Assembly: GCF_041261445.1 (NCBI RefSeq)
Contig: NZ_JBGCCU010000003.1
Span: 434,001-498,000, forward strand
Direction of reading: 5' to 3'
Source of the DNA: Catenulispora sp. EB89
GTDB lineage: Bacteria > Actinomycetota > Actinomycetes > Streptomycetales > Catenulisporaceae
Length of the DNA stretch: 64,000 nucleotides
A program made the translations under genes and the position numbers. Within the stretch, counting starts at the first letter, position 1. Every line of letters starts with the position of its first letter. Shown piece by piece: positions 1 through 64,000 of this stretch. The notes below the pieces were generated by a model. It searched no databases. It saw only the letters and a program-made list of their open reading frames with translations, and was not told where the DNA came from.

Positions 1-521
1 TGCCACGAGTCCTCCTTGGAATGGACAGGTTTCTGACCACGTATAAAGCGGTTGACTTCTTGTCGAGTACGGAACGTGCCCGAACCGGTGCCTTCCGTGC
101 GAAAGCGCACGCCAAGCCCCCCAGGATTCCGTACACCCACCTAGACGTCACGTGGTGCCCCAAGGTTGCTGGAGAAATCGGCCGATCATGGCTTCGTGAC
201 AGTTCCGGTACAAACATGCGAGGTTGGGAACTCTCAAAACAGGTTGAGTACCCCTGAACCGTCCGGTCTCAGGCATCTGACGACGGCCCTGGCGGCGCGA
301 CGCTTCCGGCGCAGCCCCGAGCCTCGCGGTAAGGCCCACCCCGGAACAAGTTCAAGATTCTTCGTCCCCTGGTGTGGACAGCGTTCGGTGAGAGCGCTTT
401 CATGAAGCTTGCGCGCGCAATGGTATAGACCTCGCGGATACCCGGAACCGGCCGTGACTCACACGGCCGGCACCGAACGGGTCCGCGAGTCCTCGTGGTG
501 CGTCAACCCAGGAGAACCCCC
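1..521. other. intergenic region upstream of GH16 gene
   Basis: There is no convincing gene in these 521 bases. Short open frames exist on both strands but lack ribosome sites and protein-like composition. The left part shows no structure I can name. The right part (389-434) contains a cluster of operator-like sequences listed separately, and AGGAG lies at 510-514 just before the ATG at 522. Confidence 0.6.
389..434 (+). promoter_or_regulatory. compound operator region: LacI-type box, palindrome and DasR-like dre site
   Basis: Three elements lie within 46 bp. TGAGAGCGCTTTCA (389-402) is a 14-bp dyad with one mismatched pair, close to the GAGAGCGCTCTC-type operators of actinobacterial LacI-family sugar regulators. 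TTGCGCGCGCAA (409-420) is a perfect palindrome. AATGGTATAGACCTCG (419-434) matches the DasR dre consensus core TGGTCTAGACCA at 10 of 12 positions. TATAGA at 424-429 could be a -10 element, so the dre-like site would cover the promoter. The motifs are seen directly; regulator assignment is inference. Confidence 0.5.
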
Positions 522-1859
522 ATGTCCGCAACCCCACAGCAATCACCGCCCCGCACCGCCCGCAAACGCTTCCGGCGCCTGGCCGCGGTGGCCGCACCGC
601 TCGCCGTCGCGCTTCTGGCGTGGGCCGCCGCGCCCGACGGCGTGGCCCAGGCCTCGGCGCCCCCACCGCCGTCGGGCTGGAACCAGGTCTTCCTCGACGA
701 CTTCAACGGCGGGTCCGGCAGCGGCATCGACGGTCAGTGGATGTACGACACCGGTCCGGGCTCGAACTTCGGCACCGGCGAGATCGAGACGATGACGAAC
801 TCGACCAGCAACGTGCACCTGGACGGCAACGGCAACCTCGACATCACCGCGCTGGGCGGCGGGAGCAACTGGACCTCGGGCCGGGTGCAGACCACCTCGG
901 CCAACGTCGGGGCGCCGGCCGGCGGCAAGCTGATGGTGACCGCCTCGATCCAGCAGCCGACCGGGGGCCTGGGGTACTGGCCCGCGTTCTGGATGCTCGG
1001 GCCGGGCCAGTGGCCGGAGAACGGCGAGATCGACATCATGGAGGACGTCAACGCCCTGTCGGAGGTCGCGGGCACCATCCACTGCGGCACCTACCCCGGC
1101 GGCGTCTGCAACGAGGGCAACGGCATCGGCAGCGGGCTGCGAGCCTGCGGCGGCTGCCAGAGCGGCTTCCACACCTACTCCATGGTGCTGGACCGCACGA
1201 ACACCTCGAACGAGTCGATCACGTTCTACCTCGACGGCAACCAGTACTTCTCGGTGAGCGAGGGACAGGTCGGCGCCTCGACCTGGCAGCAGGCCTACGA
1301 CCACAACCTGTCGATCATCCTCGACCTGGCGATGGGCGGCGGGTTCCCGAACGGGGTCTGCAACTGCACCACGCCGACCGGATCGACCGCCTCCGGCGGC
1401 ACGATGCAGGTCGACTACGTCGCGGCCTACACGACCAACGGCGGCGGCGGCCCGCCGCCGCCCCCGCCGGGCAGCGGCCCGATCTACTCCGGCGTCGGCT
1501 CCAACATCTGCCTGGACGACCAGAACTCGAGCACCGCGAACTACAACCCCGTGCAGATCTACACCTGCAACGGCACCGCGGCGCAGCAGTGGTCCGTGGT
1601 CCAGTCCGGGAGCACGCTGCATGTTCTGGGCAAGTGCCTGGACATCTATGCGGCCGGGACGACCAACGGGACGAAGGTCGATCTCTACGACTGCAACGGC
1701 ACCGGAGCGCAGGTCTTCGAGCCGCAGTCGAACGGATCGCTCTACAACCCGCAGTCCAACAAGTGTCTGGATGTCCCCGGTGCGACCACGCAATCGGGTA
1801 CGCAGGTCCAGATCTACGACTGCAACGGCACCAACGCTCAGAAGTGGACTCTTCCGTAG
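522..1859 (+). CDS. secreted glycoside hydrolase family 16 with C-terminal ricin-type CBM13
   Basis: The product has 445 residues. Residues 1-45 look like an Arg-rich signal peptide with a hydrophobic core (about 20-36). Residues about 52-303 form a GH16 beta-jelly-roll domain with the catalytic signature GEIDIME at 168-174 (E169 nucleophile, D171, E174 acid/base) and the preceding GYWPAFWMLG. A Gly/Pro linker (307-320) leads to a ricin B-type lectin domain (CBM13, about 320-445) with three repeats ending in QQW, AQVF and AQKW. The enzyme probably cleaves beta-1,3 or mixed beta-glucan outside the cell; the exact substrate cannot be read. ATG 522 is preferred over GTG 495 because AGGAG precedes it. 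It resembles the GH16 domain of the fusion protein at 53892-56774. Confidence 0.93.
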   Translation: MSATPQQSPPRTARKRFRRLAAVAAPLAVALLAWAAAPDGVAQASAPPPPSGWNQVFLDDFNGGSGSGIDGQWMYDTGPGSNFGTGEIETMTNSTSNVHLDGNGNLDITALGGGSNWTSGRVQTTSANVGAPAGGKLMVTASIQQPTGGLGYWPAFWMLGPGQWPENGEIDIMEDVNALSEVAGTIHCGTYPGGVCNEGNGIGSGLRACGGCQSGFHTYSMVLDRTNTSNESITFYLDGNQYFSVSEGQVGASTWQQAYDHNLSIILDLAMGGGFPNGVCNCTTPTGSTASGGTMQVDYVAAYTTNGGGGPPPPPPGSGPIYSGVGSNICLDDQNSSTANYNPVQIYTCNGTAAQQWSVVQSGSTLHVLGKCLDIYAAGTTNGTKVDLYDCNGTGAQVFEPQSNGSLYNPQSNKCLDVPGATTQSGTQVQIYDCNGTNAQKWTLP

Positions 1860-1883
1860 CGATCAGCAGTAGCAGGACGCATG

Positions 1884-1915
1884 CGGCCCCGGCACGGATT
1901 TCCGTGCCGGGGCCG
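1884..1915. terminator. bidirectional hairpin terminator
   Basis: A perfect 15-bp stem (CGGCCCCGGCACGGA and its complement) closes on a 2-nt loop, 25 nt after the GH16 stop. It separates this gene from the convergent small hypothetical at 1940-2335. There is no long U-tract, as is usual in high-GC genomes. Confidence 0.8.
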
Positions 1916-1939
1916 TGTGGTTCGCGCGGCCGAGGCGGC

Positions 1940-2335
1940 TCAGCGCTTCGGCCGAACTCCGCGCGCGCCGGGTCCGGGTTCCGGTCTGGGTTTCGGTCCG
2001 AACTCCGGTCCGGGTTTCGATCCGGGCGCCGGTCTGGGTTCTGGTCCGGGCTCCGGCGGCGTCGGGTAGGCGGCGCGGCTGAGGATGGCCGCCGGCTCGT
2101 AGGCGAACAGGCCCCACATCGCCGCGACCGTCGGGTGCGCCGGGTCGGCCTGGTAGGACAGCCAGCAGGCCCAGCGGCCGCGGTGGGTGAACCAGCACTG
2201 GATGTGGCCGGGGAGCCAGCGGCCGTCGACGCGGACCCAGATCGTGCTCTCCCGCGGCTCGACGCGCCGGGCGTCGCGGGGCGGGCGCGGCAGCCGGCGG
2301 GCGTCGCGCCAGGGACCCCCGGGGACGCCGCTCAA
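1940..2335 (-). CDS. hypothetical protein with proline-rich repeat tail
   Basis: The product has 131 residues and I do not recognise a named family. The middle (about 30-95) looks like a small folded domain rich in Trp and aromatic residues (WVRVDGRWLPGHIQCWFTHRGRW in register with DPAHP and LFAYEPAAI). The last 35 residues are repeats of [EPKR]PGPE/RP encoded by imperfect tandem repeats at about 1965-2055. The start overlaps the stop of the upstream 72-residue frame by 4 nt, so the two are probably translationally coupled. Confidence 0.6.
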   Translation of the reverse strand: MSGVPGGPWRDARRLPRPPRDARRVEPRESTIWVRVDGRWLPGHIQCWFTHRGRWACWLSYQADPAHPTVAAMWGLFAYEPAAILSRAAYPTPPEPGPEPRPAPGSKPGPEFGPKPRPEPGPGARGVRPKR

Positions 2336-2550
2336 CTCGGGTAGACGCGCAGCCGGCCGGCACCGTCGGCCTCCACACGCAGCCGCACGCGCCCCAGCGC
2401 GAGCTGGATGCGGGCGGCGGTCTCCGGGCCGGACAGGCCCTCGATGACGACGACGGAGCGTCGGCCGTCGATGTGCACGGCGGCGGGGAAGCCTCCGAGG
2501 CGGTCGACCTCGGAGGCGACGGCGCGGGCCAAGGGGATGAGCGGTTCCAC
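2332..2550 (-). CDS. small hypothetical protein
   Basis: The 72-residue product begins MEPLIPLARAVASEV and ends GRLRVYPS. It looks like a compact alpha/beta protein with no signal peptide or membrane segment. It overlaps the downstream gene by 4 nt, which supports a two-gene unit. Function is unknown; the coding assignment rests on codon composition and the overlap. Confidence 0.55.
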   Translation of the reverse strand: MEPLIPLARAVASEVDRLGGFPAAVHIDGRRSVVVIEGLSGPETAARIQLALGRVRLRVEADGAGRLRVYPS

Positions 2551-2581
2551 GGCTGGGATCCTACTCGAACAAATTTTCGCA

Positions 2582-3043
2582 TCAAGAGGCGGCCGGTCGC
2601 GGCTCCAGAATGAAGACGGGGATCACGCGGTCGGTTTTCTCCTGGTACTCGGCGTACGCCGGATACGCGGCGACCGCGCGCGCCCACCACTCGGCCTTCT
2701 CCTCGCCGGTGACTTCGCGGGCCGTCATCGCCAGGCGCGCGGCGCCGTCCTGGAGCTCGACATGCGGGTCGGCGGCGACGTTGAAGTACCACACCGGGTG
2801 CTGCGGGAAGCCGCCTTTCGAAGCCACGGCCGCGTAGCGCCCTTCGTACTCCACGCGCATCAGCGGGATCTTGCGGATCTTGCCGGTTTTGGCGCCGCGC
2901 GTGGTGAGGACGACGATCGGCAGGCCGGTGTCCCAGAGCGTCCCTCCCTGTGTGCCGTCCGAACTCTCGTAGAGCTCGACCTGTTCGCGGACCCACTGCG
3001 CCGGACTCGGCTCGTACTCGCCTTCAAGAGGCATCGCGGTCAT
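2582..3043 (-). CDS. nitroreductase/quinone reductase family deazaflavin-dependent protein (Ddn-like)
   Basis: The 153-residue product matches the actinobacterial F420H2-dependent quinone reductase family (DUF385/Ddn-type split beta-barrel). Typical family elements are visible: [19 protein letters not shown] (about 46-64), a phosphate-binding GAKTGKIRK segment, then [19 protein letters not shown] (about 75-93) and the C-terminal YQEKTDR-IPVFIL. Such enzymes reduce quinones or nitro compounds using coenzyme F420. It is transcribed alone, and ATG 3043 is used; MP at residue 4 is an alternative. Family assignment is firm; the substrate is unknown. Confidence 0.88.
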
Positions 3044-3156
3044 CCCGTCGTCGTGTGCGGATTGTGCTCGCGGTCCTCCGAGTCCTTACCCCTCCATCGG
3101 TTCACGCCATCGAGCTTGTGCCGACATCGCCGCACTGAGTGTGGAATGCTGGCCCG

Positions 3157-3591
3157 ATGCCGTCGATCAAGCATTTCCAGGTCACCTTCGACTGCGCCGA
3201 GCCGCAGCGTGTCGCGCAATTCTGGTGCGAGGTACTGGGGTACGTCCTCCCGCCGGCTCCGGAGGGCTTCGCCACGCTGGCCGAGTACGAGCTCACGCTG
3301 CCGCCGGAGGAGCGCGGTACGTGGGCCGCGTGCGTCGACCCCTCGGGAGCGGGTCCGCGCCTGTACTTCCAGCGCGTGCCGGAGGGCAAGGTCGTCAAGA
3401 ACCGGGTGCATCTCGACGTGCGGACCGTGACCGGGCTCGTCGGCGCGGAGCGGGTCGCCGTGCTCGAGGCCGAGTGCGAGCGGCTGATCGCGCTCGGGGC
3501 GTCGAAGGTGCATCTGCTGCCCGCCGATGAGGAGAACGAGTCGTGCATGGTGATGCAGGACGTTGAGGGCAACGAGTTCTGCCTCGACTGA
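3157..3591 (+). CDS. VOC/glyoxalase-like domain protein
   Basis: The 144-residue product begins MPSIKHFQVTFDCAEPQRVAQFWCEVLGY, a hallmark of actinobacterial glyoxalase-like (VOC superfamily) proteins, and ends with EGNEFCLD. The fold has two beta-alpha-beta-beta-beta modules and often binds metal or small ligands; no specific reaction can be assigned. ATG 3157 is chosen over GTG 3139 because the alignment-like start fits the family. No ribosome site is visible, so leaderless translation is possible. Confidence 0.88.
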   Translation: MPSIKHFQVTFDCAEPQRVAQFWCEVLGYVLPPAPEGFATLAEYELTLPPEERGTWAACVDPSGAGPRLYFQRVPEGKVVKNRVHLDVRTVTGLVGAERVAVLEAECERLIALGASKVHLLPADEENESCMVMQDVEGNEFCLD

Positions 3592-3633
3592 GGCCGGCGG
3601 CGGAGTCGGAAGGCTCATCATCATCGAGGTGGC

Positions 3634-4116
3634 GTGGTGAAGCAGAGCGCGGGCATCCTGCTGTACAAGATCGAGGACGGCGAGCTGCGGGTGCTGCTCG
3701 TCCATCCCGGCGGGCCGCTGTTCACGAAGCGTGACGCGGGCTGGTGGTCGATTCCCAAGGGCGAGTACACCGACGACGAGGACGCGTTGGCGGCGGCCGT
3801 GCGCGAGCTGCGCGAGGAGACCGGCGCGGAGATCGACGCGGCGCGGGAGCGCCTGGTGGACCTCGGGTCGGTGCGGCAGAAGAGCGGGAAGGTGGTCACC
3901 GCGTGGGGCGTCGAGGCGGATTTCGACGTGACGACGTTGGTGAGCAACCTGTTCGAGCTCGAGTGGCCGCCTCGGTCGGGGGTGCGGCGGGAGTACCCGG
4001 AGGTGGATCGCGGGGAGTGGTTCGGGGTGGAGGCCGCGCGGGAGAAGGTCAACAGCGCGCAGGCTGCTTTCGTCGATCGGTTGGTGGCGTGGCTCGCGGA
4101 GAACTCAGAGCATTGA
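3634..4116 (+). CDS. Nudix hydrolase
   Basis: The 160-residue product contains a complete Nudix box, GX5EX7REUXEEXGU, at residues 43-65 (G43, E49, R57-E58, E61-E62, G64). Family members hydrolyse nucleoside diphosphates linked to other moieties using Mg2+. The start is GTG 3634 or the next GTG 3637; GAGGTGG lies just upstream. The stop codon is inside an 8-bp tandem duplication (CATTGAGG at 4111-4126). Confidence 0.92.
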   Translation: MVKQSAGILLYKIEDGELRVLLVHPGGPLFTKRDAGWWSIPKGEYTDDEDALAAAVRELREETGAEIDAARERLVDLGSVRQKSGKVVTAWGVEADFDVTTLVSNLFELEWPPRSGVRREYPEVDRGEWFGVEAAREKVNSAQAAFVDRLVAWLAENSEH

Positions 4117-4200
4117 GGCATTGAGGCATTGCGCCGGCCTGTTCGGCGACTGAAACCGGCCGGTCTCGGCCGGTCTCGGCCGGCTGGTCCCAGCAGCTAG
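4111..4200. repeat. short tandem duplications between convergent Nudix and P450 genes
   Basis: CATTGAGG occurs twice in tandem at 4111-4126 and contains the Nudix stop codon. CGGTCTCGGC occurs twice at 4161-4180 with a partial third copy. GTCCCAGCAGCTAGTCCCAGC at 4187-4207 runs across the P450 stop codon. No conventional terminator hairpin is obvious here. Confidence 0.7.
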
Positions 4201-5546
4201 TCCCAGCGGACCGGCAGATGCTTGAGGCCGTTCTGGAAGTTGGAGGTCAGGCGCACCGGATCGCCGTCGGGACGGATCCGCGGCATCCGGGTCAGGACCT
4301 GGCCGAGCATCGCGCGCATCTGGGTCTTGGCCAGGTGCGCGCCGAGGCAGTAGTGCGGGCCGAAGCCGAAGCTGACGTGGTCGTTCGGGCTGCGGGTGAG
4401 GTCGAGGCGGTCCGGGTCGGGGAAGACGGTCTCGTCGCGGTTCGCGGAGGCGTGGTAGACGACGACCTTGTCCCCGGCCCGGATGGCGCGGCCGCCGAGG
4501 GTGACGTCGCAGGCGGCGGTGCGGCGGAACTGCATCACCGGGGGCCAGTAGCGGAGGAGTTCGTCGACGGCCGCGTCGAGGCGGGCTTCGGGGTCGCGGC
4601 GGAGGTCGGCGAGCTGGTCGGGGTGCTGGAGGAGGGTCAGGAGGGCGCCGGGGATGCCGTTGCGGAGGGTTTCGTTGCCGGCCACCGCGAAGAGGAAGAA
4701 CATGTTTTCGAACTCGGCGTCGGCGAGGCCCTCGGCGAGGAGGCGCGGGACGATCCCGGCGGAGGCGGTCGGGGCGGCCGGGGCGGCCGAATCGGCGGCA
4801 CCGGGAGCGGCGGCAGCGCGGGCGTCAGCATCCGTACTCGCTGCGGCGAGGCCGTGCGCGTACGCGTACATGTCGGCCAGTCCTGTGCGCGAGCGCGGGT
4901 TGAGCGGGCGTCCGTCGGGCCTGGTCATCGTGGCCGGGCGTTGAGCGAGCGCCGCGCGGCCGAGGGGGCTGAGCGCGGCGGCGTCGGCGGTGGTCAGGCC
5001 GGCGTAGTCCGTGTCCTGATAGCCGATCACCCGGTTGGCCCAGTCGTAGAGCAGGCGGCGGTCCTCGTCCGGGACGCCCATGATGCGCGCGAGCGTCCAC
5101 ACCGGGAGGTCGGCGGCGGCCTCGACGAAGTCGGCGCGGCCGGCGGGCAGGGCGGCGTCGACGAGGATCCGGGCCCGCTCGGCGATCGTCTCCTCCAGCG
5201 CCCGGACGGCCCGCGGGGTGAACGCCGCCGCGACGATGCGCCGCAGCCGGGACTGCGCCGGCGGGTCCTGGTTGAGCATCATGGCGCGGACGAAGCCCAG
5301 GTCGTCGGCGGTCTCCGGATCGCGGATCTGGGTGCCGCCGAGGTGCGAGGAGAAGGTCTGCGGATCGCGCAGGACGCGCTTGACGTCGGCGTGCGCGAAC
5401 ACGCCCCAGTAGCCGGGGCCGGCCGGCCAGGCGCCGACGGCCGGCTCCTCGATCCAGCAGACCGGGGTGGTGCGGCGGAGCTCGGCGAAGCGGGCGTAGG
5501 GGACGGCGTCGGTGTAGGTCTGCGGGTGGAAGATCTCGGCCGTCAC
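4197..5546 (-). CDS. cytochrome P450
   Basis: Using numbering from GTG 5564 (455 residues), the I-helix motif is AGNET at 295-299, the K-helix ExxR is ELLR at 335-338, and the haem-binding signature is FGFGPHYCLGAH with Cys406 as axial ligand. The substrate-recognition region and MLNQDPPAQSRLRR resemble the CYP124/125/142 sterol-type P450s, but this is only a resemblance. An Ala-rich insert (about 238-270) lies before the I helix. GTG 5546 (VTAEIFHPQTY) fits typical P450 N-termini better than GTG 5564. No ferredoxin or reductase gene is adjacent. Confidence 0.93.
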   Translation of the reverse strand: MTAEIFHPQTYTDAVPYARFAELRRTTPVCWIEEPAVGAWPAGPGYWGVFAHADVKRVLRDPQTFSSHLGGTQIRDPETADDLGFVRAMMLNQDPPAQSRLRRIVAAAFTPRAVRALEETIAERARILVDAALPAGRADFVEAAADLPVWTLARIMGVPDEDRRLLYDWANRVIGYQDTDYAGLTTADAAALSPLGRAALAQRPATMTRPDGRPLNPRSRTGLADMYAYAHGLAAASTDADARAAAAPGAADSAAPAAPTASAGIVPRLLAEGLADAEFENMFFLFAVAGNETLRNGIPGALLTLLQHPDQLADLRRDPEARLDAAVDELLRYWPPVMQFRRTAACDVTLGGRAIRAGDKVVVYHASANRDETVFPDPDRLDLTRSPNDHVSFGFGPHYCLGAHLAKTQMRAMLGQVLTRMPRIRPDGDPVRLTSNFQNGLKHLPVRWD

Positions 5547-5628
5547 CGTTCCAGCGTGCCGCACCGGCCGGGCGCGGGAAAGGCCGCAGAGGCGAGTCGG
5601 CGGTATCCGGGACGTGGCCGGGATCGGC

Positions 5629-6057
5629 TCACAGCGGCTTGACCCAGCGGGACCACTCGGCCTGGGGCGCGTAGCCGCCGGCCCGCCAGGTGCGGTGCGC
5701 GAGGTCGTTCTCGTCGAGCACCATGGCGTCGGCGCGGGTGCCGCCGAGCGCGCGGAAGCGGGCCTCGGCAGCGTCGACCAGCAGACGGCCGATGCCGGCG
5801 CGGCGGCGGCCGGGGTGCACGGCGAGGCGGTAGAGGTGGCAGCGCCAGCCGTCCCAGCCGGCGACGACGGTGCCGACCAGCTCGCCGGTGGCCGCGTCGA
5901 CGGCGAGGATCAAGGCCTCGGGGTCGCGCGCGACGAGCGCTGAGAGCGCGGCGGCGCTGTCGGCGGGACGGTGCGCGTCCTCGGCGGCGAGCTGCCAGAA
6001 GGCCAGGACGGTGTCGAGGTCGGCGGCGGTGGCGGGGCGGAGTTCGGGGGCCGGCAT
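5629..6057 (-). CDS. GNAT family N-acetyltransferase
   Basis: The 142-residue product starts MPAPELRPATAADLDTV and carries the acetyl-CoA-binding motif A region LYRLAVHPGRRRAGIGRLL with the R/Q-x-x-G-x-G pattern, followed by A-F-x-x-LGG and DAMVLDENDLAHRTWRAGGY. The acceptor is unknown. ATG 6057 is chosen because the longer frame upstream runs into repetitive intergenic DNA. The gene follows the 31-bp minisatellite. Confidence 0.88.
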   Translation of the reverse strand: MPAPELRPATAADLDTVLAFWQLAAEDAHRPADSAAALSALVARDPEALILAVDAATGELVGTVVAGWDGWRCHLYRLAVHPGRRRAGIGRLLVDAAEARFRALGGTRADAMVLDENDLAHRTWRAGGYAPQAEWSRWVKPL

Positions 6058-6198
6058 GGCGATGAGGCTAAGACCGGGTAAGTAGATGTGGGCGCCGCTG
6101 CTCGCGATGCGGGACAACCGGCACCACGCAGAGCCCCGACTCCGTCGGCACCCAAGCACCGGCGCCCAGCCACAACAAGCGCCAGCCTACGACACCGA

Positions 6199-6335
6199 GC
6201 CGCCGGCGCCCAGCCGACACCGATGCCCGGCCGCCGGCGCCCAGCCGACACCGATGCCCGGCCGCCGGCGCCCAGCCGACACCGATGCCCGGCCGTCGGC
6301 GCCGAGCCGACACCGATGCCCGGCCGTCGGCGCCC
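6199..6335. repeat. 31-bp tandem repeat (minisatellite)
   Basis: Four consecutive 31-bp units start at 6199, 6230, 6261 and 6292, with a partial fifth to about 6335. Units 1-3 are identical; unit 4 differs at a few positions. The phase is marked by CCGACACCGATGCCCG. A decayed partial unit (GGCGCCCAGCC...) precedes them near 6162. The array lies between the phosphatase stop and the GNAT start. Confidence 0.92.
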
Positions 6336-6337
6336 GC

Positions 6338-7183
6338 CTACTCGTCGTCGCCGATCACCGGCTCCAGCAGCGTGCCGGCGTTGTGCTCCAGCAGGCGCCA
6401 TCCGCGGCGGGCCTCGCCGAGGACGGACCAGCAGCAGTTCGACAGCCCGCCGAGCGCGCCCCACAGCTCCTCGGGCAGGCCGAGCATGCGGCCGAGGGCC
6501 ACGCGGGCCGCGCCGCCGTGGGTGGCGACGACCAGGGTGCCGCCCGGCGGGACCTTCTCCAGGCCGCGGAGGATGGCGGGCACCACGCGGTCGGCGACCT
6601 CGGTCTCCAGTTCGCCGCCGCCCCGGCGGATCGGTTCGCCGCGGCGGAACGACTCGAACTCCTCGGGGTAGCGGGCGATGATCTCGTCGTCGTCGAGGCC
6701 CTGCCAGCGGCCCGCGTAGGTTTCCCGGAGGCCTTCGTCCAGGCTGACCGGGAGGTCCGTGAGGTGTGCCAGGCTCTCGGCGGTGCGCGTCGCCCGGATC
6801 AGGTCGGAGGCGACGATCACGCTCGGCCCGAGGCCGGCCAGGACCCGGGCGGCGCGCTCGGCCTGGGCCAGGCCCACCTCGTCCAGGGGGATGTCGGTCT
6901 GGCCCTGGAAGCGGCGCTCCACGTTCCAGGCCGTGCGGCCGTGGCGCCACAGGACGATCTGCCGGGCGCCGTTCACCCGCGCGGCGCGGTCCGCGCCGGA
7001 CGGCGCGGTCTCGGTCGGCTCGTTGTCGCGCGCGGCGGACGCCGACATGGCCGCCTGCGCGGCCTGGGCCGCCGCGGAGGTGGCGGCGGCGAGCGCGGCG
7101 GTGCTGGCGTTGGCGTCGGCGATCGGTGCGGCCGGAGCCGGCGCCACAGCGCCGGTCCCTATGCCGTCCTGGTCCGTGCTCAC
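6338..7183 (-). CDS. histidine phosphatase family protein (phosphoglycerate mutase-like)
   Basis: The 281-residue product has an Ala-rich extension of about 75 residues before the phosphatase domain. The catalytic RHG motif is LWRHGRTAWN (about 78-87) and the second histidine lies in VVATHGGAARVALG near the C-terminus. Residues SDLIRATRTAE match the phosphate-pocket segment. The start GTG overlaps the rsfS stop by 4 nt, so the two are coupled. Similar genes follow rsfS in other actinobacteria. The substrate is probably a phosphosugar or phosphoglycerate ester, but this is not determined. Confidence 0.9.
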   Translation of the reverse strand: MSTDQDGIGTGAVAPAPAAPIADANASTAALAAATSAAAQAAQAAMSASAARDNEPTETAPSGADRAARVNGARQIVLWRHGRTAWNVERRFQGQTDIPLDEVGLAQAERAARVLAGLGPSVIVASDLIRATRTAESLAHLTDLPVSLDEGLRETYAGRWQGLDDDEIIARYPEEFESFRRGEPIRRGGGELETEVADRVVPAILRGLEKVPPGGTLVVATHGGAARVALGRMLGLPEELWGALGGLSNCCWSVLGEARRGWRLLEHNAGTLLEPVIGDDE

Positions 7184-7731
7184 GCGCCCAACCCGGCGGC
7201 TGGTCGGTCTTCCTCCGCGACCTCGGCGTCGTCGGCGAACTCGTCCGCGTCGTCGAACTCGTCGTCGAGCTCGTCGGCATCGACGTCGGCATCGACGTCG
7301 GCATCGGCGACGTCAGCGACGTCCTCGACGGTCCCCACAGCCCCGGCGGGCCGCTCGCTCCGGCCGTTCGTCACCGACTCCGGCAGCTCGATCAGCGGGC
7401 AGTCCTTCCACAGCCGCTCGAGGGAGTAGTACGTCCGCTCCTCGGCGTGCTGCACGTGCACCACGATGTCGATGTAGTCCAGCAGGACCCAGCGGCCCTC
7501 CTGCTCACCCTCGCGCCGCGCGGGCTTGGCGCCGATCTCCAGCAGCCGCTCCTCGATGCCGTCGACGATCGCGCGCACCTGGCGGTCGCTGTTGGCGGAG
7601 GCCAGGACGAAGGCGTCGGTGATCACGAAGACGTCGCTCACGTCGTACGCGACGATGTCGTCGGCCACTTTGTCGGACGCCGCCTGGGCCGCCGCGATGG
7701 CGAGCTCCCGGGCGCGGTCGGTTGCGGTCAT
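7180..7731 (-). CDS. rsfS: ribosome silencing factor RsfS
   Basis: Residues 1-115 are a typical RsfS/Iojap domain (DIVAYDVSDVFVITDAFVLASANSDRQVRAIVDGIE, then WVLLDYIDIVVHVQHAEERTYYSLERLWKDCP). The factor binds ribosomal protein L14 and blocks subunit joining during starvation. Residues 125-183 form an acidic tail with DVDAD repeats that is absent from the short family members. It sits downstream of nadD and the LCP gene, the conserved actinobacterial context, and overlaps the phosphatase gene by 4 nt. Confidence 0.95.
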   Translation of the reverse strand: MTATDRARELAIAAAQAASDKVADDIVAYDVSDVFVITDAFVLASANSDRQVRAIVDGIEERLLEIGAKPARREGEQEGRWVLLDYIDIVVHVQHAEERTYYSLERLWKDCPLIELPESVTNGRSERPAGAVGTVEDVADVADADVDADVDADELDDEFDDADEFADDAEVAEEDRPAAGLGA

Positions 7732-7831
7732 GAAGTCTTCCGTTCGTGGACACTTGCTGGGCGATTACCAGGATCTCATGCCCAGCCGGTCGGCCCGTCG
7801 GGTTTAGGCCGCCGGGACGCGGCCACAGCCC

Positions 7832-9964
7832 TCAGCCGGTGGACGAGCTCGTCGCCGTCGACCGGTGCGAGGCCCGGTCGTTGCTGGACTTGGTCCCGTC
7901 CGTCGGCCCGCCGCCGGTCGCCGCGTCCGTCCCGGTGCCGGTCCCGGTCGCCGTCCCGGACCCGCTCGGCGTCGTCGGCTGGTCGGCCGGCACCTGCCCG
8001 ATCTGCGTCCAGTCCGTCCCCAGCACCACCCGGGCGTCGGTGAGCGTCGTGTCGAACGGCGTGACCCGCACCGCGCTGTCCGGCAGCCCGAGCGCCAGCG
8101 CGACCTGCCGGCCCAGCGACATGGCGTCCTGGTTCGGCACCGTCACGTACGTGTTCGCCGTCTGCTGCGCCACGCCCTGGTCCACCGGCGTGTAGCCGCC
8201 GCCGACCAGCTTCGACTCGGCCATCGCGCGGCTGGAGACGGTGTCGGCGCGGCCGGTGGCGTCGGCCACCGAGACCCGCGTCAGCCCGCCGTTGTCCTTG
8301 GCCTTGGACGCGCCGTCCAGCAGGGCCTTGACCACGCCGGAGGCCTTGTCCAGGTCCATCACCCCGGTCCCGTCGGCCCGCAGCGGCAGCGACTGCTCGG
8401 AGAACCGGCTGCCCTGCTCCTCGGCGCCGAGCGCGGTCAGGATCGCGGCCAGCTTGTTGTTGGGCAGCGCCGGGTCCGGGACCGCGGCCAGGCTGTTCAG
8501 CACCGCCGTGGTGGTGCCCGCCTCGTGCGGGATCTTGGCCAGCATGCCCTGCACCACCTGGCCGAACCGGGCCAGCTGCTTGTCCGGCGACTCGCCCTTC
8601 GGGTGGTAGACCGCGTAGTAGGCGGCCTTGTCGCCGGTCATGTCCTGGGTGCCGGCCTGGAAGAGCGGCTTGCCGTTCTGGTCGAGCACCGCCGCGGCCG
8701 AGGCCGGGTCCACGTTGACCGTCACACCGATCAGGTTGTTCAGCAGCGCGGCGAACGTCAGCTCGTCCATCGACCAGACGCCGTCCACGTTCACGCCGAG
8801 CAGCGTGGTCAGCGCGTCCTTGCCGGCCGGCGCGGCGCTCGGCATCGAGCCGCCGAACGGCTGGCTGTCCAGCGCGGCGGACTCCACGCTCAGCTCGGCC
8901 GGGATCAGCAGCGCCGCGCCCCGGCCGGACGGGTCCGTCCGGCCGGCCACCTCGTTCTTGTCCGCGACCAGGACCACGTTGCCGACCGCGTTGCCGTTGC
9001 TGTCCTTGACCTGGAGCAGCACCGTGGTCTGGGTGGCCTTGACGCCGCCGCTGCCATTGAGCAGGAACCACGCCCCGCCGCCGACGACCAGCAGCACCAG
9101 GACCGCGGCCAGCGACATCAGCTGGATCCGGCGGCGCCGGGCCCGCTCGGCCCGGTCGTCGTTGCCGACGAAGTGGAGCCAGTTGGTCAGCTCGCCCTCG
9201 GAGTCGCCGGAGCCGCCGGTGTTGTCGGCGTCCGAGGCGGCCTCGGCCGCGGTCTCGGTGGCGACGACGCGCGCCGGGGCCGGCTCGGGGTCCGGCACGA
9301 AGCCCGCGACCGGCTCCGGCATCGTCGGGAACGCCGACACGCGCGCAGCGGCAGGCTGCTCGTAGGAGGGCTGCTGCGGCGGGAACGGCTGGTAGGAAGG
9401 CGCCTGCTGAGCCTGACCGTAGGGGTCGTACTCGTAAGAAGGCTGCTGCGGCGGCGCCTCGTGCGTGGGCTGCTGCTGCGCAGGCTGCGTGGGCTGGTAG
9501 AAGCCCGAAGAGTCGAGGTTCTGATACTGGGACGGCGCCTCGGGATAACCGGCGTTGCCGTATCCATACGGCTGCGCTTGGTAAGGATCCTGGGTCTGGT
9601 ACTGCTGATACCCGCCCTGTTGATACGGATCTTGCTGGTATTGATCCGTTTGGTACTGCTCCTGGTACTGCTGGCCCGGCGGCTGCTGATACGCGCCGCC
9701 CTGGTAGTAGGAGGGATCCGTGTAGCCGGGGTCCGTGTAACCAGAGTCTGTGTACCCGGAGTACTGGTCGTACGCCGCGGCCTCCTGCTCGGCCTGCTCC
9801 ACGTACTCCGCCGGCCGCTCGTACTCCCCCGATCCGCGCCGCCCGGTGCCGGGGCTCTGCGGGGCCAGATAAGGGTCCTCCGGGGGGCTGTCGGAGCGCC
9901 GCCGTCGGCCGCGCCCTCCCGAGCCCCCGCTCGTCGGCGGATCGTTCTCCCCCGGCCAGCTCAT
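7832..9964 (-). CDS. LCP/LytR-C-type membrane protein with Gln/Tyr-rich cytoplasmic region
   Basis: The 710-residue product has a long cytoplasmic N-terminus. Residues about 50-205 are Gln/Tyr/Pro-rich with repeats such as [10 protein letters not shown] and [16 protein letters not shown]. One transmembrane helix (about 278-303) is followed by an extracytoplasmic region resembling the LytR-CpsA-Psr fold ([36 protein letters not shown]) and a C-terminal LytR_C domain ([21 protein letters not shown]). The usual catalytic IPRDT-like motif reads IPAEL, so wall-polymer transferase activity is doubtful. The tail is Gly/Thr-rich. Its start overlaps the nadD stop by 4 nt. Confidence 0.8.
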
Positions 9965-10620
9965 GTCGTCCCTGTCCCAGGGGTGTCCCGGTAGAGCCCC
10001 CGCTTGTTGATGTACTGGACGATTCCGTCGGGGACCAGGTACCAGACCGGTTCCCCGTGCCGGACGCGTTCACGGCAGCCGGTGGAGGAGATCGCCATGG
10101 CCGGCACCTCCACCAGCGAGGCCTTCCCCGGCGGCAGCCCCGGGTCGGCCAGCCGGTGGCCCGGCCGGGTGACGCCGATGAAGTGGGCGAGGTCGAACAG
10201 TTCCTCGGGGTCGCGCCAGGAGAAGATCTGCTCCAGGGCGTCGGCGCCGGTGATGAAGAACAGGTCGGTGTCCGGGCCGCGCTCGGCCGACAGCTCCCGC
10301 AGGGTGTCGGTGGTGAAGGTGGGCCCGCCGCGGTCGATGTCCACCCGGCTCACGGAGAACCGGGGGTTCGAGGCGGTGGCGATCACCGTCATCAGATAGC
10401 GGTCCTCGGCCGGGGACACCCGGCGCTCGGACTTCTGCCAGGGTTCACCGGTCGGGACGAACACCACCTCGTCGAGCCCGAACAGGCTCGCGACCTCGCT
10501 GGCCGCGACCAGGTGGCCGTGGTGCACGGGGTCGAAGGTGCCGCCCATGACGCCCAGCCGCGTCCGGCGCCGTCGGGTCGCCCCGGCGGCCTGCGGCTCA
10601 GGCGTCGGATGAGAGGTCAT
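9961..10620 (-). CDS. nadD: nicotinate-nucleotide adenylyltransferase
   Basis: The 219-residue product contains the nucleotidyltransferase signature [15 protein letters not shown] (residues 23-37) and a C-terminal [10 protein letters not shown] segment matching the ISST.IR motif of NadD. It converts nicotinate mononucleotide and ATP to deamido-NAD in NAD synthesis. About 20 basic, Pro-rich residues precede the domain. It is followed by the LCP gene with a 4-nt overlap and then rsfS, the usual order. Confidence 0.96.
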
Positions 10621-10658
10621 GGCGCGTCACCCTACCCGGTCGGACCGGGGTGGTGGGA

Positions 10659-10829
10659 CTAGCGGTCCTTGTTGAGGCGCGTGGTGACGAACAGCAGGAT
10701 CAGCAGGACGCCGAGGACGATCGCGCCGTTCAGCGGCGGGTTGATGCCGTTGTGCGTCGGCTCGGGCGCCGTCGTGCCCTCGGCGAGGAGGGCGTGCGCG
10801 GCCTGCGTGGCGGTGGAGAATGCGGACAT
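10659..10829 (-). CDS. small single-pass membrane protein
   Basis: The 56-residue product begins MSAFSTATQAAHALLAEG and has one hydrophobic helix, GAIVLGVLLILLFVTTRL, ending in a basic tail (NKDR). Small proteins with this layout are found upstream of nadD in other actinobacteria from memory. Function is unknown. ATG 10829 is preferred to the upstream ATG 10841. Confidence 0.7.
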   Translation of the reverse strand: MSAFSTATQAAHALLAEGTTAPEPTHNGINPPLNGAIVLGVLLILLFVTTRLNKDR

Positions 10830-10931
10830 GGACGTCAGCATAGGGGGTCAGCCGTACCGGAATCCCGGCAGGGTGCCCGCTGCGGCGGGCACCGTCAGCC
10901 GCGCGGGCTACTCCCCCGGCCGGCGCCCCGG

Positions 10932-11105
10932 CTACTCGCCCTCGGAGTCGTGGTTCCGGTAGCCGCGCAGACACGCCCAGGCGAGCAGTACGACGGTGAT
11001 CACCGTGCCCAGCACGAACCACCGCAGCCAGCCCGCGGTGTGGGGCGCCGTGTTCTGGGGGAACGGGCTGGGGTCCGCCAGATAGATCGAGTGAAGGACA
11101 CGCAT
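10932..11105 (-). CDS. small single-pass membrane protein
   Basis: The 57-residue product begins MRVLHSIYLADPSPF, with one membrane helix (WFVLGTVITVVLLAWACL) and a charged tail ending DSEGE. It is divergent from the M48 protease gene and is the first gene of the apparent nadD unit. GTG 11114 is an alternative start. Function is unknown. Confidence 0.6.
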   Translation of the reverse strand: MRVLHSIYLADPSPFPQNTAPHTAGWLRWFVLGTVITVVLLAWACLRGYRNHDSEGE

Positions 11106-11255
11106 GGCGTCCACAGTACGCCGGGCCCCCGGGGAACCTCCCAGCAGGTCCGGACGTCCCTATCTTGAGAGCTCCACCGGCGGTCACGGGAACGCCCCGC
11201 GAGGGCTGTGCCGGGTCTACTGTGAGCTATAGAGACGTCTACAAGGGGGTTCCCG

Positions 11256-12335
11256 ATGCCGGATCGCGAAGGTTCTGAGAACACGCCGGACCGGAGCCGG
11301 AAGCGTTTCCCGGGCATCAGCTCCCGGGCATACGAGCATCCCGCGGACCGCACGGCACTGGTCGCGCTGCGCAAGGTCGACGGCTTCGACATGCTGCTGC
11401 GCAAGCTGTCCGGCTTCATCGACGAACGCAAGATCCGGCTGTCCCTGCTGGCCGACGGCGTCAAGGTCGGCGACCTGCAGTTCCCGCGCCTGCAGACGAT
11501 GCTGGAGGACGCCGTCGACGTCCTGGACATCGGCTTCATGCCGGAGATGTACGTCGTCCAGAACCCGGTCCCGAACGCCTTCACCATCGGCATGGACCGC
11601 CCGACGATCGTCCTGACGACCGGCCTGTACGAGCTGATGGACGAAGAGGAGATGCGCTTCGTCGTCGGCCACGAGGCCGGCCACGTCCTGTCCGGCCACG
11701 CGGTCTACCGCACGATGCTGTTCTGGCTGACCAACTTCGCCACCAAGCTGTCCTGGATGCCCATCGGCAAGTGGGGCATCGACATGTTCATCAACGCCCT
11801 GCTGGAGTGGTTCCGCAAGGCCGAACTGTCCTGCGACCGCGCCGGCCTGCTGGTCGAACAGGACCTGGACGCCGCCATGCGCTCCCTGATGAAGCTCGCC
11901 GGCGGCTCCCATCTGGCGGAGATGAACCCGGTCGCCTTCCTGGAGCAGGCCCGCGAGCACGAAGGCGGCGGCGGCCTGCGCGAATCGATACTGAAGCTGG
12001 TGAGCCTGCGCGAACGCACCCACCCCTACACCTCGATCCGCGCCCTGGAACTGACCCGCTGGGTCGAGTCCGGCGACTACCAGCGCGTCATGTCCGGCGA
12101 CTACCCGCGCCGCGAGGACGACCCGCAGGCCAGCGTCCGCGAGGAGGCCCGCGCCGCGGCGAACCAGTACAAGGAGAACTTCGAGCGGACCACCGACCCG
12201 CTGCTGACGAAGGTGCGCGGCTTCGCCGACGAGGTGGCCGGGGTCGGGAGCCGGCTCGGCGAGACGATGTACCGCAAGTGGGGCCCGGGGCGCGGGGAGG
12301 GCGACAGCGTGCCGGATGAGGGCGCTGAGGGCTGA
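11256..12335 (+). CDS. M48 family metallopeptidase
   Basis: The 359-residue product carries the zinc-binding HEAGH at 139-143 with a third-ligand candidate in KAELSCDRAG (E190/D194). Two hydrophobic stretches (about 151-162 and 174-184) flank the active-site region, a layout seen in actinobacterial M48 proteins related to HtpX. No signal peptide is present. AAGGGGG at 11240-11246 is a good ribosome site for ATG 11256. Role: membrane-associated or cytoplasmic proteolysis, substrate unknown. Confidence 0.9.
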   Translation: MPDREGSENTPDRSRKRFPGISSRAYEHPADRTALVALRKVDGFDMLLRKLSGFIDERKIRLSLLADGVKVGDLQFPRLQTMLEDAVDVLDIGFMPEMYVVQNPVPNAFTIGMDRPTIVLTTGLYELMDEEEMRFVVGHEAGHVLSGHAVYRTMLFWLTNFATKLSWMPIGKWGIDMFINALLEWFRKAELSCDRAGLLVEQDLDAAMRSLMKLAGGSHLAEMNPVAFLEQAREHEGGGGLRESILKLVSLRERTHPYTSIRALELTRWVESGDYQRVMSGDYPRREDDPQASVREEARAAANQYKENFERTTDPLLTKVRGFADEVAGVGSRLGETMYRKWGPGRGEGDSVPDEGAEG

Positions 12336-12364
12336 GGCGCTGAAGTCTGAGGCGCTGAGCTGAG
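12335..12364. repeat. short degenerate repeat after M48 gene
   Basis: TGAGGCGCTGA recurs at about 12333-12361 with small changes (GAGGCGCTGAAGTCTGAGGCGCTGAGCTGAGC), beginning at the stop codon of the protease gene. It lies directly before the terminator hairpin. Confidence 0.6.
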
Positions 12365-12376
12365 CGACAAGGCGGG

Positions 12377-12407
12377 CGGCCCCGGTTCCCGGTGGGAATC
12401 GGGGCCG
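12377..12407. terminator. bidirectional hairpin terminator
   Basis: A 14-bp stem (CGGCCCCGGTTCCC with GGGAATCGGGGCCG, one G-T pair) closes on a 3-nt loop, GGT. It lies between the convergent M48 gene and the 184-residue membrane protein gene and can serve both. Confidence 0.8.
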
Positions 12408-12451
12408 CTTCGTCGTGCGGACGGTCGGCGACGAGGCGCCGCCGCCGCGAA

Positions 12452-13006
12452 TCAGACGCCTTGCCCGTCCTCCGGCGCGAGCATCACCAACTGGTAATCC
12501 CGCCCCGACACCGAGAAGCGCACCGCGTCCTGCCCCGACGCCGAGACCGACGTACTCGCGCTGCTGGTACTCCCCGATCCCCCGGGCGTCCCCGATGCCG
12601 GGGGCACGTTCGGGTTCCGGTCGTTCCCGGCCTTCGACGACGAGAACAGCCGAGGCACGCCGATGATCGCCGACGTCACCAGCGCGGCCAGCACCACCCA
12701 GGCCACGTTCCGGCGCCAGCGCCGGCGGCGGCTGGTGCCGTAGTCGATCGGGACGCTCTTGTCCCGGGCCGGGGCCGGGACCTCGCTGAGGTCGGTCGGC
12801 GTGCCGTCGGTGCGCCAGCCGCCGTCGTGGGGGCGCTGTCTGCGCCACTTCTCGCTCAGCTCGCGCTGGCGGGCCGAAGGCTCCTTGTAGGTCGCGGTCT
12901 TCGTGGACTCCTTGGTGAAGGAGCGCTCGAACTCAGCCCACTCCCGCTCGGAGAGTATCGGCGCGTCACCAGGGTCCTCGGCGTTCTGGTTCTTGTCCTC
13001 GGCCAC
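12452..13006 (-). CDS. hypothetical single-pass membrane protein
   Basis: Starting at GTG 13006 gives 184 residues (VAEDKNQNAEDPGD...); an alternative start at 13036 adds ten. The first ~95 residues are charged and cytoplasmic, with a SEREWAEFERSFTKES helix. An Arg-rich RRRRWRRN stretch precedes one membrane helix (VAWVVLAALVTSAIIGV), and a Ser/Gly/Thr-rich extracytoplasmic region ends in FSVSGRDYQLVMLAPE. Similar proteins sit next to proA in streptomycetes from memory. No function is known. Confidence 0.72.
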   Translation of the reverse strand: MAEDKNQNAEDPGDAPILSEREWAEFERSFTKESTKTATYKEPSARQRELSEKWRRQRPHDGGWRTDGTPTDLSEVPAPARDKSVPIDYGTSRRRRWRRNVAWVVLAALVTSAIIGVPRLFSSSKAGNDRNPNVPPASGTPGGSGSTSSASTSVSASGQDAVRFSVSGRDYQLVMLAPEDGQGV

Positions 13007-13167
13007 GGACGGCCTTCCCCAACCCAGCTCAGGCACGGCCCACTTCCCCCGGACCGCGACACGGACATGATGGGCGAAAGGCTACTTGATCCGGCCCCGT
13101 TGCACACCTGATTCAGTGCCCGGCTGCACGGACCGCTCCCGGATCCGGCGGGCGCGGCGCACGCCGG

Positions 13168-14427
13168 TCACTCCCGGATCTGGCCGTCGCCGGTCATGAG
13201 GTACTTCGTCGACGTCAGCTCCGGCAGCCCCATCGGGCCGCGCGCGTGGGTCTTCTGCGTCGAGATGCCGATCTCCGCCCCGAAGCCGAACTCGCCGCCG
13301 TCGGTGAAGCGCGTGGAGACGTTCACGCCGACCGCCGCCGCGTCCACCCGCAGCTGGAACGCCCGGGCCGCGTTCAGGTCGCGGGTGACGATCACGTCGG
13401 TGTGCCCGGTGTTGTAGGCGTTGACGTGGTCGATCGCGGCGTCCACCGAGTCCACGACCGCCGCCGACAGGTCCAGCGACTCGTACTCGGCCGCGAAGTC
13501 CTCCTCGGTGGCCGGCACGACGGCCGCGGAGAAGGCCGCGACCCGCTTGTCCCCGTGCACCGTGACACCGTGCTCCGCCAGCGCGGCGAGCGCCTTCGGC
13601 AGGAACGCCTCGGCGGCGTCGGCGTGCACGAGGAGCGACTCGGCGGCGTTGCAGACGCTGTAGCGCTGCGTCTTGGCGTTGATCAGGATGCTCAGCGCCT
13701 GGTCGAGGTCGGCGGAGGCGTCGACGTAGACGTGGCAGTTGCCGGTCCCGGTCTCGATCACCGGGACCCGCGCGTTGTCCACCACCGACCGGATCAGCGA
13801 GGCGCCGCCGCGCGGGATGAGCACGTCGACCAGCCCGCGCGCGTTCATCAGGTGCGTCACGGCCTCGTGCGAGTCGCCGGGCACCAGCTGGACGGCGTCG
13901 GCCGGGAAGCCGGAGGCGACCAGCGCGTCGCGCATCACGGCGACCAGCACGGTGTTGGAGTCCTTGGCGGAGCTGGACCCGCGCAGCAGCGCGGCGTTGC
14001 CGGACTTCAGGCAGATGCCGGCGGCGTCCACGGTGACGTTGGGCCGCGCCTCGTAGATGATGCCGACCACGCCGAGCGGCACCCGCACCTGCCGCAGCTC
14101 GATGCCGTTGGGCAGCACGCCGCCGCGCACGCTCTCGCCGACCGGGTCGGGCAGCGAGGCGAGCTGGCGCAGCGCCTCGGCGATGGCGGCGACGCGCGCG
14201 CCGGTGAGGGTGAGCCGGTCGATGTACCCGGCCGCCGAGCCCCCCTCCCGCGCACGCTCGGTGTCGCGGCCGTTGGCCTCGACGATCTCGGCGGTGCGGG
14301 CGACGAGCGCGTCGGCCATGGCGTGCAGGGCCGCGTCCTTCTGGCCCCGCGGTCGCTGGGCCAGGTCGGCGGCGGCCTTCTTGGCCCGGCGGGCGGCGTC
14401 CAGGACTTCGGTCTGCAGGTCCGTCAT
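13168..14427 (-). CDS. proA: gamma-glutamyl phosphate reductase
   Basis: The 419-residue product is a standard Pro[23 protein letters not shown] in the cofactor region, the catalytic cysteine in [11 protein letters not shown], and the C-terminal [23 protein letters not shown]. It reduces L-glutamyl 5-phosphate to glutamate semialdehyde with NADPH, the second step of proline synthesis. proB lies 3.4 kb away rather than next door, with the SnoaL/MerR and sigma genes between. Confidence 0.97.
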
Positions 14428-14479
14428 GGGTCCAGCCTAGGCCGAGCGGGGGCGGTCCCGAGAGGATTTCGCCTGTCGA

Positions 14480-14570
14480 GACGCCCCGCCGGCCCCGGCC
14501 GATCCCGGTTCGGCTCCGGCCGGTCCAGGTTCGGTCCCGGCCGGTCCAGGTCGATTTCGGTCGACCCCGG
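14480..14570. repeat. imperfect tandem repeat downstream of SnoaL gene
   Basis: Imperfect ~20-bp units of GGTTCGGTCCCGGCCGGTCCA type run through this interval (14511, 14531 and 14551 region), directly after the SnoaL-like stop codon. No open frame across it is convincing. Confidence 0.55.
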
Positions 14571-15011
14571 TCACGCCGCCAGCGGCTGGACCGTCAGCTG
14601 GTAGTCCTCGCGGACCCGGCCGTCCTCGTCCAGCACCAGGAACACCCGAGCCGACCAGGCGGTCTCGCCGGCGTCCGGGCCCTGCGCGCGGTCCAGCCGG
14701 ATGGTGAAGGAGACGACGTCGCCGTGCACCGCGACGTCCTCGCCGCCGACGGCGGTGTAGGCGGCGTTCGCGACGAAGGCCTCGTAGGCCTCGGCGACCC
14801 GCTCGACGAGCGCGGGGCGGCCGAAGTACTGCCGCCCCTCGATGTACTCGATGCCGCGGTCCGACCACAGTTCCTCGACGGCCTTGGCCCGGTCGGCCGG
14901 ATCGCCGACGGACCAGACCGCGAGATAGCGGTCGACGACGGTCTGGATCTCGGTGGTGAGGTTCGCGATGGTGTTCTGGATGGTGTTCTTGGTGGAGTTC
15001 GTCATGGCCAT
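14571..15011 (-). CDS. SnoaL-like/nuclear transport factor 2-fold protein
   Basis: The 146-residue product (MAMTNSTKNTIQ...) has the NTF2-like pattern: an N-terminal helix, VDRYLAVWSVGDPADRAKAVEELWSD, then YFGRPALVERVAEAYEAF and beta strands with FTIRLDRA and ARVFLVLDEDGRVRE. Such proteins act as small isomerases, hydrolases or ligand-binding proteins; the reaction is not assignable. It is divergent from a MerR-type regulator and its promoter has MerR architecture. The predicted transcription start coincides with the second ATG at 15005, so that may be the true leaderless start. Confidence 0.82.
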   Translation of the reverse strand: MAMTNSTKNTIQNTIANLTTEIQTVVDRYLAVWSVGDPADRAKAVEELWSDRGIEYIEGRQYFGRPALVERVAEAYEAFVANAAYTAVGGEDVAVHGDVVSFTIRLDRAQGPDAGETAWSARVFLVLDEDGRVREDYQLTVQPLAA

Positions 15012-15012
15012 G

Positions 15013-15043
15013 ACTCTCGGTCCGCCGGTCACCGGAGGGTCAA
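15013..15043 (-). promoter_or_regulatory. MerR-type promoter and operator for the SnoaL-like gene
   Basis: Reading the minus strand, TTGACC (15043-15038) and GAGAGT (15018-15013) form -35 and -10 elements separated by 19 bp, the over-long spacer typical of MerR-activated promoters. A 17-bp dyad, CCTCCGGTGACCGGCGG (15038-15022, one mismatched pair), fills the spacer. The expected start site falls on the ATG at 15005. Confidence 0.65.
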
Positions 15044-15095
15044 GCACCGCGAACCGACAAGACTCTCCGGTAGGGGGAGGCCCCACAATCGGACC

Positions 15096-15920
15096 ATGTC
15101 CTTGTTCCTGTCGATCGGCGACTTCTCGCGCGCCACCCACCTGACCGTCAAGACGCTCCGGCACTACCACGACGTCGGACTGCTGGAGCCGGCCGAGATC
15201 GATCCCGCCACCGGCTACCGGCGGTACTCCACCGCGCAGATCCCCGCCGCGCAGGTGATCCGGCGGTTCCGGGAACTGGGGATGCCGCTGGAGGAGATCC
15301 GGACGGTGATGGACGCCCCCGACGTGGACACCCGGAACCGGCACATCGCCGCGCACCTGAACCGGCTGGAGGCGGAACTGGGGCGGACGCAGCGCGCGGT
15401 GTCCTCGCTGCGGGACCTGCTGGCGCCCGGCGCGACCGCCGCCGTCCCGGACATCACGCTGCGCGAGGCCCCGGCCGTCCAGGCGGCGGCGGTCACCGAC
15501 ACCGTGGCGATCGACGACGGCACCGCGTGGATGCAGGGCGCGCTGGGCGAGCTCTACGCCACGGTCGCCGGGCAGAACCTGACCCCGACCGGCCCGGCCG
15601 GAGGCCTGTTCACCGACGCCGTGTTCACCGAGCACCTGGGCGAGGTGACCATCTTCGTCCCCTGCGAAGGCCCGGTCCGCGCCCTGGGCCGGGTCCGGCC
15701 CCTGACCGTGCCGGCGGCGGAGCTGGCGATCATCGAGCACACCGGGCCGCCGATCGAGTCCGACCGGGCCTACGGAGCCCTGGCGCGGTACGTCGAGCGC
15801 CACGCGCTGGCCGTCCAGGGCCCGATCCGCGAGTACTACCTCGTCGGGCAGCACGACACGCCGGACAAGGCCCGGTGGCGCACCGAGGTGTGCTGGCCGG
15901 TGTTCCGGGTCGGGAGCTGA
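15096..15920 (+). CDS. MerR family transcriptional regulator with GyrI-like effector domain
   Basis: The 274-residue product has an N-terminal MerR helix-turn-helix (FLSIGDFSRATHLTVKTLRHYHDVGLLEPAEID, residues 3-36, with GYRRYS wing), a dimerisation helix (about 75-110), and a C-terminal GyrI/AraC-type effector-binding domain (about 112-272). It resembles BltR/TipA-class drug sensors. GGGGGAGG precedes the start at 15 nt. The divergent SnoaL-like gene carries a matching operator and is the likely target. Confidence 0.92.
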   Translation: MSLFLSIGDFSRATHLTVKTLRHYHDVGLLEPAEIDPATGYRRYSTAQIPAAQVIRRFRELGMPLEEIRTVMDAPDVDTRNRHIAAHLNRLEAELGRTQRAVSSLRDLLAPGATAAVPDITLREAPAVQAAAVTDTVAIDDGTAWMQGALGELYATVAGQNLTPTGPAGGLFTDAVFTEHLGEVTIFVPCEGPVRALGRVRPLTVPAAELAIIEHTGPPIESDRAYGALARYVERHALAVQGPIREYYLVGQHDTPDKARWRTEVCWPVFRVGS

Positions 15921-16092
15921 CAGAGCGCTGCGCTGATCGAGCGCCCGAGCGCCGCGAAATCGCAGCGGTCCGCAGGCAACCGAACCCCCGGCCGCCCCAG
16001 TCAGGAGGGTGTCAGCGAGCGGGGCCGACCGGCACCGCTCCCCACCCAGCCGCCTGTCCGGGCCGGCACAACGCGCGAGGAGTGCGAGCCTG

Positions 16093-16611
16093 ATGGCGAA
16101 ACCCGACCGCGACGCGGAGTTCACGGAGTACCTCAAGGCCCGCTCGGCCTGGCTGACCCGCGTCGGCTACCTGCTGTGCGGGGACTGGCACCGGGCCGAC
16201 GACCTGGCGCAGAACGCCGCCGTGCGGCTGTACCGGCACTGGGGCCGGGCCTCCCGCGCCGACAGCGTCGACGCCTACGCGCGCCGGATCCTGGTCAACG
16301 TCTACCTCGACGAGCGGCAGTCCGGCTGGTCGCGCTTCACGTTCCTGCACCGCGGCCCGATCGAGCGGGAGGCGCCGACACTCGACGCCGACGCCTCCCT
16401 CGATCTGCGCGCGGCGCTGGCCCGGCTGGCACCGCGGCAGCGGGCGGCCGTGGTGCTGCGCTACTACTGCGACTTGTCGGTCGAGGAGGCGGCCGAGATT
16501 CTGGGCTGCTCCACCGGCACCGTCAAGAGCCAGACAGCGCGAGCGCTGGCCAGGCTGCGAGTGCTGTTGGCCCCCGCGGCGGCTATCGAACTCGAAGGGA
16601 TCACCCGATGA
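16093..16611 (+). CDS. SigE-family ECF RNA polymerase sigma factor
   Basis: The 172-residue product has sigma region 2 (YLLCGDWHRADDLAQNAAVRLYRHW) and region 4 (LAPRQRAAVVLRYYCDLSVEEAAEILGCSTGTVKSQTARALARLR) without extra C-terminal domains, typical of the actinobacterial SigE group. GAGGAG at 16077-16082 supports ATG 16093. It overlaps the next gene by 4 nt, pairing it with a membrane protein that may be its anti-sigma partner. The upstream sequence holds an AACCGAAC-like element near 15979 that could be an autoregulated -35, but this is weak. Confidence 0.93.
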   Translation: MAKPDRDAEFTEYLKARSAWLTRVGYLLCGDWHRADDLAQNAAVRLYRHWGRASRADSVDAYARRILVNVYLDERQSGWSRFTFLHRGPIEREAPTLDADASLDLRAALARLAPRQRAAVVLRYYCDLSVEEAAEILGCSTGTVKSQTARALARLRVLLAPAAAIELEGITR

Positions 16612-17669
16612 GCGACGACCTGACGACGGCCCTGCGCACGATGGCGGAGTCGGACCAACCGCCCGCGATGGACCTGGAACACGTCCTGCACCAGGGGCGG
16701 CACAGCCTGATCCGGCGCCGGATGGCGGCGATCAGCGGCGGCACCGCGGCGGTGGCGGCGACCGCGCTGGCGGTCGGGGTGCTGGCGCCGGCCGGGAGCG
16801 CCGGGCACCAGGGCGGCGTGGCCGAGCCCGCGAGCTCCTCGACGACCGCTCCGGCCGCCGTGACCACTCTTCCGCCCGACCTGGACGTCCACGGCGCGGT
16901 CACCGTCGGCTGGAAGTTCGGCTACCTCCCGAGCGGGATGAGCGCCTACGGCGGCGGTGCGGGCGGCCTGGGGAAGAACGAGGGCACGGTGTCGGCGTAC
17001 GACGGCGCCGGGTTCGCGCTGAGCCTCCAATCGGAACGTGAGGACACTGTCGCGCCCGGCAACAAGAGCGGCGTGCCCACCGAGAAGATCCCCGCCACTG
17101 TTCCCGGAGCGCGCGAGGCCTACTGGGCCGGCTACGGAAACGGGCAGCTCGTCGACAGCGCCGGCCCCGCCAAGCCTTTCGCCAGCCTGTCCTGGCAGCT
17201 GCCGAGCGGCGAGTGGATGACGCTGGTCGCCATGAACGTCCCGGCCCGCGCCGACTGGAAGGAGCAGACGCTCAAGGCCGCCGCGCACATCATCAGGCAG
17301 GACCACTCGCAGCCCCTGCCGTTCCGGCTCACGGACCTGCCCGCGGGGCTCACCATCACCGGCGGCGGCGTGGATCGCATCGGCGGGAACACCAACGGCG
17401 ACCTCCTGATCCAGGCCGGGCCGAACCCGAGCACCGCCCCGGTGGTGATGGTCGAGGCGTTCAAGATCGGGTCCATGAAGATCGGGGACGCGGTGCCGCC
17501 GCAGAACAAGAACACCTGCGCCGACTCCAACGGGCTGACGGTGTGCGTCAGCTCCCCCGACCCCGAGCCCGCACCGCTGAAGGCGGCGGGCGGCGCACAG
17601 GCTCTGCTGAACCGGATCATCTCCCTCGGCAACGACCCGGCGAACTGGACGACCAGCGTCCTGCCGTAG
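16608..17669 (+). CDS. membrane-anchored partner of ECF sigma factor, possible anti-sigma
   Basis: The 353-residue product starts within the sigma gene's stop (ATGA overlap). About 40 cytoplasmic residues (DDLTTALRTMAESDQPPAMDLEHVLHQGRHSLIRRR) precede one membrane helix (about 44-64) and a Ser/Thr-rich linker. The extracytoplasmic region of about 265 residues has no recognised domain. The layout is that of SigE-family companion proteins; anti-sigma activity is inferred from context, and no zinc-binding HxxxCxxC motif is present. Confidence 0.82.
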   Translation: MSDDLTTALRTMAESDQPPAMDLEHVLHQGRHSLIRRRMAAISGGTAAVAATALAVGVLAPAGSAGHQGGVAEPASSSTTAPAAVTTLPPDLDVHGAVTVGWKFGYLPSGMSAYGGGAGGLGKNEGTVSAYDGAGFALSLQSEREDTVAPGNKSGVPTEKIPATVPGAREAYWAGYGNGQLVDSAGPAKPFASLSWQLPSGEWMTLVAMNVPARADWKEQTLKAAAHIIRQDHSQPLPFRLTDLPAGLTITGGGVDRIGGNTNGDLLIQAGPNPSTAPVVMVEAFKIGSMKIGDAVPPQNKNTCADSNGLTVCVSSPDPEPAPLKAAGGAQALLNRIISLGNDPANWTTSVLP

Positions 17670-17686
17670 GTCCGCACCGCGGAAAA

Positions 17687-17719
17687 GGCACCGTCGACGC
17701 GTGTGGCGTCGGCGGTGCC
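17687..17719. terminator. hairpin terminator
   Basis: A 14-bp stem (GGCACCGTCGACGC with GCGTCGGCGGTGCC, one T-G pair) closes on GTGTG, 17 nt after the sigma-partner stop. It lies between this gene and convergent proB. Confidence 0.78.
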
Positions 17720-17830
17720 TCGGTGTTTCGGCGTCTCCGTGTTTCGGCGTCTCCGTGTTTCAGCGTCTCAGCGTTTCAGTGCCCCGATATCTCAGCGTCT
17801 CGATGTCGCGATATCTCAGCGCCTCAGCGC
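17719..17830. repeat. 16-bp degenerate tandem repeat between convergent genes
   Basis: About seven units of CGTGTTTCGGCGTCTC type (16-bp period) run from the terminator to the proB stop codon at 17824. The first three are nearly identical; later copies decay to AGCGTTTCAGTGCCCC and GATATCTCAGCGTCTC. The last copy carries the proB stop. Confidence 0.82.
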
Positions 17831-18951
17831 AGGACGACCAAGTCGTCCCGGTGCACCAGCTCCCGCTCGTACTGCGGCCCCAGCGCCGCCGCGAGCTCCC
17901 GCGTCGAGCGCCCCAGCAGTTCCGGCAGCTCGCTCGCGTCGTAGTTCACCAGCCCGCGCGCGACCGCGACCCCGGCGTCGTCCACCAGGTCCACCGGGTC
18001 CCCGGCGTTGAAGGACCCTTCGACGCCGGTCACGCCGGCCGGCAGCAGCGACAGCCGCCGCTCGACGATCGCCTTCACCGCGCCGGGATCCAGCCGCAGC
18101 GAGCCGCGCGTGTCGGCGGCGTGCGCCAGCCACAGCAGGCGGGTCGGCGTGCGCGAACCGGTCCGGTGGAACAGCGTGCCGACCACCTCGCCGCGCAGCG
18201 CGCGGGCCGCGTGCGCGGCCGAGGTCAGCACCACCGGGATGCCGGCCTCGGTGGCGATCCGCGCGGCCTCGACCTTCGTGGCCATGCCGCCGGTGCCGAC
18301 CCCGGCCCGGCCCGCTCCCCCGATGGAGATGCCGGCCAGGTCCGCCGGACCCCGGACGTCGGCGACCTGCGATGTGCCGGGCTTGGCCGGGTCGCCGTCG
18401 TAGAGCGCGTCGACGTCCGAGAGCAGGACCAGCAGGTCGGCGTGCACCAGGTGGGCCACCAGGGCGGCCAGCCGGTCGTTGTCGCCGAAGCGGATCTCGT
18501 GGGTGGCGACCGTGTCGTTCTCGTTCACGATCGGCAGGACGTTCATGTCCAGCAGCCGCGCCATCGTCTGGTGCGCGTTGCGGTAGTGCGAGCGCCGCGT
18601 CGTGTCGTCGACCGTGAGCAGCACCTGGCCGACGGTGCGGCCGTAGCGCGCGAAGGAGGCCGTGTACCGGCCGACCAGCAGGCCCTGGCCGACCGAGGCG
18701 GCGGCCTGCTGGGTGGGCAGGTCCTTGGGGCGCTTGCGCAGGCCCAGCGGCGCCAGGCCGGCGGCGATGGCGCCGGAGGACACCAGCACCAGCTGCGTGC
18801 CCGGCACCTCCAGGCGCGAGGCGATGGCGTCGACCAGCGCGTCGACCCGCTCGCCGGACAGACCGCCGACGGCGGTGGTCAGCGACGAGGAGCCGACCTT
18901 CACCACGATCCGCCGGGCGGCGGACACTTCTTCACGCAGCTGGCCGGACAC
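17824..18951 (-). CDS. proB: glutamate 5-kinase
   Basis: The 375-residue product has an amino-acid-kinase domain (residues 1-260; RIVVKVGSSSLT at 14-25, VLVSSGAIAAG, NENDTVATHEIRFGDNDRLAALVA) and a C-terminal PUA domain (about 275-355). It phosphorylates glutamate in proline synthesis and is normally feedback-inhibited by proline. It lies 89 nt downstream of obg in the conserved order rplU-rpmA-obg-proB. Confidence 0.97.
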   Translation of the reverse strand: MSGQLREEVSAARRIVVKVGSSSLTTAVGGLSGERVDALVDAIASRLEVPGTQLVLVSSGAIAAGLAPLGLRKRPKDLPTQQAAASVGQGLLVGRYTASFARYGRTVGQVLLTVDDTTRRSHYRNAHQTMARLLDMNVLPIVNENDTVATHEIRFGDNDRLAALVAHLVHADLLVLLSDVDALYDGDPAKPGTSQVADVRGPADLAGISIGGAGRAGVGTGGMATKVEAARIATEAGIPVVLTSAAHAARALRGEVVGTLFHRTGSRTPTRLLWLAHAADTRGSLRLDPGAVKAIVERRLSLLPAGVTGVEGSFNAGDPVDLVDDAGVAVARGLVNYDASELPELLGRSTRELAAALGPQYERELVHRDDLVVLR

Positions 18952-19040
18952 GGTTGCTCAGAACCCTTACTCTCGGCTTCTCGCGGGCTTCTCCGGGGCT
19001 TCCAGTCGACTTCCGGCCGGCGGATCGCGCCGGTGGCGGG

Positions 19041-20543
19041 TTACTCGTCGTCCTCGGGGGCGAACACATCGATTGTCCCATTCGCACGGCGCCGGTGCGC
19101 CTTGCGATACTCGGCGTCTCGCGATGTGGGCCGGTCCTCGTGCAGGTGCAGGCGGGGGTCCTCGCCACGGCGGCCGCCGGTGGCGGTGACGCCGAGCGCG
19201 CCGGTGGGGATCGAGGGCTGCCAGTCGAAGACCACGGCGCGCGGGCCGTCGCCGATGACCACCGTGTCGCCCTCGTTCGCGCCCATCTTGACCAGCTCGA
19301 CCTCGACCCCGAGCTTGTTGAGCCGGTCGGCCAGGTAGCCCACCGCCTCCTCGTTGTTGAAGTCGGTCTGGCGCACCCAGCGCTCGGGCTTGGTGCCGCG
19401 CACGAAGTAGGCGTCCTCGGCCTCGTCGTAGGAGATGGTGAAGCCGACCTCGTCGACCGCCTTGGGGCGGATGACGATGCGCTCGGGCTCCGGCTCGACG
19501 CGGGACTCGCGGGCGGTGTCCACGATCTTCGCCAGCGCGAAGGACAGCTCGCGCAGTCCCGCGCGGGAGACCGCGGAGACCTCGAACACGTCCAGACCCC
19601 GGGCCTGGAGCTCCGGCCGCACGATGTCGGCCAGGTCCTTGCCCTCGGGGATGTCGGTCTTGTTCAGCACGATCAGACGCGGGCGCTCGGAGAGCCGGCC
19701 GTAGATGCCCCACTCGCTCTCGTCGCGGGAGTCCTCGTAGGCGCGCAGTTCGGCCTCGATGACGTCCAGGTCGGAGATCGGGTCGCGGTCGGTCTCCAGC
19801 GTGGCGCAGTCCAGGACGTGCACCAGCACCGCGCAGCGCTCGATGTGCCGCAGGAACTCGTGGCCCAGGCCCTTGCCGTCGGAGGCGCCGGGGATCAGGC
19901 CGGGCACGTCGGCGATGGTGTAGACGGACTCCCCGGCGCTGACCACGCCCAGGTTCGGGACCAGGGTGGTGAACGGATAGTCGGCGATCTTCGGCTTGGC
20001 CGCGGACATCGCGGCGATCAGCGAGGACTTGCCGGCGCTGGGGTAGCCGACCAGCGCGACGTCGGCGACCGACTTCAGCTCCAGCGCGAACTCCCCCTCC
20101 TCGCCGGGCTCGCCGAGCAGCGCGAAGCCGGGGGCCTTGCGCTTGGAGGTGGCCAGCGCCGCGTTGCCCAGGCCGCCGACGCCGCCGTGCGCCACCACGA
20201 ACCGGGTGCCGCTGCCGACCAGGTCCGCGACCACCTCGCCGAAGCCGTCCTTGACCACGGTGCCGGAGGGCACCGGCAGCACCAGGTCGGCGCCGTTGGA
20301 GCCGGTCTGGAAGTCGCCGCCGCCGGGCTTGCCGTTGCCGGCCTTGCGGTGCGGGGAGAAGTGGTAGTCCAGCAGCGAGTTGGTGTTCGGGTCCACCACC
20401 AGCACGATGTCCCCGCCGCGGCCGCCGTTGGCGCCGTCGGGGCCGCCCAGCGGCTTGAACTTCTCGCGCTTGACCGAGGCGCAGCCGTGGCCGCCGTTCC
20501 CGGCCGTGACATGCAGCTTCACGCGGTCGACGAAAGTCGCCAT
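19041..20543 (-). CDS. obg: Obg/CgtA family GTPase
   Basis: The 500-residue product has the Gly-rich Obg fold (1-158), a GTPase domain with P-loop GYPSAGKSS (166-174), DVPG (212-215) and NKTD, an OCT domain (about 350-425) and a C-terminal extension ending PEDDE. It acts in 50S assembly and stringent and developmental control. It is separated from rpmA by a large palindromic terminator-like element, and CAAGGAGG precedes the ATG. Confidence 0.97.
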
Positions 20544-20585
20544 GGTCAGCGCCTCCTTGCTTTCCGTATAGGTACTACAACACGA

Positions 20586-20619
20586 AGGAGCGGGCCGGGG
20601 AATTCCCCGGCCCGCTCCT
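20586..20619. terminator. 34-bp perfect palindrome between rpmA and obg
   Basis: The sequence is self-complementary over 34 bp around GGGGAATTCCCC, giving a 17-bp stem arm with essentially no loop. It lies 26 nt after the rpmA stop and 43 nt before the obg start, so it can terminate or attenuate the ribosomal-protein transcript ahead of obg. Confidence 0.8.
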
Positions 20620-20644
20620 CGAAGCGGTCAGTCGCCGGTGGCGG

Positions 20645-20902
20645 TTACTCGGCCACCGGGACGATCGAGATGACGCGCCGACCGCGCAGCGTGCCGAACT
20701 CCACCTTGCCCGCGGCCAGCGCGAACAGGGTGTCGTCCTTGCCGCGGCCCATGTTCAGGCCGGGGTGGAAGTGGGTGCCGCGCTGGCGGATGATGATCTC
20801 GCCGGCGTTGACGTTCTGACCGCCGAAGCGCTTCACGCCGAGGCGCTGGGCATTGGAGTCGCGGCCGTTCTTGGAGGACGATGCGCCCTTCTTGTGTGCC
20901 AT
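20645..20902 (-). CDS. rpmA: 50S ribosomal protein L27
   Basis: The 85-residue product begins [29 protein letters not shown] and continues with [17 protein letters not shown], diagnostic of L27. Its N-terminal tail reaches the peptidyl transferase centre. It follows rplU by 14 nt, the usual pair. Confidence 0.98.
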
Positions 20903-20916
20903 GTGTCAGCCCGCCC

Positions 20917-21237
20917 TTACTTCTTGCCGCCGTCGATGGCGGTGATCTTGATCTGGGTGTGCTTCTGGCGGTGGCCCTTGCGCACGCGGTAGCCGGTCTT
21001 GTTCTTGTACTTGAGGATGTGGATCTTCGGACCCTTGGTCTCCTCGACCACCTCGGCCTTGACCTTCACGCCCTCCAGGACCCACGGGTCGGAGGTGACG
21101 GCGTCGCCGTCGACGAGCAGGATCGCCGACAGTTCCAGTTCCTGGCCGGCCGGGGCGCCCGGGAGGCGGTCCACCTCGACGACGTCGCCGACAGCCACCT
21201 TGTGCTGCCGTCCGCCGCTCTTGACGATCGCGTACAC
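20917..21237 (-). CDS. rplU: 50S ribosomal protein L21
   Basis: The product ([25 protein letters not shown]...) has about 106 residues from GTG 21237, the family's usual length. The upstream in-frame codons are not L21-like, although GTG 21249 is an alternative. The C-terminus [21 protein letters not shown] is diagnostic. rplU leads the rplU-rpmA pair downstream of rne. Confidence 0.96.
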
Positions 21238-21624
21238 CGCGAAACTCACTCTCTTCTCGTCGACTGTGGGTCGATCAGGTCTGCTGTCCACTCTGCTTGA
21301 CCAACTCAGTTGCTGGTCACGAGCGTCCGACACTTCTTGCGAGGTATACGGACTGACGACCCATCGAGCCGATCATCATCCGGGCCGCCGCTGCTTGCGC
21401 AGGGGCCCTACGGATGCCGGGCACACGTATCGCATGCCGAAGCTCAAGGGTACGGAAGTCCACGCCTCAGGGTCAAACCGGGACCCGGTCCGGCACCGGC
21501 CGGTGCGGATCGGAGCCGACCCGGCGGTTGGTGCTGCTGGGCCGTGCGGTCCGGCCGGGCTTCGTGGGGCCCGGCCGGCCGCGCTGTCGTGCTGTGCTGT
21601 CGTGCTGTTCTGTCAGCCGTGCTG
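21238..21624. other. intergenic region between rne and rplU
   Basis: This 387-base stretch has no gene. It contains the rne terminator hairpin at 21551-21578, short CTGTCGTGCTGT-type repeats between that hairpin and the rne stop (21585-21635), and presumably the rplU promoter and leader. I cannot point to a convincing -35/-10 pair or a known r-protein leader structure. Confidence 0.5.
21551..21578 (-). terminator. hairpin terminator downstream of rne
   Basis: A 10-bp stem (CCGGCCGGGC with GCCCGGCCGG) closes on TTCGTGGG, about 50-75 nt after the rne stop codon on the minus strand. Confidence 0.65.
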
Positions 21625-24600
21625 TCAGCTGTGCGCCGCCGGCGGGCCGGCGGGACGCTTGGCCGCGCGCCGGACCCGCAGGCCGCGCCGCTTGGGCGCG
21701 TCCTCGGCCGACTCGGTGGCTTCTGCGCCCTCGGTGACTCCGGCGGCCGACGCGGCGGACACGGCCACCGCGACCGGCTCGGCGGCCTCGGCTTCCGTCT
21801 CCTCGCGGTCCGCCTCGGCCACGCTGACGTCGCCGCCGGCGTGCGGGACGTAGACGGTGTGCGCTTGGGCGTCCCCGGCGGCCAGCCGCTCGGTGACGTC
21901 GGCCTCCTCGGCGGCGACCACGTCGCCCGGAGTCACCACCGGGGCCACCACGTGCGCGTGGCTCGGGATGTGCTCCACGTCGCTGTGCTCGGACAGCTCG
22001 GCGGCCTCGTCCTGGGCCTCGTCGTCCTGATCGACGTCGTCGTGCGCGTCGTCGTGGTCGCCGTCGACCGCGGCGACCCGGGTCACCTTGGTCACGGTGA
22101 CGGGACCGGCGTCCGCGTGCTCGCCGTCGGCGAAGTCCTGGAACTCCTCCGGCACGCCGTCCACGTCGTACTGCGGGTCGAAGTGCTGCTGGCGGTCGGC
22201 GTGGCCGTGCGACTTGCGCCGCTTGCGCCGGCCGCGGCCGCCCTCGTGCTCGTCCTCGGCGCCGTTCTGGCCCTCGGAGCGGGCCTGCTCGCCCTGGCGG
22301 CCGCCGCGGCCCTGCGGGCCCCGGCCGTCGCGCTCGGCGTCCTCCGGCGAGTGGCCGTGGCCGACCGGCACCGGCTCCATGTGCACCAGCACCCCGCGGC
22401 CGTTGCACTTGTCGCAGGTCTCCGAGAAGGCCTCCAGCAGGCCCTGGCCCACCCGCTTGCGGGTCATCTGGATCAGGCCCAGCGAGGTGACCTCGGCCAC
22501 CTGGTGCTTGGTCCGGTCCCGGCCCAGGCACTCCAGCAGGCGGCGCATCACCAGGTCGCGGTTGGACTCCAGGACCATGTCGATGAAGTCGATGACGATG
22601 ATGCCGCCGAGGTCGCGCAGCCGCAGCTGGCGGACGATCTCCTCGGCCGCCTCGATGTTGTTGCGGGTGACCGTCTCCTCCAGGTTGCCCCCGGAGCCGG
22701 TGAACTTGCCGGTGTTGACGTCGATCACGACCATCGCCTCGGTGCGGTCGATGACCAGCGAGCCGCCGGAGGGCAGCCAGACCTTGCGGTCCAGCCCCTT
22801 GGCCAGCTGCTCGTCCACCCGGTGCACGGCGAAGACGTCCTGCTCGGAGGTCCAGCGCTCCAGCCGCGGCGCCAGGTCCGGGGCGACCCCGCCGACGTAC
22901 TCGCGGATGGTGTCCCAGGCCTGGTCGCCGGAGACGATCAGCTTGCTGAAGTCCTCGTTGAAGATGTCGCGCACCACGCGCACGGTCAGGTCCGGCTCGC
23001 CGTACAGCAGCGTCGGCGCCGAGCTGGCCGAGGAGGCCGCCTTGCGCTGGATCTCCTCCCACTGCGCGGACAGCCGCTCCACGTCGCGGCGCAGCTCGTC
23101 CTCGGTCGCGCCCTCGGCGGCGGTGCGGACGATGACCCCGGCGTTCTCCGGGACGACCGCCTTCAGGATCGCCTTGAGGCGGTTGCGCTCGTTCTCCGGC
23201 AGCTTGCGGCTGATCCCGGTCATGGTGCCCTCGGGCACGTAGACCAGGTAGCGGCCGGGCAGCGAGATCTGGCTGGTCAGCCGGGCGCCCTTGTGGCCGA
23301 TCGGGTCCTTGGTGACCTGGGTCAGGACCGCCTGGCCGCTCTTCAGGACGCTCTCGATGCGCTTGGCCTGGCCGGTGATGCCGGCCGCGTCGAAGTTGAC
23401 CTCGCCGGCGTACAGCACGGCGTTGCGGCCCTTGCCGATGTCGACGAACGCGGCCTCCATCGACGGCAGCACGTTCTGCACCTTGCCCAGGTACACGTTG
23501 CCGACGTAGGACGCGGACTGCGCGCGGTTGACGTAGTGCTCGACGAGGACACCGTCCTCCAGCACGCCGATCTGCGTCCGGTCGCCGCTCTGGCGCACGA
23601 CCATGACCCGCTCGACGCTCTCGCGCCGGGCGAGGAACTCGGCCTCGGTGATCAGCGGCGCGCGGCGGCGGCCGGTGTCCCGGCCCTCGCGGCGGCGCTG
23701 CTTCTTGGCCTCCAGGCGGGTCGAACCGCGCACGCCCTGCACGTCGTCGTCGGCGACCAGGCCGCCGCCCTTGCGGTCCCGGCTGCGGACGCGGGACTCG
23801 CGGACCTTGACGACAGTGTTCGGCGGGTCGTCCGGGCTGGACTCGACGGACTCGCCACCGGCGCGGCGGCGACGCCGGCGACGGCGGCGGCTGGAGGAGC
23901 CGGTGCCCTCGTCGTCGTCCTCGTCGCCCTCGTCCTCGGCCTCCGCCTCGGCGGACTCGGCGGTGGCGGGCTCCGCCTGCTCGGCGCGATTGCGGTTGCG
24001 GTTGCGCGTCCGAGTGCGGCGCGTCGGGGCCGGCTCCTCCTCGGCTTCGGCCTCGGGCTCTTCCTCGGCCTCGGCGTCGGTCGACTCGGCCTTCGCAGCC
24101 TTGGCGGCAGCCTGCTGCGCGGCGACGGTGGCCAGGTCGGGGGCCTGGAACAGGACGCCGGCGGCCGGGGCCGCCGCGCGGGCGGCGATGATGGCGCGGG
24201 CGCGTTCGGCCGGGGAGAGGCTGTCGAGGTCGACGGGCTCGGCGGCCGCGGCGGTCGCCGCCGCGGCGGCTGCCGCTGCGTCCTGGGCGGCGGCGGGCTG
24301 GGGCTGCTGGCCCCGGTCCTTGTCCTGGCGGTCCTGGCGGTCCTGCCGGGACTGGCGGCCCTGGCGCGTGCGGCCGTCCTGACGGTCCTGGCGGGTGCGG
24401 CCGTCCTGGCGGTCCTGCTTGGCCGGCCGGTCCTGCTCGGCCGGCTGCTCGTCCGGCTCGTCCTGCTGCGCCTCGGCAGCTTCCTGCGCACGCGGCGGGC
24501 CCGCCGGGGCGGACGCGGCGCGGCGGCGGGTGCGCTTGGGCTTGGCGTCGGAGTCCTGCTCGGGCTCGGACTGCGCGGCGGTGTCGGACTTGGTGTCGGA

Positions 24601-25554
24601 CTTGGTGGCGGCGTTGGCAGCACTGGCAGCCTTGGCGGCCGGCGCGCTGTCGGCCTTCGCGGGCTGCTCGGCCGGGGTTTCCTGGGCCGGGGCGGTCTTC
24701 TTGGCCGCCTTGGCGCCCGTGGCCGGGAGCTGCGGGGCCGCGAAGGGGTTCGCGAAGGGCGAGGTGAGGCCGGGGCGGGAGGCGGTTTCGGCGGCGGTTT
24801 GGTCGCCGGCGCCGGCGCCTACGGCCTCGGGCTCGGTGTTCTTGGGCCCGGCGTTCTGCGGGGCCGCGGTCGTGCCCTGCGCGGCGGCGGACGCCTCGGC
24901 GCTCGCCTGCTCGGCGGCCGTTCCGGCGGAGGTCGCACGGCGGCGGGTGCGGGTGCGGGGCGCGGTGGTCGCGGTGGTCCCGGCGGTCGCGGTGTCGGCC
25001 TGCTCGGCGGGCGCGACCGGGCCGCTCGCGGCCTCACTCGCTTCGCCGGTCTCGGCCGTGGTCGTCTGCTCCCCGGCGGTACCGGCCGACGTGGCACGCC
25101 GCCGGGTACGCGTCGGCGCGCTCTTCGCGGTCGCGCCGGACGCTTCCGCAGCAGGCTCAGCGCCCGCATCGGCGCCGGCGTCCTGCGGCTGGCTCGCCTC
25201 AGTCGGCTCGGCCTCGGCGGCCTTCTTGCGCGCACGGGTACGCGTCGTCTTCTTGGCAGCGGGTGCGTCTCCGGCCTCGGCCGCCTCGGCGGCCGGCTCC
25301 GGGGCGGGGACCTTCTTGGCCGCCGTCTTGCGAGCCCGCTTGGGCTTGCTTTCCGGCTCGGCGTCGTCCGAGGCCGCGGCCTCGGACCCCTCCGCCGGGG
25401 GTACCGGCGGGCCGGCCGGGCGGCTGGCCGCCCTCCGGCGCTGGCGCTGGGGCGCCTCGCCTTCGTTCGTGGCGGCCGTGGCGGCCGCGTCCTGCGCGTC
25501 TGACGTCTGGTCCGGCTGTTCGCCGGGGACGCCGGTGGGCTCGTTGTCGAGCAT
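21625..25554 (-). CDS. rne: Rne/Rng family ribonuclease (RNase E/G)
   Basis: The 1309-residue product is a large actinobacterial RNase E. Residues 1 to about 560 are low-complexity: Ala/Glu/Lys-rich with repeated TRTRRRATSAGT blocks. The S1 domain (GNVYLGKVQNVLPSMEAAFVDIG) lies near 675-715, DNase-like catalytic segments IDVNTGKFTG near 940 and IVIDFIDM near 987 supply the Mg2+-binding aspartates, and CDKCNGRG near 1046 is the Zn-link. The C-terminal ~240 residues are again charged, His/Asp-rich and disordered. ATG 25554 with GGGAG upstream is preferred over 25605. It processes rRNA and mRNA; the tails likely scaffold a degradosome. Confidence 0.95.
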   Translation of the reverse strand: MLDNEPTGVPGEQPDQTSDAQDAAATAATNEGEAPQRQRRRAASRPAGPPVPPAEGSEAAASDDAEPESKPKRARKTAAKKVPAPEPAAEAAEAGDAPAAKKTTRTRARKKAAEAEPTEASQPQDAGADAGAEPAAEASGATAKSAPTRTRRRATSAGTAGEQTTTAETGEASEAASGPVAPAEQADTATAGTTATTAPRTRTRRRATSAGTAAEQASAEASAAAQGTTAAPQNAGPKNTEPEAVGAGAGDQTAAETASRPGLTSPFANPFAAPQLPATGAKAAKKTAPAQETPAEQPAKADSAPAAKAASAANAATKSDTKSDTAAQSEPEQDSDAKPKRTRRRAASAPAGPPRAQEAAEAQQDEPDEQPAEQDRPAKQDRQDGRTRQDRQDGRTRQGRQSRQDRQDRQDKDRGQQPQPAAAQDAAAAAAAATAAAAEPVDLDSLSPAERARAIIAARAAAPAAGVLFQAPDLATVAAQQAAAKAAKAESTDAEAEEEPEAEAEEEPAPTRRTRTRNRNRNRAEQAEPATAESAEAEAEDEGDEDDDEGTGSSSRRRRRRRRRAGGESVESSPDDPPNTVVKVRESRVRSRDRKGGGLVADDDVQGVRGSTRLEAKKQRRREGRDTGRRRAPLITEAEFLARRESVERVMVVRQSGDRTQIGVLEDGVLVEHYVNRAQSASYVGNVYLGKVQNVLPSMEAAFVDIGKGRNAVLYAGEVNFDAAGITGQAKRIESVLKSGQAVLTQVTKDPIGHKGARLTSQISLPGRYLVYVPEGTMTGISRKLPENERNRLKAILKAVVPENAGVIVRTAAEGATEDELRRDVERLSAQWEEIQRKAASSASSAPTLLYGEPDLTVRVVRDIFNEDFSKLIVSGDQAWDTIREYVGGVAPDLAPRLERWTSEQDVFAVHRVDEQLAKGLDRKVWLPSGGSLVIDRTEAMVVIDVNTGKFTGSGGNLEETVTRNNIEAAEEIVRQLRLRDLGGIIVIDFIDMVLESNRDLVMRRLLECLGRDRTKHQVAEVTSLGLIQMTRKRVGQGLLEAFSETCDKCNGRGVLVHMEPVPVGHGHSPEDAERDGRGPQGRGGRQGEQARSEGQNGAEDEHEGGRGRRKRRKSHGHADRQQHFDPQYDVDGVPEEFQDFADGEHADAGPVTVTKVTRVAAVDGDHDDAHDDVDQDDEAQDEAAELSEHSDVEHIPSHAHVVAPVVTPGDVVAAEEADVTERLAAGDAQAHTVYVPHAGGDVSVAEADREETEAEAAEPVAVAVSAASAAGVTEGAEATESAEDAPKRRGLRVRRAAKRPAGPPAAHS

Positions 25555-25600
25555 CCGGGCGGTTCTCCCGTCATGCCCCCGGGCGCACGCGAAGCGGTGC

Positions 25601-25635
25601 CCCACATCGTTCCCCGCTGATCAGCGGGCGATGGG
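25601..25635 (-). promoter_or_regulatory. stem-loop in rne 5' leader
   Basis: A perfect 16-bp palindrome, CCCGCTGATCAGCGGG (25613-25628), is flanked by a second pairing, CATCG (25605-25609) with CGATG (25629-25633). It lies about 47-80 nt upstream of the rne start, inside the probable 5' UTR. E. coli RNase E autoregulates through a 5' UTR stem-loop; a parallel is inference. Confidence 0.5.
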
Positions 25636-25720
25636 CACTCCCCGGCGAATCCCTGACAGATCCGGGTGCTCTGCGGCGCCACACAGGTGGCTGTTGTGGT
25701 CTTCGCCTCGTCCAGTCGGT

Positions 25721-25747
25721 GCGGCCGGCGTTATCCGGGCCGGCCGC
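25721..25747 (-). terminator. hairpin after TIGR03936 gene
   Basis: A 9-bp stem (GCGGCCGGC with GCCGGCCGC) closes on GTTATCCGG, about 52-78 nt after the stop at 25799. It may end the TIGR03936 transcript or sit in the rne leader. Confidence 0.55.
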
Positions 25748-25798
25748 CGACCTGACGAGAAGTCTGGTTGGGTCGAACTCTGGACGTCACCGGCCTTC

Positions 25799-26632
25799 TC
25801 ACCGGTCGCCCGCCGACCCCGCGGCGACCCGGTCCGGATCCAGGGGATCGGACAGCGCCTCCACGCTCACACTGGCCGGCGTCGCGTCGGACCCGTCCCG
25901 CAGCGGCCCCTGCGCCAGCCTCGTCACCTGGGGAGGGACGGGCGGCACCAGGCCTGCCACACGAGCGAGTCCGGTAAGGACGTCGTCGGGCCGCACGGCG
26001 GGTGTCAGGTGCCGCACGACTAGTCGCAGTATCGCACAGGGTCGATCCCCACGCCCGTCACCCTCGCCGACACCGCCCTCACCAGCGGAAACAAAACCCG
26101 CCGCGTCGGCCTCGATCGCGGTCACAGCGGCCCGGGCGTCGAACGTCCGCACCCCGTTCTTGGTCATCCGCTCGACCAACACCTCGTCCGCGGCGGCGAA
26201 AGCAGCAACCGCGGCAACCGCCGCCGCCGGCTCGACCCCCGGCAGTCGGATCTCCCACACAGAAGCCTCCAGCCGCTCCATGAGGTTCGGAGTGGCGGCC
26301 TCCACGATCTCCAGAATGTCCAGGTCAGCAGGCAGCGAGCCATCCAAAGCAGCGGCCAGCTCAGCAGGCACCAACGCCCGAGTGACCCCGATCTCGACGT
26401 ACTCAGCCTCACTGGCCACCCCGGTCGGCGCAGCCCCGGCCCACGACACCTTCGGATGCGGCGTGAACCCCGCGGAGTACGCCATCGGCACCCGAGCCCG
26501 CCGCAACGCCCGCTCAAAAACACGCTGAATGTCACGGTGACTGGTGAAGCGAAGCCGCCCACGCTTGGCGTAGCGGATCCGAAGCTTCTGAACGGTCGGC
26601 GGCGGCGGAGGACCGTCGGGCATGCGGGCCAC
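25799..26632 (-). CDS. TIGR03936 family radical SAM-associated protein (DUF2344)
   Basis: The 277-residue product contains the family core: KLRIRYAKRGRLRFTSHRDIQRVFERALRRARVPMAYSAGFTPHPKVSWAGAAPTGVASEAEYVEI (about 16-80). Its partner in most actinobacteria is the adjacent TIGR03960 B12-binding radical SAM protein, with which it is thought to act in RNA or protein modification; here the partner lies 6.5 kb away at 33170-35107. A Gly/Glu-rich loop is inserted near 190-205. Confidence 0.92.
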   Translation of the reverse strand: MARMPDGPPPPPTVQKLRIRYAKRGRLRFTSHRDIQRVFERALRRARVPMAYSAGFTPHPKVSWAGAAPTGVASEAEYVEIGVTRALVPAELAAALDGSLPADLDILEIVEAATPNLMERLEASVWEIRLPGVEPAAAVAAVAAFAAADEVLVERMTKNGVRTFDARAAVTAIEADAAGFVSAGEGGVGEGDGRGDRPCAILRLVVRHLTPAVRPDDVLTGLARVAGLVPPVPPQVTRLAQGPLRDGSDATPASVSVEALSDPLDPDRVAAGSAGDR

Positions 26633-26741
26633 GGGGGTTGGGTCTCCTCGGGGGTACGGGCTTGCTGAGTGTTGCTTTGCTGACTGCTCAGGATAGCCGG
26701 TTCAGGGCGGTGGTCACTGTGGGTAGTTGACGGGGACGGCG

Positions 26742-26777
26742 AGAGGGCGACGACGCCGGGTGGCGTCGTCGCCCTCT
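26742..26777. terminator. strong hairpin terminator
   Basis: A perfect 16-bp stem (AGAGGGCGACGACGCC and complement) closes on a GGGT tetraloop, 19 nt downstream of the cell-wall-binding protein stop on the minus strand. Confidence 0.88.
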
Positions 26778-26795
26778 GGGGACGTAGTGGGCGGC

Positions 26796-28691
26796 TTAGC
26801 GGGGACCGGTGTGGGCGGAGGGGTTGTTCTCCGCGAACTCCCACTGGCCGGGCTGGCTGATCAGGTCGCCGACCTGGCTCTGCTGGTCCGCGGTGATGAC
26901 CGCGGGACCGCCGAACAGGATGGCGTCCGAGACCGAGCCCGAGGCGCTGCGCAGGTAGTCCTCCGTCTCGCTGGGCAGCCCGGTGGGGCCGGTCAGCAGC
27001 AGCGGACCACCGACACTGCCGGCGAGCGCACCACCGGCCAGCGCGTCGGGGAAGTTGAAACCGGTCGCGATCCCGACCACCTGCGGCCCGCCGAAGAACG
27101 TGTGTGCCACGATCGCAGCGGTCACGAACCGGTTCGCACCGTAGACCTGCGCCGCCGGCATCCGCACGGAGTTCAGCGCGCTGACGGCCTCGCCACCGAC
27201 GCCGTACACGGTCCGCTGCGGCACCGCGTTCAGGAACGACTGGGTCTCCGACGGCATCTTCGTGTCGGAGGTGAGCACGACGACCGTGTTCGGCCGCGAA
27301 CCCGCCACCGCACCGGCCGCGAGCGCGTCGGGGAAGTTGAGCCCGGTCGCGGCGAGGATGGTGACGGGGTTGTGCGTGTAGTCCGGGACGATCGTCTCAG
27401 CGATGTCCACCGCGGTCTCGAACCGGTCCTGCCCGCCGATCCGCGTCGGCCGGAACCCAGCTGCGGCGACCTGGTTGAAGGTGTTCGCCGAGATCGCCTT
27501 CGTCTGCCCCAGCACGTATACGAACGAGCCCGGCTTCAAAACCCGCTTGAGCTCGGCCAGCGTCCGGGCGTCGAGGTTGCCCGTCGGCGTCAGCAGCAGC
27601 GGCCCGTGGAACCGCGCCGCGAGCGCGGACCCGGCCAGCGCGTCGGCGAAGATGTCCTGGCGGGCCAGCACGACGACGTTCGCCTGCTGGTTGCCGTAGG
27701 ACCAGCCCGAGACCTGGTTCGCGGTGCCGATGCGGTCGGGGCCGTCGAGGCGCTCGACGAGGTTGACGGGGTTGGAGGCGGACGGCGGCTGCGACATGTT
27801 CGCAGAAGGTTGCCAGGAGAGCCGACCGTTGTTGCTGGGGCTGAGAGCGTTCTCCGGCGCCCCCGGCGAGGGCGCCATGGTCATGATCTCGCCGTTGACC
27901 GTGTTGTCGAACGCGATGGTGCCGCCGTCCGGCGACCACACAGGGCGGTCATTGCTGACGTTCGTCCCGGCGTCCTTGGTCAGCTGAGTGAGGTTCGAAC
28001 CGTCGACCCCGATGGACCAGATCTGCAGGCCAGGTTTGGGGTACTGGTGGTCCAGCTGCGAGAAGACGACCGTCTTCGCGTCGGGCGAGAGCGACGGGTT
28101 GTGGCCGCCGCCGGAGTTCAGGACGAAATGCTGGGTGTCCGAGTAACCGTTGTAGACCCAGATTCCGGGCGTGTTCGTCCTGCCGTCGATACGCTGGAAC
28201 ACGAGCACGCCGTTCGCGCCGCCCTGAGGGGCGGAGTCCTGGTCGCCCTGCTGGTGTCCGGCGCTGAGCACCACTGGCGCGGTACCGCCGAGGCTCGGGA
28301 CCTTGTACAAGCTCCCGCCTCGCGCGAAGACGAGGAAGCTGCCGCCGTTCATCCACGTCGGGTGCGAGTCAACACTCAGACCCGACGCCACGACTATGGG
28401 ATCGGTGCCGTCGTAGCGAGCCGAGATCAGACCGCCGTGCTCGTCGATGTAGGCGACACGGCTCCCGTCCGGCGCCCACTCCGCCCCGGCGACCGCCTGG
28501 GATGGCATGTTCTCGGCCGTGGTGCCGCCTGCCGCGATGAAGTGCAGCTGATTGTCGCCGGTCGAAACCGTCAGCTTCCCATTGAGCCCCGGGAACGTGG
28601 CCGGCGTGACGCCCGCGTGAGCCGGCACCGCCAAAGAAGTGGCTGCGGCGAGGGCTGTCGCGGCGGCTGCCGTGAGCTTCTTTGCGGACAC
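26796..28691 (-). CDS. secreted PD40 propeller and cell wall-binding repeat 2 protein
   Basis: From GTG 28691 the product has 631 residues; GGGGAG lies 8 nt upstream, a better site than for ATG 28748. A signal peptide (KKLTAAAATALAAATSLAVPAHA) is followed by TolB/PD40-type beta-propeller blades (about 45-310; WAPDGSRVAYID, PSLSPDAKTVVFSQ, WSPDGGTIAFDN). Residues about 318-620 contain three CW_binding_2 repeats (pfam04122), each with ERLDGPDRIGTA or GGQDRFETAVDIA and ATGLNFPDALAAGA signatures. In Gram-positives such repeats bind anionic wall polymers. It is likely exported and wall-bound; the propeller's ligand is unknown. Confidence 0.9.
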   Translation of the reverse strand: MSAKKLTAAAATALAAATSLAVPAHAGVTPATFPGLNGKLTVSTGDNQLHFIAAGGTTAENMPSQAVAGAEWAPDGSRVAYIDEHGGLISARYDGTDPIVVASGLSVDSHPTWMNGGSFLVFARGGSLYKVPSLGGTAPVVLSAGHQQGDQDSAPQGGANGVLVFQRIDGRTNTPGIWVYNGYSDTQHFVLNSGGGHNPSLSPDAKTVVFSQLDHQYPKPGLQIWSIGVDGSNLTQLTKDAGTNVSNDRPVWSPDGGTIAFDNTVNGEIMTMAPSPGAPENALSPSNNGRLSWQPSANMSQPPSASNPVNLVERLDGPDRIGTANQVSGWSYGNQQANVVVLARQDIFADALAGSALAARFHGPLLLTPTGNLDARTLAELKRVLKPGSFVYVLGQTKAISANTFNQVAAAGFRPTRIGGQDRFETAVDIAETIVPDYTHNPVTILAATGLNFPDALAAGAVAGSRPNTVVVLTSDTKMPSETQSFLNAVPQRTVYGVGGEAVSALNSVRMPAAQVYGANRFVTAAIVAHTFFGGPQVVGIATGFNFPDALAGGALAGSVGGPLLLTGPTGLPSETEDYLRSASGSVSDAILFGGPAVITADQQSQVGDLISQPGQWEFAENNPSAHTGPR

Positions 28692-28794
28692 CTTGCTTCT
28701 CCCCTTGGTAGATCTGGGTGCTGAGATCCGACGTGCCAGCTTATCCATCTGGGGTCTTGGGGTCCACCCTGCGCTAGCTGGTGGTTGCCATCGG

Positions 28795-30066
28795 TCACGT
28801 GTTGTTCACTTGATGGCTTCGGAACTGGGATGTTGCCAGGAGGGTGAGGCCGACGAGGAGGCCCCAGAAGGCTGCTCCGATGCCCGCTACGGTGATGCCG
28901 GAGGCGGTGGTGACGAAGGCTGCTGCTGCCGGTTCGCGGTAGCGGGTGTCGGTGAGGGCGGTGGTCAGGGCGCCGCCGAGGGCCGGGAGGAGCGCCAGGC
29001 CTGCGACGCCTTCTATGAGCAGTGGTGGGGCTGCTATCAGCAGTGCTGTGGCTGCTGCGGCGCCTAGGCCGAGGACGACGTACAGCGCGCCGGCGGTGGT
29101 GGCGGCTATCCAGCGGCGGTGGGGGTCGCGGTGCGCGTCGGGGCTGGCGGCGAGGGCGGCGGTGATCGCGGCGAAGTTGATGGCTATGCCGCCGAAGGGG
29201 GCGCCGAGGGTGGTGGCCGCGCCGGTGCCCATTAGGACTTCGCGGATGGGTGGTTCGTAGCCGTAGCCGCGCATCACGGCTATGCCGGCGAGGTTCTGCG
29301 AGGCCATCGTCACCAGGTACAGCGGGAGGGCGAGGCTTATCAGGGTTCCGATATCGAAGCGCGGGGTGGTGGCCGTCAGGGTCGGGAGCAGGCCGCCGGT
29401 CAGGTGGCCGCGGGTGGACGGGTCGAGGGCGAGGCCGATGAAGGCGGTCGCCAGGCTCGCGGGGACGGCCCAGCGCTTGGCGAAGCGGCCGAGCACGACC
29501 CAGACCACGAGCGCGGGCAACGCCAAGCGCGGCAAACGAACCGCCGCCTGCGCCGACTCCAAACAGATCGGGGCGATCACGCCGGCGAGCATCGCGGCCG
29601 AGATCGGCGCGGGGATGGTCGCGATCCAGCGAGTGAGGGTGCGGGAGAAACCGGTGATGAGAGTCAGCAACCCCGCCACAGCGAACGCGCCGAGCGCTTC
29701 GCGGTAGCCGGTCGCGCCTCCATGCCCGGAATGCGCACGCCCCGCCCCAACGCTCACCAACAGCGCAGCACCAGGGGTCGACCACGCGATGCTGATCGGC
29801 ATCCGGTGGCGAACGCTGAAGACGATCCCCGCGACACCCATCGAAACGCTGAGCACCAAAAGCCCGGAAGCCGCCTGGCGCTCCGTGGCGCCGATCGCGC
29901 GCAACCCGGCGATGACCACGGCGAAGGAGCTCGTGAAGCCGACGAGCGCGGTGACGACACCCGCGCCGAACGTCGGACCGAGCCCGGAAGACTGATCGTC
30001 AACGGCGCCGGCCGCGCGGTCGGCACCGACACCGGCGACAGCGCCCCCGACCTGCTCGACAGCCAC
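28795..30066 (-). CDS. BenE family benzoate/H+ symporter-like transporter
   Basis: The 423-residue product has about 12 membrane helices and BenE family features: TALVGFTSSFAVVIAGLRAIGAT, GVIFSVRHRMPISIAWSTPGAALL, and FGGIAINFAAITAALAASPDAHRDP. These transporters import aromatic acids or similar anions. The gene is divergent from an XRE-cupin regulator across 66 bp containing a perfect 16-bp palindrome, which strongly suggests local control. No aromatic-acid catabolic gene is adjacent, so benzoate itself is unproven. Confidence 0.92.
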   Translation of the reverse strand: MAVEQVGGAVAGVGADRAAGAVDDQSSGLGPTFGAGVVTALVGFTSSFAVVIAGLRAIGATERQAASGLLVLSVSMGVAGIVFSVRHRMPISIAWSTPGAALLVSVGAGRAHSGHGGATGYREALGAFAVAGLLTLITGFSRTLTRWIATIPAPISAAMLAGVIAPICLESAQAAVRLPRLALPALVVWVVLGRFAKRWAVPASLATAFIGLALDPSTRGHLTGGLLPTLTATTPRFDIGTLISLALPLYLVTMASQNLAGIAVMRGYGYEPPIREVLMGTGAATTLGAPFGGIAINFAAITAALAASPDAHRDPHRRWIAATTAGALYVVLGLGAAAATALLIAAPPLLIEGVAGLALLPALGGALTTALTDTRYREPAAAAFVTTASGITVAGIGAAFWGLLVGLTLLATSQFRSHQVNNT

Positions 30067-30080
30067 GGCGAACCTCCCCT

Positions 30081-30096
30081 GTTCCGTATACGGAAC
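30081..30096. promoter_or_regulatory. 16-bp perfect palindromic operator (GTTCCGTATACGGAAC)
   Basis: The perfect dyad lies midway between the divergent BenE (start 30066) and XRE (start 30133) genes. XRE-cupin regulators paired with BenE transporters commonly bind such sites. For the XRE gene, TAGGTT at 30121-30126 is a fair -10 and places the transcript start at the GTG itself, implying a leaderless mRNA with the operator just upstream of the -35 position. Confidence 0.75.
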
Positions 30097-30132
30097 AAGT
30101 TACCAGCTGGCAGAACGGTGTAGGTTGCGAAC

Positions 30133-30738
30133 GTGGGAGACGGCACGACAACGGACTTCGCGACCCAGATCGGCGCACGCATCCGACGCCTGCGCCAAGA
30201 CCGCGACGTCAGCCTCTCGGCCCTGGCTCGCGACGCCGGCGTCGGCAAAGCGACGCTCTCGGGCCTGGAAGACGGCTCGCGCGGCAACCCCACCGTCGAG
30301 ACGCTGTACGCGATCGCCGGCCGCCTCGGCGTCCCGATCGGCGCGCTGCTCCCCGATCCGCCGCACGACGGCGACAAAACGCTGGAGACGATTCACGGAA
30401 CGGCAGTCTCGGCGACTCTGCTGGAGACCTTTTCCGATGTGGACGCGAACACGGACACCGAGCTCTTCCGTCTCCACATCCGCCCCGGCCACGAGCAGCT
30501 CTCCCCCGCGCATCCCCCGGGAACCGTCGAATACCTCACCGTCTTCACCGGAACAGCGCGCGTGGGCCGACCTGACGCACCGCTGACCATCCCAGCCGGC
30601 GGCCACGCCTCATGGCTCGCGGACGTACCGCACACCTACCGCGCGATCGGCGACGAAGACGTCTTCGCCAGCCTGCTGATTCGCACGCCCAAGCCGCCGA
30701 AGCCCCCGAAACCGCCGAAGCCGTCAAAGAACAACTAA
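30133..30738 (+). CDS. XRE family regulator with C-terminal cupin domain
   Basis: The 201-residue product has an N-terminal helix-turn-helix (IGARIRRLRQDRDVSLSALARDAGVGKATLSGLEDG, 12-47) and a cupin sensor domain (about 105-185; GTVEYLTVFTGTARVG, IPAGGHASWLADVPHTYRAIGDED). It ends in a KPPKPPKPPKPSKNN tail. It probably represses or activates the divergent BenE gene and itself through the intergenic palindrome. Its TAA overlaps the convergent galT stop codon by two bases. Confidence 0.92.
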   Translation: MGDGTTTDFATQIGARIRRLRQDRDVSLSALARDAGVGKATLSGLEDGSRGNPTVETLYAIAGRLGVPIGALLPDPPHDGDKTLETIHGTAVSATLLETFSDVDANTDTELFRLHIRPGHEQLSPAHPPGTVEYLTVFTGTARVGRPDAPLTIPAGGHASWLADVPHTYRAIGDEDVFASLLIRTPKPPKPPKPPKPSKNN

Positions 30739-31775
30739 GCGTCCTCGCCCCGCAACATCGCCGCAGCACGCTCCGGTCGAATGTCGTTCATGAACGCCCC
30801 CGCCCCCGACTCCGTCCCCGCCAAGTACTTCAGCTTCCCCGGCGCCCGCCGCAAAGCCGCGAGCTGCCACCGCAGATGCGACTCGGCACGACCCGCGCTG
30901 ACAGGGGCCTGATACCACGAGCCGATGTACGGCATCGGCCCGTCGAACAGCGCGTCCAGCCGCTGGACGCAGTCCTTGCCGATGGCCGCCAACTCGTCGC
31001 GCTCGGCGGAGGTCAGCGCCGGGATGTCCGGCATATGCCGGTTCGGGACTATGTCCACCTGGAACGGCCACCGGCCCGCGTACGGCACATACGCGGTGAA
31101 GTACTCGCCCGCGGTGATGATCCGCGCGCCGTCGGCCTTCTCCTCCGCCAGCGAGTCACACGCCACGCAGCCGCCGGTGCTCTCGTGATACGCGGTAGCC
31201 ACGTCCAGCATCTTCTGCATCCGCGGTGGTATGAAGGTGAACGCGTAGATCTGCCCGTGCGGATGGTGCAGCGTGACGCCGACCTCCACGCCGCGGTTCT
31301 CGAAGCAGTACACGTACTCGACCCCGGCCCGAGCGGCCAGCTCGGTCGTCCGGTCGGCCCACACGTCGACGATGTGCCGGATCCGCGAGACCGGCAGCGC
31401 GCCGAACGACGCCGAGTGCTCGGCGCTGAACACCACCACCTCGCACCGCCCCGTGTCGCCGGCCAGCGACGGGAAGCGGTTCTCGAACACCGCCACGTCG
31501 TAGTCGGCGGCCGGGATCTCGCTGAGGTGCCCGGGGCGCGAGGGGTCCAGCGGGCACTGGTCGGCGGCCGGCAGGAAGGTGCGGTCCTGGCGGTGCCCGG
31601 CGACCGCCGTGATCTCCCCGGTGAGCGGGTCGCGCCGCAGCTCGCTGGTGGTCGACACGGTCGGCAGATCGCGCTCGTCGGCGGCGGAGCGGTCCTGGCC
31701 GGGGGTCTCGTCGTAGTAGATCAGCTCCCTGCCGTCCGAGAGCTTGGTGACGGTCCTGGTCAGATCGAGGTCCAT
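30735..31775 (-). CDS. galT: galactose-1-phosphate uridylyltransferase
   Basis: The 346-residue product has the active-site HPHGQ at 171-175 (nucleophile H173) and the family segments VFENRFPSL (96-104) and a C-terminal ESHLRWQLAALRRAPGKLKYLAGTE. It exchanges UMP between UDP-glucose and galactose-1-phosphate in the Leloir pathway. It lies 14 nt downstream of galK with GGAGA before the ATG. No galE is in the window. The stop overlaps that of the XRE gene. Confidence 0.96.
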   Translation of the reverse strand: MDLDLTRTVTKLSDGRELIYYDETPGQDRSAADERDLPTVSTTSELRRDPLTGEITAVAGHRQDRTFLPAADQCPLDPSRPGHLSEIPAADYDVAVFENRFPSLAGDTGRCEVVVFSAEHSASFGALPVSRIRHIVDVWADRTTELAARAGVEYVYCFENRGVEVGVTLHHPHGQIYAFTFIPPRMQKMLDVATAYHESTGGCVACDSLAEEKADGARIITAGEYFTAYVPYAGRWPFQVDIVPNRHMPDIPALTSAERDELAAIGKDCVQRLDALFDGPMPYIGSWYQAPVSAGRAESHLRWQLAALRRAPGKLKYLAGTESGAGAFMNDIRPERAAAMLRGEDA

Positions 31776-31789
31776 GGTCGAGGTCTCCG

Positions 31790-33064
<1,275 letters not shown>

Positions 33065-33169
33065 CCCGACTGTTGTGATCCGTTTGATTCTGTTCGGATC
33101 TGGTGAGGTCAGAGTAGCGGTGAGATCATCGCCCCGACAAGCACGTCCTGTCCTGGGGCGGACGAGACA

Positions 33170-35107
33170 TCAGACGACCGTCAGCGGAAGCAGCTTCACC
33201 CCCGTGGGCCCCACCTGGATCTCGGTCCCCATCTGCGGGCACACGCCGCAGTCGTAGCACGGCGTCCAGCGGCAGTCCTCGACCTCGTTCCCGCCGCCCT
33301 CGGCCGCCTCCAGCGCGTCCTGCCAGTCCTCCCACAGCCAGTCCCGGTCCAGGCCGGAGTCGATGTGGTCCCAGGGCAGGACCTCGTTGTACTCGCGCTC
33401 GCGCGTGGTGTACCAGGCCAGGTCGACCGGGGTCTCGGCCAGGGCCGCCACGGTCGCGTCCGCCCAGCGCTGGTAGGAGAAGTGCTCGCTCCAGCCGTCG
33501 AAGCGGCCGCCGCGCTCCCAGACCTCGCGGATCACCTTGCCGACCCGCCGGTCGCCGCGCGAGAGCAGGCCCTCGATGACGCCGGGCTTGCCGTCGTGGT
33601 AGCGGAAGCCGATGGCCTTGCCGTAGTTCTTGTCGGCGCGGATGGCGTCGCGCAGCTTCACCAGGCGGGCGTCGGTGCCCTCGGCGTCGAGCTGCGCGGC
33701 CCATTGGAAGGGGGTGTGCGGCTTGGGCACGAACCCGCCGATGGACACCGTGCAGCGGATGTCGCGGGTGCCGGAGGCCTCGCGGCCGGCCTTGATGACC
33801 TTGCGCGCGAGCTCGGCGATCTGCAGGACGTCCTCGTCGGTCTCGGTGGGCAGCCCGCACATGAAGTACAGCTTCACCTGCCGCCAGCCGGCGCTGTAGG
33901 CGGCGGTGACGGTGCGGATCAGGTCCTCCTCGGTCACCATCTTGTTGATGACCTTGCGCATGCGCTCGCTGCCGCCCTCGGGGGCAAAGGTCAGACCGCT
34001 GCGGCGGCCGTTGCGCGAGAGCTCGTTGGCCAGGTCGATGTTGAAGGCGTCGACCCGGGTGGAGGGCAGGGACAGCGAGGTGTTGGTGCCCTCGTAGCGG
34101 TCGGCCAGGCCCTTGGCGACCTCGGCGATCTCGGTGTGGTCGGCGCTGGACAGCGAGAGCAGGCCGACCTCCTCGTAGCCGGTGGCCTCCAGGCCCGCCT
34201 TGACCATCTCGCCGATGCCGGTGATGGAGCGCTCACGGACCGGCCGGGTGATCATCCCGGCCTGGCAGAAGCGGCAGCCGCGGGTGCAGCCGCGGAAGAT
34301 CTCCACCGACATCCGCTCGTGCACGGTCTCGGCCAGCGGGACCAGCGGCTGCTTCGGGTAGGGCCACTCGTCCAGGTCCATGACGGTGTGCTTGGCCACG
34401 CGGAACGGCACGCCCGGCCGGTTCGGCGCGACCCGGCGGATGCGGCCGTCGGGCAGGTAGTCGACGTCGTAGAACCGCGGCACGTAGACGTTGCCGGTCT
34501 TGGCCAGGCGGAACAGCAGCTCCTCGCGGCCGCCGGGGCGGCCCTCGTTCTTCCAGGCGCGGATGAGGTCGGTGATCGCCAGCACCGCGCCCTCGCCGTC
34601 GCCGACCACCGCGGCGTCCAGGAAGTCGGCGATCGGCTCCGGGTTGAACGCGGCGTGCCCGCCGGCCAGCACGATCGGGTGGTCCGCGGTCCGGTCCCGG
34701 GCCTCCAGCGGGATCCCGGCCAGGTCCAGCGCGTTGAGCATGTTCGTGTAGCCGAGCTCGGTGGAGAAGGACAGGCCGAAGACGTCGAAGTCCTTCACCG
34801 GCCGGTGCGCGTCCACGGTGAACTGCGGGATCTTCTGCTCCCGCATCACCTTCTCCATGTCCGGCCACACCGAGTAGGTGCGCTCGGCCAGCACGCCCTC
34901 GCGCTCGTTGAGCACTTCGTAGAGGATCATGACGCCCTGGTTGGGGAGCCCGACCTCATAGGCATCGGGATACATCAGGGCCCAGCGGACGTCGCACGCG
35001 TCCCAGTCCTTGACGGTCGAGTTCAGCTCGCCGCCGATGTACTGGATCGGCTTCTGCACCGTCGGCAGGACCGCTTCGAGCTGCGGGAACACGGATTCGA
35101 CTGGCAT
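33170..35107 (-). CDS. TIGR03960 family B12-binding radical SAM protein
   Basis: The 645-residue product starts MPVESVFPQLEAVLPTVQKPIQYIGGE with AAGGACGAG upstream; the longer frame to 35263 is not family-like. An N-terminal cobalamin-binding-type region (about 40-200) precedes the radical SAM cluster motif CTRGCRFC (C-x3-C-x2-C). A C-terminal CYDCGVCP segment may bind metal. The family partners with TIGR03936, here displaced. Its substrate is unestablished. It follows rodA, as in other actinobacteria. Confidence 0.94.
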   Translation of the reverse strand: MPVESVFPQLEAVLPTVQKPIQYIGGELNSTVKDWDACDVRWALMYPDAYEVGLPNQGVMILYEVLNEREGVLAERTYSVWPDMEKVMREQKIPQFTVDAHRPVKDFDVFGLSFSTELGYTNMLNALDLAGIPLEARDRTADHPIVLAGGHAAFNPEPIADFLDAAVVGDGEGAVLAITDLIRAWKNEGRPGGREELLFRLAKTGNVYVPRFYDVDYLPDGRIRRVAPNRPGVPFRVAKHTVMDLDEWPYPKQPLVPLAETVHERMSVEIFRGCTRGCRFCQAGMITRPVRERSITGIGEMVKAGLEATGYEEVGLLSLSSADHTEIAEVAKGLADRYEGTNTSLSLPSTRVDAFNIDLANELSRNGRRSGLTFAPEGGSERMRKVINKMVTEEDLIRTVTAAYSAGWRQVKLYFMCGLPTETDEDVLQIAELARKVIKAGREASGTRDIRCTVSIGGFVPKPHTPFQWAAQLDAEGTDARLVKLRDAIRADKNYGKAIGFRYHDGKPGVIEGLLSRGDRRVGKVIREVWERGGRFDGWSEHFSYQRWADATVAALAETPVDLAWYTTREREYNEVLPWDHIDSGLDRDWLWEDWQDALEAAEGGGNEVEDCRWTPCYDCGVCPQMGTEIQVGPTGVKLLPLTVV

Positions 35108-35219
35108 CGGATTACTCGTCCTTGGGCTTCCTGGAAGATTGTGGCGGGCTGACAGCACCGCGCGTCCAGCGTAACGCGTGTGCGCAGGGTGCTCCCCATG
35201 ATCGTCAGGCCGGCACAGC

Positions 35220-36443
35220 TCACTGCACCGTGATCGCCGGCCGCGTGGACCGCAGCCGCACATTCTCCACCAGCCCGACGGCGATGAAGCTGGCGAACAT
35301 CGACGAGCCGCCGTAGGAGACGAACGGCAGCGGGATGCCTGCGACCGGCATGATCCCCAAGGTCATGCCGATGTTCTCGAAGGTCTCGAAGGCGAACCAG
35401 CTCACCACGCCGGCGCAGACCAGCATGCCGAACAGGTCGTCGCACTGCCGGGCGATGGCGATGCCACGCATCAGCAGGACCCCGAACAGCGCGATGAGGA
35501 CCACGCCGCCGACGAAGCCCAACTCCTCGCCGGCCACGGTGAAGACGAAGTCCGTCTGCTGCTCGGGGACGTAGCGGCCGTTGGTCTGCGTGCCGTTGAA
35601 CAGCCCCTTGCCCAGCACCCCGCCGGAGCCGATGGCCAGCCGCGCCTGCGCGGTGTTGTAACCGACGCCCTGCGGGTCCAGATGCGGGTCGGCGAACGCC
35701 GCGAACCGGTTGACCTGGTGCTGGGCCAGCAGGTGCAGCTGGGTCGCGGCCACGGCGGCGACCGCCGCGCCGGCACCGAGAGCAGCCAGCCAGCGGCCGC
35801 TGGTGCCGGCGAAGACCAGCAGGCCGGCGGTGGCGACCAGGATCACCATGGCCGAGCCCAGGTCCGGCAGCAACATGATGATGCCGGTCGGCAGCCCGGC
35901 GACCAGGCCGGCGGCTGCGATACGGCGCGGGGTCACCGCGTCGTCCCGCTCCGACATGCCGGACAGCACGCCCTTGGTCGGCTTCAGCGTCAGCACCACC
36001 GCCAGGCCCAGGACCACCGCGACCTTGGTGTACTCGGCGGGCTGGATGGAGAAGCCCCCGCCGAGCTCGATCCAGGACTTCGCGCCGTTGACCGTCGAGC
36101 CCAGAGGGCTGAGCACAGCGACCAGCCCCAGCAGCGCCAGCACGTAGAACACCGGTGTGACCGCGCGCACCCACGCGTAGGACAGCAGCGACGTCAGCGC
36201 CATGAGGACCAGGCCGATCGCCAGGTTCATCAGGTGCCGCTTCAGGAAGAACTGCGGGTCGCCGCCGGTCAGGCTGGTGCGCCCGCGGGTCGCCGACCAC
36301 ACCAGGATCGCGCCGTAGACCGACAGCGCCAGCGCCGCGGCCAGCAGCGTCCAGTCGAAGCGGCGCAGCCGGCTGGCGCGGCGCCGGCTCTCGGCCACCG
36401 GCATCGCCGCCGGGCCTTTGTAGATCGCGGGGTTCAGGGTCAC
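35220..36443 (-). CDS. rodA: rod shape-determining glycosyltransferase RodA (SEDS family)
   Basis: From GTG 36443 the product has 407 residues and about 10-11 membrane helices. SEDS hallmarks are visible: GAKSWIELGGGFSIQPAEYTKVAVVLGLA, LPDLGSAMVILVATAGLL and GYNTAQARLAIGSGGVLGKGL, ending with MPVAGIPLPFVSYGGSSMFASFIAVGLVENVRLR. It polymerises peptidoglycan glycan strands with PBP2. The start lies 7 nt after the mrdA stop. ATG 36404 is an alternative start. Confidence 0.96.
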   Translation of the reverse strand: MTLNPAIYKGPAAMPVAESRRRASRLRRFDWTLLAAALALSVYGAILVWSATRGRTSLTGGDPQFFLKRHLMNLAIGLVLMALTSLLSYAWVRAVTPVFYVLALLGLVAVLSPLGSTVNGAKSWIELGGGFSIQPAEYTKVAVVLGLAVVLTLKPTKGVLSGMSERDDAVTPRRIAAAGLVAGLPTGIIMLLPDLGSAMVILVATAGLLVFAGTSGRWLAALGAGAAVAAVAATQLHLLAQHQVNRFAAFADPHLDPQGVGYNTAQARLAIGSGGVLGKGLFNGTQTNGRYVPEQQTDFVFTVAGEELGFVGGVVLIALFGVLLMRGIAIARQCDDLFGMLVCAGVVSWFAFETFENIGMTLGIMPVAGIPLPFVSYGGSSMFASFIAVGLVENVRLRSTRPAITVQ

Positions 36444-36450
36444 GGCGCTC

Positions 36451-38625
36451 TCACTGCTTCGTGGTGGGGGATGCCGACGGCGGCGGAGGCGTGGGCAGGG
36501 TGGTGGCCGGCGGGAGGGTCGGCAGCAAGCCGTCGGGGCGCACCACCGGCAGCGCGGTGGGCAGCGTGCCGTTCGGGTCCGGGTGGCCCATGTCCACGCC
36601 GAACAGCGCGGCCAGGATCGCCTCCACCGACGGCCCCGACGTCCCGACACCGGTGCCACCCTGGGAGACCATCATCGCCACGACGTAGCGCGGCCCGGTC
36701 TCGGTGCCGGCGTAGGCGACGAAGCAGGACGTGGTCTGCTTTCCGTAGACTTCCGCAGTTCCCGTCTTGGCGTAGGTCGGAATCACGTTCTCCGGCCAGG
36801 CTGCGAAGGCCGGGCCCGCGGTGCCCTCGGTCGAGGTGCCGTGCAGCGCGTCCTCCAGGAACGCCAGCGTCGAGCCGGACACCGGCAGCTTCCGGGTCAC
36901 GATCGGTGTCAGGTCCTTGACGACCTTGCCGTCCGGGGCGATCAGCGCGCGGCCGATCTGCGGCTGGTACAGGGTGCCGCCGTTGGCCACGGCCGCGTAC
37001 ACCCGCGCCAGCTGCAGCGGCGTCACCAGGTCGCCGCCCTGGCCGATGGCCGAGATCGCGGCGTCGCCGGGCTGGTACTTGAACCCGTCGGTGCAGTTCT
37101 CCTTGGCGATCTCCTGCAGGTAGGCGGCGCGCGCCGGGTCCGAGCCCAGCAGCTCCGGATAGCCGTCCTTGGCCCGCTTGCACCAGATGCCGTGCATGTT
37201 GTTCCAGGTGACCTGCTTCTCCGCCCGGGTCTGGATGTCGCCCTTGGCCTCGCCCGGCAGGTCGATGCCGGTCTTGGCGCCGAGCCCGAAGGCGTGCGCC
37301 ATGGTGGCGATGGGTTCCAGCGGGTGCGCGACCGGCTTCAGGCCGCCGTCCCGCAGCCACATCTGGTAGGCGACGCCGTAGAAGACCGTGTCGCAGGACA
37401 CTTCGATGGCGCGCTTGAGCGAGATCGGCCCGAAGGCCTCGCCCTCGAAGTTGGTGAAGCTCTGGCTGCCGATCTTGAAGGCCGGCGAGCAGTCATAGGT
37501 GCCGGTGCCGAAGCCGTCCTGGAGCATCGCGGTGGTGGTCACGGCCTTGAACGTCGACCCCGGCGCGAACTGGCCCTGGTAGGCCCGGGACAGCAGCGGG
37601 GTGCCGGCCGAGGCGTCGGTCAGCGCGGCGTAGTCGGACTGTGAGATGCCGCCGGTGAAGACGTTGGGGTCGTAGGTCGGGGTGCTGGCCATCGCCACCA
37701 CGCGGCCGGTGCGCGCGTCCAGCACCACGGTGGCCGCCGAGTCGGCGACGTAGGGCTTGCCGTTGGTCGGCGAGGTCTGCGAGCGGGCCCGGCTCACCGC
37801 GTTGTTCAGCTCGCGCTCGGCGACGGCCTGGATCCGGGCGTCGATCGAGGTCACCAGGTGGTCGCCGTTCACCGGCGGGATGGTGGCCAGGGTGGACTGC
37901 GCGTGCCCGAGGATGTCGACCGAGACCTGCGTCTCGCCTTCCTGGCCGCGCAGGTAGGAGTCGTAGGTCTCCTCCAGCCCGGCCCGCCCGACCAGGTCCG
38001 AGCGCTGCATCACCTCGCCCTTGGCGGTCGCGGCGGCGAGCTCGTTCTCGGTGACCGGCGACAGGTAGCCCAGGATGTGCGCGGCGTTCAGGCTGTAGGG
38101 CGCCGGGAAGCGGCGGACGGTGTCCGGGCCCGCGGTCACGCCCGGGTAGAGCTCGTGCTCCTCGGAGACCGTCAGCGCCTGCTGCACCGAGACGTTGCGG
38201 GCGATCGGGACCGGCTGCAGCAGCGAGCCGTTCCAGCAGGGCTTGGAGACCTTCGCGGTGCAGGGCCGGATCTGGTCGGAGATGGCCTGCGGCGTGGTGC
38301 CCAGCACCGAGGCCAGGCGGGCCAGTGTGGAGACGCCGTGGTCCTTGGTGCCCAGCAGGGTGTTGCGGTCGACCGACAGGGTCAGCGCCGACTTGTTGTC
38401 GACCAGCGGGCGGCCCAGGTCGTCCAGGATGTCGCCGCGCACCGCCGGGGTGATGACGGTGCGGACGTCGTTCGCGGCGGCGGCGTCGCGGAAGGTCTGG
38501 CCGGTGCGGACCTGCAGGTACCACAGCCGGGCGACCAGCGTCCCGAGCAGCGCCAGGACCAGCACCCGCAGCACCATCAGCCGCGCGTGCCGCCGGTCGG
38601 CCAGCCGGCTGCCGTCGGAAGTCAT
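36451..38625 (-). CDS. mrdA: penicillin-binding protein 2
   Basis: The 724-residue product has an N-terminal membrane anchor (LMVLRVLVLALLGTLVARLWYL), a dimerisation/pedestal domain and a transpeptidase domain with the SxxK serine in YQGQFAPGSTFKAVTT, an SxN-like SCDT and a C-terminal KTGTAEVYGK. The tail is Pro/Thr-rich. It crosslinks lateral-wall peptidoglycan with RodA. Its ATG abuts the mreD stop with no gap. Confidence 0.96.
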   Translation of the reverse strand: MTSDGSRLADRRHARLMVLRVLVLALLGTLVARLWYLQVRTGQTFRDAAAANDVRTVITPAVRGDILDDLGRPLVDNKSALTLSVDRNTLLGTKDHGVSTLARLASVLGTTPQAISDQIRPCTAKVSKPCWNGSLLQPVPIARNVSVQQALTVSEEHELYPGVTAGPDTVRRFPAPYSLNAAHILGYLSPVTENELAAATAKGEVMQRSDLVGRAGLEETYDSYLRGQEGETQVSVDILGHAQSTLATIPPVNGDHLVTSIDARIQAVAERELNNAVSRARSQTSPTNGKPYVADSAATVVLDARTGRVVAMASTPTYDPNVFTGGISQSDYAALTDASAGTPLLSRAYQGQFAPGSTFKAVTTTAMLQDGFGTGTYDCSPAFKIGSQSFTNFEGEAFGPISLKRAIEVSCDTVFYGVAYQMWLRDGGLKPVAHPLEPIATMAHAFGLGAKTGIDLPGEAKGDIQTRAEKQVTWNNMHGIWCKRAKDGYPELLGSDPARAAYLQEIAKENCTDGFKYQPGDAAISAIGQGGDLVTPLQLARVYAAVANGGTLYQPQIGRALIAPDGKVVKDLTPIVTRKLPVSGSTLAFLEDALHGTSTEGTAGPAFAAWPENVIPTYAKTGTAEVYGKQTTSCFVAYAGTETGPRYVVAMMVSQGGTGVGTSGPSVEAILAALFGVDMGHPDPNGTLPTALPVVRPDGLLPTLPPATTLPTPPPPSASPTTKQ

Positions 38626-39207
38626 CTACAGCACCTGCGTACTGCCGGCCGAGGCGCGGCGATTCAGAGTCTTGACGCCCGGCAGGCGGCTGTGCGAGCG
38701 CTGGGTGGGCAGGCCGCGGGTCTCGCCGCGGCCGAGCACGAAGCCGACCACCGGGATGACGAACGGCGCGAGCACGCCGGTGTACAGCGCGGACGCCGCG
38801 GCGGCGGCCGGCACGCCGTGGAACTGCGCGGTGCCGACCGCGAAGTCCAGCCCGGCGTACAGGAACGGAGTGAACGCGGCCAGGCACGCGACCACCAGGA
38901 TCGGCCGCAGGACCGTGCCCTGCACCGCCCCGGCGGCGCGGCCGGCGAGGTAGCCGCACAGGCAGAGCACGAACGCCTGGCTGCCGATCGCGTGCGCGGC
39001 CGGCGGCGAGACGTCGGCGGCCAGGCCGAGCAGGAAGCCGGCGACCAGGCCGGTGCGCGGGCCGCGGGCGAAGCCGATCGCGGCGACCACCGCCAGCAGC
39101 AGGTCGGGCGCGGCCAGCGGCAGGCGCGCCGCGGTCAGCAGCGCGTCCTGCAGCGCCAGGACCAGGGCCAGGCCGCAGATAAGGGCGAGGAAGCCGGTGA
39201 GTCTCAA
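38626..39207 (-). CDS. mreD: rod shape-determining protein MreD
   Basis: The 193-residue product has five or six membrane helices and MreD features: LTGFLALICGLALVLALQDALL, GFARGPRTGLVAGFLLGLAADVSPPAAHAIGSQAFVLCLCGYLAGR. A cytoplasmic tail of about 35 residues follows the last helix. It links MreBC to RodA/PBP2. Confidence 0.93.
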   Translation of the reverse strand: MRLTGFLALICGLALVLALQDALLTAARLPLAAPDLLLAVVAAIGFARGPRTGLVAGFLLGLAADVSPPAAHAIGSQAFVLCLCGYLAGRAAGAVQGTVLRPILVVACLAAFTPFLYAGLDFAVGTAQFHGVPAAAAASALYTGVLAPFVIPVVGFVLGRGETRGLPTQRSHSRLPGVKTLNRRASAGSTQVL

Positions 39208-39292
39208 GGGTCACACTCTTTCGGGGTCGGGCCGGGGCCGCCGTGGAGCAACCGGGTGGCAGCCGGGCAGCCGGGCAGCCGAGTGGCGGCGG
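39208..39292. repeat. short repeat between mreC and mreD
   Basis: This 85-base gap includes three tandem copies of GCAGCCGG near 39259-39283, directly after the mreC stop on the minus strand. No terminator is obvious, so the mre operon is probably continuous. Confidence 0.55.
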
Positions 39293-40165
39293 TCAGTGCG
39301 CCACCAGCGCGTCGCGGGGGTCGGTGCGCGGCGGCTCCACCACGACACCGACGGTCTGCAGGCCGTCGTAGGCCACGTACGGCTTCACGATCGCGGTCCG
39401 GGTCATCGCCCCGGGCGTGGGCTGCACGGAGGTCACGGTGCCCAGCGGCACGCCGGGCACGAAGGGCGTGCCGCCGGCCGAGCCGAAGGTCAGCACCGGT
39501 GTGCCCAGCGGGATGTCGGCCTGCGGGTCGAAGAACTGCACGCTGAACGCCCCGGGCCCGCCGCCGGTGGCCAGGCCGACCTGGCCGCCTCCGGCGCCGC
39601 CGGTGCCCGGGGTCCGCACGCCCACGGTGAACCGCGGGTCGTCGGCCAGCAGCACGGTCGCGGTGTCGCGGCCGACCGCCACGGTGCGGCCGACCAGGCC
39701 GTCGCCGTCCAGCACGGTCATTCCCGGCTTGACGCCGTCCAGGGTGCCGGCGTCGATGGTCGCCGACCAGGTGCCCTGCTGCTGCGGGGCGAAGGACAGC
39801 ACCCGGGCCGGGATGGTCCGGTAGCCGCCGACCGAGGCGACGTGCAGCAGCTTGTCGAGCTCGGCGGCCCGGGCGCGGGCGTCGGCGGCGGTCTCGGCCT
39901 GTTCGCGCAGGGCCGCGTTCTGCGTCTTGAGCAGCGCGATCTGCTTCTGGTCCTGCTTGCTGTGGCCGAGTCCGTGCACGAAGTCGCCCACCGGCCGCTC
40001 GACCGCCGCGACCGAGCGCGTCACCGGGCCGAGCACCGCCTCGCCGCCGGAGCGCAGCGGCTGCAGCGGCGAGCGGGACCCGCCCCGGGCGTCCACGGTG
40101 ATCATGGCGAAGGCCGCCGCCAGCAGTACCGCCAGCAGCAGCCTCGTCCGCTTGTCGTCACGCAC
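39293..40165 (-). CDS. mreC: rod shape-determining protein MreC
   Basis: The 290-residue product has a short cytoplasmic N-terminus, one membrane helix (RLLLAVLLAAAFAMITVDA), a coiled coil (about 70-105; KQDQKQIALLKTQNAALREQAETAADARARAAELDKLL) and the double beta-barrel domain with ARVLSFAPQQQGTWSATIDAGTLDGVKPGMTVLDGDGLVGRTV. It scaffolds the elongation machinery. It starts 9 nt after mreB. Confidence 0.95.
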   Translation of the reverse strand: MRDDKRTRLLLAVLLAAAFAMITVDARGGSRSPLQPLRSGGEAVLGPVTRSVAAVERPVGDFVHGLGHSKQDQKQIALLKTQNAALREQAETAADARARAAELDKLLHVASVGGYRTIPARVLSFAPQQQGTWSATIDAGTLDGVKPGMTVLDGDGLVGRTVAVGRDTATVLLADDPRFTVGVRTPGTGGAGGGQVGLATGGGPGAFSVQFFDPQADIPLGTPVLTFGSAGGTPFVPGVPLGTVTSVQPTPGAMTRTAIVKPYVAYDGLQTVGVVVEPPRTDPRDALVAH

Positions 40166-40174
40166 GCTCCCGCG

Positions 40175-41224
40175 CTACCTCCGCCCGGTACGGCGACGGT
40201 TGTTCAGCGTGCCCAGCACCGGGGCCAGCGCCTCGAACTCCTCCAGGCAGCGGCCGGAGCCCAGGACCACGGAGTCCAGCGGGTTCTCCGCGATGTGCAC
40301 CGGCATGCCGGTCTCCTCGCGGATCCGCTCGTCCAGGCCGTGCAGCATGGCACCGCCGCCGGTGAGGACGATGCCGCGGTCCATGATGTCGCCGGCCAGC
40401 TCCGGCGGGCACTTGTCCAGGGTGTCGCGCACCGCGTCGACGATCGCCGTCACCGGCTCCTCGATGGCCTTGCGCACCTCGGTGCTGGACAGCAGGATCA
40501 CCTTCGGCAGGCCGCTGACGAGGTCGCGGCCTCGGACCTCGGCGCGGGTCTCCTCCCCGGAGTCCCAGGCCGAGCCGACCGTCACCTTGATCTCCTCGGC
40601 GGTGCGGTCGCCGAGCAGCAGCGAGTACTCCTTCTTCGTGTACTGGATGATCGCGTTGTCCAGCTCGTCGCCCGCGACCCGCACGCTGAGCGCGGTCACG
40701 ATGCCGCCGTAGGAGATGACCGCGACCTCGGTGGTGCCGCCGCCGATGTCCACGACCATGTTGCCGGTCGCCTCCTGCACCGGCAGGCCCGCACCGATCG
40801 CCGCGGCCATCGGCTCCTCGATGAGGTGCACGCTGCGCGCGCCGGCGGCGCTGGCCGCGTCCTCGACCGCGCGCTTCTCCACCCCGGTGATGCCGGAGGG
40901 GACGCAGACGATGACCCGGGGCTGCGCCAGCCACCGGCGTTTGTGCGCCTTGCGGATGAAGTAGCGCAGCATCCGCTCGGCGACTTCGAAGTCGGCGATG
41001 ACGCCGTCCTTGAGCGGCCGGATCGCCACGATGTTGCCGGGCGTGCGGCCGATCATCTTCTTCGCCTCGGCGCCGACCGCGAGCACCGCGCCGGTCGTGG
41101 TGTCCACCGCGACCACCGAGGGCTCGTTCAGCACGATGCCTCGACCGCGTACGTACACCAGGGTGTTCGCGGTCCCGAGGTCCACCGCGATGTCCCGACC
41201 GATGACCGCCATCCCGGAGCCCAT
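40175..41224 (-). CDS. mreB: actin-like shape-determining protein MreB
   Basis: The 349-residue product begins [41 protein letters not shown], with actin-fold phosphate loops and [15 protein letters not shown] and [16 protein letters not shown]. MreB filaments guide wall synthesis; in streptomycetes it acts mainly in spore walls. ATG 41224 has GGGGA upstream; ATG 41212 is an alternative. TAGGAT at 41318-41313 on the minus strand is a candidate -10. Confidence 0.96.
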
Positions 41225-41454
41225 GCGCGATCCCCATCTTCCGTCGCTCGGATGTTGCAGAAGTCTTGCCGTCGGTATCAGAGACAGGCGCGATGTGCGG
41301 CGCCTGCGACCGATCCTAACCAGCGTTATGCCCGATAGATCCCGGAGCATCCGATTCACCCCGAAGCGGTACGCCCGAACGGGTGAGAATGCTTATGTCA
41401 GGGTCCTGGAGGGCCAGAGTGCGGCATTGCGCGGGGCGCGCGCCACATGGGTGA

Positions 41455-42588
41455 TCACGGCGCCTGGATCGTCAGTCTGGGCGGCGGGCGCGTCCCCACC
41501 GACTCCAGGTTCCGGCACACCGCGAGCATCATCCCGGCCGCGGTGACCGCCGCGCCGAGGGCCAGCGCCTGCGCGGACCAGTACGCGGCGTCCTCGCGGC
41601 CCAGGGCCGAGGTCGCACTGTGGTAGCGCGCGAAGAAGGCGAGGCCGACGGCCGACGAGACGGTCGCGATGCTGAGCAGCGCGGCGTAGAGCAGGCGCTG
41701 GCCCAGGCTGCTCCGACCGAGTGACGGCTCCGGACGCACCAGGCCGATCTGCGCCACCACGGCCAGCCCGAGCAGTCCGACGGCCAGCGCGAGCAGGTCG
41801 GCGGCGACGGTGTCGGAGAGCCGGTGCCAGTCCGCCGCCACGGTCGCCACGCCGGCCAGCGCCGCGCCGGGCAGCACGAGCAGGGTCACCAGGACGTACC
41901 AGCGGCGGCTGATCACGATCAGGGTCGCGAAGAACAACCCCATCGCCGCGGCGGTGTGACCGGAGGGGAGCGTGTTCGGGGGCTGGTAGGTGGCTTGGGC
42001 CAGTGCGACGTGCGCCATGGTGGCGGCGACCGAGGCGACGGCGTTGTGCACCGCCGCGTTCGCGGCCGGGTTCCCCGCCGCGACCGCGCTCGCGGCGTTG
42101 GCCGCGTGACCGGCTCCGACCGCGCCGCCTGCCGCGTGGATCGCACCCAGCGCGTCGGCCCCGAACACCGGCCGGCTCGGCAGCACCCCCTTCATGAACC
42201 GCGCCGCGAGCACCGCCCCGCCGGCCGTCAGCACTCCGCACAGCGCCAGCAGCAACCGCCGGCGCAGCAGCCCGACCGCCGCGATGACGACCAGCGAGGC
42301 CCCGAAGCTCTCCGCGGTGAGCCGGTTCAGCCAGCGGTCGGCGTCCTCGTACCAGCTCCCGCTGCGGTGCTGGCGCGCGCCGGCCAGCGCCGCGTTCTCG
42401 AAGTCCTGCCCCCACCGGGTCCGCACGGCGAGCAGGTAGACCACGAACACGCCGGCGACCGCGACCACCGCCCCGGCCACCAACCGGTTCCGCAGATCAC
42501 GTCGCGAGCCGACGGTCGCCGTGTGGCGGTCCACGGCCAGGGCCTCGGGGTAGAGCATGTGGAGGGAATACCCGGGCGGATGGCGCAA
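41455..42588 (-). CDS. PAP2 superfamily phosphatase, polytopic membrane protein
   Basis: The 377-residue product has about eight membrane helices. The phosphatase motifs are KGVLPSRPVFG (C1-like), LPSGHTAAAMG (C2; the serine-glycine-histidine signature) and ADWHRLSDTVAADLLA (C3). Such enzymes dephosphorylate undecaprenyl pyrophosphate or phosphatidate. An Ala-rich segment (about 160-210) lies between C1 and C2. ATG 42558 is an alternative start. It lies where ndk would be expected between DUF4233 and mreB. Confidence 0.88.
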   Translation of the reverse strand: MRHPPGYSLHMLYPEALAVDRHTATVGSRRDLRNRLVAGAVVAVAGVFVVYLLAVRTRWGQDFENAALAGARQHRSGSWYEDADRWLNRLTAESFGASLVVIAAVGLLRRRLLLALCGVLTAGGAVLAARFMKGVLPSRPVFGADALGAIHAAGGAVGAGHAANAASAVAAGNPAANAAVHNAVASVAATMAHVALAQATYQPPNTLPSGHTAAAMGLFFATLIVISRRWYVLVTLLVLPGAALAGVATVAADWHRLSDTVAADLLALAVGLLGLAVVAQIGLVRPEPSLGRSSLGQRLLYAALLSIATVSSAVGLAFFARYHSATSALGREDAAYWSAQALALGAAVTAAGMMLAVCRNLESVGTRPPPRLTIQAP

Positions 42589-42698
42589 ATGGCCTGATTA
42601 GCCCGAATTGGTGAAGCGGTCAGCGCTTCGCCAGCGTGGTGGTGGCATTCGGTGCCGGGCTCGGGTATTCGGCGCCGCGCTCGGGTAACAGCCGGCAA

Positions 42699-42717
42699 CG
42701 CCCGCGTTGTGCGGGCG
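42699..42717 (-). terminator. short hairpin after DUF4233 gene
   Basis: A 7-bp GC stem (CGCCCGC with GCGGGCG) closes on GTTGT, 6-24 nt after the DUF4233 stop on the minus strand. It may end the valS-folC-DUF4233 transcript. Confidence 0.5.
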
Positions 42718-42722
42718 GCGGC

Positions 42723-43145
42723 TCAGGAAGTCGCGGCCGACGCCTGCGTCGCCGGTGTCTCGTCGACCGCCTGCGGCTCTTCGACCGACTGAGCTGCCTG
42801 CGCCGCCTCATAGGCCGCGTACGCGGCCGCCTTCTCCGTGTCGATCTGCCGACCGGCCTTCAGCGCCCAGTACCAGAGCAGCGCGAAGCAGGCCCCGACG
42901 AAGAACATGTCGGTGATCACGAAGCCCGCGAGGATCAGCGCACCCTGGAGCACCCAGCCGAGCGAGTACGCCCACGACTTGCGCAGCATCCCGCACAGCA
43001 GCGCGGCCACCACCATGCCAGGCCCGCAGATCGCCCAGACCGTCCCCGAACTCAGGTCGGAGAGCTTCATCGCCACCAGGGCGAAGAAGAGGATCACCAA
43101 CACCTCGAAGCACAGCACCGAGGCTGCCATCCGCCGGACCATCAT
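42723..43145 (-). CDS. DUF4233 domain membrane protein
   Basis: The 140-residue product has four membrane helices (about 7-27, 33-53, 58-75, 83-100) and a Glu/Ala-rich cytoplasmic tail of 35 residues. RRMAASVLCFEVLVILFFALVAMKLS matches the DUF4233 family found downstream of folC in actinobacteria. It overlaps the folC stop by 4 nt. Function is unknown. Confidence 0.92.
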   Translation of the reverse strand: MMVRRMAASVLCFEVLVILFFALVAMKLSDLSSGTVWAICGPGMVVAALLCGMLRKSWAYSLGWVLQGALILAGFVITDMFFVGACFALLWYWALKAGRQIDTEKAAAYAAYEAAQAAQSVEEPQAVDETPATQASAATS

Positions 43146-44683
43146 CGGTCGTCACCGCCGAAATCTTCATCGGACAACTCGTCGTCGCGGTCGCCGCCCC
43201 GCCGCTTCCCGAACTCCAGGTCGCGGTCGTCGAAGTCCTCCTTCTCGGCGTCCTCGAACCGGACGTCCTCGAAGGTGTGCCGGTCCTCGACCCGCTCGGC
43301 ACGCTCCCGCACCAGCAGGGTACGCGCCTGCCCCGCGGTGACCACCGACCCGGTCACGATGACGCCCGCACCGGCGGAGGTGCCGGCCGGGATCGCCTCC
43401 TCGGCCAGACCGATGGCCATGTCGATGGCGTCGTCCAGGCGCGGCGCCTCGTGGACCCGCTCGGCGCCGAAGATCTCGGCGGCCAGCTCCCCGAGCACCG
43501 CGGTGGGCATCGCGCGCTCGGTGTTGTTCTGGGTCACCACGATCTCGTTCAGCACCGGCTCCAGGACCTCCAGGATCCCGGCGACGTCCTTGTCCCGCAT
43601 CGCGCCGACCACGCCGACCAGGTGGTCGAAGGTGAAGTCGTCGGCCAGGGCCTGCGCGGTGGCGCGGGCGCCGGCCGGGTTGTGGGTGGCGTCCAGGATG
43701 ACCGTGGGGCCGCGGCGGACCACTTCCAGCCGGCCCGGCGAGGTGACCTTGGCGAACGCCTCGCGGACCACGTCCGGGTCCAGCGGGGTGCGGGCCCGGC
43801 CGGCGCCGAGGAAGGCCTCGACCGCGGCCAGCGCGGTGGCCGCGTTGTGCGCCATGTGCTCGCCGTACAGCGGCAGGTAGACGTCGCTGTACTCGCCGGC
43901 CAGGCCCTTGATCGTGATCTGCTGGCCGCCGAGCGCCGGCTGGCGCTCCACGACCCCGTACTCGATGCCCTCGCGGGCCACGGTGGCGTGCACCTCGGAG
44001 GCCCGGCGCAGAATGACCTCGGCGGCCTCCAGCGGCTGCTGGGCCATCACGACGACCGCGTCCTCCTTGATGATCCCGGCCTTCTCGGAGGCGATCTTCG
44101 CCGGGGTGTCGCCGAGGATGTGCGCGTGGTCGACGTCGATCGGGGTGATCACCGCGACCTGGCCGTCGGCGACGTTGGTGCAGTCCCAGGTGCCGCCCAG
44201 GCCCACCTCCAGCACAGCGGCGTCGACCGGGGCGTCGGCGAAGGCCGCGAACGCCATCCCGGTGATCACCTCGAAGAAGGACATCGGGAACTCCTGCGAG
44301 GCGTCCACGATGTCCACGTAGGGCCGGATGTCCTCGTAGACCTCGACGAAGCGCCGCAGCGGGATCGGCGCCCCGTCCAGGGTGATGCGCTCGTTCATCG
44401 ACTCCAGGTGCGGCGAGGTGAACCGGCCGGTGCGCAGGTTGAGCTCGCGCAGCAGGGTCTCGATCATCCGCGCGGTGGACGTCTTGCCGTTGGTCCCCGT
44501 GATGTGGACGACCGGGTACGCCTTCTGCGGGTCGCCCAGCAGCTCGGTCAGGGCCCGCACCCGTGCCAGGGTGGGGTCCATCTTGGTCTCCGGCCAGCGC
44601 TCCAGGAGCTCGTGTTCGACTTCCTCGAACTGCTCCTGGAGGCTCTGCTCATCGAAACCCGGACGGTCGACATTGTTCGCCAT
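43142..44683 (-). CDS. folC: bifunctional folylpolyglutamate/dihydrofolate synthase
   Basis: The 513-residue product has the Mur-ligase-type P-loop ITGTNGKTSTARM (about 61-73), FTSPHLESMNERI and a C-terminal domain with ILDATHNPAGARAT. It adds glutamate to folates. The last 55 residues form an acidic, Asp/Glu/Arg-rich extension beyond the usual end. The gene lies 37 nt downstream of valS. Confidence 0.96.
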   Translation of the reverse strand: MANNVDRPGFDEQSLQEQFEEVEHELLERWPETKMDPTLARVRALTELLGDPQKAYPVVHITGTNGKTSTARMIETLLRELNLRTGRFTSPHLESMNERITLDGAPIPLRRFVEVYEDIRPYVDIVDASQEFPMSFFEVITGMAFAAFADAPVDAAVLEVGLGGTWDCTNVADGQVAVITPIDVDHAHILGDTPAKIASEKAGIIKEDAVVVMAQQPLEAAEVILRRASEVHATVAREGIEYGVVERQPALGGQQITIKGLAGEYSDVYLPLYGEHMAHNAATALAAVEAFLGAGRARTPLDPDVVREAFAKVTSPGRLEVVRRGPTVILDATHNPAGARATAQALADDFTFDHLVGVVGAMRDKDVAGILEVLEPVLNEIVVTQNNTERAMPTAVLGELAAEIFGAERVHEAPRLDDAIDMAIGLAEEAIPAGTSAGAGVIVTGSVVTAGQARTLLVRERAERVEDRHTFEDVRFEDAEKEDFDDRDLEFGKRRGGDRDDELSDEDFGGDDR

Positions 44684-44720
44684 GAACTCGATGGTTCCTT
44701 ATCGCTGTCGCTGAAACCGA

Positions 44721-47369
44721 TCAGGCGGCGGGCAGCGCGTCGAGCTGGGCGCCCAGGCGGGCGATGTCGCTCTCGGCGTCGGCCAGGCGCTTGCGGATCT
44801 TGTCGACCACGGCGTCGGGCGCCTTGGCCAGGAAGTCGGCGTTGCCGAGCTTCGCGTTCGCCTGCTCGACCTCCTTGCGCGCGGCGGCCAGACCCTTGTC
44901 CAGCCGCTTGCGCTCGGCGGCGACGTCGATGGTGCCGGACGTGTCCAGCTCCACCTTCCCGCCGGTCGCGGCCAGGGTCGCGGTGGCGCTGAAGCCCTCT
45001 TCCGGAGCGGTGAGCCGGCTCAGCAGCCGGATCGCCGGCTCCTGCCCGGCCAGCTTCGGGTCGGTCAGCGTCAGCCGCGCGGCCACCCGCTGTGCGTCCT
45101 TCACGCCCTGGTCGGTCCGGAAGCGCCGCACCTCGGTCACGACCTCCTGCACCGCCTCGATCACCGCCTCGGCGTCCGCGTCGACCCGCGCCAGGTCGGC
45201 GGTCGGCCACTCGGCGATCACGATCGACTCGCGGCCGGTGAGCGCGGTCCACAGCGTCTCGGTCACGTACGGCACAGCCGGGTGCAGCAGGCGCAGCATC
45301 ACGTCCAGGACGTGGCCGAGCACCGCGCGCGTGGTCTGCGCGTCCGGGTCGTCCGCGGCCGCGCCGATCGGCAGCCGCAGCTTCGCCAGCTCGATGTACC
45401 AGTCGCAGACCTCGTCCCACGCGAAGTGGTAGAGGGCTTCCATGGCCTTGGCGAACTGGAAGTCCTCGTAGAGACCGTCCACCTCGGCCACGACCTCGTT
45501 GAGGCGGGACAGGATCCAGCGGTCCTCGACGGTGAGCCGATCGGCGGCCGGCAACTCGGACGGCACGAAGGCGCCGTTCATCATCGCGAACCGGGTGGCG
45601 TTCCAGATCTTGTTCGCGAAGTTGCGCGCGCCGGCGATCCAGTCCTCGGCCACCGCCTGGTCCGCGCCGGGGTTGGCGCCGCGCAGCAGGCCGAAGCGCA
45701 CCGCGTCGGACCCGAACTTGTCCATCCACAGCAGCGGGTCGACCCCGTTGCCCTTGGACTTCGACATCTTCTTCCCGAACTGGTCGCGGACCAGGCCGGA
45801 GAGCACCACCTTCTGGAACGGCTGCACGCCGTCCATCGCGTACAGGCCGAACATCATCATCCGGGCCACCCAGAAGAAGATGATGTCGTAACCGGTGTGC
45901 AGCACCGAGGTCGGGTAGAACTTCGCCAGGTCGGCGGTCTGCTCCGGCCAGCCGAGCGTGGAGAACGGCCACAGCCCGGAGGAGAACCAGGTGTCGAGCA
46001 CGTCCGAGTCCTGATACCAGCCCGGCTCCGACGGCGGCTCCTCGTCCGGGCCCACGCACACGACCTCGCCGTTCGGGCCGTACCAGATCGGGATCCGGTG
46101 GCCCCACCACAGCTGGCGGGAGATCGTCCAGTCGTGCATGTTGTCGACCCAGGCGAAGTAGCGCGGCTCCATCTCCTTGGGGTGGATCTGCACCCGGCCG
46201 TCGCGCACCGCGTCGCCGGCCGCCTTGGCCAGCGTCTCCACCTTCACCCACCACTGGAGCGAGAGCCGCGGCTCCACCACGGTGTCGCAGCGCGAGCAGT
46301 GGCCCACCGGGCGCAGGAGCTGCTTCTGGCCGACGATGCGGCCCTCCTCGCGCAGCGCGCGCACCACGGCCGGGCGGGCCTCGAAGCGGTCCATGCCCAG
46401 GAACGGGCCGTGCACGGTGATGTTCGCGTGCTCGTCCAGGATCGTGGGCATCGGCAGGTTGTGCCGGCGGCCGATCTCGAAGTCGTTCGGGTCGTGCGCC
46501 GGGGTCACCTTCACCGCGCCGGTGCCGAACTCCGGGTCCACGTGCTCGTCGGCGATGATCGGGATGCGGCGGTCGGTGAGCGGCAGCGGCACTTCCTTCC
46601 CGATCAGGTGCTGGTAGCGCTCGTCGTCGGGGTGCACCGCCACCGCGGTGTCGCCGAGCATCGTCTCGGCGCGCGAGGTCGCCACCACGATGGAGTCCTC
46701 GCCGTCCCCGTAGCGGATAGACACCAGCTCGCCGGGCTCGTCGTGGTGGTCCACCTCGATGTCGGACAGCGCGGTCAGACAGCGCGGGCACCAGTTGATG
46801 ATGCGCTCGGCGCGGTAGACCAGGCCGTCGTCGTACATCTTCTTGAAGATGGTCTGCACGGCCCGCGACAGGCCCTCGTCCATGGTGAAGCGCTCGCGCG
46901 ACCAGTCCAGGGAGATGCCGAGCCGGCGCTGCTGGCCCAGGATCTTGCCGCCGTACTCGGCCTTCCACTCCCAGACCTTCTTCACGAAGGCGTCACGGCC
47001 GAGATCGTGGCGCGACAGGCCGTCCTTGGCCAGTTCGCGCTCCACCGCGTTCTGGGTGGCGATGCCGGCGTGGTCCATCCCCGGCAGGTAGAGGGCCTCG
47101 AAGCCCTGCATCCGCTTGCGCCGGATGATCGCGTCCTGGATCGACTGGTTGAGCGCGTGGCCCACGTGCAGCGACCCGGTCACGTTCGGCGGGGGGATGA
47201 CGATGGTGAACGGCTCCTTGTCGGAGGCCGCGTCGGCGGTGAAGTAACCGTTCTTTACCCACCGCTCGTACAGCTCGCCCTCTACCTCTACCGGCGCGTA
47301 GGCGGTCGGCAGAGTGGTGGCGGCGCTGTCGGCAGCGCCCTGGGCGGCTGGAGTGGTGGTTTCATTCAC
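44721..47369 (-). CDS. valS: valyl-tRNA synthetase
   Basis: The 882-residue product has the class I HIGH motif [16 protein letters not shown] (about 58-73), KMSKS as [14 protein letters not shown], the editing domain and a C-terminal coiled coil ([31 protein letters not shown]). It charges tRNA-Val. No T-box is expected or seen; the 48-nt gap to the upstream mazF is short. Confidence 0.97.
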
Positions 47370-47417
47370 GCCTCCAAGCTTATCGGTGCCCAGGTGGGGA
47401 TTCTGCCGAGTATCGGA

Positions 47418-47768
47418 CTACAGCGCGAGGTGCAGACGAAGCGCGGCGTCGAGGCGCTTCATGGTGTCCGGATTCAGGGCCGTGATCCGCCGGCCGATGC
47501 GGGAGACGTCGACGGTGCGGACCTGCTCGGCCTGGGCCTTGGAGTCGGCGCGCAGTCCCGGGTGGTCGGCGGCCTTGATGAGGACCTGGAACGGGTAGAC
47601 GCGCGCGGTGTTCGAGGTGACGGGGACGACCGTGACGACGCCCCGGCTGTGGCGGTGCGTGGCGGTGTTCGCGCCGTCGTTGGAAACGATGACGGCCGGG
47701 CGGCTCTTGGGGGCCTCGCTGCCGCGCGCCGGGTCCAGATCGACCCAGAACACGTCGCCGCGGCGCAT
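47418..47768 (-). CDS. mazF: MazF/PemK family endoribonuclease toxin
   Basis: The 116-residue product begins MRRGDVFWVDLDPARGSEAPKSRPAVIVSND, the MazF signature, and continues with VTVVPVTSNTARVYPFQV. MazF toxins cleave mRNA or tRNA. ATG 47768 is chosen; a GTG at 47807 would add 13 residues and overlap the antitoxin gene. It follows mazE closely, between clpX and valS. Confidence 0.92.
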   Translation of the reverse strand: MRRGDVFWVDLDPARGSEAPKSRPAVIVSNDGANTATHRHSRGVVTVVPVTSNTARVYPFQVLIKAADHPGLRADSKAQAEQVRTVDVSRIGRRITALNPDTMKRLDAALRLHLAL

Positions 47769-47781
47769 GGCGGGCACGGAA

Positions 47782-48003
47782 CTACTCAACGTCGGTGAGT
47801 CCGTCACCGAGCACGGTGTCCCACAGCGCGGCGTCCCCGGAGCTGACCCATTCGTCGTAGGCGGCGGTGTAGTCGTCGACCAGGCTCAGGGATCGGGCCA
47901 GGTCGATGGCCTTGTGGACGGCCGCGGAGCGTGATTCGGCGTTCAACTCGTCCAGGAACGCCACATCGTCGTCGGGCAGGGAGATGCTCAACTTGGTCGA
48001 CAT
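47782..48003 (-). CDS. mazE: MazE-like ribbon-helix-helix antitoxin
   Basis: The 73-residue product begins MSTKLSISLPDDDVAFLDELNAESRSAAVHKAIDLAR, a ribbon-helix-helix DNA-binding fold, followed by an acidic C-terminal part (YDEWVSSGDAALWDTVLGDGLTDVE) suited to toxin binding. It lies 13 nt before mazF. A palindromic operator directly upstream suggests autorepression. Confidence 0.88.
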   Translation of the reverse strand: MSTKLSISLPDDDVAFLDELNAESRSAAVHKAIDLARSLSLVDDYTAAYDEWVSSGDAALWDTVLGDGLTDVE

Positions 48004-48009
48004 ACCACT

Positions 48010-48039
48010 ATCCTACCCTGGTAGGAATCGATTCCTACC
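48010..48039 (-). promoter_or_regulatory. mazEF operator: 20-bp perfect palindrome plus extra half-site
   Basis: GGTAGGAATCGATTCCTACC (48020-48039) is a perfect palindrome. A further half-site, TCCTACC (48012-48018), faces it across CT, giving three alternating half-sites. TAGGAT (48015-48010, minus strand) is a good -10 and would start the transcript at the mazE ATG (48003), so the mRNA would be leaderless and the operator would overlap the promoter. Confidence 0.75.
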
Positions 48040-48051
48040 GCGAAACGAAAA

Positions 48052-48079
48052 TTGGCGGCCCGCCGAAGCGAACCGCCAA
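48052..48079 (-). terminator. intrinsic terminator of clpX
   Basis: A 7-bp stem (TTGGCGG with CCGCCAA) is followed on the minus strand by TTTTCGTTTCG, a rare U-rich tract for this genome. It begins 29 nt after the clpX stop and precedes the mazEF operator. Confidence 0.75.
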
Positions 48080-48107
48080 CCGCCTGTTCACAAGCCAGGT
48101 GCGCGAC

Positions 48108-49439
48108 CTACGCCGACCGGTCCCGTCGCTCGTTCAGGTTCTGCTGCGTCCCGGTCCGCCGGCCGTGCTCGTTCAGCGCGCGCTGGTCCCGCGGCACCAG
48201 CGTGGGCAGCACGTGCTCGCGCACCACCTCGCCGGTGATGACCACGGTGCCGACGTCGGAGTGGCTGGGGACCTCGTACATCACCGACATCAGCACCTCC
48301 TCCATGATCGCGCGCAGACCGCGGGCGCCGGTGCCGCGCAGGATCGCCTGGTCGGCGATGGCCTCGACGGCGTCGTCCTCGAAGACCAGCTCCACGCCGT
48401 CCAGCTCCATCAGCCGCTGGTACTGCTTGATCAGCGCGTTGCGCGGCTCGACCAGGATCCGGACCAGGGCCGCGCGGTCCAGCTTGTGGACCGAGGTGAC
48501 CACGGGCAGCCGGCCCACGAACTCCGGGATCATGCCGTACTTCAGCAGGTCCTCGGGCAGCACGTCGGCGAACACGTCGGTGGTGTCGACGTCGTAGCGG
48601 GAGCGGAGCTGGGCGGTGAAGCCCATGCCGCGCTTGTTCACCCGGGCGTCCACGATCTTGTCCAGGCCCTCGAAGGCCCCGGCGACGATGAACAGCACGT
48701 TGGTGGTGTCGATCTGCAGGAACTCCTGGTGCGGGTGCTTGCGCCCGCCCTGCGGCGGCACCGAGGAGACCGTGCCCTCGAGGATCTTCAGCAGCGCCTG
48801 CTGCACGCCCTCGCCGGAGACGTCGCGGGTGATCGACGGGTTCTCGGCCTTGCGGGCGATCTTGTCGATCTCGTCGATGTAGATGATCCCGGACTCGGCC
48901 TTCTTGATGTCGTAGTCGGCCGCCTGGATCAGCTTGAGCAGGATGTTCTCGACGTCCTCGCCGACGTACCCGGCCTCGGTCAGCGCCGTGGCGTCGGCGA
49001 TGGCGAAGGGCACGTTGAGCATCCGGGCCAGGGTCTGCGCCAGGTAGGTCTTGCCGCAGCCGGTGGGGCCCAGGAGCAGGATGTTGGACTTGGCCAGCTC
49101 GATCTGCTCGCCGCGGCGTCCGCCGCGCTCGCGCTGGTAGTCCCCGGCCTGCACCCGCTTGTAGTGGTTGTAGACCGCCACCGACAGGCTCTTCTTGGCG
49201 TTCTCCTGGCCGATGACGTACTCGTCGAGGAAGTCGTAGATCTCCTTGGGCTTGGGCAGCTCCGCCAAGCCCCGGGCCGCGGCCGGCTCGCCGGGCTCCT
49301 CCTCGATGATCTCGTTGCACAGATCGATGCACTCGTCGCAGATGTACACGCCGGGGCCCGCGATGAGCTTCTTGACCTGCTTCTGGCTCTTGCCGCAGAA
49401 AGAGCACTTCAGCAGGTCGGCGTTGTCGATGCGTGCCAC
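48108..49439 (-). CDS. clpX: ATP-dependent Clp protease ATP-binding subunit ClpX
   Basis: From GTG 49439 (AAGGAGA upstream) the product has 443 residues. It has the zinc-binding C4 domain ([10 protein letters not shown]... [10 protein letters not shown]), Walker A GPTGCGKT, pore loop GYVGEDVE, Walker [11 protein letters not shown] and a GF-type ClpP-docking loop (RGMGFTA). It unfolds substrates for ClpP1P2. It is separated from clpP2 by 227 nt containing a 13-bp hairpin. Confidence 0.97.
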
Positions 49440-49577
49440 GGTGGAGCTTCTCCTTTGTGAAGATCCCGGTGCTGGACCCACTCCTCGGCGCTTGTACGCG
49501 CTTCGTAGTCTGTCCCCCAAGACGGTACCGCTCATACCCCCGGCGAGGCGTGAGCGCTCGACTTTCGCGAGCGCATC

Positions 49578-49613
49578 GGCCGTGGCATCGAATGATAATC
49601 CGATGCCACGGCC
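49578..49613. terminator. hairpin between clpP2 and clpX
   Basis: A perfect 13-bp stem (GGCCGTGGCATCG with CGATGCCACGGCC) closes on the 10-nt loop AATGATAATC. It lies 54-89 nt after the clpP2 stop and about 140 nt before clpX, so it may partly separate the two transcripts. Confidence 0.7.
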
Positions 49614-49666
49614 CGTGGCGGGTCACCCCGCCGGAATATCAGTGTCCGCAACCGGTCACGCCTGGC

Positions 49667-50311
49667 TCATCGAGCGTTCAGGGAGTCCGTACGGGAGGTC
49701 AGCACCTGGTCGATGATCCCGTAGTCCTTGGCCTCCTCGGCCGAGAGGATCTTGTCGCGGTCGATGTCCTTGTGCACCTGATCGGCGTCGCGGCCGCTGT
49801 GCTTGGCCAGCATCGACTCCATGACGGTGCGCATCCGCAGGATCTCGTTGGCCTGGATCTCCAGGTCGGACAGGTCGCCGCGGCCGCCCTCGCTCCAGGG
49901 CTGGTGGATCAGGATCCGGGCGTTGGGCAGCGCCAGGCGCTTGCCCGGGGTGCCGGCGGCCAGCAGCACCGCGGCCGCGGAGGCGGCCTGGCCCATGCAC
50001 ACCGTCTGGATGTCCGGCTTGACCCACTGCATCGTGTCGTAAATGGCGGTGAGCGCGGTGAAGGAGCCGCCGGGGCTGTTGATGTAGATGGAGATGTCCC
50101 GGTCGGGGTCCATCGACTCCAGCGTGATCAGCTGGGCCATCACGTCGTTGGCCGAGGCGTCGTCGATCTGCACGCCCAGGAAGATGATCCGCTCGTCGAA
50201 CAGCTTCGAGTACGGGTCCCACTCGCGGAAGCCGTAGCTGGTGCGCTCGCTGAACTTGGGGACGATGTAGCGGGCGTCGTGCTCGGGCCCGCGGTAGATC
50301 ATGTCGTTCAT
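49667..50311 (-). CDS. clpP2: ATP-dependent Clp protease proteolytic subunit, second copy
   Basis: The 214-residue product has the catalytic serine S111 in [12 protein letters not shown], histidine H136 in LIHQP and a later aspartate. [23 protein letters not shown] is typical of actinobacterial ClpP2. GGAGG precedes ATG 50311. It lies 60 nt after clpP1 and forms the hetero-tetradecamer with it. Confidence 0.95.
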
Positions 50312-50371
50312 GGAAGGAGGTCCTCCGGGATAAAGCGGCCAGGTAGGGGTCAGGAGGGGCTGCGGAGAGCC

Positions 50372-51010
50372 TCAGTCCTGCAAGGCGTCAGACGCGGTGC
50401 CGCCGGCGCCGGGGACGTCGTTGGCGTGCGTCATGATGTCGTCGATGAGGCCGTACTCCTTGGCCTCCACGGCGCTGAACCAGGTGTCCCGGTCGGAGTC
50501 CAGCTCGATCTTGTCCAGCGGCTGGCCGGTGTGCTGCGCGGTGAGCTCGGCCATCCGCTTCTTGCTGCGCAGCAGGCGCTCGGCCTGGATCCGGATGTCC
50601 GCCGCGGAGCCCCCGATGCCCGCGGAGCCCTGGTGCAGCAGGATCTCGGTGTTCGGCAGCGCGAAGCGCTTGCCGGGGGTGCCGGCGGTGAGCAGGAACT
50701 GGCCCATCGAGGCCGCCATGCCCATGCCCACGGTCACGATGTCGTTGGGGATGTACATCATCGTGTCGTAGATCGCCAGGCCCGCGGAGACCGAGCCGCC
50801 GGGGCTGTTGATGTAGAAGTAGATCTCCTTGTCGCTGTCCTCCGCGGTCAGCAACAGCAACTGGGCACACAGCGAGTTGGCGATGTCGTCGTCGACCTGG
50901 GTGCCCAGGAAGATGATCCGGTTGCGCAGCAGCCGGTTGTAGACCTGGTCGCTCAGGCCGAGCGGGCTGTCAACGCCCGCACGGGCCATCGGGGTCAGCG
51001 GCGTCGTCAT
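50372..51010 (-). CDS. clpP1: ATP-dependent Clp protease proteolytic subunit, first copy
   Basis: The 212-residue product has S101 in GMGMAASMGQF and H126 in LLHQG. Both copies therefore keep their nucleophile and histidine. ATG 51010 is preceded by AGGGTGA; the longer frame to 51085 is not family-like. It leads clpP1-clpP2 and lies downstream of tig and a strong terminator. Confidence 0.95.
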   Translation of the reverse strand: MTTPLTPMARAGVDSPLGLSDQVYNRLLRNRIIFLGTQVDDDIANSLCAQLLLLTAEDSDKEIYFYINSPGGSVSAGLAIYDTMMYIPNDIVTVGMGMAASMGQFLLTAGTPGKRFALPNTEILLHQGSAGIGGSAADIRIQAERLLRSKKRMAELTAQHTGQPLDKIELDSDRDTWFSAVEAKEYGLIDDIMTHANDVPGAGGTASDALQD

Positions 51011-51180
51011 AGGTTCACCCTGCCTGGTTCGTCGGAAGCGGAATGCGCGGACCGGTACAACGAACACCGTCGAGCCCTGTGACACCCTCGACTCGTGATC
51101 GCCGCCGGTCCTAGGACGACCCTAACGCCCCGGTCCCCCACGGCGTCGGCGCCCCGGCCCTTGTTCGCTGACGGCATACG

Positions 51181-51217
51181 CGAAAGCCCCGCGTCCTGCG
51201 CAGGAGCGGGGCTTTCG
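51181..51217. terminator. bidirectional terminator between tig and clpP1
   Basis: A 12-bp stem (CGAAAGCCCCGC with GCGGGGCTTTCG) is extended by an inner TCCTGC/GCAGGA pairing after one bulged G. It starts 33 nt after the tig stop and separates tig from the clpP operon. Confidence 0.85.
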
Positions 51218-51249
51218 TCATACCGGGTGTTCGACACCCGCCTGTTCGA

Positions 51250-52650
51250 TCAGTCGTGCTTGTGGCCGTAGTGCTCGTCCTCCGGGACCCGGCCGTGGCT
51301 GTCCGGGTTCTCGCCGTCGGTGTCCTCGACGTCGGGGGCGTTGATCTTCTTGACGTCGACCTCGTTGCCGGCGGCGTCCTTGACCTTGGCGGCCTCCAGG
51401 ACCAGGTTCAGCGCCTTGCCCCGGCGCACCTCGCCGACCAGGGCCGGGATCTGCCCGGCCGAGGAGATCTGCTGGGCGAACTCGTCCGGGCGCATGCCGG
51501 CCTGGGACGCGCGCTGGATGAGGTGGTTGGTCAGCTCGCCCTCGTTCACCGAGATCTCCTCGGCGTTGGCCAGCTTGTCCAGGATGAACTGGGCCTTGAC
51601 CCCGTCGCGCACCTCGTCGGCGAGCTCGGCGTTGTACTCGTCCTCGGTCTTCTCCTGCAGCTTGAAGAAGCCCTCGCGGGTCATGCCGCCCATCGCGATC
51701 TGGCGGTCCAGGGCCTCGTTGCGCCAGGCCAGCTCGGCGTCCACGACCGACTTCGGCAGCGGGATGTCCACGCGCTCCAGCAGGACCTCCAGCACCTTGT
51801 CCCGGGCCGAGGCGACCTGCTCGAACTGCTCGGAGCGCTCCAGCGTCTCGCGGACGTTGGTGCGGAACTCCTCCATGGTGTCGAACTCGCTGGCCAGCTG
51901 GGCGAACTCGTCGTCCAGGGCGGGCAGCTCGCGCTCCTTGACCGCGGTGACGGTGACCTCGATGGTCGCGTCCTCGCCGGCGTGCGAGCCGCCGAGCAGC
52001 TTGGAGGTGAAGGTGGCGGTCTCACCGGCCTTCTTGCCGATGATCGCCTCGTCGGTGCCCTCGATCAGCTGGGTGGAGCCGACCTCGTAGCTCATGCCCT
52101 TGGCGGTGCCGTCCTCCAGCACCTCGCCGTCGATCGAGGCGGCCAGGTCCAGGGTGACGAAGTCACCGTCGGCGACCTCCCGCTCGACCTCCTTGAGCGA
52201 GCCGAAGCGCTTGCGGATGTCCTCGATGCGCTCGTCCACCGCCTCGTCGGCGACGGTCGCGTCCTCGACCTCGACCTCGATGTCGTCGTAGGCCGGCACC
52301 TCGAACTCGGGGCGCACGTCCACCTCGGCAGTGAACTTCAGGTCCTGGCCCGGCTCGAACTCGGCCAGGTCCACGTCGGGCTGGCCGACGACCTCGATCT
52401 TGTTCTCCTCGACGGCCTGGCCGTAGAACTGCGGCAGCGAGGAGTTGATGGCCTCCTCCAGCGCGGCGCCGCGGCCGAAACGCTGGTCGATGACCGCGGC
52501 CGGGACCTTGCCCTTGCGGAACCCCGGGATCGAGACCTGCTCGGCGATCTTCTTGTAGGCCGCGTCGAGGCTCGGCTTGAGCTCCTCGAACGGGACCTCA
52601 ACGGTGAGCCGGACCCGAGTCGGGTCCAGGGTCTCGACAGCGCTCTTCAC
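51250..52650 (-). CDS. tig: trigger factor, ribosome-associated chaperone
   Basis: From GTG 52650 (AAGGAGAG upstream) the product has 466 residues. The ribosome-binding signature GFRKGKVP lies at about 43-50, followed by an FKBP-type peptidyl-prolyl isomerase domain (about 155-240) and the C-terminal chaperone arms. The C-terminus is acidic and His-containing (EDEHYGHKHD). It binds nascent chains at the exit tunnel. Confidence 0.97.
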   Translation of the reverse strand: MKSAVETLDPTRVRLTVEVPFEELKPSLDAAYKKIAEQVSIPGFRKGKVPAAVIDQRFGRGAALEEAINSSLPQFYGQAVEENKIEVVGQPDVDLAEFEPGQDLKFTAEVDVRPEFEVPAYDDIEVEVEDATVADEAVDERIEDIRKRFGSLKEVEREVADGDFVTLDLAASIDGEVLEDGTAKGMSYEVGSTQLIEGTDEAIIGKKAGETATFTSKLLGGSHAGEDATIEVTVTAVKERELPALDDEFAQLASEFDTMEEFRTNVRETLERSEQFEQVASARDKVLEVLLERVDIPLPKSVVDAELAWRNEALDRQIAMGGMTREGFFKLQEKTEDEYNAELADEVRDGVKAQFILDKLANAEEISVNEGELTNHLIQRASQAGMRPDEFAQQISSAGQIPALVGEVRRGKALNLVLEAAKVKDAAGNEVDVKKINAPDVEDTDGENPDSHGRVPEDEHYGHKHD

Positions 52651-52778
52651 TGCTGCTCTCCTTGCGGCGCTGCCGGCCTGGCAGCCTCGAGTCATGGCGC
52701 GACGTCGCGCGTGGACGGGGTACGAAGCCCCATCGTAACCCGGAGTGCCGCCCCTGAAGGAAACGGTCCCCGAACTCG

Positions 52779-53237
52779 CTACAGCTCTCTCTGGTAGCAA
52801 TGGGACATCGGCTCATCGGCATACGCCCCGAAACCCGGGATCGGCACGTACCCGGAGCGCTCGTAGAAGCGGATCGCGGCGGCCTGCTTGGGCCCGGTCT
52901 CCAACCGGAGCGTGCGCCAACCGCGCACTACCGCCGCCTGCTCCAGCGCGGCCAGCACCGCGCCGGAGACGCCCCGGCCGCGCCAGTCCGGCACCACGTA
53001 CATACGCTTGAGTTCCGCGGCGCCCGGCTCCAGCGGACGCAGTGCCCCGCAGCCCACCGGCTGGTCCGCGACGTGCGCGAGCAGGAACACGGCGATGTCG
53101 GCGGCGGTCGGCGCGGCGCCGGGCTCGCTGTCCGGACCGTACAGCGCGGCGATCTCGGCGCGCTGGGCGTCACGCAGCGTGGCCGCCTGCGGGTGGTCCC
53201 ACGGCACTTCGGTGACGGTGATGATCGGTGCGCTCAC
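52779..53237 (-). CDS. GNAT family N-acetyltransferase
   Basis: The 152-residue product has the acetyl-CoA-binding region AAELKRMYVVPDWRGRGVSGAVLAALEQAAVVRGWRTLRLETG and the terminal AAIRFYERSGYVPIPGFGAYADEPMSHCYQREL seen in small-molecule GNATs. The acceptor is unknown. It lies directly upstream of tig with a 128-nt gap. Confidence 0.9.
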   Translation of the reverse strand: MSAPIITVTEVPWDHPQAATLRDAQRAEIAALYGPDSEPGAAPTAADIAVFLLAHVADQPVGCGALRPLEPGAAELKRMYVVPDWRGRGVSGAVLAALEQAAVVRGWRTLRLETGPKQAAAIRFYERSGYVPIPGFGAYADEPMSHCYQREL

Positions 53238-53317
53238 CGAGCCAGTGTGGCTCGGGGAGATGTCTCGGATGTTTCAGCCGCTTCTGTCTCTCCTGCTTGC
53301 CGGACCCTTACTGGACC

Positions 53318-53848
53318 TCAGCTGAACAGGGCCTGCACGGTCATCAGCGGCATCATCACCAGCAACACCAGGCCCAGGGCGGCCAGGATCGCGAACACCG
53401 TGACGTTGAACCGGCTCAGCGGCCCGACCGCGAAGTCGGCCTCGGTCGGAAGGTAGCGCACCTCCGCGGTCGCGCCGACCTCCAGGGCGCGGCTGGAGGC
53501 GTCGGCGTGCCGGTGGGCGGCGCCGTCCGGGGTCGCGTACTCGAAGACCGGGTAGGTGAAGTCGCTGTTGTGGAAGGAGACCACGGCGGCCACGGTCGCG
53601 GTGGCGCGCTCGGCGCCGGTGCGTAGGCGCCAGCGCAGGCGCAGGGCGCTCAGGTAGTCGGTGCGCAGCGCGGCAGCGGCGAGGAAGGCGCCGAAGGCGG
53701 AGGTGACCGCGCCGATCAGGACGCTGGCATAGCCGTTGTTGGCGTCGGCGTCGGTCGCGACTATGAGCACCGTCTCCACGACATAGAGAAGGAATGCGGC
53801 CAGCAGTATCCGTGCGCCCTTGGACATAGCGGCCCACTTCTCAGCCAT
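53318..53848 (-). CDS. DUF3592-like membrane protein
   Basis: The 176-residue product has two N-terminal membrane helices (about 11-31 and 41-61), a middle beta-rich domain (TATVAAVVSFHNSDFTYPVFEYATPDG, then VGATAEVRYLPTEADFAV) and a final helix (VFAILAALGLVLLVMMPLM). The middle matches the DUF3592 pattern. It lies 43 nt downstream of the fusion protein gene and could be a fourth operon member. Function is unknown. Confidence 0.75.
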   Translation of the reverse strand: MAEKWAAMSKGARILLAAFLLYVVETVLIVATDADANNGYASVLIGAVTSAFGAFLAAAALRTDYLSALRLRWRLRTGAERATATVAAVVSFHNSDFTYPVFEYATPDGAAHRHADASSRALEVGATAEVRYLPTEADFAVGPLSRFNVTVFAILAALGLVLLVMMPLMTVQALFS

Positions 53849-53891
53849 GCGCAGCCCCTCCCAGGGTTCTCGAGGGCACCGATGGTAGCGG

Positions 53892-56774
53892 TCATCCTTC
53901 TCGGGTCGAGATCCGGAGGGAGGCCACGGTCATCGGGCGGCCGGGGACGGTGGCGGGGCCGGGGTGCGCGGCGGCGGGACCTGCGACGGAGCCGGGAAAA
54001 GTGCCGCCGACGGCCAGGTCGAGGATCACGAAGAAGCCGTGGTGGACGGCGGCATCCCAGGTCGCGGGGTCGACCGTGGTGGCGTCGAGGTGGAAGACCT
54101 CCGTGCCGTCGACGGACCAGCGGATCTGTTCGGGGGTGCGGGAGCGGTCGATCTCGACGGCGTATTGGTGTTGGCCGGAGGTGCAGGCGGGGCAGGGGCG
54201 TTCGCCGGAGGTGAGACCAGTGGGTTCGTGGCAGGGGTTGGCTGGTTGTGCGCCTGTTGGCTGCGTGCCGCAATGCAGTGTGGACCAGGTGGAGGCGCGG
54301 CCGTTCAGCGCTTCGAGGACGTCGATCTCGCCTCCGGTCGGCCAGGGACCGGTGCCGTCGCGGACCCCGCTGCCGAGGGCCCAGAACGCTGGCCAGTAGC
54401 CGGCTCCGTCGGCGGTGCTGACAGCCGGAAGCGTGATCTCGGCGCTGATGCGGAGCACGCCACCGGGTGGTGCGGCGAAGTCGTCGCGGCGGGTCTCGAC
54501 GCGGCCGGAGGTCCAGGTGCCGTCGGCGGCGCGGAGTGGGGTGAGCTGGAGCGCGCCGTGGCCGTCGAGATGGACGTTGGCGGAATCGGCGCTCATGGCT
54601 TCCACCTCGCCGGTGCCCCAGTTCGAGGCCGGGCAGCCGGGGTAGCAGTGTCCTGTGTCGATCAGCCAGTCTTGGGTCGGCGGCGAGGACCCTGCCGGGC
54701 CTTGGAAATCGGCGGCGAACACGGTGTGCCAGGGGCTTGCGAACGGCAGTTGGGCCGCGAGGCGCGATGCCAGGAGGTAGGCGGCGGCATCGGTCAGGTG
54801 GGAGTCGTCGCGGTATAGAAGGACACCGTCGAGAACTGCCGGGCATTCGGTGCCGGGGCACAGCAGGGGGCTGAAGTCGATCGGGGTGACGCGCGGGTCT
54901 TCGGTGAGTGGGTCGGGCGCCAGGGCGCTGTTCTTACTGAATGCGCAGTCGTTCCAGTGGTGTTGGGAGCCGGAGACGCAGACCGGGATGTCGGTGTCGG
55001 GCTTCGGAGTGTCGTGGAGGGCGGCGATCGGGACACCGAGGTCGGCCAGGGCCGTCAGTGGAGCGTTCCAGGCGGCTTTCGTCGCGATCGGCGGGGCGTA
55101 CCAGTCGAGCTCGGAGATGATGATCAGGCTCGGACGCGGTTCCTGTCGGAGCTGGTCCAGGACCGAGGCACGCCAGGTGTAGCACTCACGGTAGTCGCGG
55201 CCGAGGACGGGGCTGGTGACGGTGAGGTCGGCGAAGGGGCAGCCTTGTTTGACGCGTTCCTCGACGGCCAGGTGCCGGTCTGCGGCGATGCGGCTGATCG
55301 CCGAGAACCATTGCCCGGCGTGGGAATCGCCGATGAGGACGATGCGGTCGGCGGGGAGGTCGGCCGGGGCCGGCGGATTCGGGTCGCGGACGAGGCCGGT
55401 CGTGGTGGTTGCTCCCTGGGACATCGGCGCCGGAACGAACAGACATGGCTGGCTGACGGCCACGGCCGGAGCTACTTCGCAGTCGCCGTCGGGCGGGAAG
55501 TCTTTCCGCGCTTGGGCTGGCGTCGGCATGGTGGGACCGCCGGTGCGGTACGTCGCGGGGGACGCGAGGAGGTGCGTTCCGCTGGTCGCGGCGGCCGGCA
55601 GGGCTTTTATGTCGAAACCCTGCGCGTCACCGAGAGTGTGGGCCGCCCCGGTGCCGACCGCGAGCCCGGCGGCCAGCGGGAGCATCACGGCGGTCGCGCC
55701 GATGGCCAGGCCGCGGCGTGGGGCTTCGGTGATGAGCCGGGAGAAGCGGAGCGGCTGCTCGACCAGGCGCATGGTGGCGTAGGCGGGAATCGCGGAGGCG
55801 GCAGCCAAGGCTGCGGCCAGTTCCCACGGGAGGTCGCCCCAACGTGCTTGGGCCAGGACCAGGATCGGCCAGTGCCATAGGTAGAGCGCGAAGGAGAGGC
55901 GGCCGATCGCGCGCGGGGCTTTGGCCGCGAGGAACGCCGGCGTTGAGAACCTCGGGTACTCCCCCGCTCCAGCAAGCAGTATGAGCACAGTCCCGACAAC
56001 GGGCAGCAACGCCGCGGTTCCGGGATAAGGCGTCTTCGCGCCGAAACTGACAGTCGCGGCAACAACAAGCGCCATACCCGCGCCCCCTATAGCGCTGCGC
56101 GCTCTTCCGTAGCCCAGCGTTCTGCCATCGATGGCCACCGCGAGAATCGCCCCCGCACCGAACTCCCAGGCGCGCGACGGCGAGCCCATGTAGGCGAGCG
56201 GCGCGGACGTGCGCGTCCAGTGCAGCGACAGCGCGAACGAGGCCGCCGACAGGACCAGGATCTCGCCGAGCACGAACCCCCGCACCGACCTGCTCCGCTT
56301 CCGCGCAGCCAGCATCGCCACCAGGACCAGCGGCGCCCACACGACGTAGAACTGCTCCTCGACCCCGAGCGACCAGTAGTGCAGCAGCGGACTCGGCGCC
56401 CGCGAGGCGGCCAAGTAGTTGGTCTGGTCCGCGACGAAGCGCCAGTTGCCCCCGTTGAGCGCCGCGGTGAGGAGGTCGAACGCGACGTCCTGCTGCCGCA
56501 ACGGCGGCAACCACAGCCACGTAGCCACCGCTGTGAACAGCAACACCACGCACGCCGCCGGCAGAATGCGCCGCGCACGACGCGCATAGAACTCAACGAG
56601 CGAGAACTCCCGGCGCCGCATCACCTGCCCGGTAATGAGGAACCCGGAGACGACGAAGAACACATCGACGCCGACATAGCCACCGGCCATCCCCGGCACC
56701 GCAGCATGGAAGCCAAGCACCGCCATCACCGCGACAGCCCGCAGGCCCTCAATATCGGGCCGAAACCCGCGCAT
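53892..56774 (-). CDS. trifunctional fusion: acyltransferase-3, SGNH hydrolase and GH16 glycanase
   Basis: The 960-residue product has three parts. Residues 1-385 are an acyltransferase-3 (OafA-like) domain with about 10-11 helices, the R12-x10-H23 motif in EGLRAVAVMAVLGFHA, GVDVFFVVSGFLI and YLWHWPI. Residues about 465-675 are an SGNH domain with GDSHAGQW (nucleophile S484) and YRDDSHLT (D656/D657, H659). Residues about 682-955 are a GH16 domain with GEIDVLE at 815-821 (E816, D818, E821). The SGNH and GH16 parts face outside. AT3-SGNH fusions are known; the added GH16 is not one I know. ATG 56774 has GAGG upstream. It probably acylates, edits and cuts the glycan made by the GT2 encoded two genes upstream. 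Confidence 0.9.
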   Translation of the reverse strand: MRGFRPDIEGLRAVAVMAVLGFHAAVPGMAGGYVGVDVFFVVSGFLITGQVMRRREFSLVEFYARRARRILPAACVVLLFTAVATWLWLPPLRQQDVAFDLLTAALNGGNWRFVADQTNYLAASRAPSPLLHYWSLGVEEQFYVVWAPLVLVAMLAARKRSRSVRGFVLGEILVLSAASFALSLHWTRTSAPLAYMGSPSRAWEFGAGAILAVAIDGRTLGYGRARSAIGGAGMALVVAATVSFGAKTPYPGTAALLPVVGTVLILLAGAGEYPRFSTPAFLAAKAPRAIGRLSFALYLWHWPILVLAQARWGDLPWELAAALAAASAIPAYATMRLVEQPLRFSRLITEAPRRGLAIGATAVMLPLAAGLAVGTGAAHTLGDAQGFDIKALPAAATSGTHLLASPATYRTGGPTMPTPAQARKDFPPDGDCEVAPAVAVSQPCLFVPAPMSQGATTTTGLVRDPNPPAPADLPADRIVLIGDSHAGQWFSAISRIAADRHLAVEERVKQGCPFADLTVTSPVLGRDYRECYTWRASVLDQLRQEPRPSLIIISELDWYAPPIATKAAWNAPLTALADLGVPIAALHDTPKPDTDIPVCVSGSQHHWNDCAFSKNSALAPDPLTEDPRVTPIDFSPLLCPGTECPAVLDGVLLYRDDSHLTDAAAYLLASRLAAQLPFASPWHTVFAADFQGPAGSSPPTQDWLIDTGHCYPGCPASNWGTGEVEAMSADSANVHLDGHGALQLTPLRAADGTWTSGRVETRRDDFAAPPGGVLRISAEITLPAVSTADGAGYWPAFWALGSGVRDGTGPWPTGGEIDVLEALNGRASTWSTLHCGTQPTGAQPANPCHEPTGLTSGERPCPACTSGQHQYAVEIDRSRTPEQIRWSVDGTEVFHLDATTVDPATWDAAVHHGFFVILDLAVGGTFPGSVAGPAAAHPGPATVPGRPMTVASLRISTREG

Positions 56775-56784
56775 GGCCACCGCC

Positions 56785-57453
56785 TCAGCCCAGCCAAGGC
56801 AGCATCGGCCGGAAGACACCGGTCGCCACCGCGCCGCCAAGGAGGAGCGCGATGGTGATGGCCACCGCCTCGGGCCACCGCAGGCGATGGTCAGGAGCGC
56901 CACGCGGTGGTGCAGCGGTAGGTGCGGCGCTCGGACGCTCGGCGGGATGCAAGGTAGCCAGCTGCTCGGCGGCATCGGCGGCTGGCGACTCGGCAGCATG
57001 CGCGACATTCGGCCGCGCGTCAGTCCGAACCCCAGCAGCGTGCGCGGCACCCGGGGGCTCGGCAACACGCGCAGCAGCTGGCAGCTCGCAAATAGGCGCG
57101 ACGCCCAGGGACTCAGCATCAACCGCATTGCTCAGCGCCTCACCGGTCTGAAGCTCGGCAGCGTGCGCGGCACCCAGGGGCTCATCAACTCGCGCTGCAC
57201 CTTGTGGCTCGCCAGCCGGCGCGGCGCCCTGAGGCTCAGCACCAACCGCACGGCCAAGCGGCTCGCCGGTGGGCACGCCGCTCGGCGGCTCGGCATACTC
57301 GGCGCTCAACGGCTCCCCATCAGCCATAACGCTCGGCACCAGCCGCTCGCCAGGCCGTCGCAACTCACCGGCCACCGCCGCGCCAGCCTTTTCGGTCGCC
57401 TCCCCACCGCCGCGCCCGCCAGCTCCGAGTCCGCATCGAATCCTGTCCGTCAT
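56785..57453 (-). CDS. low-complexity protein with C-terminal membrane helix
   Basis: The 222-residue product is unrecognised. Residues about 40-185 are Ala/Glu/Pro-rich with imperfect 10-14-residue repeats around EPxGAAxAxEPQGAA. Residues 196-215 form one membrane helix (AVAITIALLLGGAVATGVF) and the protein ends PMLPWLG. No signal peptide is seen, so the repeats are probably cytoplasmic. The gene overlaps the GT2 stop by 4 nt and lies 10 nt before the fusion gene, so it is a true operon member. A tether or spacer coupling synthase and modifier is one guess. Confidence 0.72.
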   Translation of the reverse strand: MTDRIRCGLGAGGRGGGEATEKAGAAVAGELRRPGERLVPSVMADGEPLSAEYAEPPSGVPTGEPLGRAVGAEPQGAAPAGEPQGAARVDEPLGAAHAAELQTGEALSNAVDAESLGVAPICELPAAARVAEPPGAAHAAGVRTDARPNVAHAAESPAADAAEQLATLHPAERPSAAPTAAPPRGAPDHRLRWPEAVAITIALLLGGAVATGVFRPMLPWLG

Positions 57454-59018
57454 ACCGTCCTCAACTCCCTGATCAGCGGCACCGTCAGATATCCCGTCAC
57501 CGCCACATAAGCCGCGACCCCCCACATCCGCCCGACCCCGAACCGCGCCACATCCGCGGCCAGCGCCGCCACCGCCGCGCCGGTCGTCGTGCCGAGCCAC
57601 AGCGTCGCGAGGCGCGCGATGCTGCGCGCCAGCCGCGAGCGGCCGCCGCCGGCGCCGGTCGGGACCCAGTCGGCGGCGCGGCCGCGCAGCGTGTGCGCCA
57701 GTGCCGCCGCCGCGGCGAAGGCGACCAGGTAGTTCGCGCGGATCACCTCGATGCGCCAGCGGGTGCGCGACACCGCCGGCAGCAGCACGAACCACACCCA
57801 CAGCGGCGCCAGCAGCGGCAGCACGTGCCAAGGGCGGATCTGCTGCGGGTAGCCGGCGAGCATGATCAGGGGCGGGATCGGCGCCGCGAACACGTTGACC
57901 GCCATCACCACGTAGCCGATGACGCCGTTGTAGAAGCACAGCCGCGTCCGCCAGCCCGCCCCCACGCGCTTCAGATCGCGCCCGGTCAGCAGGTGCAGGT
58001 TGCCCATCGCCCAGCGGTACTGCTGGTTCACGAACGCCGGCAGGCTCTCCGGCGAGATCCCCTTCGCCACCAACACCGGCACGTACTGCGTCCGGAATCC
58101 GCGCCCCAGCATCTCCAGGCCCGTATACATGTCCTCGGAGTGGTCCAGCTTCGCGAACCCGCCGATCGCGTCCAGCGCCGCACGCCGGTACACCGCGTTG
58201 CTACCGCAACAGATCGCGGCGTCCGCAGCGTCGCGCGACGGCTGCACCCACCGGAAGAACCACTCCTGCGCAGCTCCAGCAGCACGCTGTAGCCACGACA
58301 TACTCTCGTCGGTGTCGAAGAACTGCGGACTCTGCACGATCCCGACCCCCGGGTCCGCCAAATACGGCACCAGATGGTCCAGGAAATCAGCCCGCGGACA
58401 GAAGTCGGCGTCAAGGATCGCGACCACCTCACCAGTCGCGATCGTCAGCGCATGGTTCAGGTTCCCGGCCTTCTTCAGACGGCCACGGTCCGGTCGCACC
58501 ACGTACCGGAACCCGAACTCGCGCGCCAACTCCTCCACATCGGGACTGGCCGCGTCGTCCAGGACGTACACCGCCAATGCCCCGCGCCACTCCATGCGCG
58601 CGACGTAGAGGTAAGCGTTGCGCAGAACGTCCAGAGGCTCCCCGCATGTCGGCAGGAACAAGTCAACGCTAGGCGGCTCCGCAGGACTCCACGCCCGCAC
58701 CAGAACCTCGTGCCCGGCACGGGTCAGCCGCCGCTGCCGCTGCCCGTCCACCAGAGAGAAACCGAGCGCCACCAGGTTCAGCAGCAATACCGCGAGGAAC
58801 ACCCACAACGCCGGAGTGCGCAGCGAGAACAAGAAGAGCGTGATGGCCGTGAATACGAAAGACAGTGCCGAAAACAGCAGCACCCACCGCCGCTGCGGAC
58901 CGAAGTACCAGTACAGCTCGTCGTCGTCCGGCGGTGCGGGCAAATGGGAGGTCGCCTGAGAGGCTGGGGATGTCGATGGAGAAGTGGTCCGAGATGTCAG
59001 TGTTGCGTTCGGCGCCAT
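57450..59018 (-). CDS. cellulose synthase-like family 2 glycosyltransferase
   Basis: From ATG 59018 the product has 522 residues. Two membrane helices (about 45-66 and 70-90) precede a GT-A domain with D154/D155, DAD at 203-205, SED at 294-296 (catalytic base) and QQYRW at 332-336, the processive synthase signature. At least four more helices follow. No PilZ c-di-GMP domain is present. It probably makes and exports a beta-glycan; glucose versus GlcNAc cannot be decided. GGGGGA precedes the start, and a TCGAGA-17-TAGCCT promoter with a dre site in its spacer lies upstream. GTG 59057 is an alternative start. Confidence 0.9.
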   Translation of the reverse strand: MAPNATLTSRTTSPSTSPASQATSHLPAPPDDDELYWYFGPQRRWVLLFSALSFVFTAITLFLFSLRTPALWVFLAVLLLNLVALGFSLVDGQRQRRLTRAGHEVLVRAWSPAEPPSVDLFLPTCGEPLDVLRNAYLYVARMEWRGALAVYVLDDAASPDVEELAREFGFRYVVRPDRGRLKKAGNLNHALTIATGEVVAILDADFCPRADFLDHLVPYLADPGVGIVQSPQFFDTDESMSWLQRAAGAAQEWFFRWVQPSRDAADAAICCGSNAVYRRAALDAIGGFAKLDHSEDMYTGLEMLGRGFRTQYVPVLVAKGISPESLPAFVNQQYRWAMGNLHLLTGRDLKRVGAGWRTRLCFYNGVIGYVVMAVNVFAAPIPPLIMLAGYPQQIRPWHVLPLLAPLWVWFVLLPAVSRTRWRIEVIRANYLVAFAAAAALAHTLRGRAADWVPTGAGGGRSRLARSIARLATLWLGTTTGAAVAALAADVARFGVGRMWGVAAYVAVTGYLTVPLIRELRTV

Positions 59019-59059
59019 AGGCCGACGTTCCCCCTGTGAATCTGTGCTTTGACTCACCC

Positions 59060-59088
59060 AGGCTATTTCACTGGTCTAGACCTCTCGA
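59060..59088 (-). promoter_or_regulatory. promoter with DasR-like dre site for the exopolysaccharide operon
   Basis: ACTGGTCTAGACCTCT (59070-59085) matches the DasR consensus ACTGGTCTAGACCACT at 15 of 16 positions. On the minus strand it lies mostly between TCGAGA (59088-59083, -35 candidate) and TAGCCT (59065-59060, -10 candidate), spaced by 17 bp. Binding would block the promoter. The site is also about 65-80 bp upstream of the divergent DUF2625 gene. Confidence 0.7.
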
Positions 59089-59149
59089 TGTCCGTCCGAT
59101 GAACGATCTCTGAACCGTCTCGGGGTCGGCAACGCCGGGCAGATCTGCC

Positions 59150-59881
59150 ATGATCGGACGGATGCGAGAACTCACCGAGCTGATCGAGGTCGAGGATCCG
59201 GCATGGCCGGAGCTCCAAGCGTTGTTCGCGAACTCCCCGATGCCGCTGACCGTCTTCGCCCCCGACCCCCACGAGAGCACCCGCGGGCTCCACCAACTCC
59301 AGGTCACGGCGCGCTCGATGCTCGGCGGCCTGACCCTGAACTGCGGCGGCGTGCTGGTCGACGACGGCTGGGTCCGGGTGTACGGCGGCGGACCGGGCCA
59401 CGACGGCGGCCTGCCGAGCCTGGGCCAGGTCAACGGATTCCCCGAGACGTTCGACCCCGCGTGGCAGGCGCCGGCCGGGCTGGTCGTCGCGCACGACGTG
59501 CTCGGCGGCGTGTTCGCGCTGAACGGCATGGACCCGGCCGCCTCGGGACGGCCCGGGCAGCCGGGGCAGATGACGTACTTCGCACCGGACACGCTGGCCT
59601 GGGAGGCGTTGGAGATCGGCCACTCGGCGTGGCTCGCGTGGCTGCTGTCCGAGCGGCTCGAAGGGTTCTACAACGCGCTGCGCTGGGAGGGATGGCGCGA
59701 GGAGACCGCCGCGGTGGGGCCGACGCAGGCTATCAGCGTGTACCCGTTCCTCTGGAGCAAGCCGACGGATGACGCCACGACCAGTCGGCGCACGGTGCCG
59801 ATGGCCGGCGTGCTGGGGATAGCCGCGGACTTCGCGGAGCAGATCGGTGTCGGGGACCCCGGGTTCCTCGGACTCGTCTGA
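59150..59881 (+). CDS. DUF2625 family protein
   Basis: The 243-residue product matches DUF2625: LHQLQVTARSMLGGLTLNCGGVLVDDGWVRVYGGG, GLPSLGQVNGFPE, VAHDVLGGVFALNGM, YFAPDTLAWEALEIGHSAWLAWLLS and FYNALRWEGWREE. These proteins have no known activity and may be immunity-like or housekeeping proteins. It is divergent from the polysaccharide operon. ATG 59162 (MRELTEL) is an alternative start. Confidence 0.88.
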   Translation: MIGRMRELTELIEVEDPAWPELQALFANSPMPLTVFAPDPHESTRGLHQLQVTARSMLGGLTLNCGGVLVDDGWVRVYGGGPGHDGGLPSLGQVNGFPETFDPAWQAPAGLVVAHDVLGGVFALNGMDPAASGRPGQPGQMTYFAPDTLAWEALEIGHSAWLAWLLSERLEGFYNALRWEGWREETAAVGPTQAISVYPFLWSKPTDDATTSRRTVPMAGVLGIAADFAEQIGVGDPGFLGLV

Positions 59882-59913
59882 TCTGCTGGTGATCCGCGGC
59901 TGCCGATGTCTGT

Positions 59914-59943
59914 GATCAGTACATCTAGGATCAGTACATCTAG
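59914..59943. repeat. perfect 15-bp tandem duplication at ALDH gene end
   Basis: GATCAGTACATCTAG occurs twice in tandem (59914-59928 and 59929-59943). The second copy holds the stop codon of the aldehyde dehydrogenase on the minus strand. Confidence 0.9.
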
Positions 59944-61373
59944 GCGACCCGGAACTGCAGCGACTTCGTCTGCAGGTACTCCTCCAGCCCGAACCGGCCC
60001 AGCTCACGGCCGACACCGGAACCCTTGTAGCCGCCGAAGGGCGCCGCGAGGTTGAACCGGCCGCCGTTGATGTCGACCTGGCCGGTGTCCATCCGCCGGG
60101 CGAAGGCCACGGCCTCGTGGTCGTCGGCCGCCCACACCGCGCCGGCCAGGCCGTACTCGGTGGCGTTGGCGATGCGCAGCGCGTCCTCGGCGTCGTGGAA
60201 CGACATCAGGGAGATGACCGGGCCGAAGATCTCCTCGCGGGCCACGGCCATGTCGGTGGTGACGTCGGCCAGCACCGTCGGGCGCACGTAGAAGCCGTGC
60301 GGCAGATCGTCCGGGGCCTGCGCGCCGCCGACCACGACCCGCGCGCCCTCACCGACGGCGTCGTTCAGGTAGCCGCGGACCCGGTCCCGCTGCTTGGCGT
60401 TGACCACCGGGCCGACCCGGGTCTCCGGGCTGGTCGGGTCGCCGGGCACGAACTTCGCCGCGGCGGCCGCGGCGATGGTCACGGCCTCGGCGTACTGCTC
60501 TTCGGGAACCAGCAGGCGGGTCCAGGCCGAGCAGGTCTGGCCGGAGTTGTTGAAGACGTTGGCGACCGCGACGTTGACCGCCTTGGCCAGGTCCGCGCCG
60601 GGCAGCACCACGCACGCCGACTTGCCGCCGAGTTCCAGCGCCACCCGCTTGACGCCGCGCCCGGCGTGCTCGGCGACCTGCCGGCCGACCGCGGTGGAGC
60701 CGGTGAAGGAGACCATGTCGACGTCCGGATGCGCGGCCAGCGCCGCCCCGGCCGCCGCGCCGGTCCCGGTGACCAGGTTGAAGACACCGGGCGGGAAGCC
60801 GGCCTCATCGACCAGCCGGGCGAACAGGCGCGCGGTCAGCGGCGTGTCCTCGGCCGGCTTCAGCACCACGACGCACCCGGCCGCCAGCGCCGGCATCACC
60901 TTGGCGACGACCTGGTGCAGCGGGTAATTCCACGGCGTGATCGCGCCGACGACACCGGCCGGCTCGTGGTAGACGGTCGAGTTGCCGACCTGCTCCTCGA
61001 ACTCGTAGTCGGCCAGGATGCGCAGGTAGCTCTCGGCCACCCCCAACGGCAGCGCGGCCTGCACCGCGGTGGCGAAGCCGACCGGGCAGCCGAGCTCGGC
61101 GACCACGGTCTCGACGATCTCCGGCTGCGCCTCGGCGAGCTTGGCGACCAGGTGGCCCAGGAACTCCAGCCGGTAGTCCTTGTGGCTGGCGCCCCAGGCG
61201 CGCGCCGCGGACCGGGCCGCGGCCACGGCGGCGTCCACGTCGGCGGCACCGCCGGCGGGGATCGCGGCGATCACCTCTTCGGTGGCCGGGTTCAGCACGT
61301 CGACCGTCTCGGTGGACGCCGAGGGGATCCATTTGCCGCCGATGTACTGGTCGGTGAAAGTGAGCACGCTCAT
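59940..61373 (-). CDS. aldehyde dehydrogenase family protein
   Basis: The 477-residue product has the NAD(P)-dependent ALDH signatures: N149 in ITPWNYP, E247 in ALELGGKSA and the catalytic C281 in [13 protein letters not shown]. The C-terminus [28 protein letters not shown] is typical. It oxidises an unidentified aldehyde. It stands alone, with a 153-nt gap to the MmpL-type gene. Confidence 0.95.
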
Positions 61374-61526
61374 TGGGCCGTCCCGGGGAAACTAGCAGTG
61401 CGAATTTCTGCGGACGCTAGCGCCACGATCATGGCGGCACAAGGACGGACCGGGAGGTGGCGGGCGTGTCGTTGCTCACGGGCCCCGCCGGCCGCTCGGG
61501 TATCAGCATCCATATCGACCTCCGGT

Positions 61527-63632
61527 TCATGGCGACGGCCTCACCCGCAGCACGCGGGCGGCCCACCCGGGCAGCACCCAGTTCCAGCGCCCGAACAGGG
61601 ACACGAGCGCGGGCACGAGCAGCGCCCGGACGACGGTGGCGTCCAGCAGGATGCCGACGCCCAAGCCGGTGGCGAAGATCTTCAGGAACGTCGGCGGCGC
61701 GCTGGCCAGGGCGGCGAACGCCAGGAAGAGGATCAGGGCCGCGCTGGTCACCAGGCGTCCGGTGCGGCCCAGGCCCACGACGACGGCCTCGTTCGTGCTC
61801 GCTCCGGCGTCGAACTCCTCGCGCATGCGGGACAGGATGAAGACCTCGTAGTCCATCGACAGGCCGTAGAGGAACGCGAAGACGATCATCGGGATCCAGA
61901 ACGGGATGCCGCCGGTGGCCGGGACGCCCCAGATGGCGTGCGAGCCGTGGCCGTCCTGCCAGATCAGCACCATGCCGCCGTAGGCCGCGGCGACCGAGAG
62001 CAGGTTCGCCAGCACGGCCTTGGCCGGGAGCAGCAGCGAGCGGAAGGTCCGGGCCAGGACCAGGAACGTGAGGACGGCCAGCACGGCCAGAAGGATGGGG
62101 AACTGGCCGTACATCTTGTGGATGTTGTCGATGTTGGCCAGTGCGCTGGAGGCCACGAGCGTGCCTGGGACGGCGTGCTCGAGGGTGGTGCGGGTGAGCT
62201 TGGCGACGTGCTGGCCCTGGCTGGTCGCGGCCTCGTCGCTCGGAAGGACGACCGTCATCGGCCACCGGGTGGTGGGGGTCTTTTCCGTACCGGGTGGCGG
62301 CGTGGTCACCGGTACCACCGCGTGGATGCCGTTGCCGGGCATCAGCACCGTGGGTTCGGTGTTCGGCGGGGTCAGGACCACGTAGGGATTGAGCACACCG
62401 CTGGGGATGTCCGCCGCACGCAGCGCCACGAGCCCTTGGCGGGCGTCGCCGGACTTGGCGAGGGAATCGGTGGTCGGGTCGCCCTCGTGGATGCCGAGCG
62501 CGGTGACGGCGAGCGTGACCAGCACGGCCAGCGCCAGGCCGGCGGCCACCCAGCGTCGTCGGACCACCCAGCGGGCCCATGCGGTCCAGGCGCGGCTGGG
62601 TTTGTCCTCGTGCCGCAGGTGCGGCCAGTCCAGGCGGCGGCCGAAGCCGGTGAGCGCGATCGGCAGCAGGGTCAGCGTCACGGCCACGCTGACCACCGGG
62701 ATCAGCATGCCGCCGATGCCGATGGAGCGCATGAACTGGATCGGGACCACGATCAGCGACAGCAGGCCCAGCGCCACGGTCAGTCCGCTGACCAGCACGG
62801 CCCGGCCGGCGGTGGCCATCGCGCGGTGCACGGCGGTCTCGTTGTCGGCGCCGTGCGCCACCTCCTCGCGCCACCGGGTCACCAGCAGCAGCGAGTAGTC
62901 GATGGCCACACCCAGGCCGATCAGGCCGACCATGTACTGCACCACGGCCTGCACCTTCATGAACTCGGTCAGGAGCAGCACGACGAGGTAGCTGGACAGG
63001 ATGGAGACCGCGGCGATCATCAGCGGCAGCAGCGCGAGGAAGGACCCGAACACGAAGGCCAGCACGATGAGCGCGCCGGCCCCGCCGAGCAGGGCCTCGG
63101 TGAGCACACCGTTGCCGCCGCCGCTGCCGTTGGAGGACAGCGGGGTGATGCCGGTGACGTGCACCTGGGTCCCGGCCGGTGCCGCGGCGGCGAGCCGGCG
63201 CGGCAGCACGCGGGCCGCGTCGGTCTGCGTCTTCGCGTCCTTGACCTGGTCCCCGACCGCGGGGGTGAAGACGAGGGCGAACATGGTCCGGCCGTCGGCC
63301 CCGAGGAAGGTGCGGTCGCCGGTGTTGTAGTAGTCGGCGACACGCCCGGGGATCGCGGCGAGCGCGGGCTCCAGCGCGGGCCGCGCCGCCTCCGGGCTCT
63401 GCCCCGGCGGCAGAACGAACACCGGCACCAGCGGATCGAAGCCGCCGCCGATGTGGTACTGGGCGACCAGGGCGTCGCTCGCGGCCACCGACGGCGTGCC
63501 GGCGATGGCGAAGCTCTGGTTCAGGTGCTTGGACAGGATGGAGGAGGACCAGCCGCCGGCCAGGAACAGCACCAGCCACACCGCGGCGATCGCACGCCGG
63601 TTGGCGAGGACGAATCTCGAGAATCGTTCCAT
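61527..63632 (-). CDS. MMPL/RND family transporter
   Basis: The 701-residue product has two repeats of a membrane helix, an extracytoplasmic domain and five helices. MMPL features include VGLIGLGVAIDYSLLLVTRWREE and FAFLYGLSMDYEVFILSRMREEFDAG. Such proteins export lipids or hydrophobic compounds, driven by protons. No regulator or biosynthesis gene is adjacent. The C-terminus is short and basic. Confidence 0.94.
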   Translation of the reverse strand: MERFSRFVLANRRAIAAVWLVLFLAGGWSSSILSKHLNQSFAIAGTPSVAASDALVAQYHIGGGFDPLVPVFVLPPGQSPEAARPALEPALAAIPGRVADYYNTGDRTFLGADGRTMFALVFTPAVGDQVKDAKTQTDAARVLPRRLAAAAPAGTQVHVTGITPLSSNGSGGGNGVLTEALLGGAGALIVLAFVFGSFLALLPLMIAAVSILSSYLVVLLLTEFMKVQAVVQYMVGLIGLGVAIDYSLLLVTRWREEVAHGADNETAVHRAMATAGRAVLVSGLTVALGLLSLIVVPIQFMRSIGIGGMLIPVVSVAVTLTLLPIALTGFGRRLDWPHLRHEDKPSRAWTAWARWVVRRRWVAAGLALAVLVTLAVTALGIHEGDPTTDSLAKSGDARQGLVALRAADIPSGVLNPYVVLTPPNTEPTVLMPGNGIHAVVPVTTPPPGTEKTPTTRWPMTVVLPSDEAATSQGQHVAKLTRTTLEHAVPGTLVASSALANIDNIHKMYGQFPILLAVLAVLTFLVLARTFRSLLLPAKAVLANLLSVAAAYGGMVLIWQDGHGSHAIWGVPATGGIPFWIPMIVFAFLYGLSMDYEVFILSRMREEFDAGASTNEAVVVGLGRTGRLVTSAALILFLAFAALASAPPTFLKIFATGLGVGILLDATVVRALLVPALVSLFGRWNWVLPGWAARVLRVRPSP

Positions 63633-63793
63633 GGCTGTCCCCCCTTCGGTCGATTTCGGTCCGGTGCCACTCCGCTCACTCCACGATCATGATTGACTAC
63701 CAGAACAACAGTGCACCACCGCACCACGCATCGCAATCGGCCGAACGGGTGGCCGGCTCGGCCCGGCGGGCCCCGGATGGGATAATCCTCCAT

Positions 63794-64000
63794 ATGCGCA
63801 TCTACCTCGGCAGCGACCACGCCGGCTACGACCTGAAGAACCACCTCGTGACCTGGCTGACGGCCGCCGGGCACGAAGCCGTCGACTGCGGCCCGCACGC
63901 CTTCGACGCCCAGGACGACTACCCGCCGTACGTGATGCTGGCGGCCAGCAAGACCGCCGGCGACCCGGACGCCCTCGGCATCGTCATCGGCGGCTCCGGC
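63794..64000 (+). CDS. rpiB: ribose-5-phosphate isomerase B, truncated by window end
   Basis: The first 69 codons read MRIYLGSDHAGYDLKNHLVTWLTAAGHEAVDCGPHAFDAQDDYPPYVMLAAS and continue to GIVIGGSG, the RpiB phosphate-binding loop. It interconverts ribose- and ribulose-5-phosphate. GATAAT at 63781-63786 could be a -10 for a leaderless start. In streptomycetes rpiB lies a few genes from tig, from memory, so backbone synteny resumes here. Confidence 0.93.
   Translation, partial: MRIYLGSDHAGYDLKNHLVTWLTAAGHEAVDCGPHAFDAQDDYPPYVMLAASKTAGDPDALGIVIGGSG

What the first reader, a model, noticed from the sequence alone, without database searches (positions are those of the whole stretch)
53892..56774. 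Three enzymes in one membrane protein: AT3, SGNH and GH16
A single 960-codon frame carries an acyltransferase-3 domain (R12-x10-H23), an SGNH domain (S484, D656/D657, H659) and a GH16 glycanase domain (E816, D818, E821), all with intact catalytic residues. AT3-SGNH fusions such as peptidoglycan O-acetyltransferases are known; a glycan-cleaving GH16 fused to them is not an architecture I know. It implies that acyl transfer and chain cutting act at the same membrane site on the same polymer.
Basis: partly seen in the sequence, partly recalled or inferred. Interest (0 to 1): 0.88.

Follow-up and report, generated by a model that had tools for sequence, protein, structure and literature searches.

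The report
Glucan acyltransferase fused to its cutter
A soil actinobacterium carries one membrane protein that appears both to decorate a newly made surface sugar polymer with acyl groups and to cut it, encoded next to the enzyme that probably makes the polymer; each enzyme kind is known, but I found no description of this three-in-one fusion.

Summary
The minus strand at 53892-56774 encodes one 960-residue protein with AT3 acyltransferase, SGNH and GH16 domains. It is no frameshift artefact: the one-frame architecture recurs in the window's genus, Streptomyces and Kitasatospora. GH16 scores below Pfam's cut-off, so Pfam architecture searches would miss it, but it is 48% identical to the endo-1,3-beta-glucanase 3dgt (Z 35.9). 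A cellulose-synthase-type GT2 lies upstream in 16 of 16 further intact fused loci. In Streptomyces sp. NRRL B-3428, AT3-SGNH and GH16 are separate adjacent genes; in Actinotalea, GT2 and AT3-SGNH share one frame. Best explanation: a synthase-dependent beta-glucan system whose tethered acyltransferase and glucanase process the nascent chain, working like the separate Sinorhizobium ExoH/ExoK proteins but covalently joined. Polymer, acyl group and coupling are inferred. Intact in 10 of 99 genomes sampled from the order; in a sample of 396 from the phylum the only two full-length matches listed were in this order. New variant of a known kind.

The parts
53892..56774 (-). AT3-SGNH-GH16 fusion protein, 960 aa plus stop
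55782..56756 (-). AT3 domain, residues 7-331; R12 at 56739-56741 and H23 at 56706-56708
   Evidence: Pfam PF01757 6.8e-32; motif positions
55632..55721 (-). further transmembrane helix, residues 352-381, which by analogy with AT3-SGNH proteins would put what follows outside the membrane
   Evidence: hydropathy; helix 352-381 in the AlphaFold2 model
54756..55352 (-). SGNH domain, residues 475-673; S484 at 55323-55325, D656-H659 at 54798-54809
   Evidence: Pfam PF19040 1.3e-23; motif positions
53895..54746 (-). GH16 laminarinase-type domain, residues about 677-960; E816-I-D818-V-L-E821 at 54312-54329
   Evidence: PDB phmmer 2.7e-80 to 7eo3, 1.1e-77 to 3dgt; fold Z 35.9; below the Pfam GH16 cut-off
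56785..57453 (-). 222-aa protein, Ala/Pro/Glu-rich with one C-terminal hydrophobic helix (RWPEAVAITIALLLGG...PMLPWLG); its ATG overlaps the GT2 stop (ATGA). In the Streptomyces and Kitasatospora fused loci looked at, the same segment is in frame with the GT2 as its C-terminus
   Evidence: no Pfam match
57450..59057 (-). GT2 processive synthase, cellulose-synthase type, 535 aa, with LDD, DAD, SED and QQYRW motifs
   Evidence: Pfam/NCBIfam, PDB sequences, motifs, model match to BcsA Z 27.7 over 456 residues

Best explanation
This is the processing enzyme of a synthase-dependent surface beta-glucan system. The upstream cellulose-synthase-type GT2 makes and extrudes a beta-glucan (most likely with 1,3 or mixed 1,3/1,4 links). 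The AT3 domain passes an acyl group (acetyl or succinyl) across the membrane, the SGNH domain puts it on the emerging chain outside, and the tethered GH16 endo-glucanase cuts the chain, so that acylation pattern and chain length are set together at the exit site. Shown: the domains, catalytic residues, conservation, GT2 linkage, and split and alternative fusions. Inferred: topology (model helices, hydropathy, family precedent), polymer, acyl donor, and that acylation steers cutting.
For: Three intact domains; the nine named residues invariant in 17 of 17 fused sequences, and 13 of 14 cysteines after the AT3 domain invariant with the other in 16 of 17, as expected for extracytoplasmic disulfides. 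GT2 directly upstream in 16 of 16 intact fused loci other than the window (13, 3). AT3-SGNH followed by a separate GH16 ORF with a lipoprotein-like signal in Streptomyces NRRL B-3428 (L024). GT2 and AT3-SGNH in one 1250-codon frame in Actinotalea (L070). Of 80 GenBank loci kept, 4 hold a separate GH26 gene and all 4 also hold a GT2, one of them only a weak match (L074); 13 loci have a strong GT2 match. In 4 of 4 more distant GT2 loci (three genomes) the GT2 sits beside a GH26 gene. GH16 has the ExDxxE motif and its closest solved relatives are 1,3-beta-glucanases. Precedent: unsuccinylated succinoglycan of exoH mutants is refractory to ExoK and ExsH (PMC4916376, abstract and passages).
Against: No activity data. 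GH16 is absent in G458 and in Kitasatospora A2-31 while GT2 and AT3-SGNH are present, so the system can do without it. G049 keeps SGNH-GH16 with neither AT3 nor GT2 found in 13 kb, and G009 has a broken locus. In the AT3-SGNH tree the Actinotalea protein (L070) falls among AT3-SGNH proteins without a GT2, not with the other GT2-linked ones, so that pairing may be independent; the fused group itself has only 88/69 support. The GT2 fold does not tell the linkage made: best matches are cellulose synthases (beta-1,4), while the GH16 relatives cut beta-1,3. L024 and L070 are draft contigs, so a sequencing error at the joint cannot be excluded.
Confidence: 0.68

Rival explanations
1. The GH16 domain acts as a glucan transglycosylase that links the acylated glucan to other chains or to the cell wall, rather than cutting it.
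For: The GH16 fold includes transglycosylases (Crh5 is in the fold list); a wall-anchoring role would also profit from tethering.
Against: The closest solved relatives by far are endo-1,3-beta-glucanases (48% identity, Z 35-36); Crh5 is distant (15-16% identity).
Confidence: 0.14
2. The domains are merely colocated: GH16 clears polymer stuck at the membrane, and acylation and cutting are not coupled.
For: A glycan-cleaving enzyme of another synthase system is reported to clear accumulated polymer (AlgL, PMC8829089, listing only: title and start of abstract). GH16 is absent in two genomes that keep the rest.
Against: A covalent fusion kept under purifying selection across genera suggests a benefit from closeness, but does not prove coupling.
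Confidence: 0.1
3. The protein is an OatA-like peptidoglycan O-acetyltransferase whose GH16 is a foraging or housekeeping glucanase that happens to be fused.
For: AT3-SGNH is the architecture of OatA (PMC9558356, passages); stand-alone GH16 homologs are common in related genomes.
Against: Conserved adjacency to a GT2 synthase and in one relative a GT2 fusion; fused and split GH16 domains lie apart from the 12 stand-alone ones compared (98/95).
Confidence: 0.08

Closest known systems
ExoH (AT3 succinyltransferase) and ExoK (glycanase) of Sinorhizobium meliloti succinoglycan
   Same: AT3 acylation and an endo-glycanase act on the same polymer, and the acyl group governs cutting (PMC4916376, abstract and passages). 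A reference title in PMC9558356 says exoK resembles beta-1,3-1,4-glucanases; that ExoK is GH16 is recalled.
   Different: Separate proteins; ExoH is a stand-alone AT3 without SGNH. Succinoglycan is built of octasaccharide subunits; that it uses a Wzy-type pathway rather than a GT2 synthase is recalled.
OafA/OafB and OatA, AT3-SGNH fused acyltransferases
   Same: AT3 with R-x10-H in the first helix (OafA R14 and H25, loss of signal when mutated, PMC7448272 passages), an 11th helix, an extracytoplasmic SGNH domain
   Different: No GH16 described in the passages read; substrates are O-antigen or peptidoglycan
PgaB (deacetylase plus GH153) of the PNAG system
   Same: Acyl-modifying and cutting domains in one extracytoplasmic protein of a synthase operon; cutting needs the deacetylase to be active (PMC5933820 abstract)
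   Different: Removes acetyl groups instead of adding them; different domains
Ruminococcus SGNH-family xylan esterases with appended glycoside hydrolase GH11 or CE15 domains (PMC9487903, passage)
   Same: An SGNH-superfamily domain and a glycan-cleaving domain in one protein
   Different: Xylan-degrading esterases; no AT3 membrane domain
Endo-1,3-beta-glucanases 3dgt (Streptomyces sioyaensis) and 7eo3
   Same: 48% identical GH16 domain, Z 35.9 and 35.1
   Different: Solved chains of 278-282 residues, not attached to a membrane acyltransferase
CslA/GlxA cellulose synthase complex of Streptomyces (PMC11022532, listing only)
   Same: GT2-type glucan synthesis in filamentous actinobacteria
   Different: GlxA-type oxidase not seen among the ORFs scanned around this GT2; AT3-SGNH-GH16 partner not mentioned in the listing

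Membership tests
AT3 acyltransferases (PF01757) | Pfam match over cut-off | tested here: met
   111.2 bits against 31
AT3 acyltransferases (PF01757) | R-x10-H in first helix | tested here: met
   R12/H23, 17 of 17; R14/H25 in OafA
AT3-SGNH fused acyltransferases | C-terminal SGNH domain with catalytic Ser, Asp, His after an 11th helix | tested here: met
   PF19040 84.4 bits against 27; residues invariant; helix 352-381 before it. Helix count and sidedness not measured
AT3-SGNH fused acyltransferases | transfers an acyl group to a glycan | not testable with these tools
   needs biochemistry
GH16 glycoside hydrolases | Pfam PF00722 match over cut-off | tested here: not met
   16 bits against 22; the separate homolog in L024 does pass, 38.1 bits. 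I read this as low sensitivity of the model, not a missing family feature
GH16 glycoside hydrolases | beta-sandwich fold and ExDx(x)E catalytic motif | tested here: met
   Z 35.9 to 3dgt; E816/D818/E821 17 of 17
GH16 endo-1,3-beta-glucanases | activity on beta-1,3-glucan | not testable with these tools
   48% identity to two solved 1,3-beta-glucanases only
Endo-1,3-1,4-beta-glycanase EglC (NF052454) | NCBIfam score over cut-off | tested here: not met
   22.8 bits against 700
OatA peptidoglycan O-acetyltransferase | peptidoglycan as acceptor | not testable with these tools
   gene context argues against
SucT acyltransferase (NF058601) | NCBIfam score over cut-off | tested here: not met
   205 bits against 1275
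UDP-forming cellulose synthase CelA/BcsA (for the GT2 neighbour) | TIGR03030 score over cut-off | tested here: not met
   177 bits against 699; the fold matches BcsA, Z 27.7, so it may work like one
ExoH/ExoK type acylation-gated cutting | acylation needed for cleavage of the same polymer | not testable with these tools
   reported for succinoglycan

The most novel reading that the evidence does not exclude
A dedicated actinobacterial machine (GT2 synthase, transmembrane helper segment, AT3-SGNH-GH16) makes a so far undescribed O-acylated beta-glucan and sets its length by acylation-gated cutting: the acyl mark placed by the SGNH domain decides where the GH16 domain of the same polypeptide cuts, so that one protein is both pen and scissors of a chain-length ruler.
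Probability: 0.3. Interest if true: 0.78.

Novelty: new variant of a known kind. Interest (0 to 1): 0.58.

Why it matters
Acylation and chain length are two main dials on the properties of bacterial surface polysaccharides. A single protein that carries both enzymes, next to a likely synthase, makes the question of how the two are coordinated directly testable with one gene and point mutants. It also shows that Pfam-based architecture tables can hide this class, because the GH16 domain scores under the model's cut-off in the window protein and is not listed at all at E 0.01 in the five fused relatives scanned. And it points to a surface glucan of Streptomyces, Kitasatospora and the window's genus for which I found no description.

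Tried and rejected
Frameshift or misassembly joining two genes: rejected, because the one-frame architecture recurs in independent genomes. Chance ORF: rejected. Plus-strand reading of the interval: stops. A 317-aa ORF at 59063-60016 (-) has no Pfam match at E 0.01 and lies opposite a DUF2625 ORF (59150-59881 +); treated as spurious. A PF00722 search of the window's own genome found nothing at E 0.001 although protein searches find GH16 homologs there, which shows how insensitive that model is here. Plasmid search: 10 records match at E 1e-40, 0 with one place covering 80% of the query. A larger conserved cluster: in 12 loci compared, no flanking gene was shared in place between genera; the only cross-genus match reported outside the unit is a 30-33% similarity between an ORF downstream in L021 (Streptomyces) and one upstream in three Kitasatospora loci (ORFs with hits in fewer than two other loci were not printed, flanks differ in length, and L133 was not masked). 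phmmer of residues 380-676 (the SGNH part) against PDB sequences gave nothing below E 0.5. The fold searches of the whole model were filled by GH16 rows, so AT3 and SGNH were not tested by fold. The 112 AT3-SGNH placements were chosen by similarity to the query and are not a random sample. Literature searches listed no paper that I recognised as describing AT3-SGNH-GH16; I judged by titles and starts of abstracts, and opened passages of only four of the AT3/SGNH papers; papers that hold GH16 and SGNH together were not opened; one search returned none; the library lacks most subscription journals. PMC12691653 (sporangium matrix, passages) was looked at and is not about this system.
Full report
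WHAT IS THERE. On the minus strand, 56774 down to 53892, one ATG-initiated frame encodes 960 residues. Pfam finds AT3 (7-331, 6.8e-32) and SGNH (475-673, 1.3e-23), but GH16 only at 16 bits against a curated cut-off of 22. phmmer against PDB sequences settles the third domain: 285 residues from the C-terminal part match 7eo3 (1,3-beta-glucanase, 2.7e-80) and 3dgt (Streptomyces sioyaensis endo-1,3-beta-glucanase, 1.1e-77) (alignment). An AlphaFold2 model from 28 sequences has mean pLDDT 86.7 and pTM 0.77. Its residues 673-960 superpose on 3dgt with Z 35.9, rmsd 1.9 over 271 residues at 48% identity.

IS IT REAL. The same three domains in one frame occur in G007 and G008 (same genus as the window) and in G016, G038, G041 and G051 of another family of the order. 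In 99 genomes sampled from the order, 14 have a match at E 1e-100 or better. Of these 14, 10 are intact single frames (G000, G007, G008, G016, G038, G041, G051, G444, G445, G463). G002 is divided between two contigs; G009 has GT2 residue 264 joined to SGNH residue 483 plus a frame change in GH16; G049 has SGNH-GH16 without AT3, and G458 has AT3-SGNH without GH16. In 396 genomes sampled from the phylum, some of them of this order, only 2 list a full-length match, both in this order (at most two candidates per genome were scored and the match list is cut). Across 17 fused sequences, window included, all nine residues are invariant, as are 13 of the 14 cysteines after the AT3 domain; the other is kept in 16 of 17. 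dN/dS per domain is 0.15-0.26 in three pairs. Of 112 AT3-SGNH placements collected by similarity to the query, 17 have more than 150 residues after SGNH: 16 are this family, and one (L084, Lysobacter) carries what looks by eye like a second, degenerate SGNH.

CONTEXT. Directly upstream lies a GT2 with LDD, DAD, SED and QQYRW motifs. Its AlphaFold2 model (pLDDT 81.3, pTM 0.82, 13 sequences) matches E. coli BcsA with Z 27.7, rmsd 4.5 over 456 residues, but it is far below the cellulose synthase equivalog cut-off (177 against 699 bits). Between the two lies a 222-aa protein ending in a hydrophobic helix, whose ATG overlaps the GT2 stop (ATGA). In the Streptomyces and Kitasatospora fused loci looked at, the equivalent helix is in frame with the GT2 as its C-terminus; in the same-genus loci L002 and L003, and in L024 and L052, it is in another frame; in L070 I saw none. 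I looked for the GT2 beside 16 intact fused loci other than the window and found it in all: L002, L003, L005-L008, L021-L023, L025, L026, L029, L062 and L125-L127. In 12 loci compared, no further gene was shared in place between genera (with the limits told under Tried and rejected). In a sample of 296 genomes from the phylum only 5 hold a GT2 this similar (E 1e-90).

ROSETTA-STONE EVIDENCE. In Streptomyces sp. NRRL B-3428 (L024) the same order exists with AT3-SGNH (7929-9959) and GH16 (within 9725-10909, another frame) as separate, adjacent genes; the GH16 is preceded by a lipoprotein-like signal, which would also hold it at the membrane. In Actinotalea (L070) GT2 and AT3-SGNH share one 1250-codon frame. 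So both joints of the proposed pathway are seen fused somewhere, though both records are drafts. GT2 with AT3-SGNH but no GH16 in the stretch held occurs in Kitasatospora A2-31, Kineosporia, Pseudofrankia, Gordonia and Actinotalea. A separate GH26 gene is found in 4 of the 80 loci (L024, L030, L070, L074), all with a GT2, though in L074 the GT2 match is weak; 13 of the 80 have a strong GT2 match. The 4 more distant GT2 places (three genomes) all sit beside GH26, with no AT3-SGNH match in 15-16 kb.

TREES (drawn with midpoint root). AT3-SGNH of the fused proteins groups with L027 (96/94) and then L024 (98/96), and further out with L028/L052 (98/92) and L030 (95/97), all GT2-linked; the fused group itself has only 88/69. 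Against a single origin of the GT2 link, L070 falls among AT3-SGNH proteins without a GT2. GH16 domains of fused, partial (L009) and split (L024) loci, 16 rows, stand apart from 12 stand-alone ones (98/95); L024 is a long branch and its place is unsure. A simple reading: GT2 plus AT3-SGNH came first, GH16 joined as a neighbour gene and was fused once in this order, then went missing in at least two lineages (L027, G458). This is inference.

HOW IT PROBABLY WORKS. The GT2 extrudes a glucan; AT3 passes an acyl group through the membrane, SGNH transfers it, and GH16 cuts (inference from family mechanisms; AT3-SGNH mechanism in PMC9558356 and PMC7448272, passages). GH16 of the ExDxxE type with closest relatives acting on beta-1,3-glucan, and GH26 as the alternative partner, point to a beta-1,3 or mixed 1,3/1,4 glucan; that GH26 includes mixed-linkage glucanases as well as mannanases is recalled, so a mannan is not excluded for the GH26 branch. 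The best precedent is succinoglycan: exoH mutants make unsuccinylated polymer that ExoK and ExsH cannot cleave (PMC4916376, abstract and passages). By analogy the acyl mark here may steer cutting, but nothing in the sequence proves it.

WHAT IS NEW. AT3-only, AT3-SGNH and AT3-racemase architectures are named in the passages I read (PMC7448272, PMC9558356). The passages seen of PMC12423673 and PMC9487903 name no GH16 fusion to AT3; PMC9487903 does mention SGNH-family xylan esterases with an appended GH11 domain. Literature searches listed none that I recognised. The kind (acylation plus cutting of one polymer) is known; the fusion, its conservation in the order and its GT2 partner look undescribed in what I could search.

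Noticed in passing
window 495-1859 (+): A second GH16 glucanase 53 kb away in the window, 45% identical to the fused GH16 domain; in the tree it groups with stand-alone GH16 enzymes.
   Followed up: partly
L084:8001-10886 (+): Lysobacter spongiae AT3-SGNH with about 295 further residues that look by eye like a degenerate second SGNH (GDATG in place of GDSH). No family scan was made of it.
   Followed up: partly
L070:6261-10010 (+): Actinotalea ferrariae: GT2 synthase and AT3-SGNH acyltransferase in one 1250-codon frame.
   Followed up: yes
L140, L141, L143, L144: A more distant branch of the GT2 family sits beside a GH26 gene (lipoprotein-like signal seen in L144) with no AT3-SGNH match nearby, in 4 of 4 loci looked at.
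   Followed up: partly
L010, L130 (genome G009): Decayed or misassembled copy of the locus: GT2 residue 264 directly followed by SGNH residue 483, and a frame change inside GH16.
   Followed up: partly
L131 (genome G458) and L027: GT2 plus AT3-SGNH present while GH16 is absent; in G458 a stop follows SGNH and a cold-shock-like ORF lies downstream.
   Followed up: partly
window 59150-59881 (+): DUF2625 protein (5.1e-76) on the opposite strand next to the GT2 gene.
   Followed up: no
L028:4241-5962 (+): Exosortase-like membrane protein (7.5e-21) directly upstream of the GT2 in Kineosporia.
   Followed up: no
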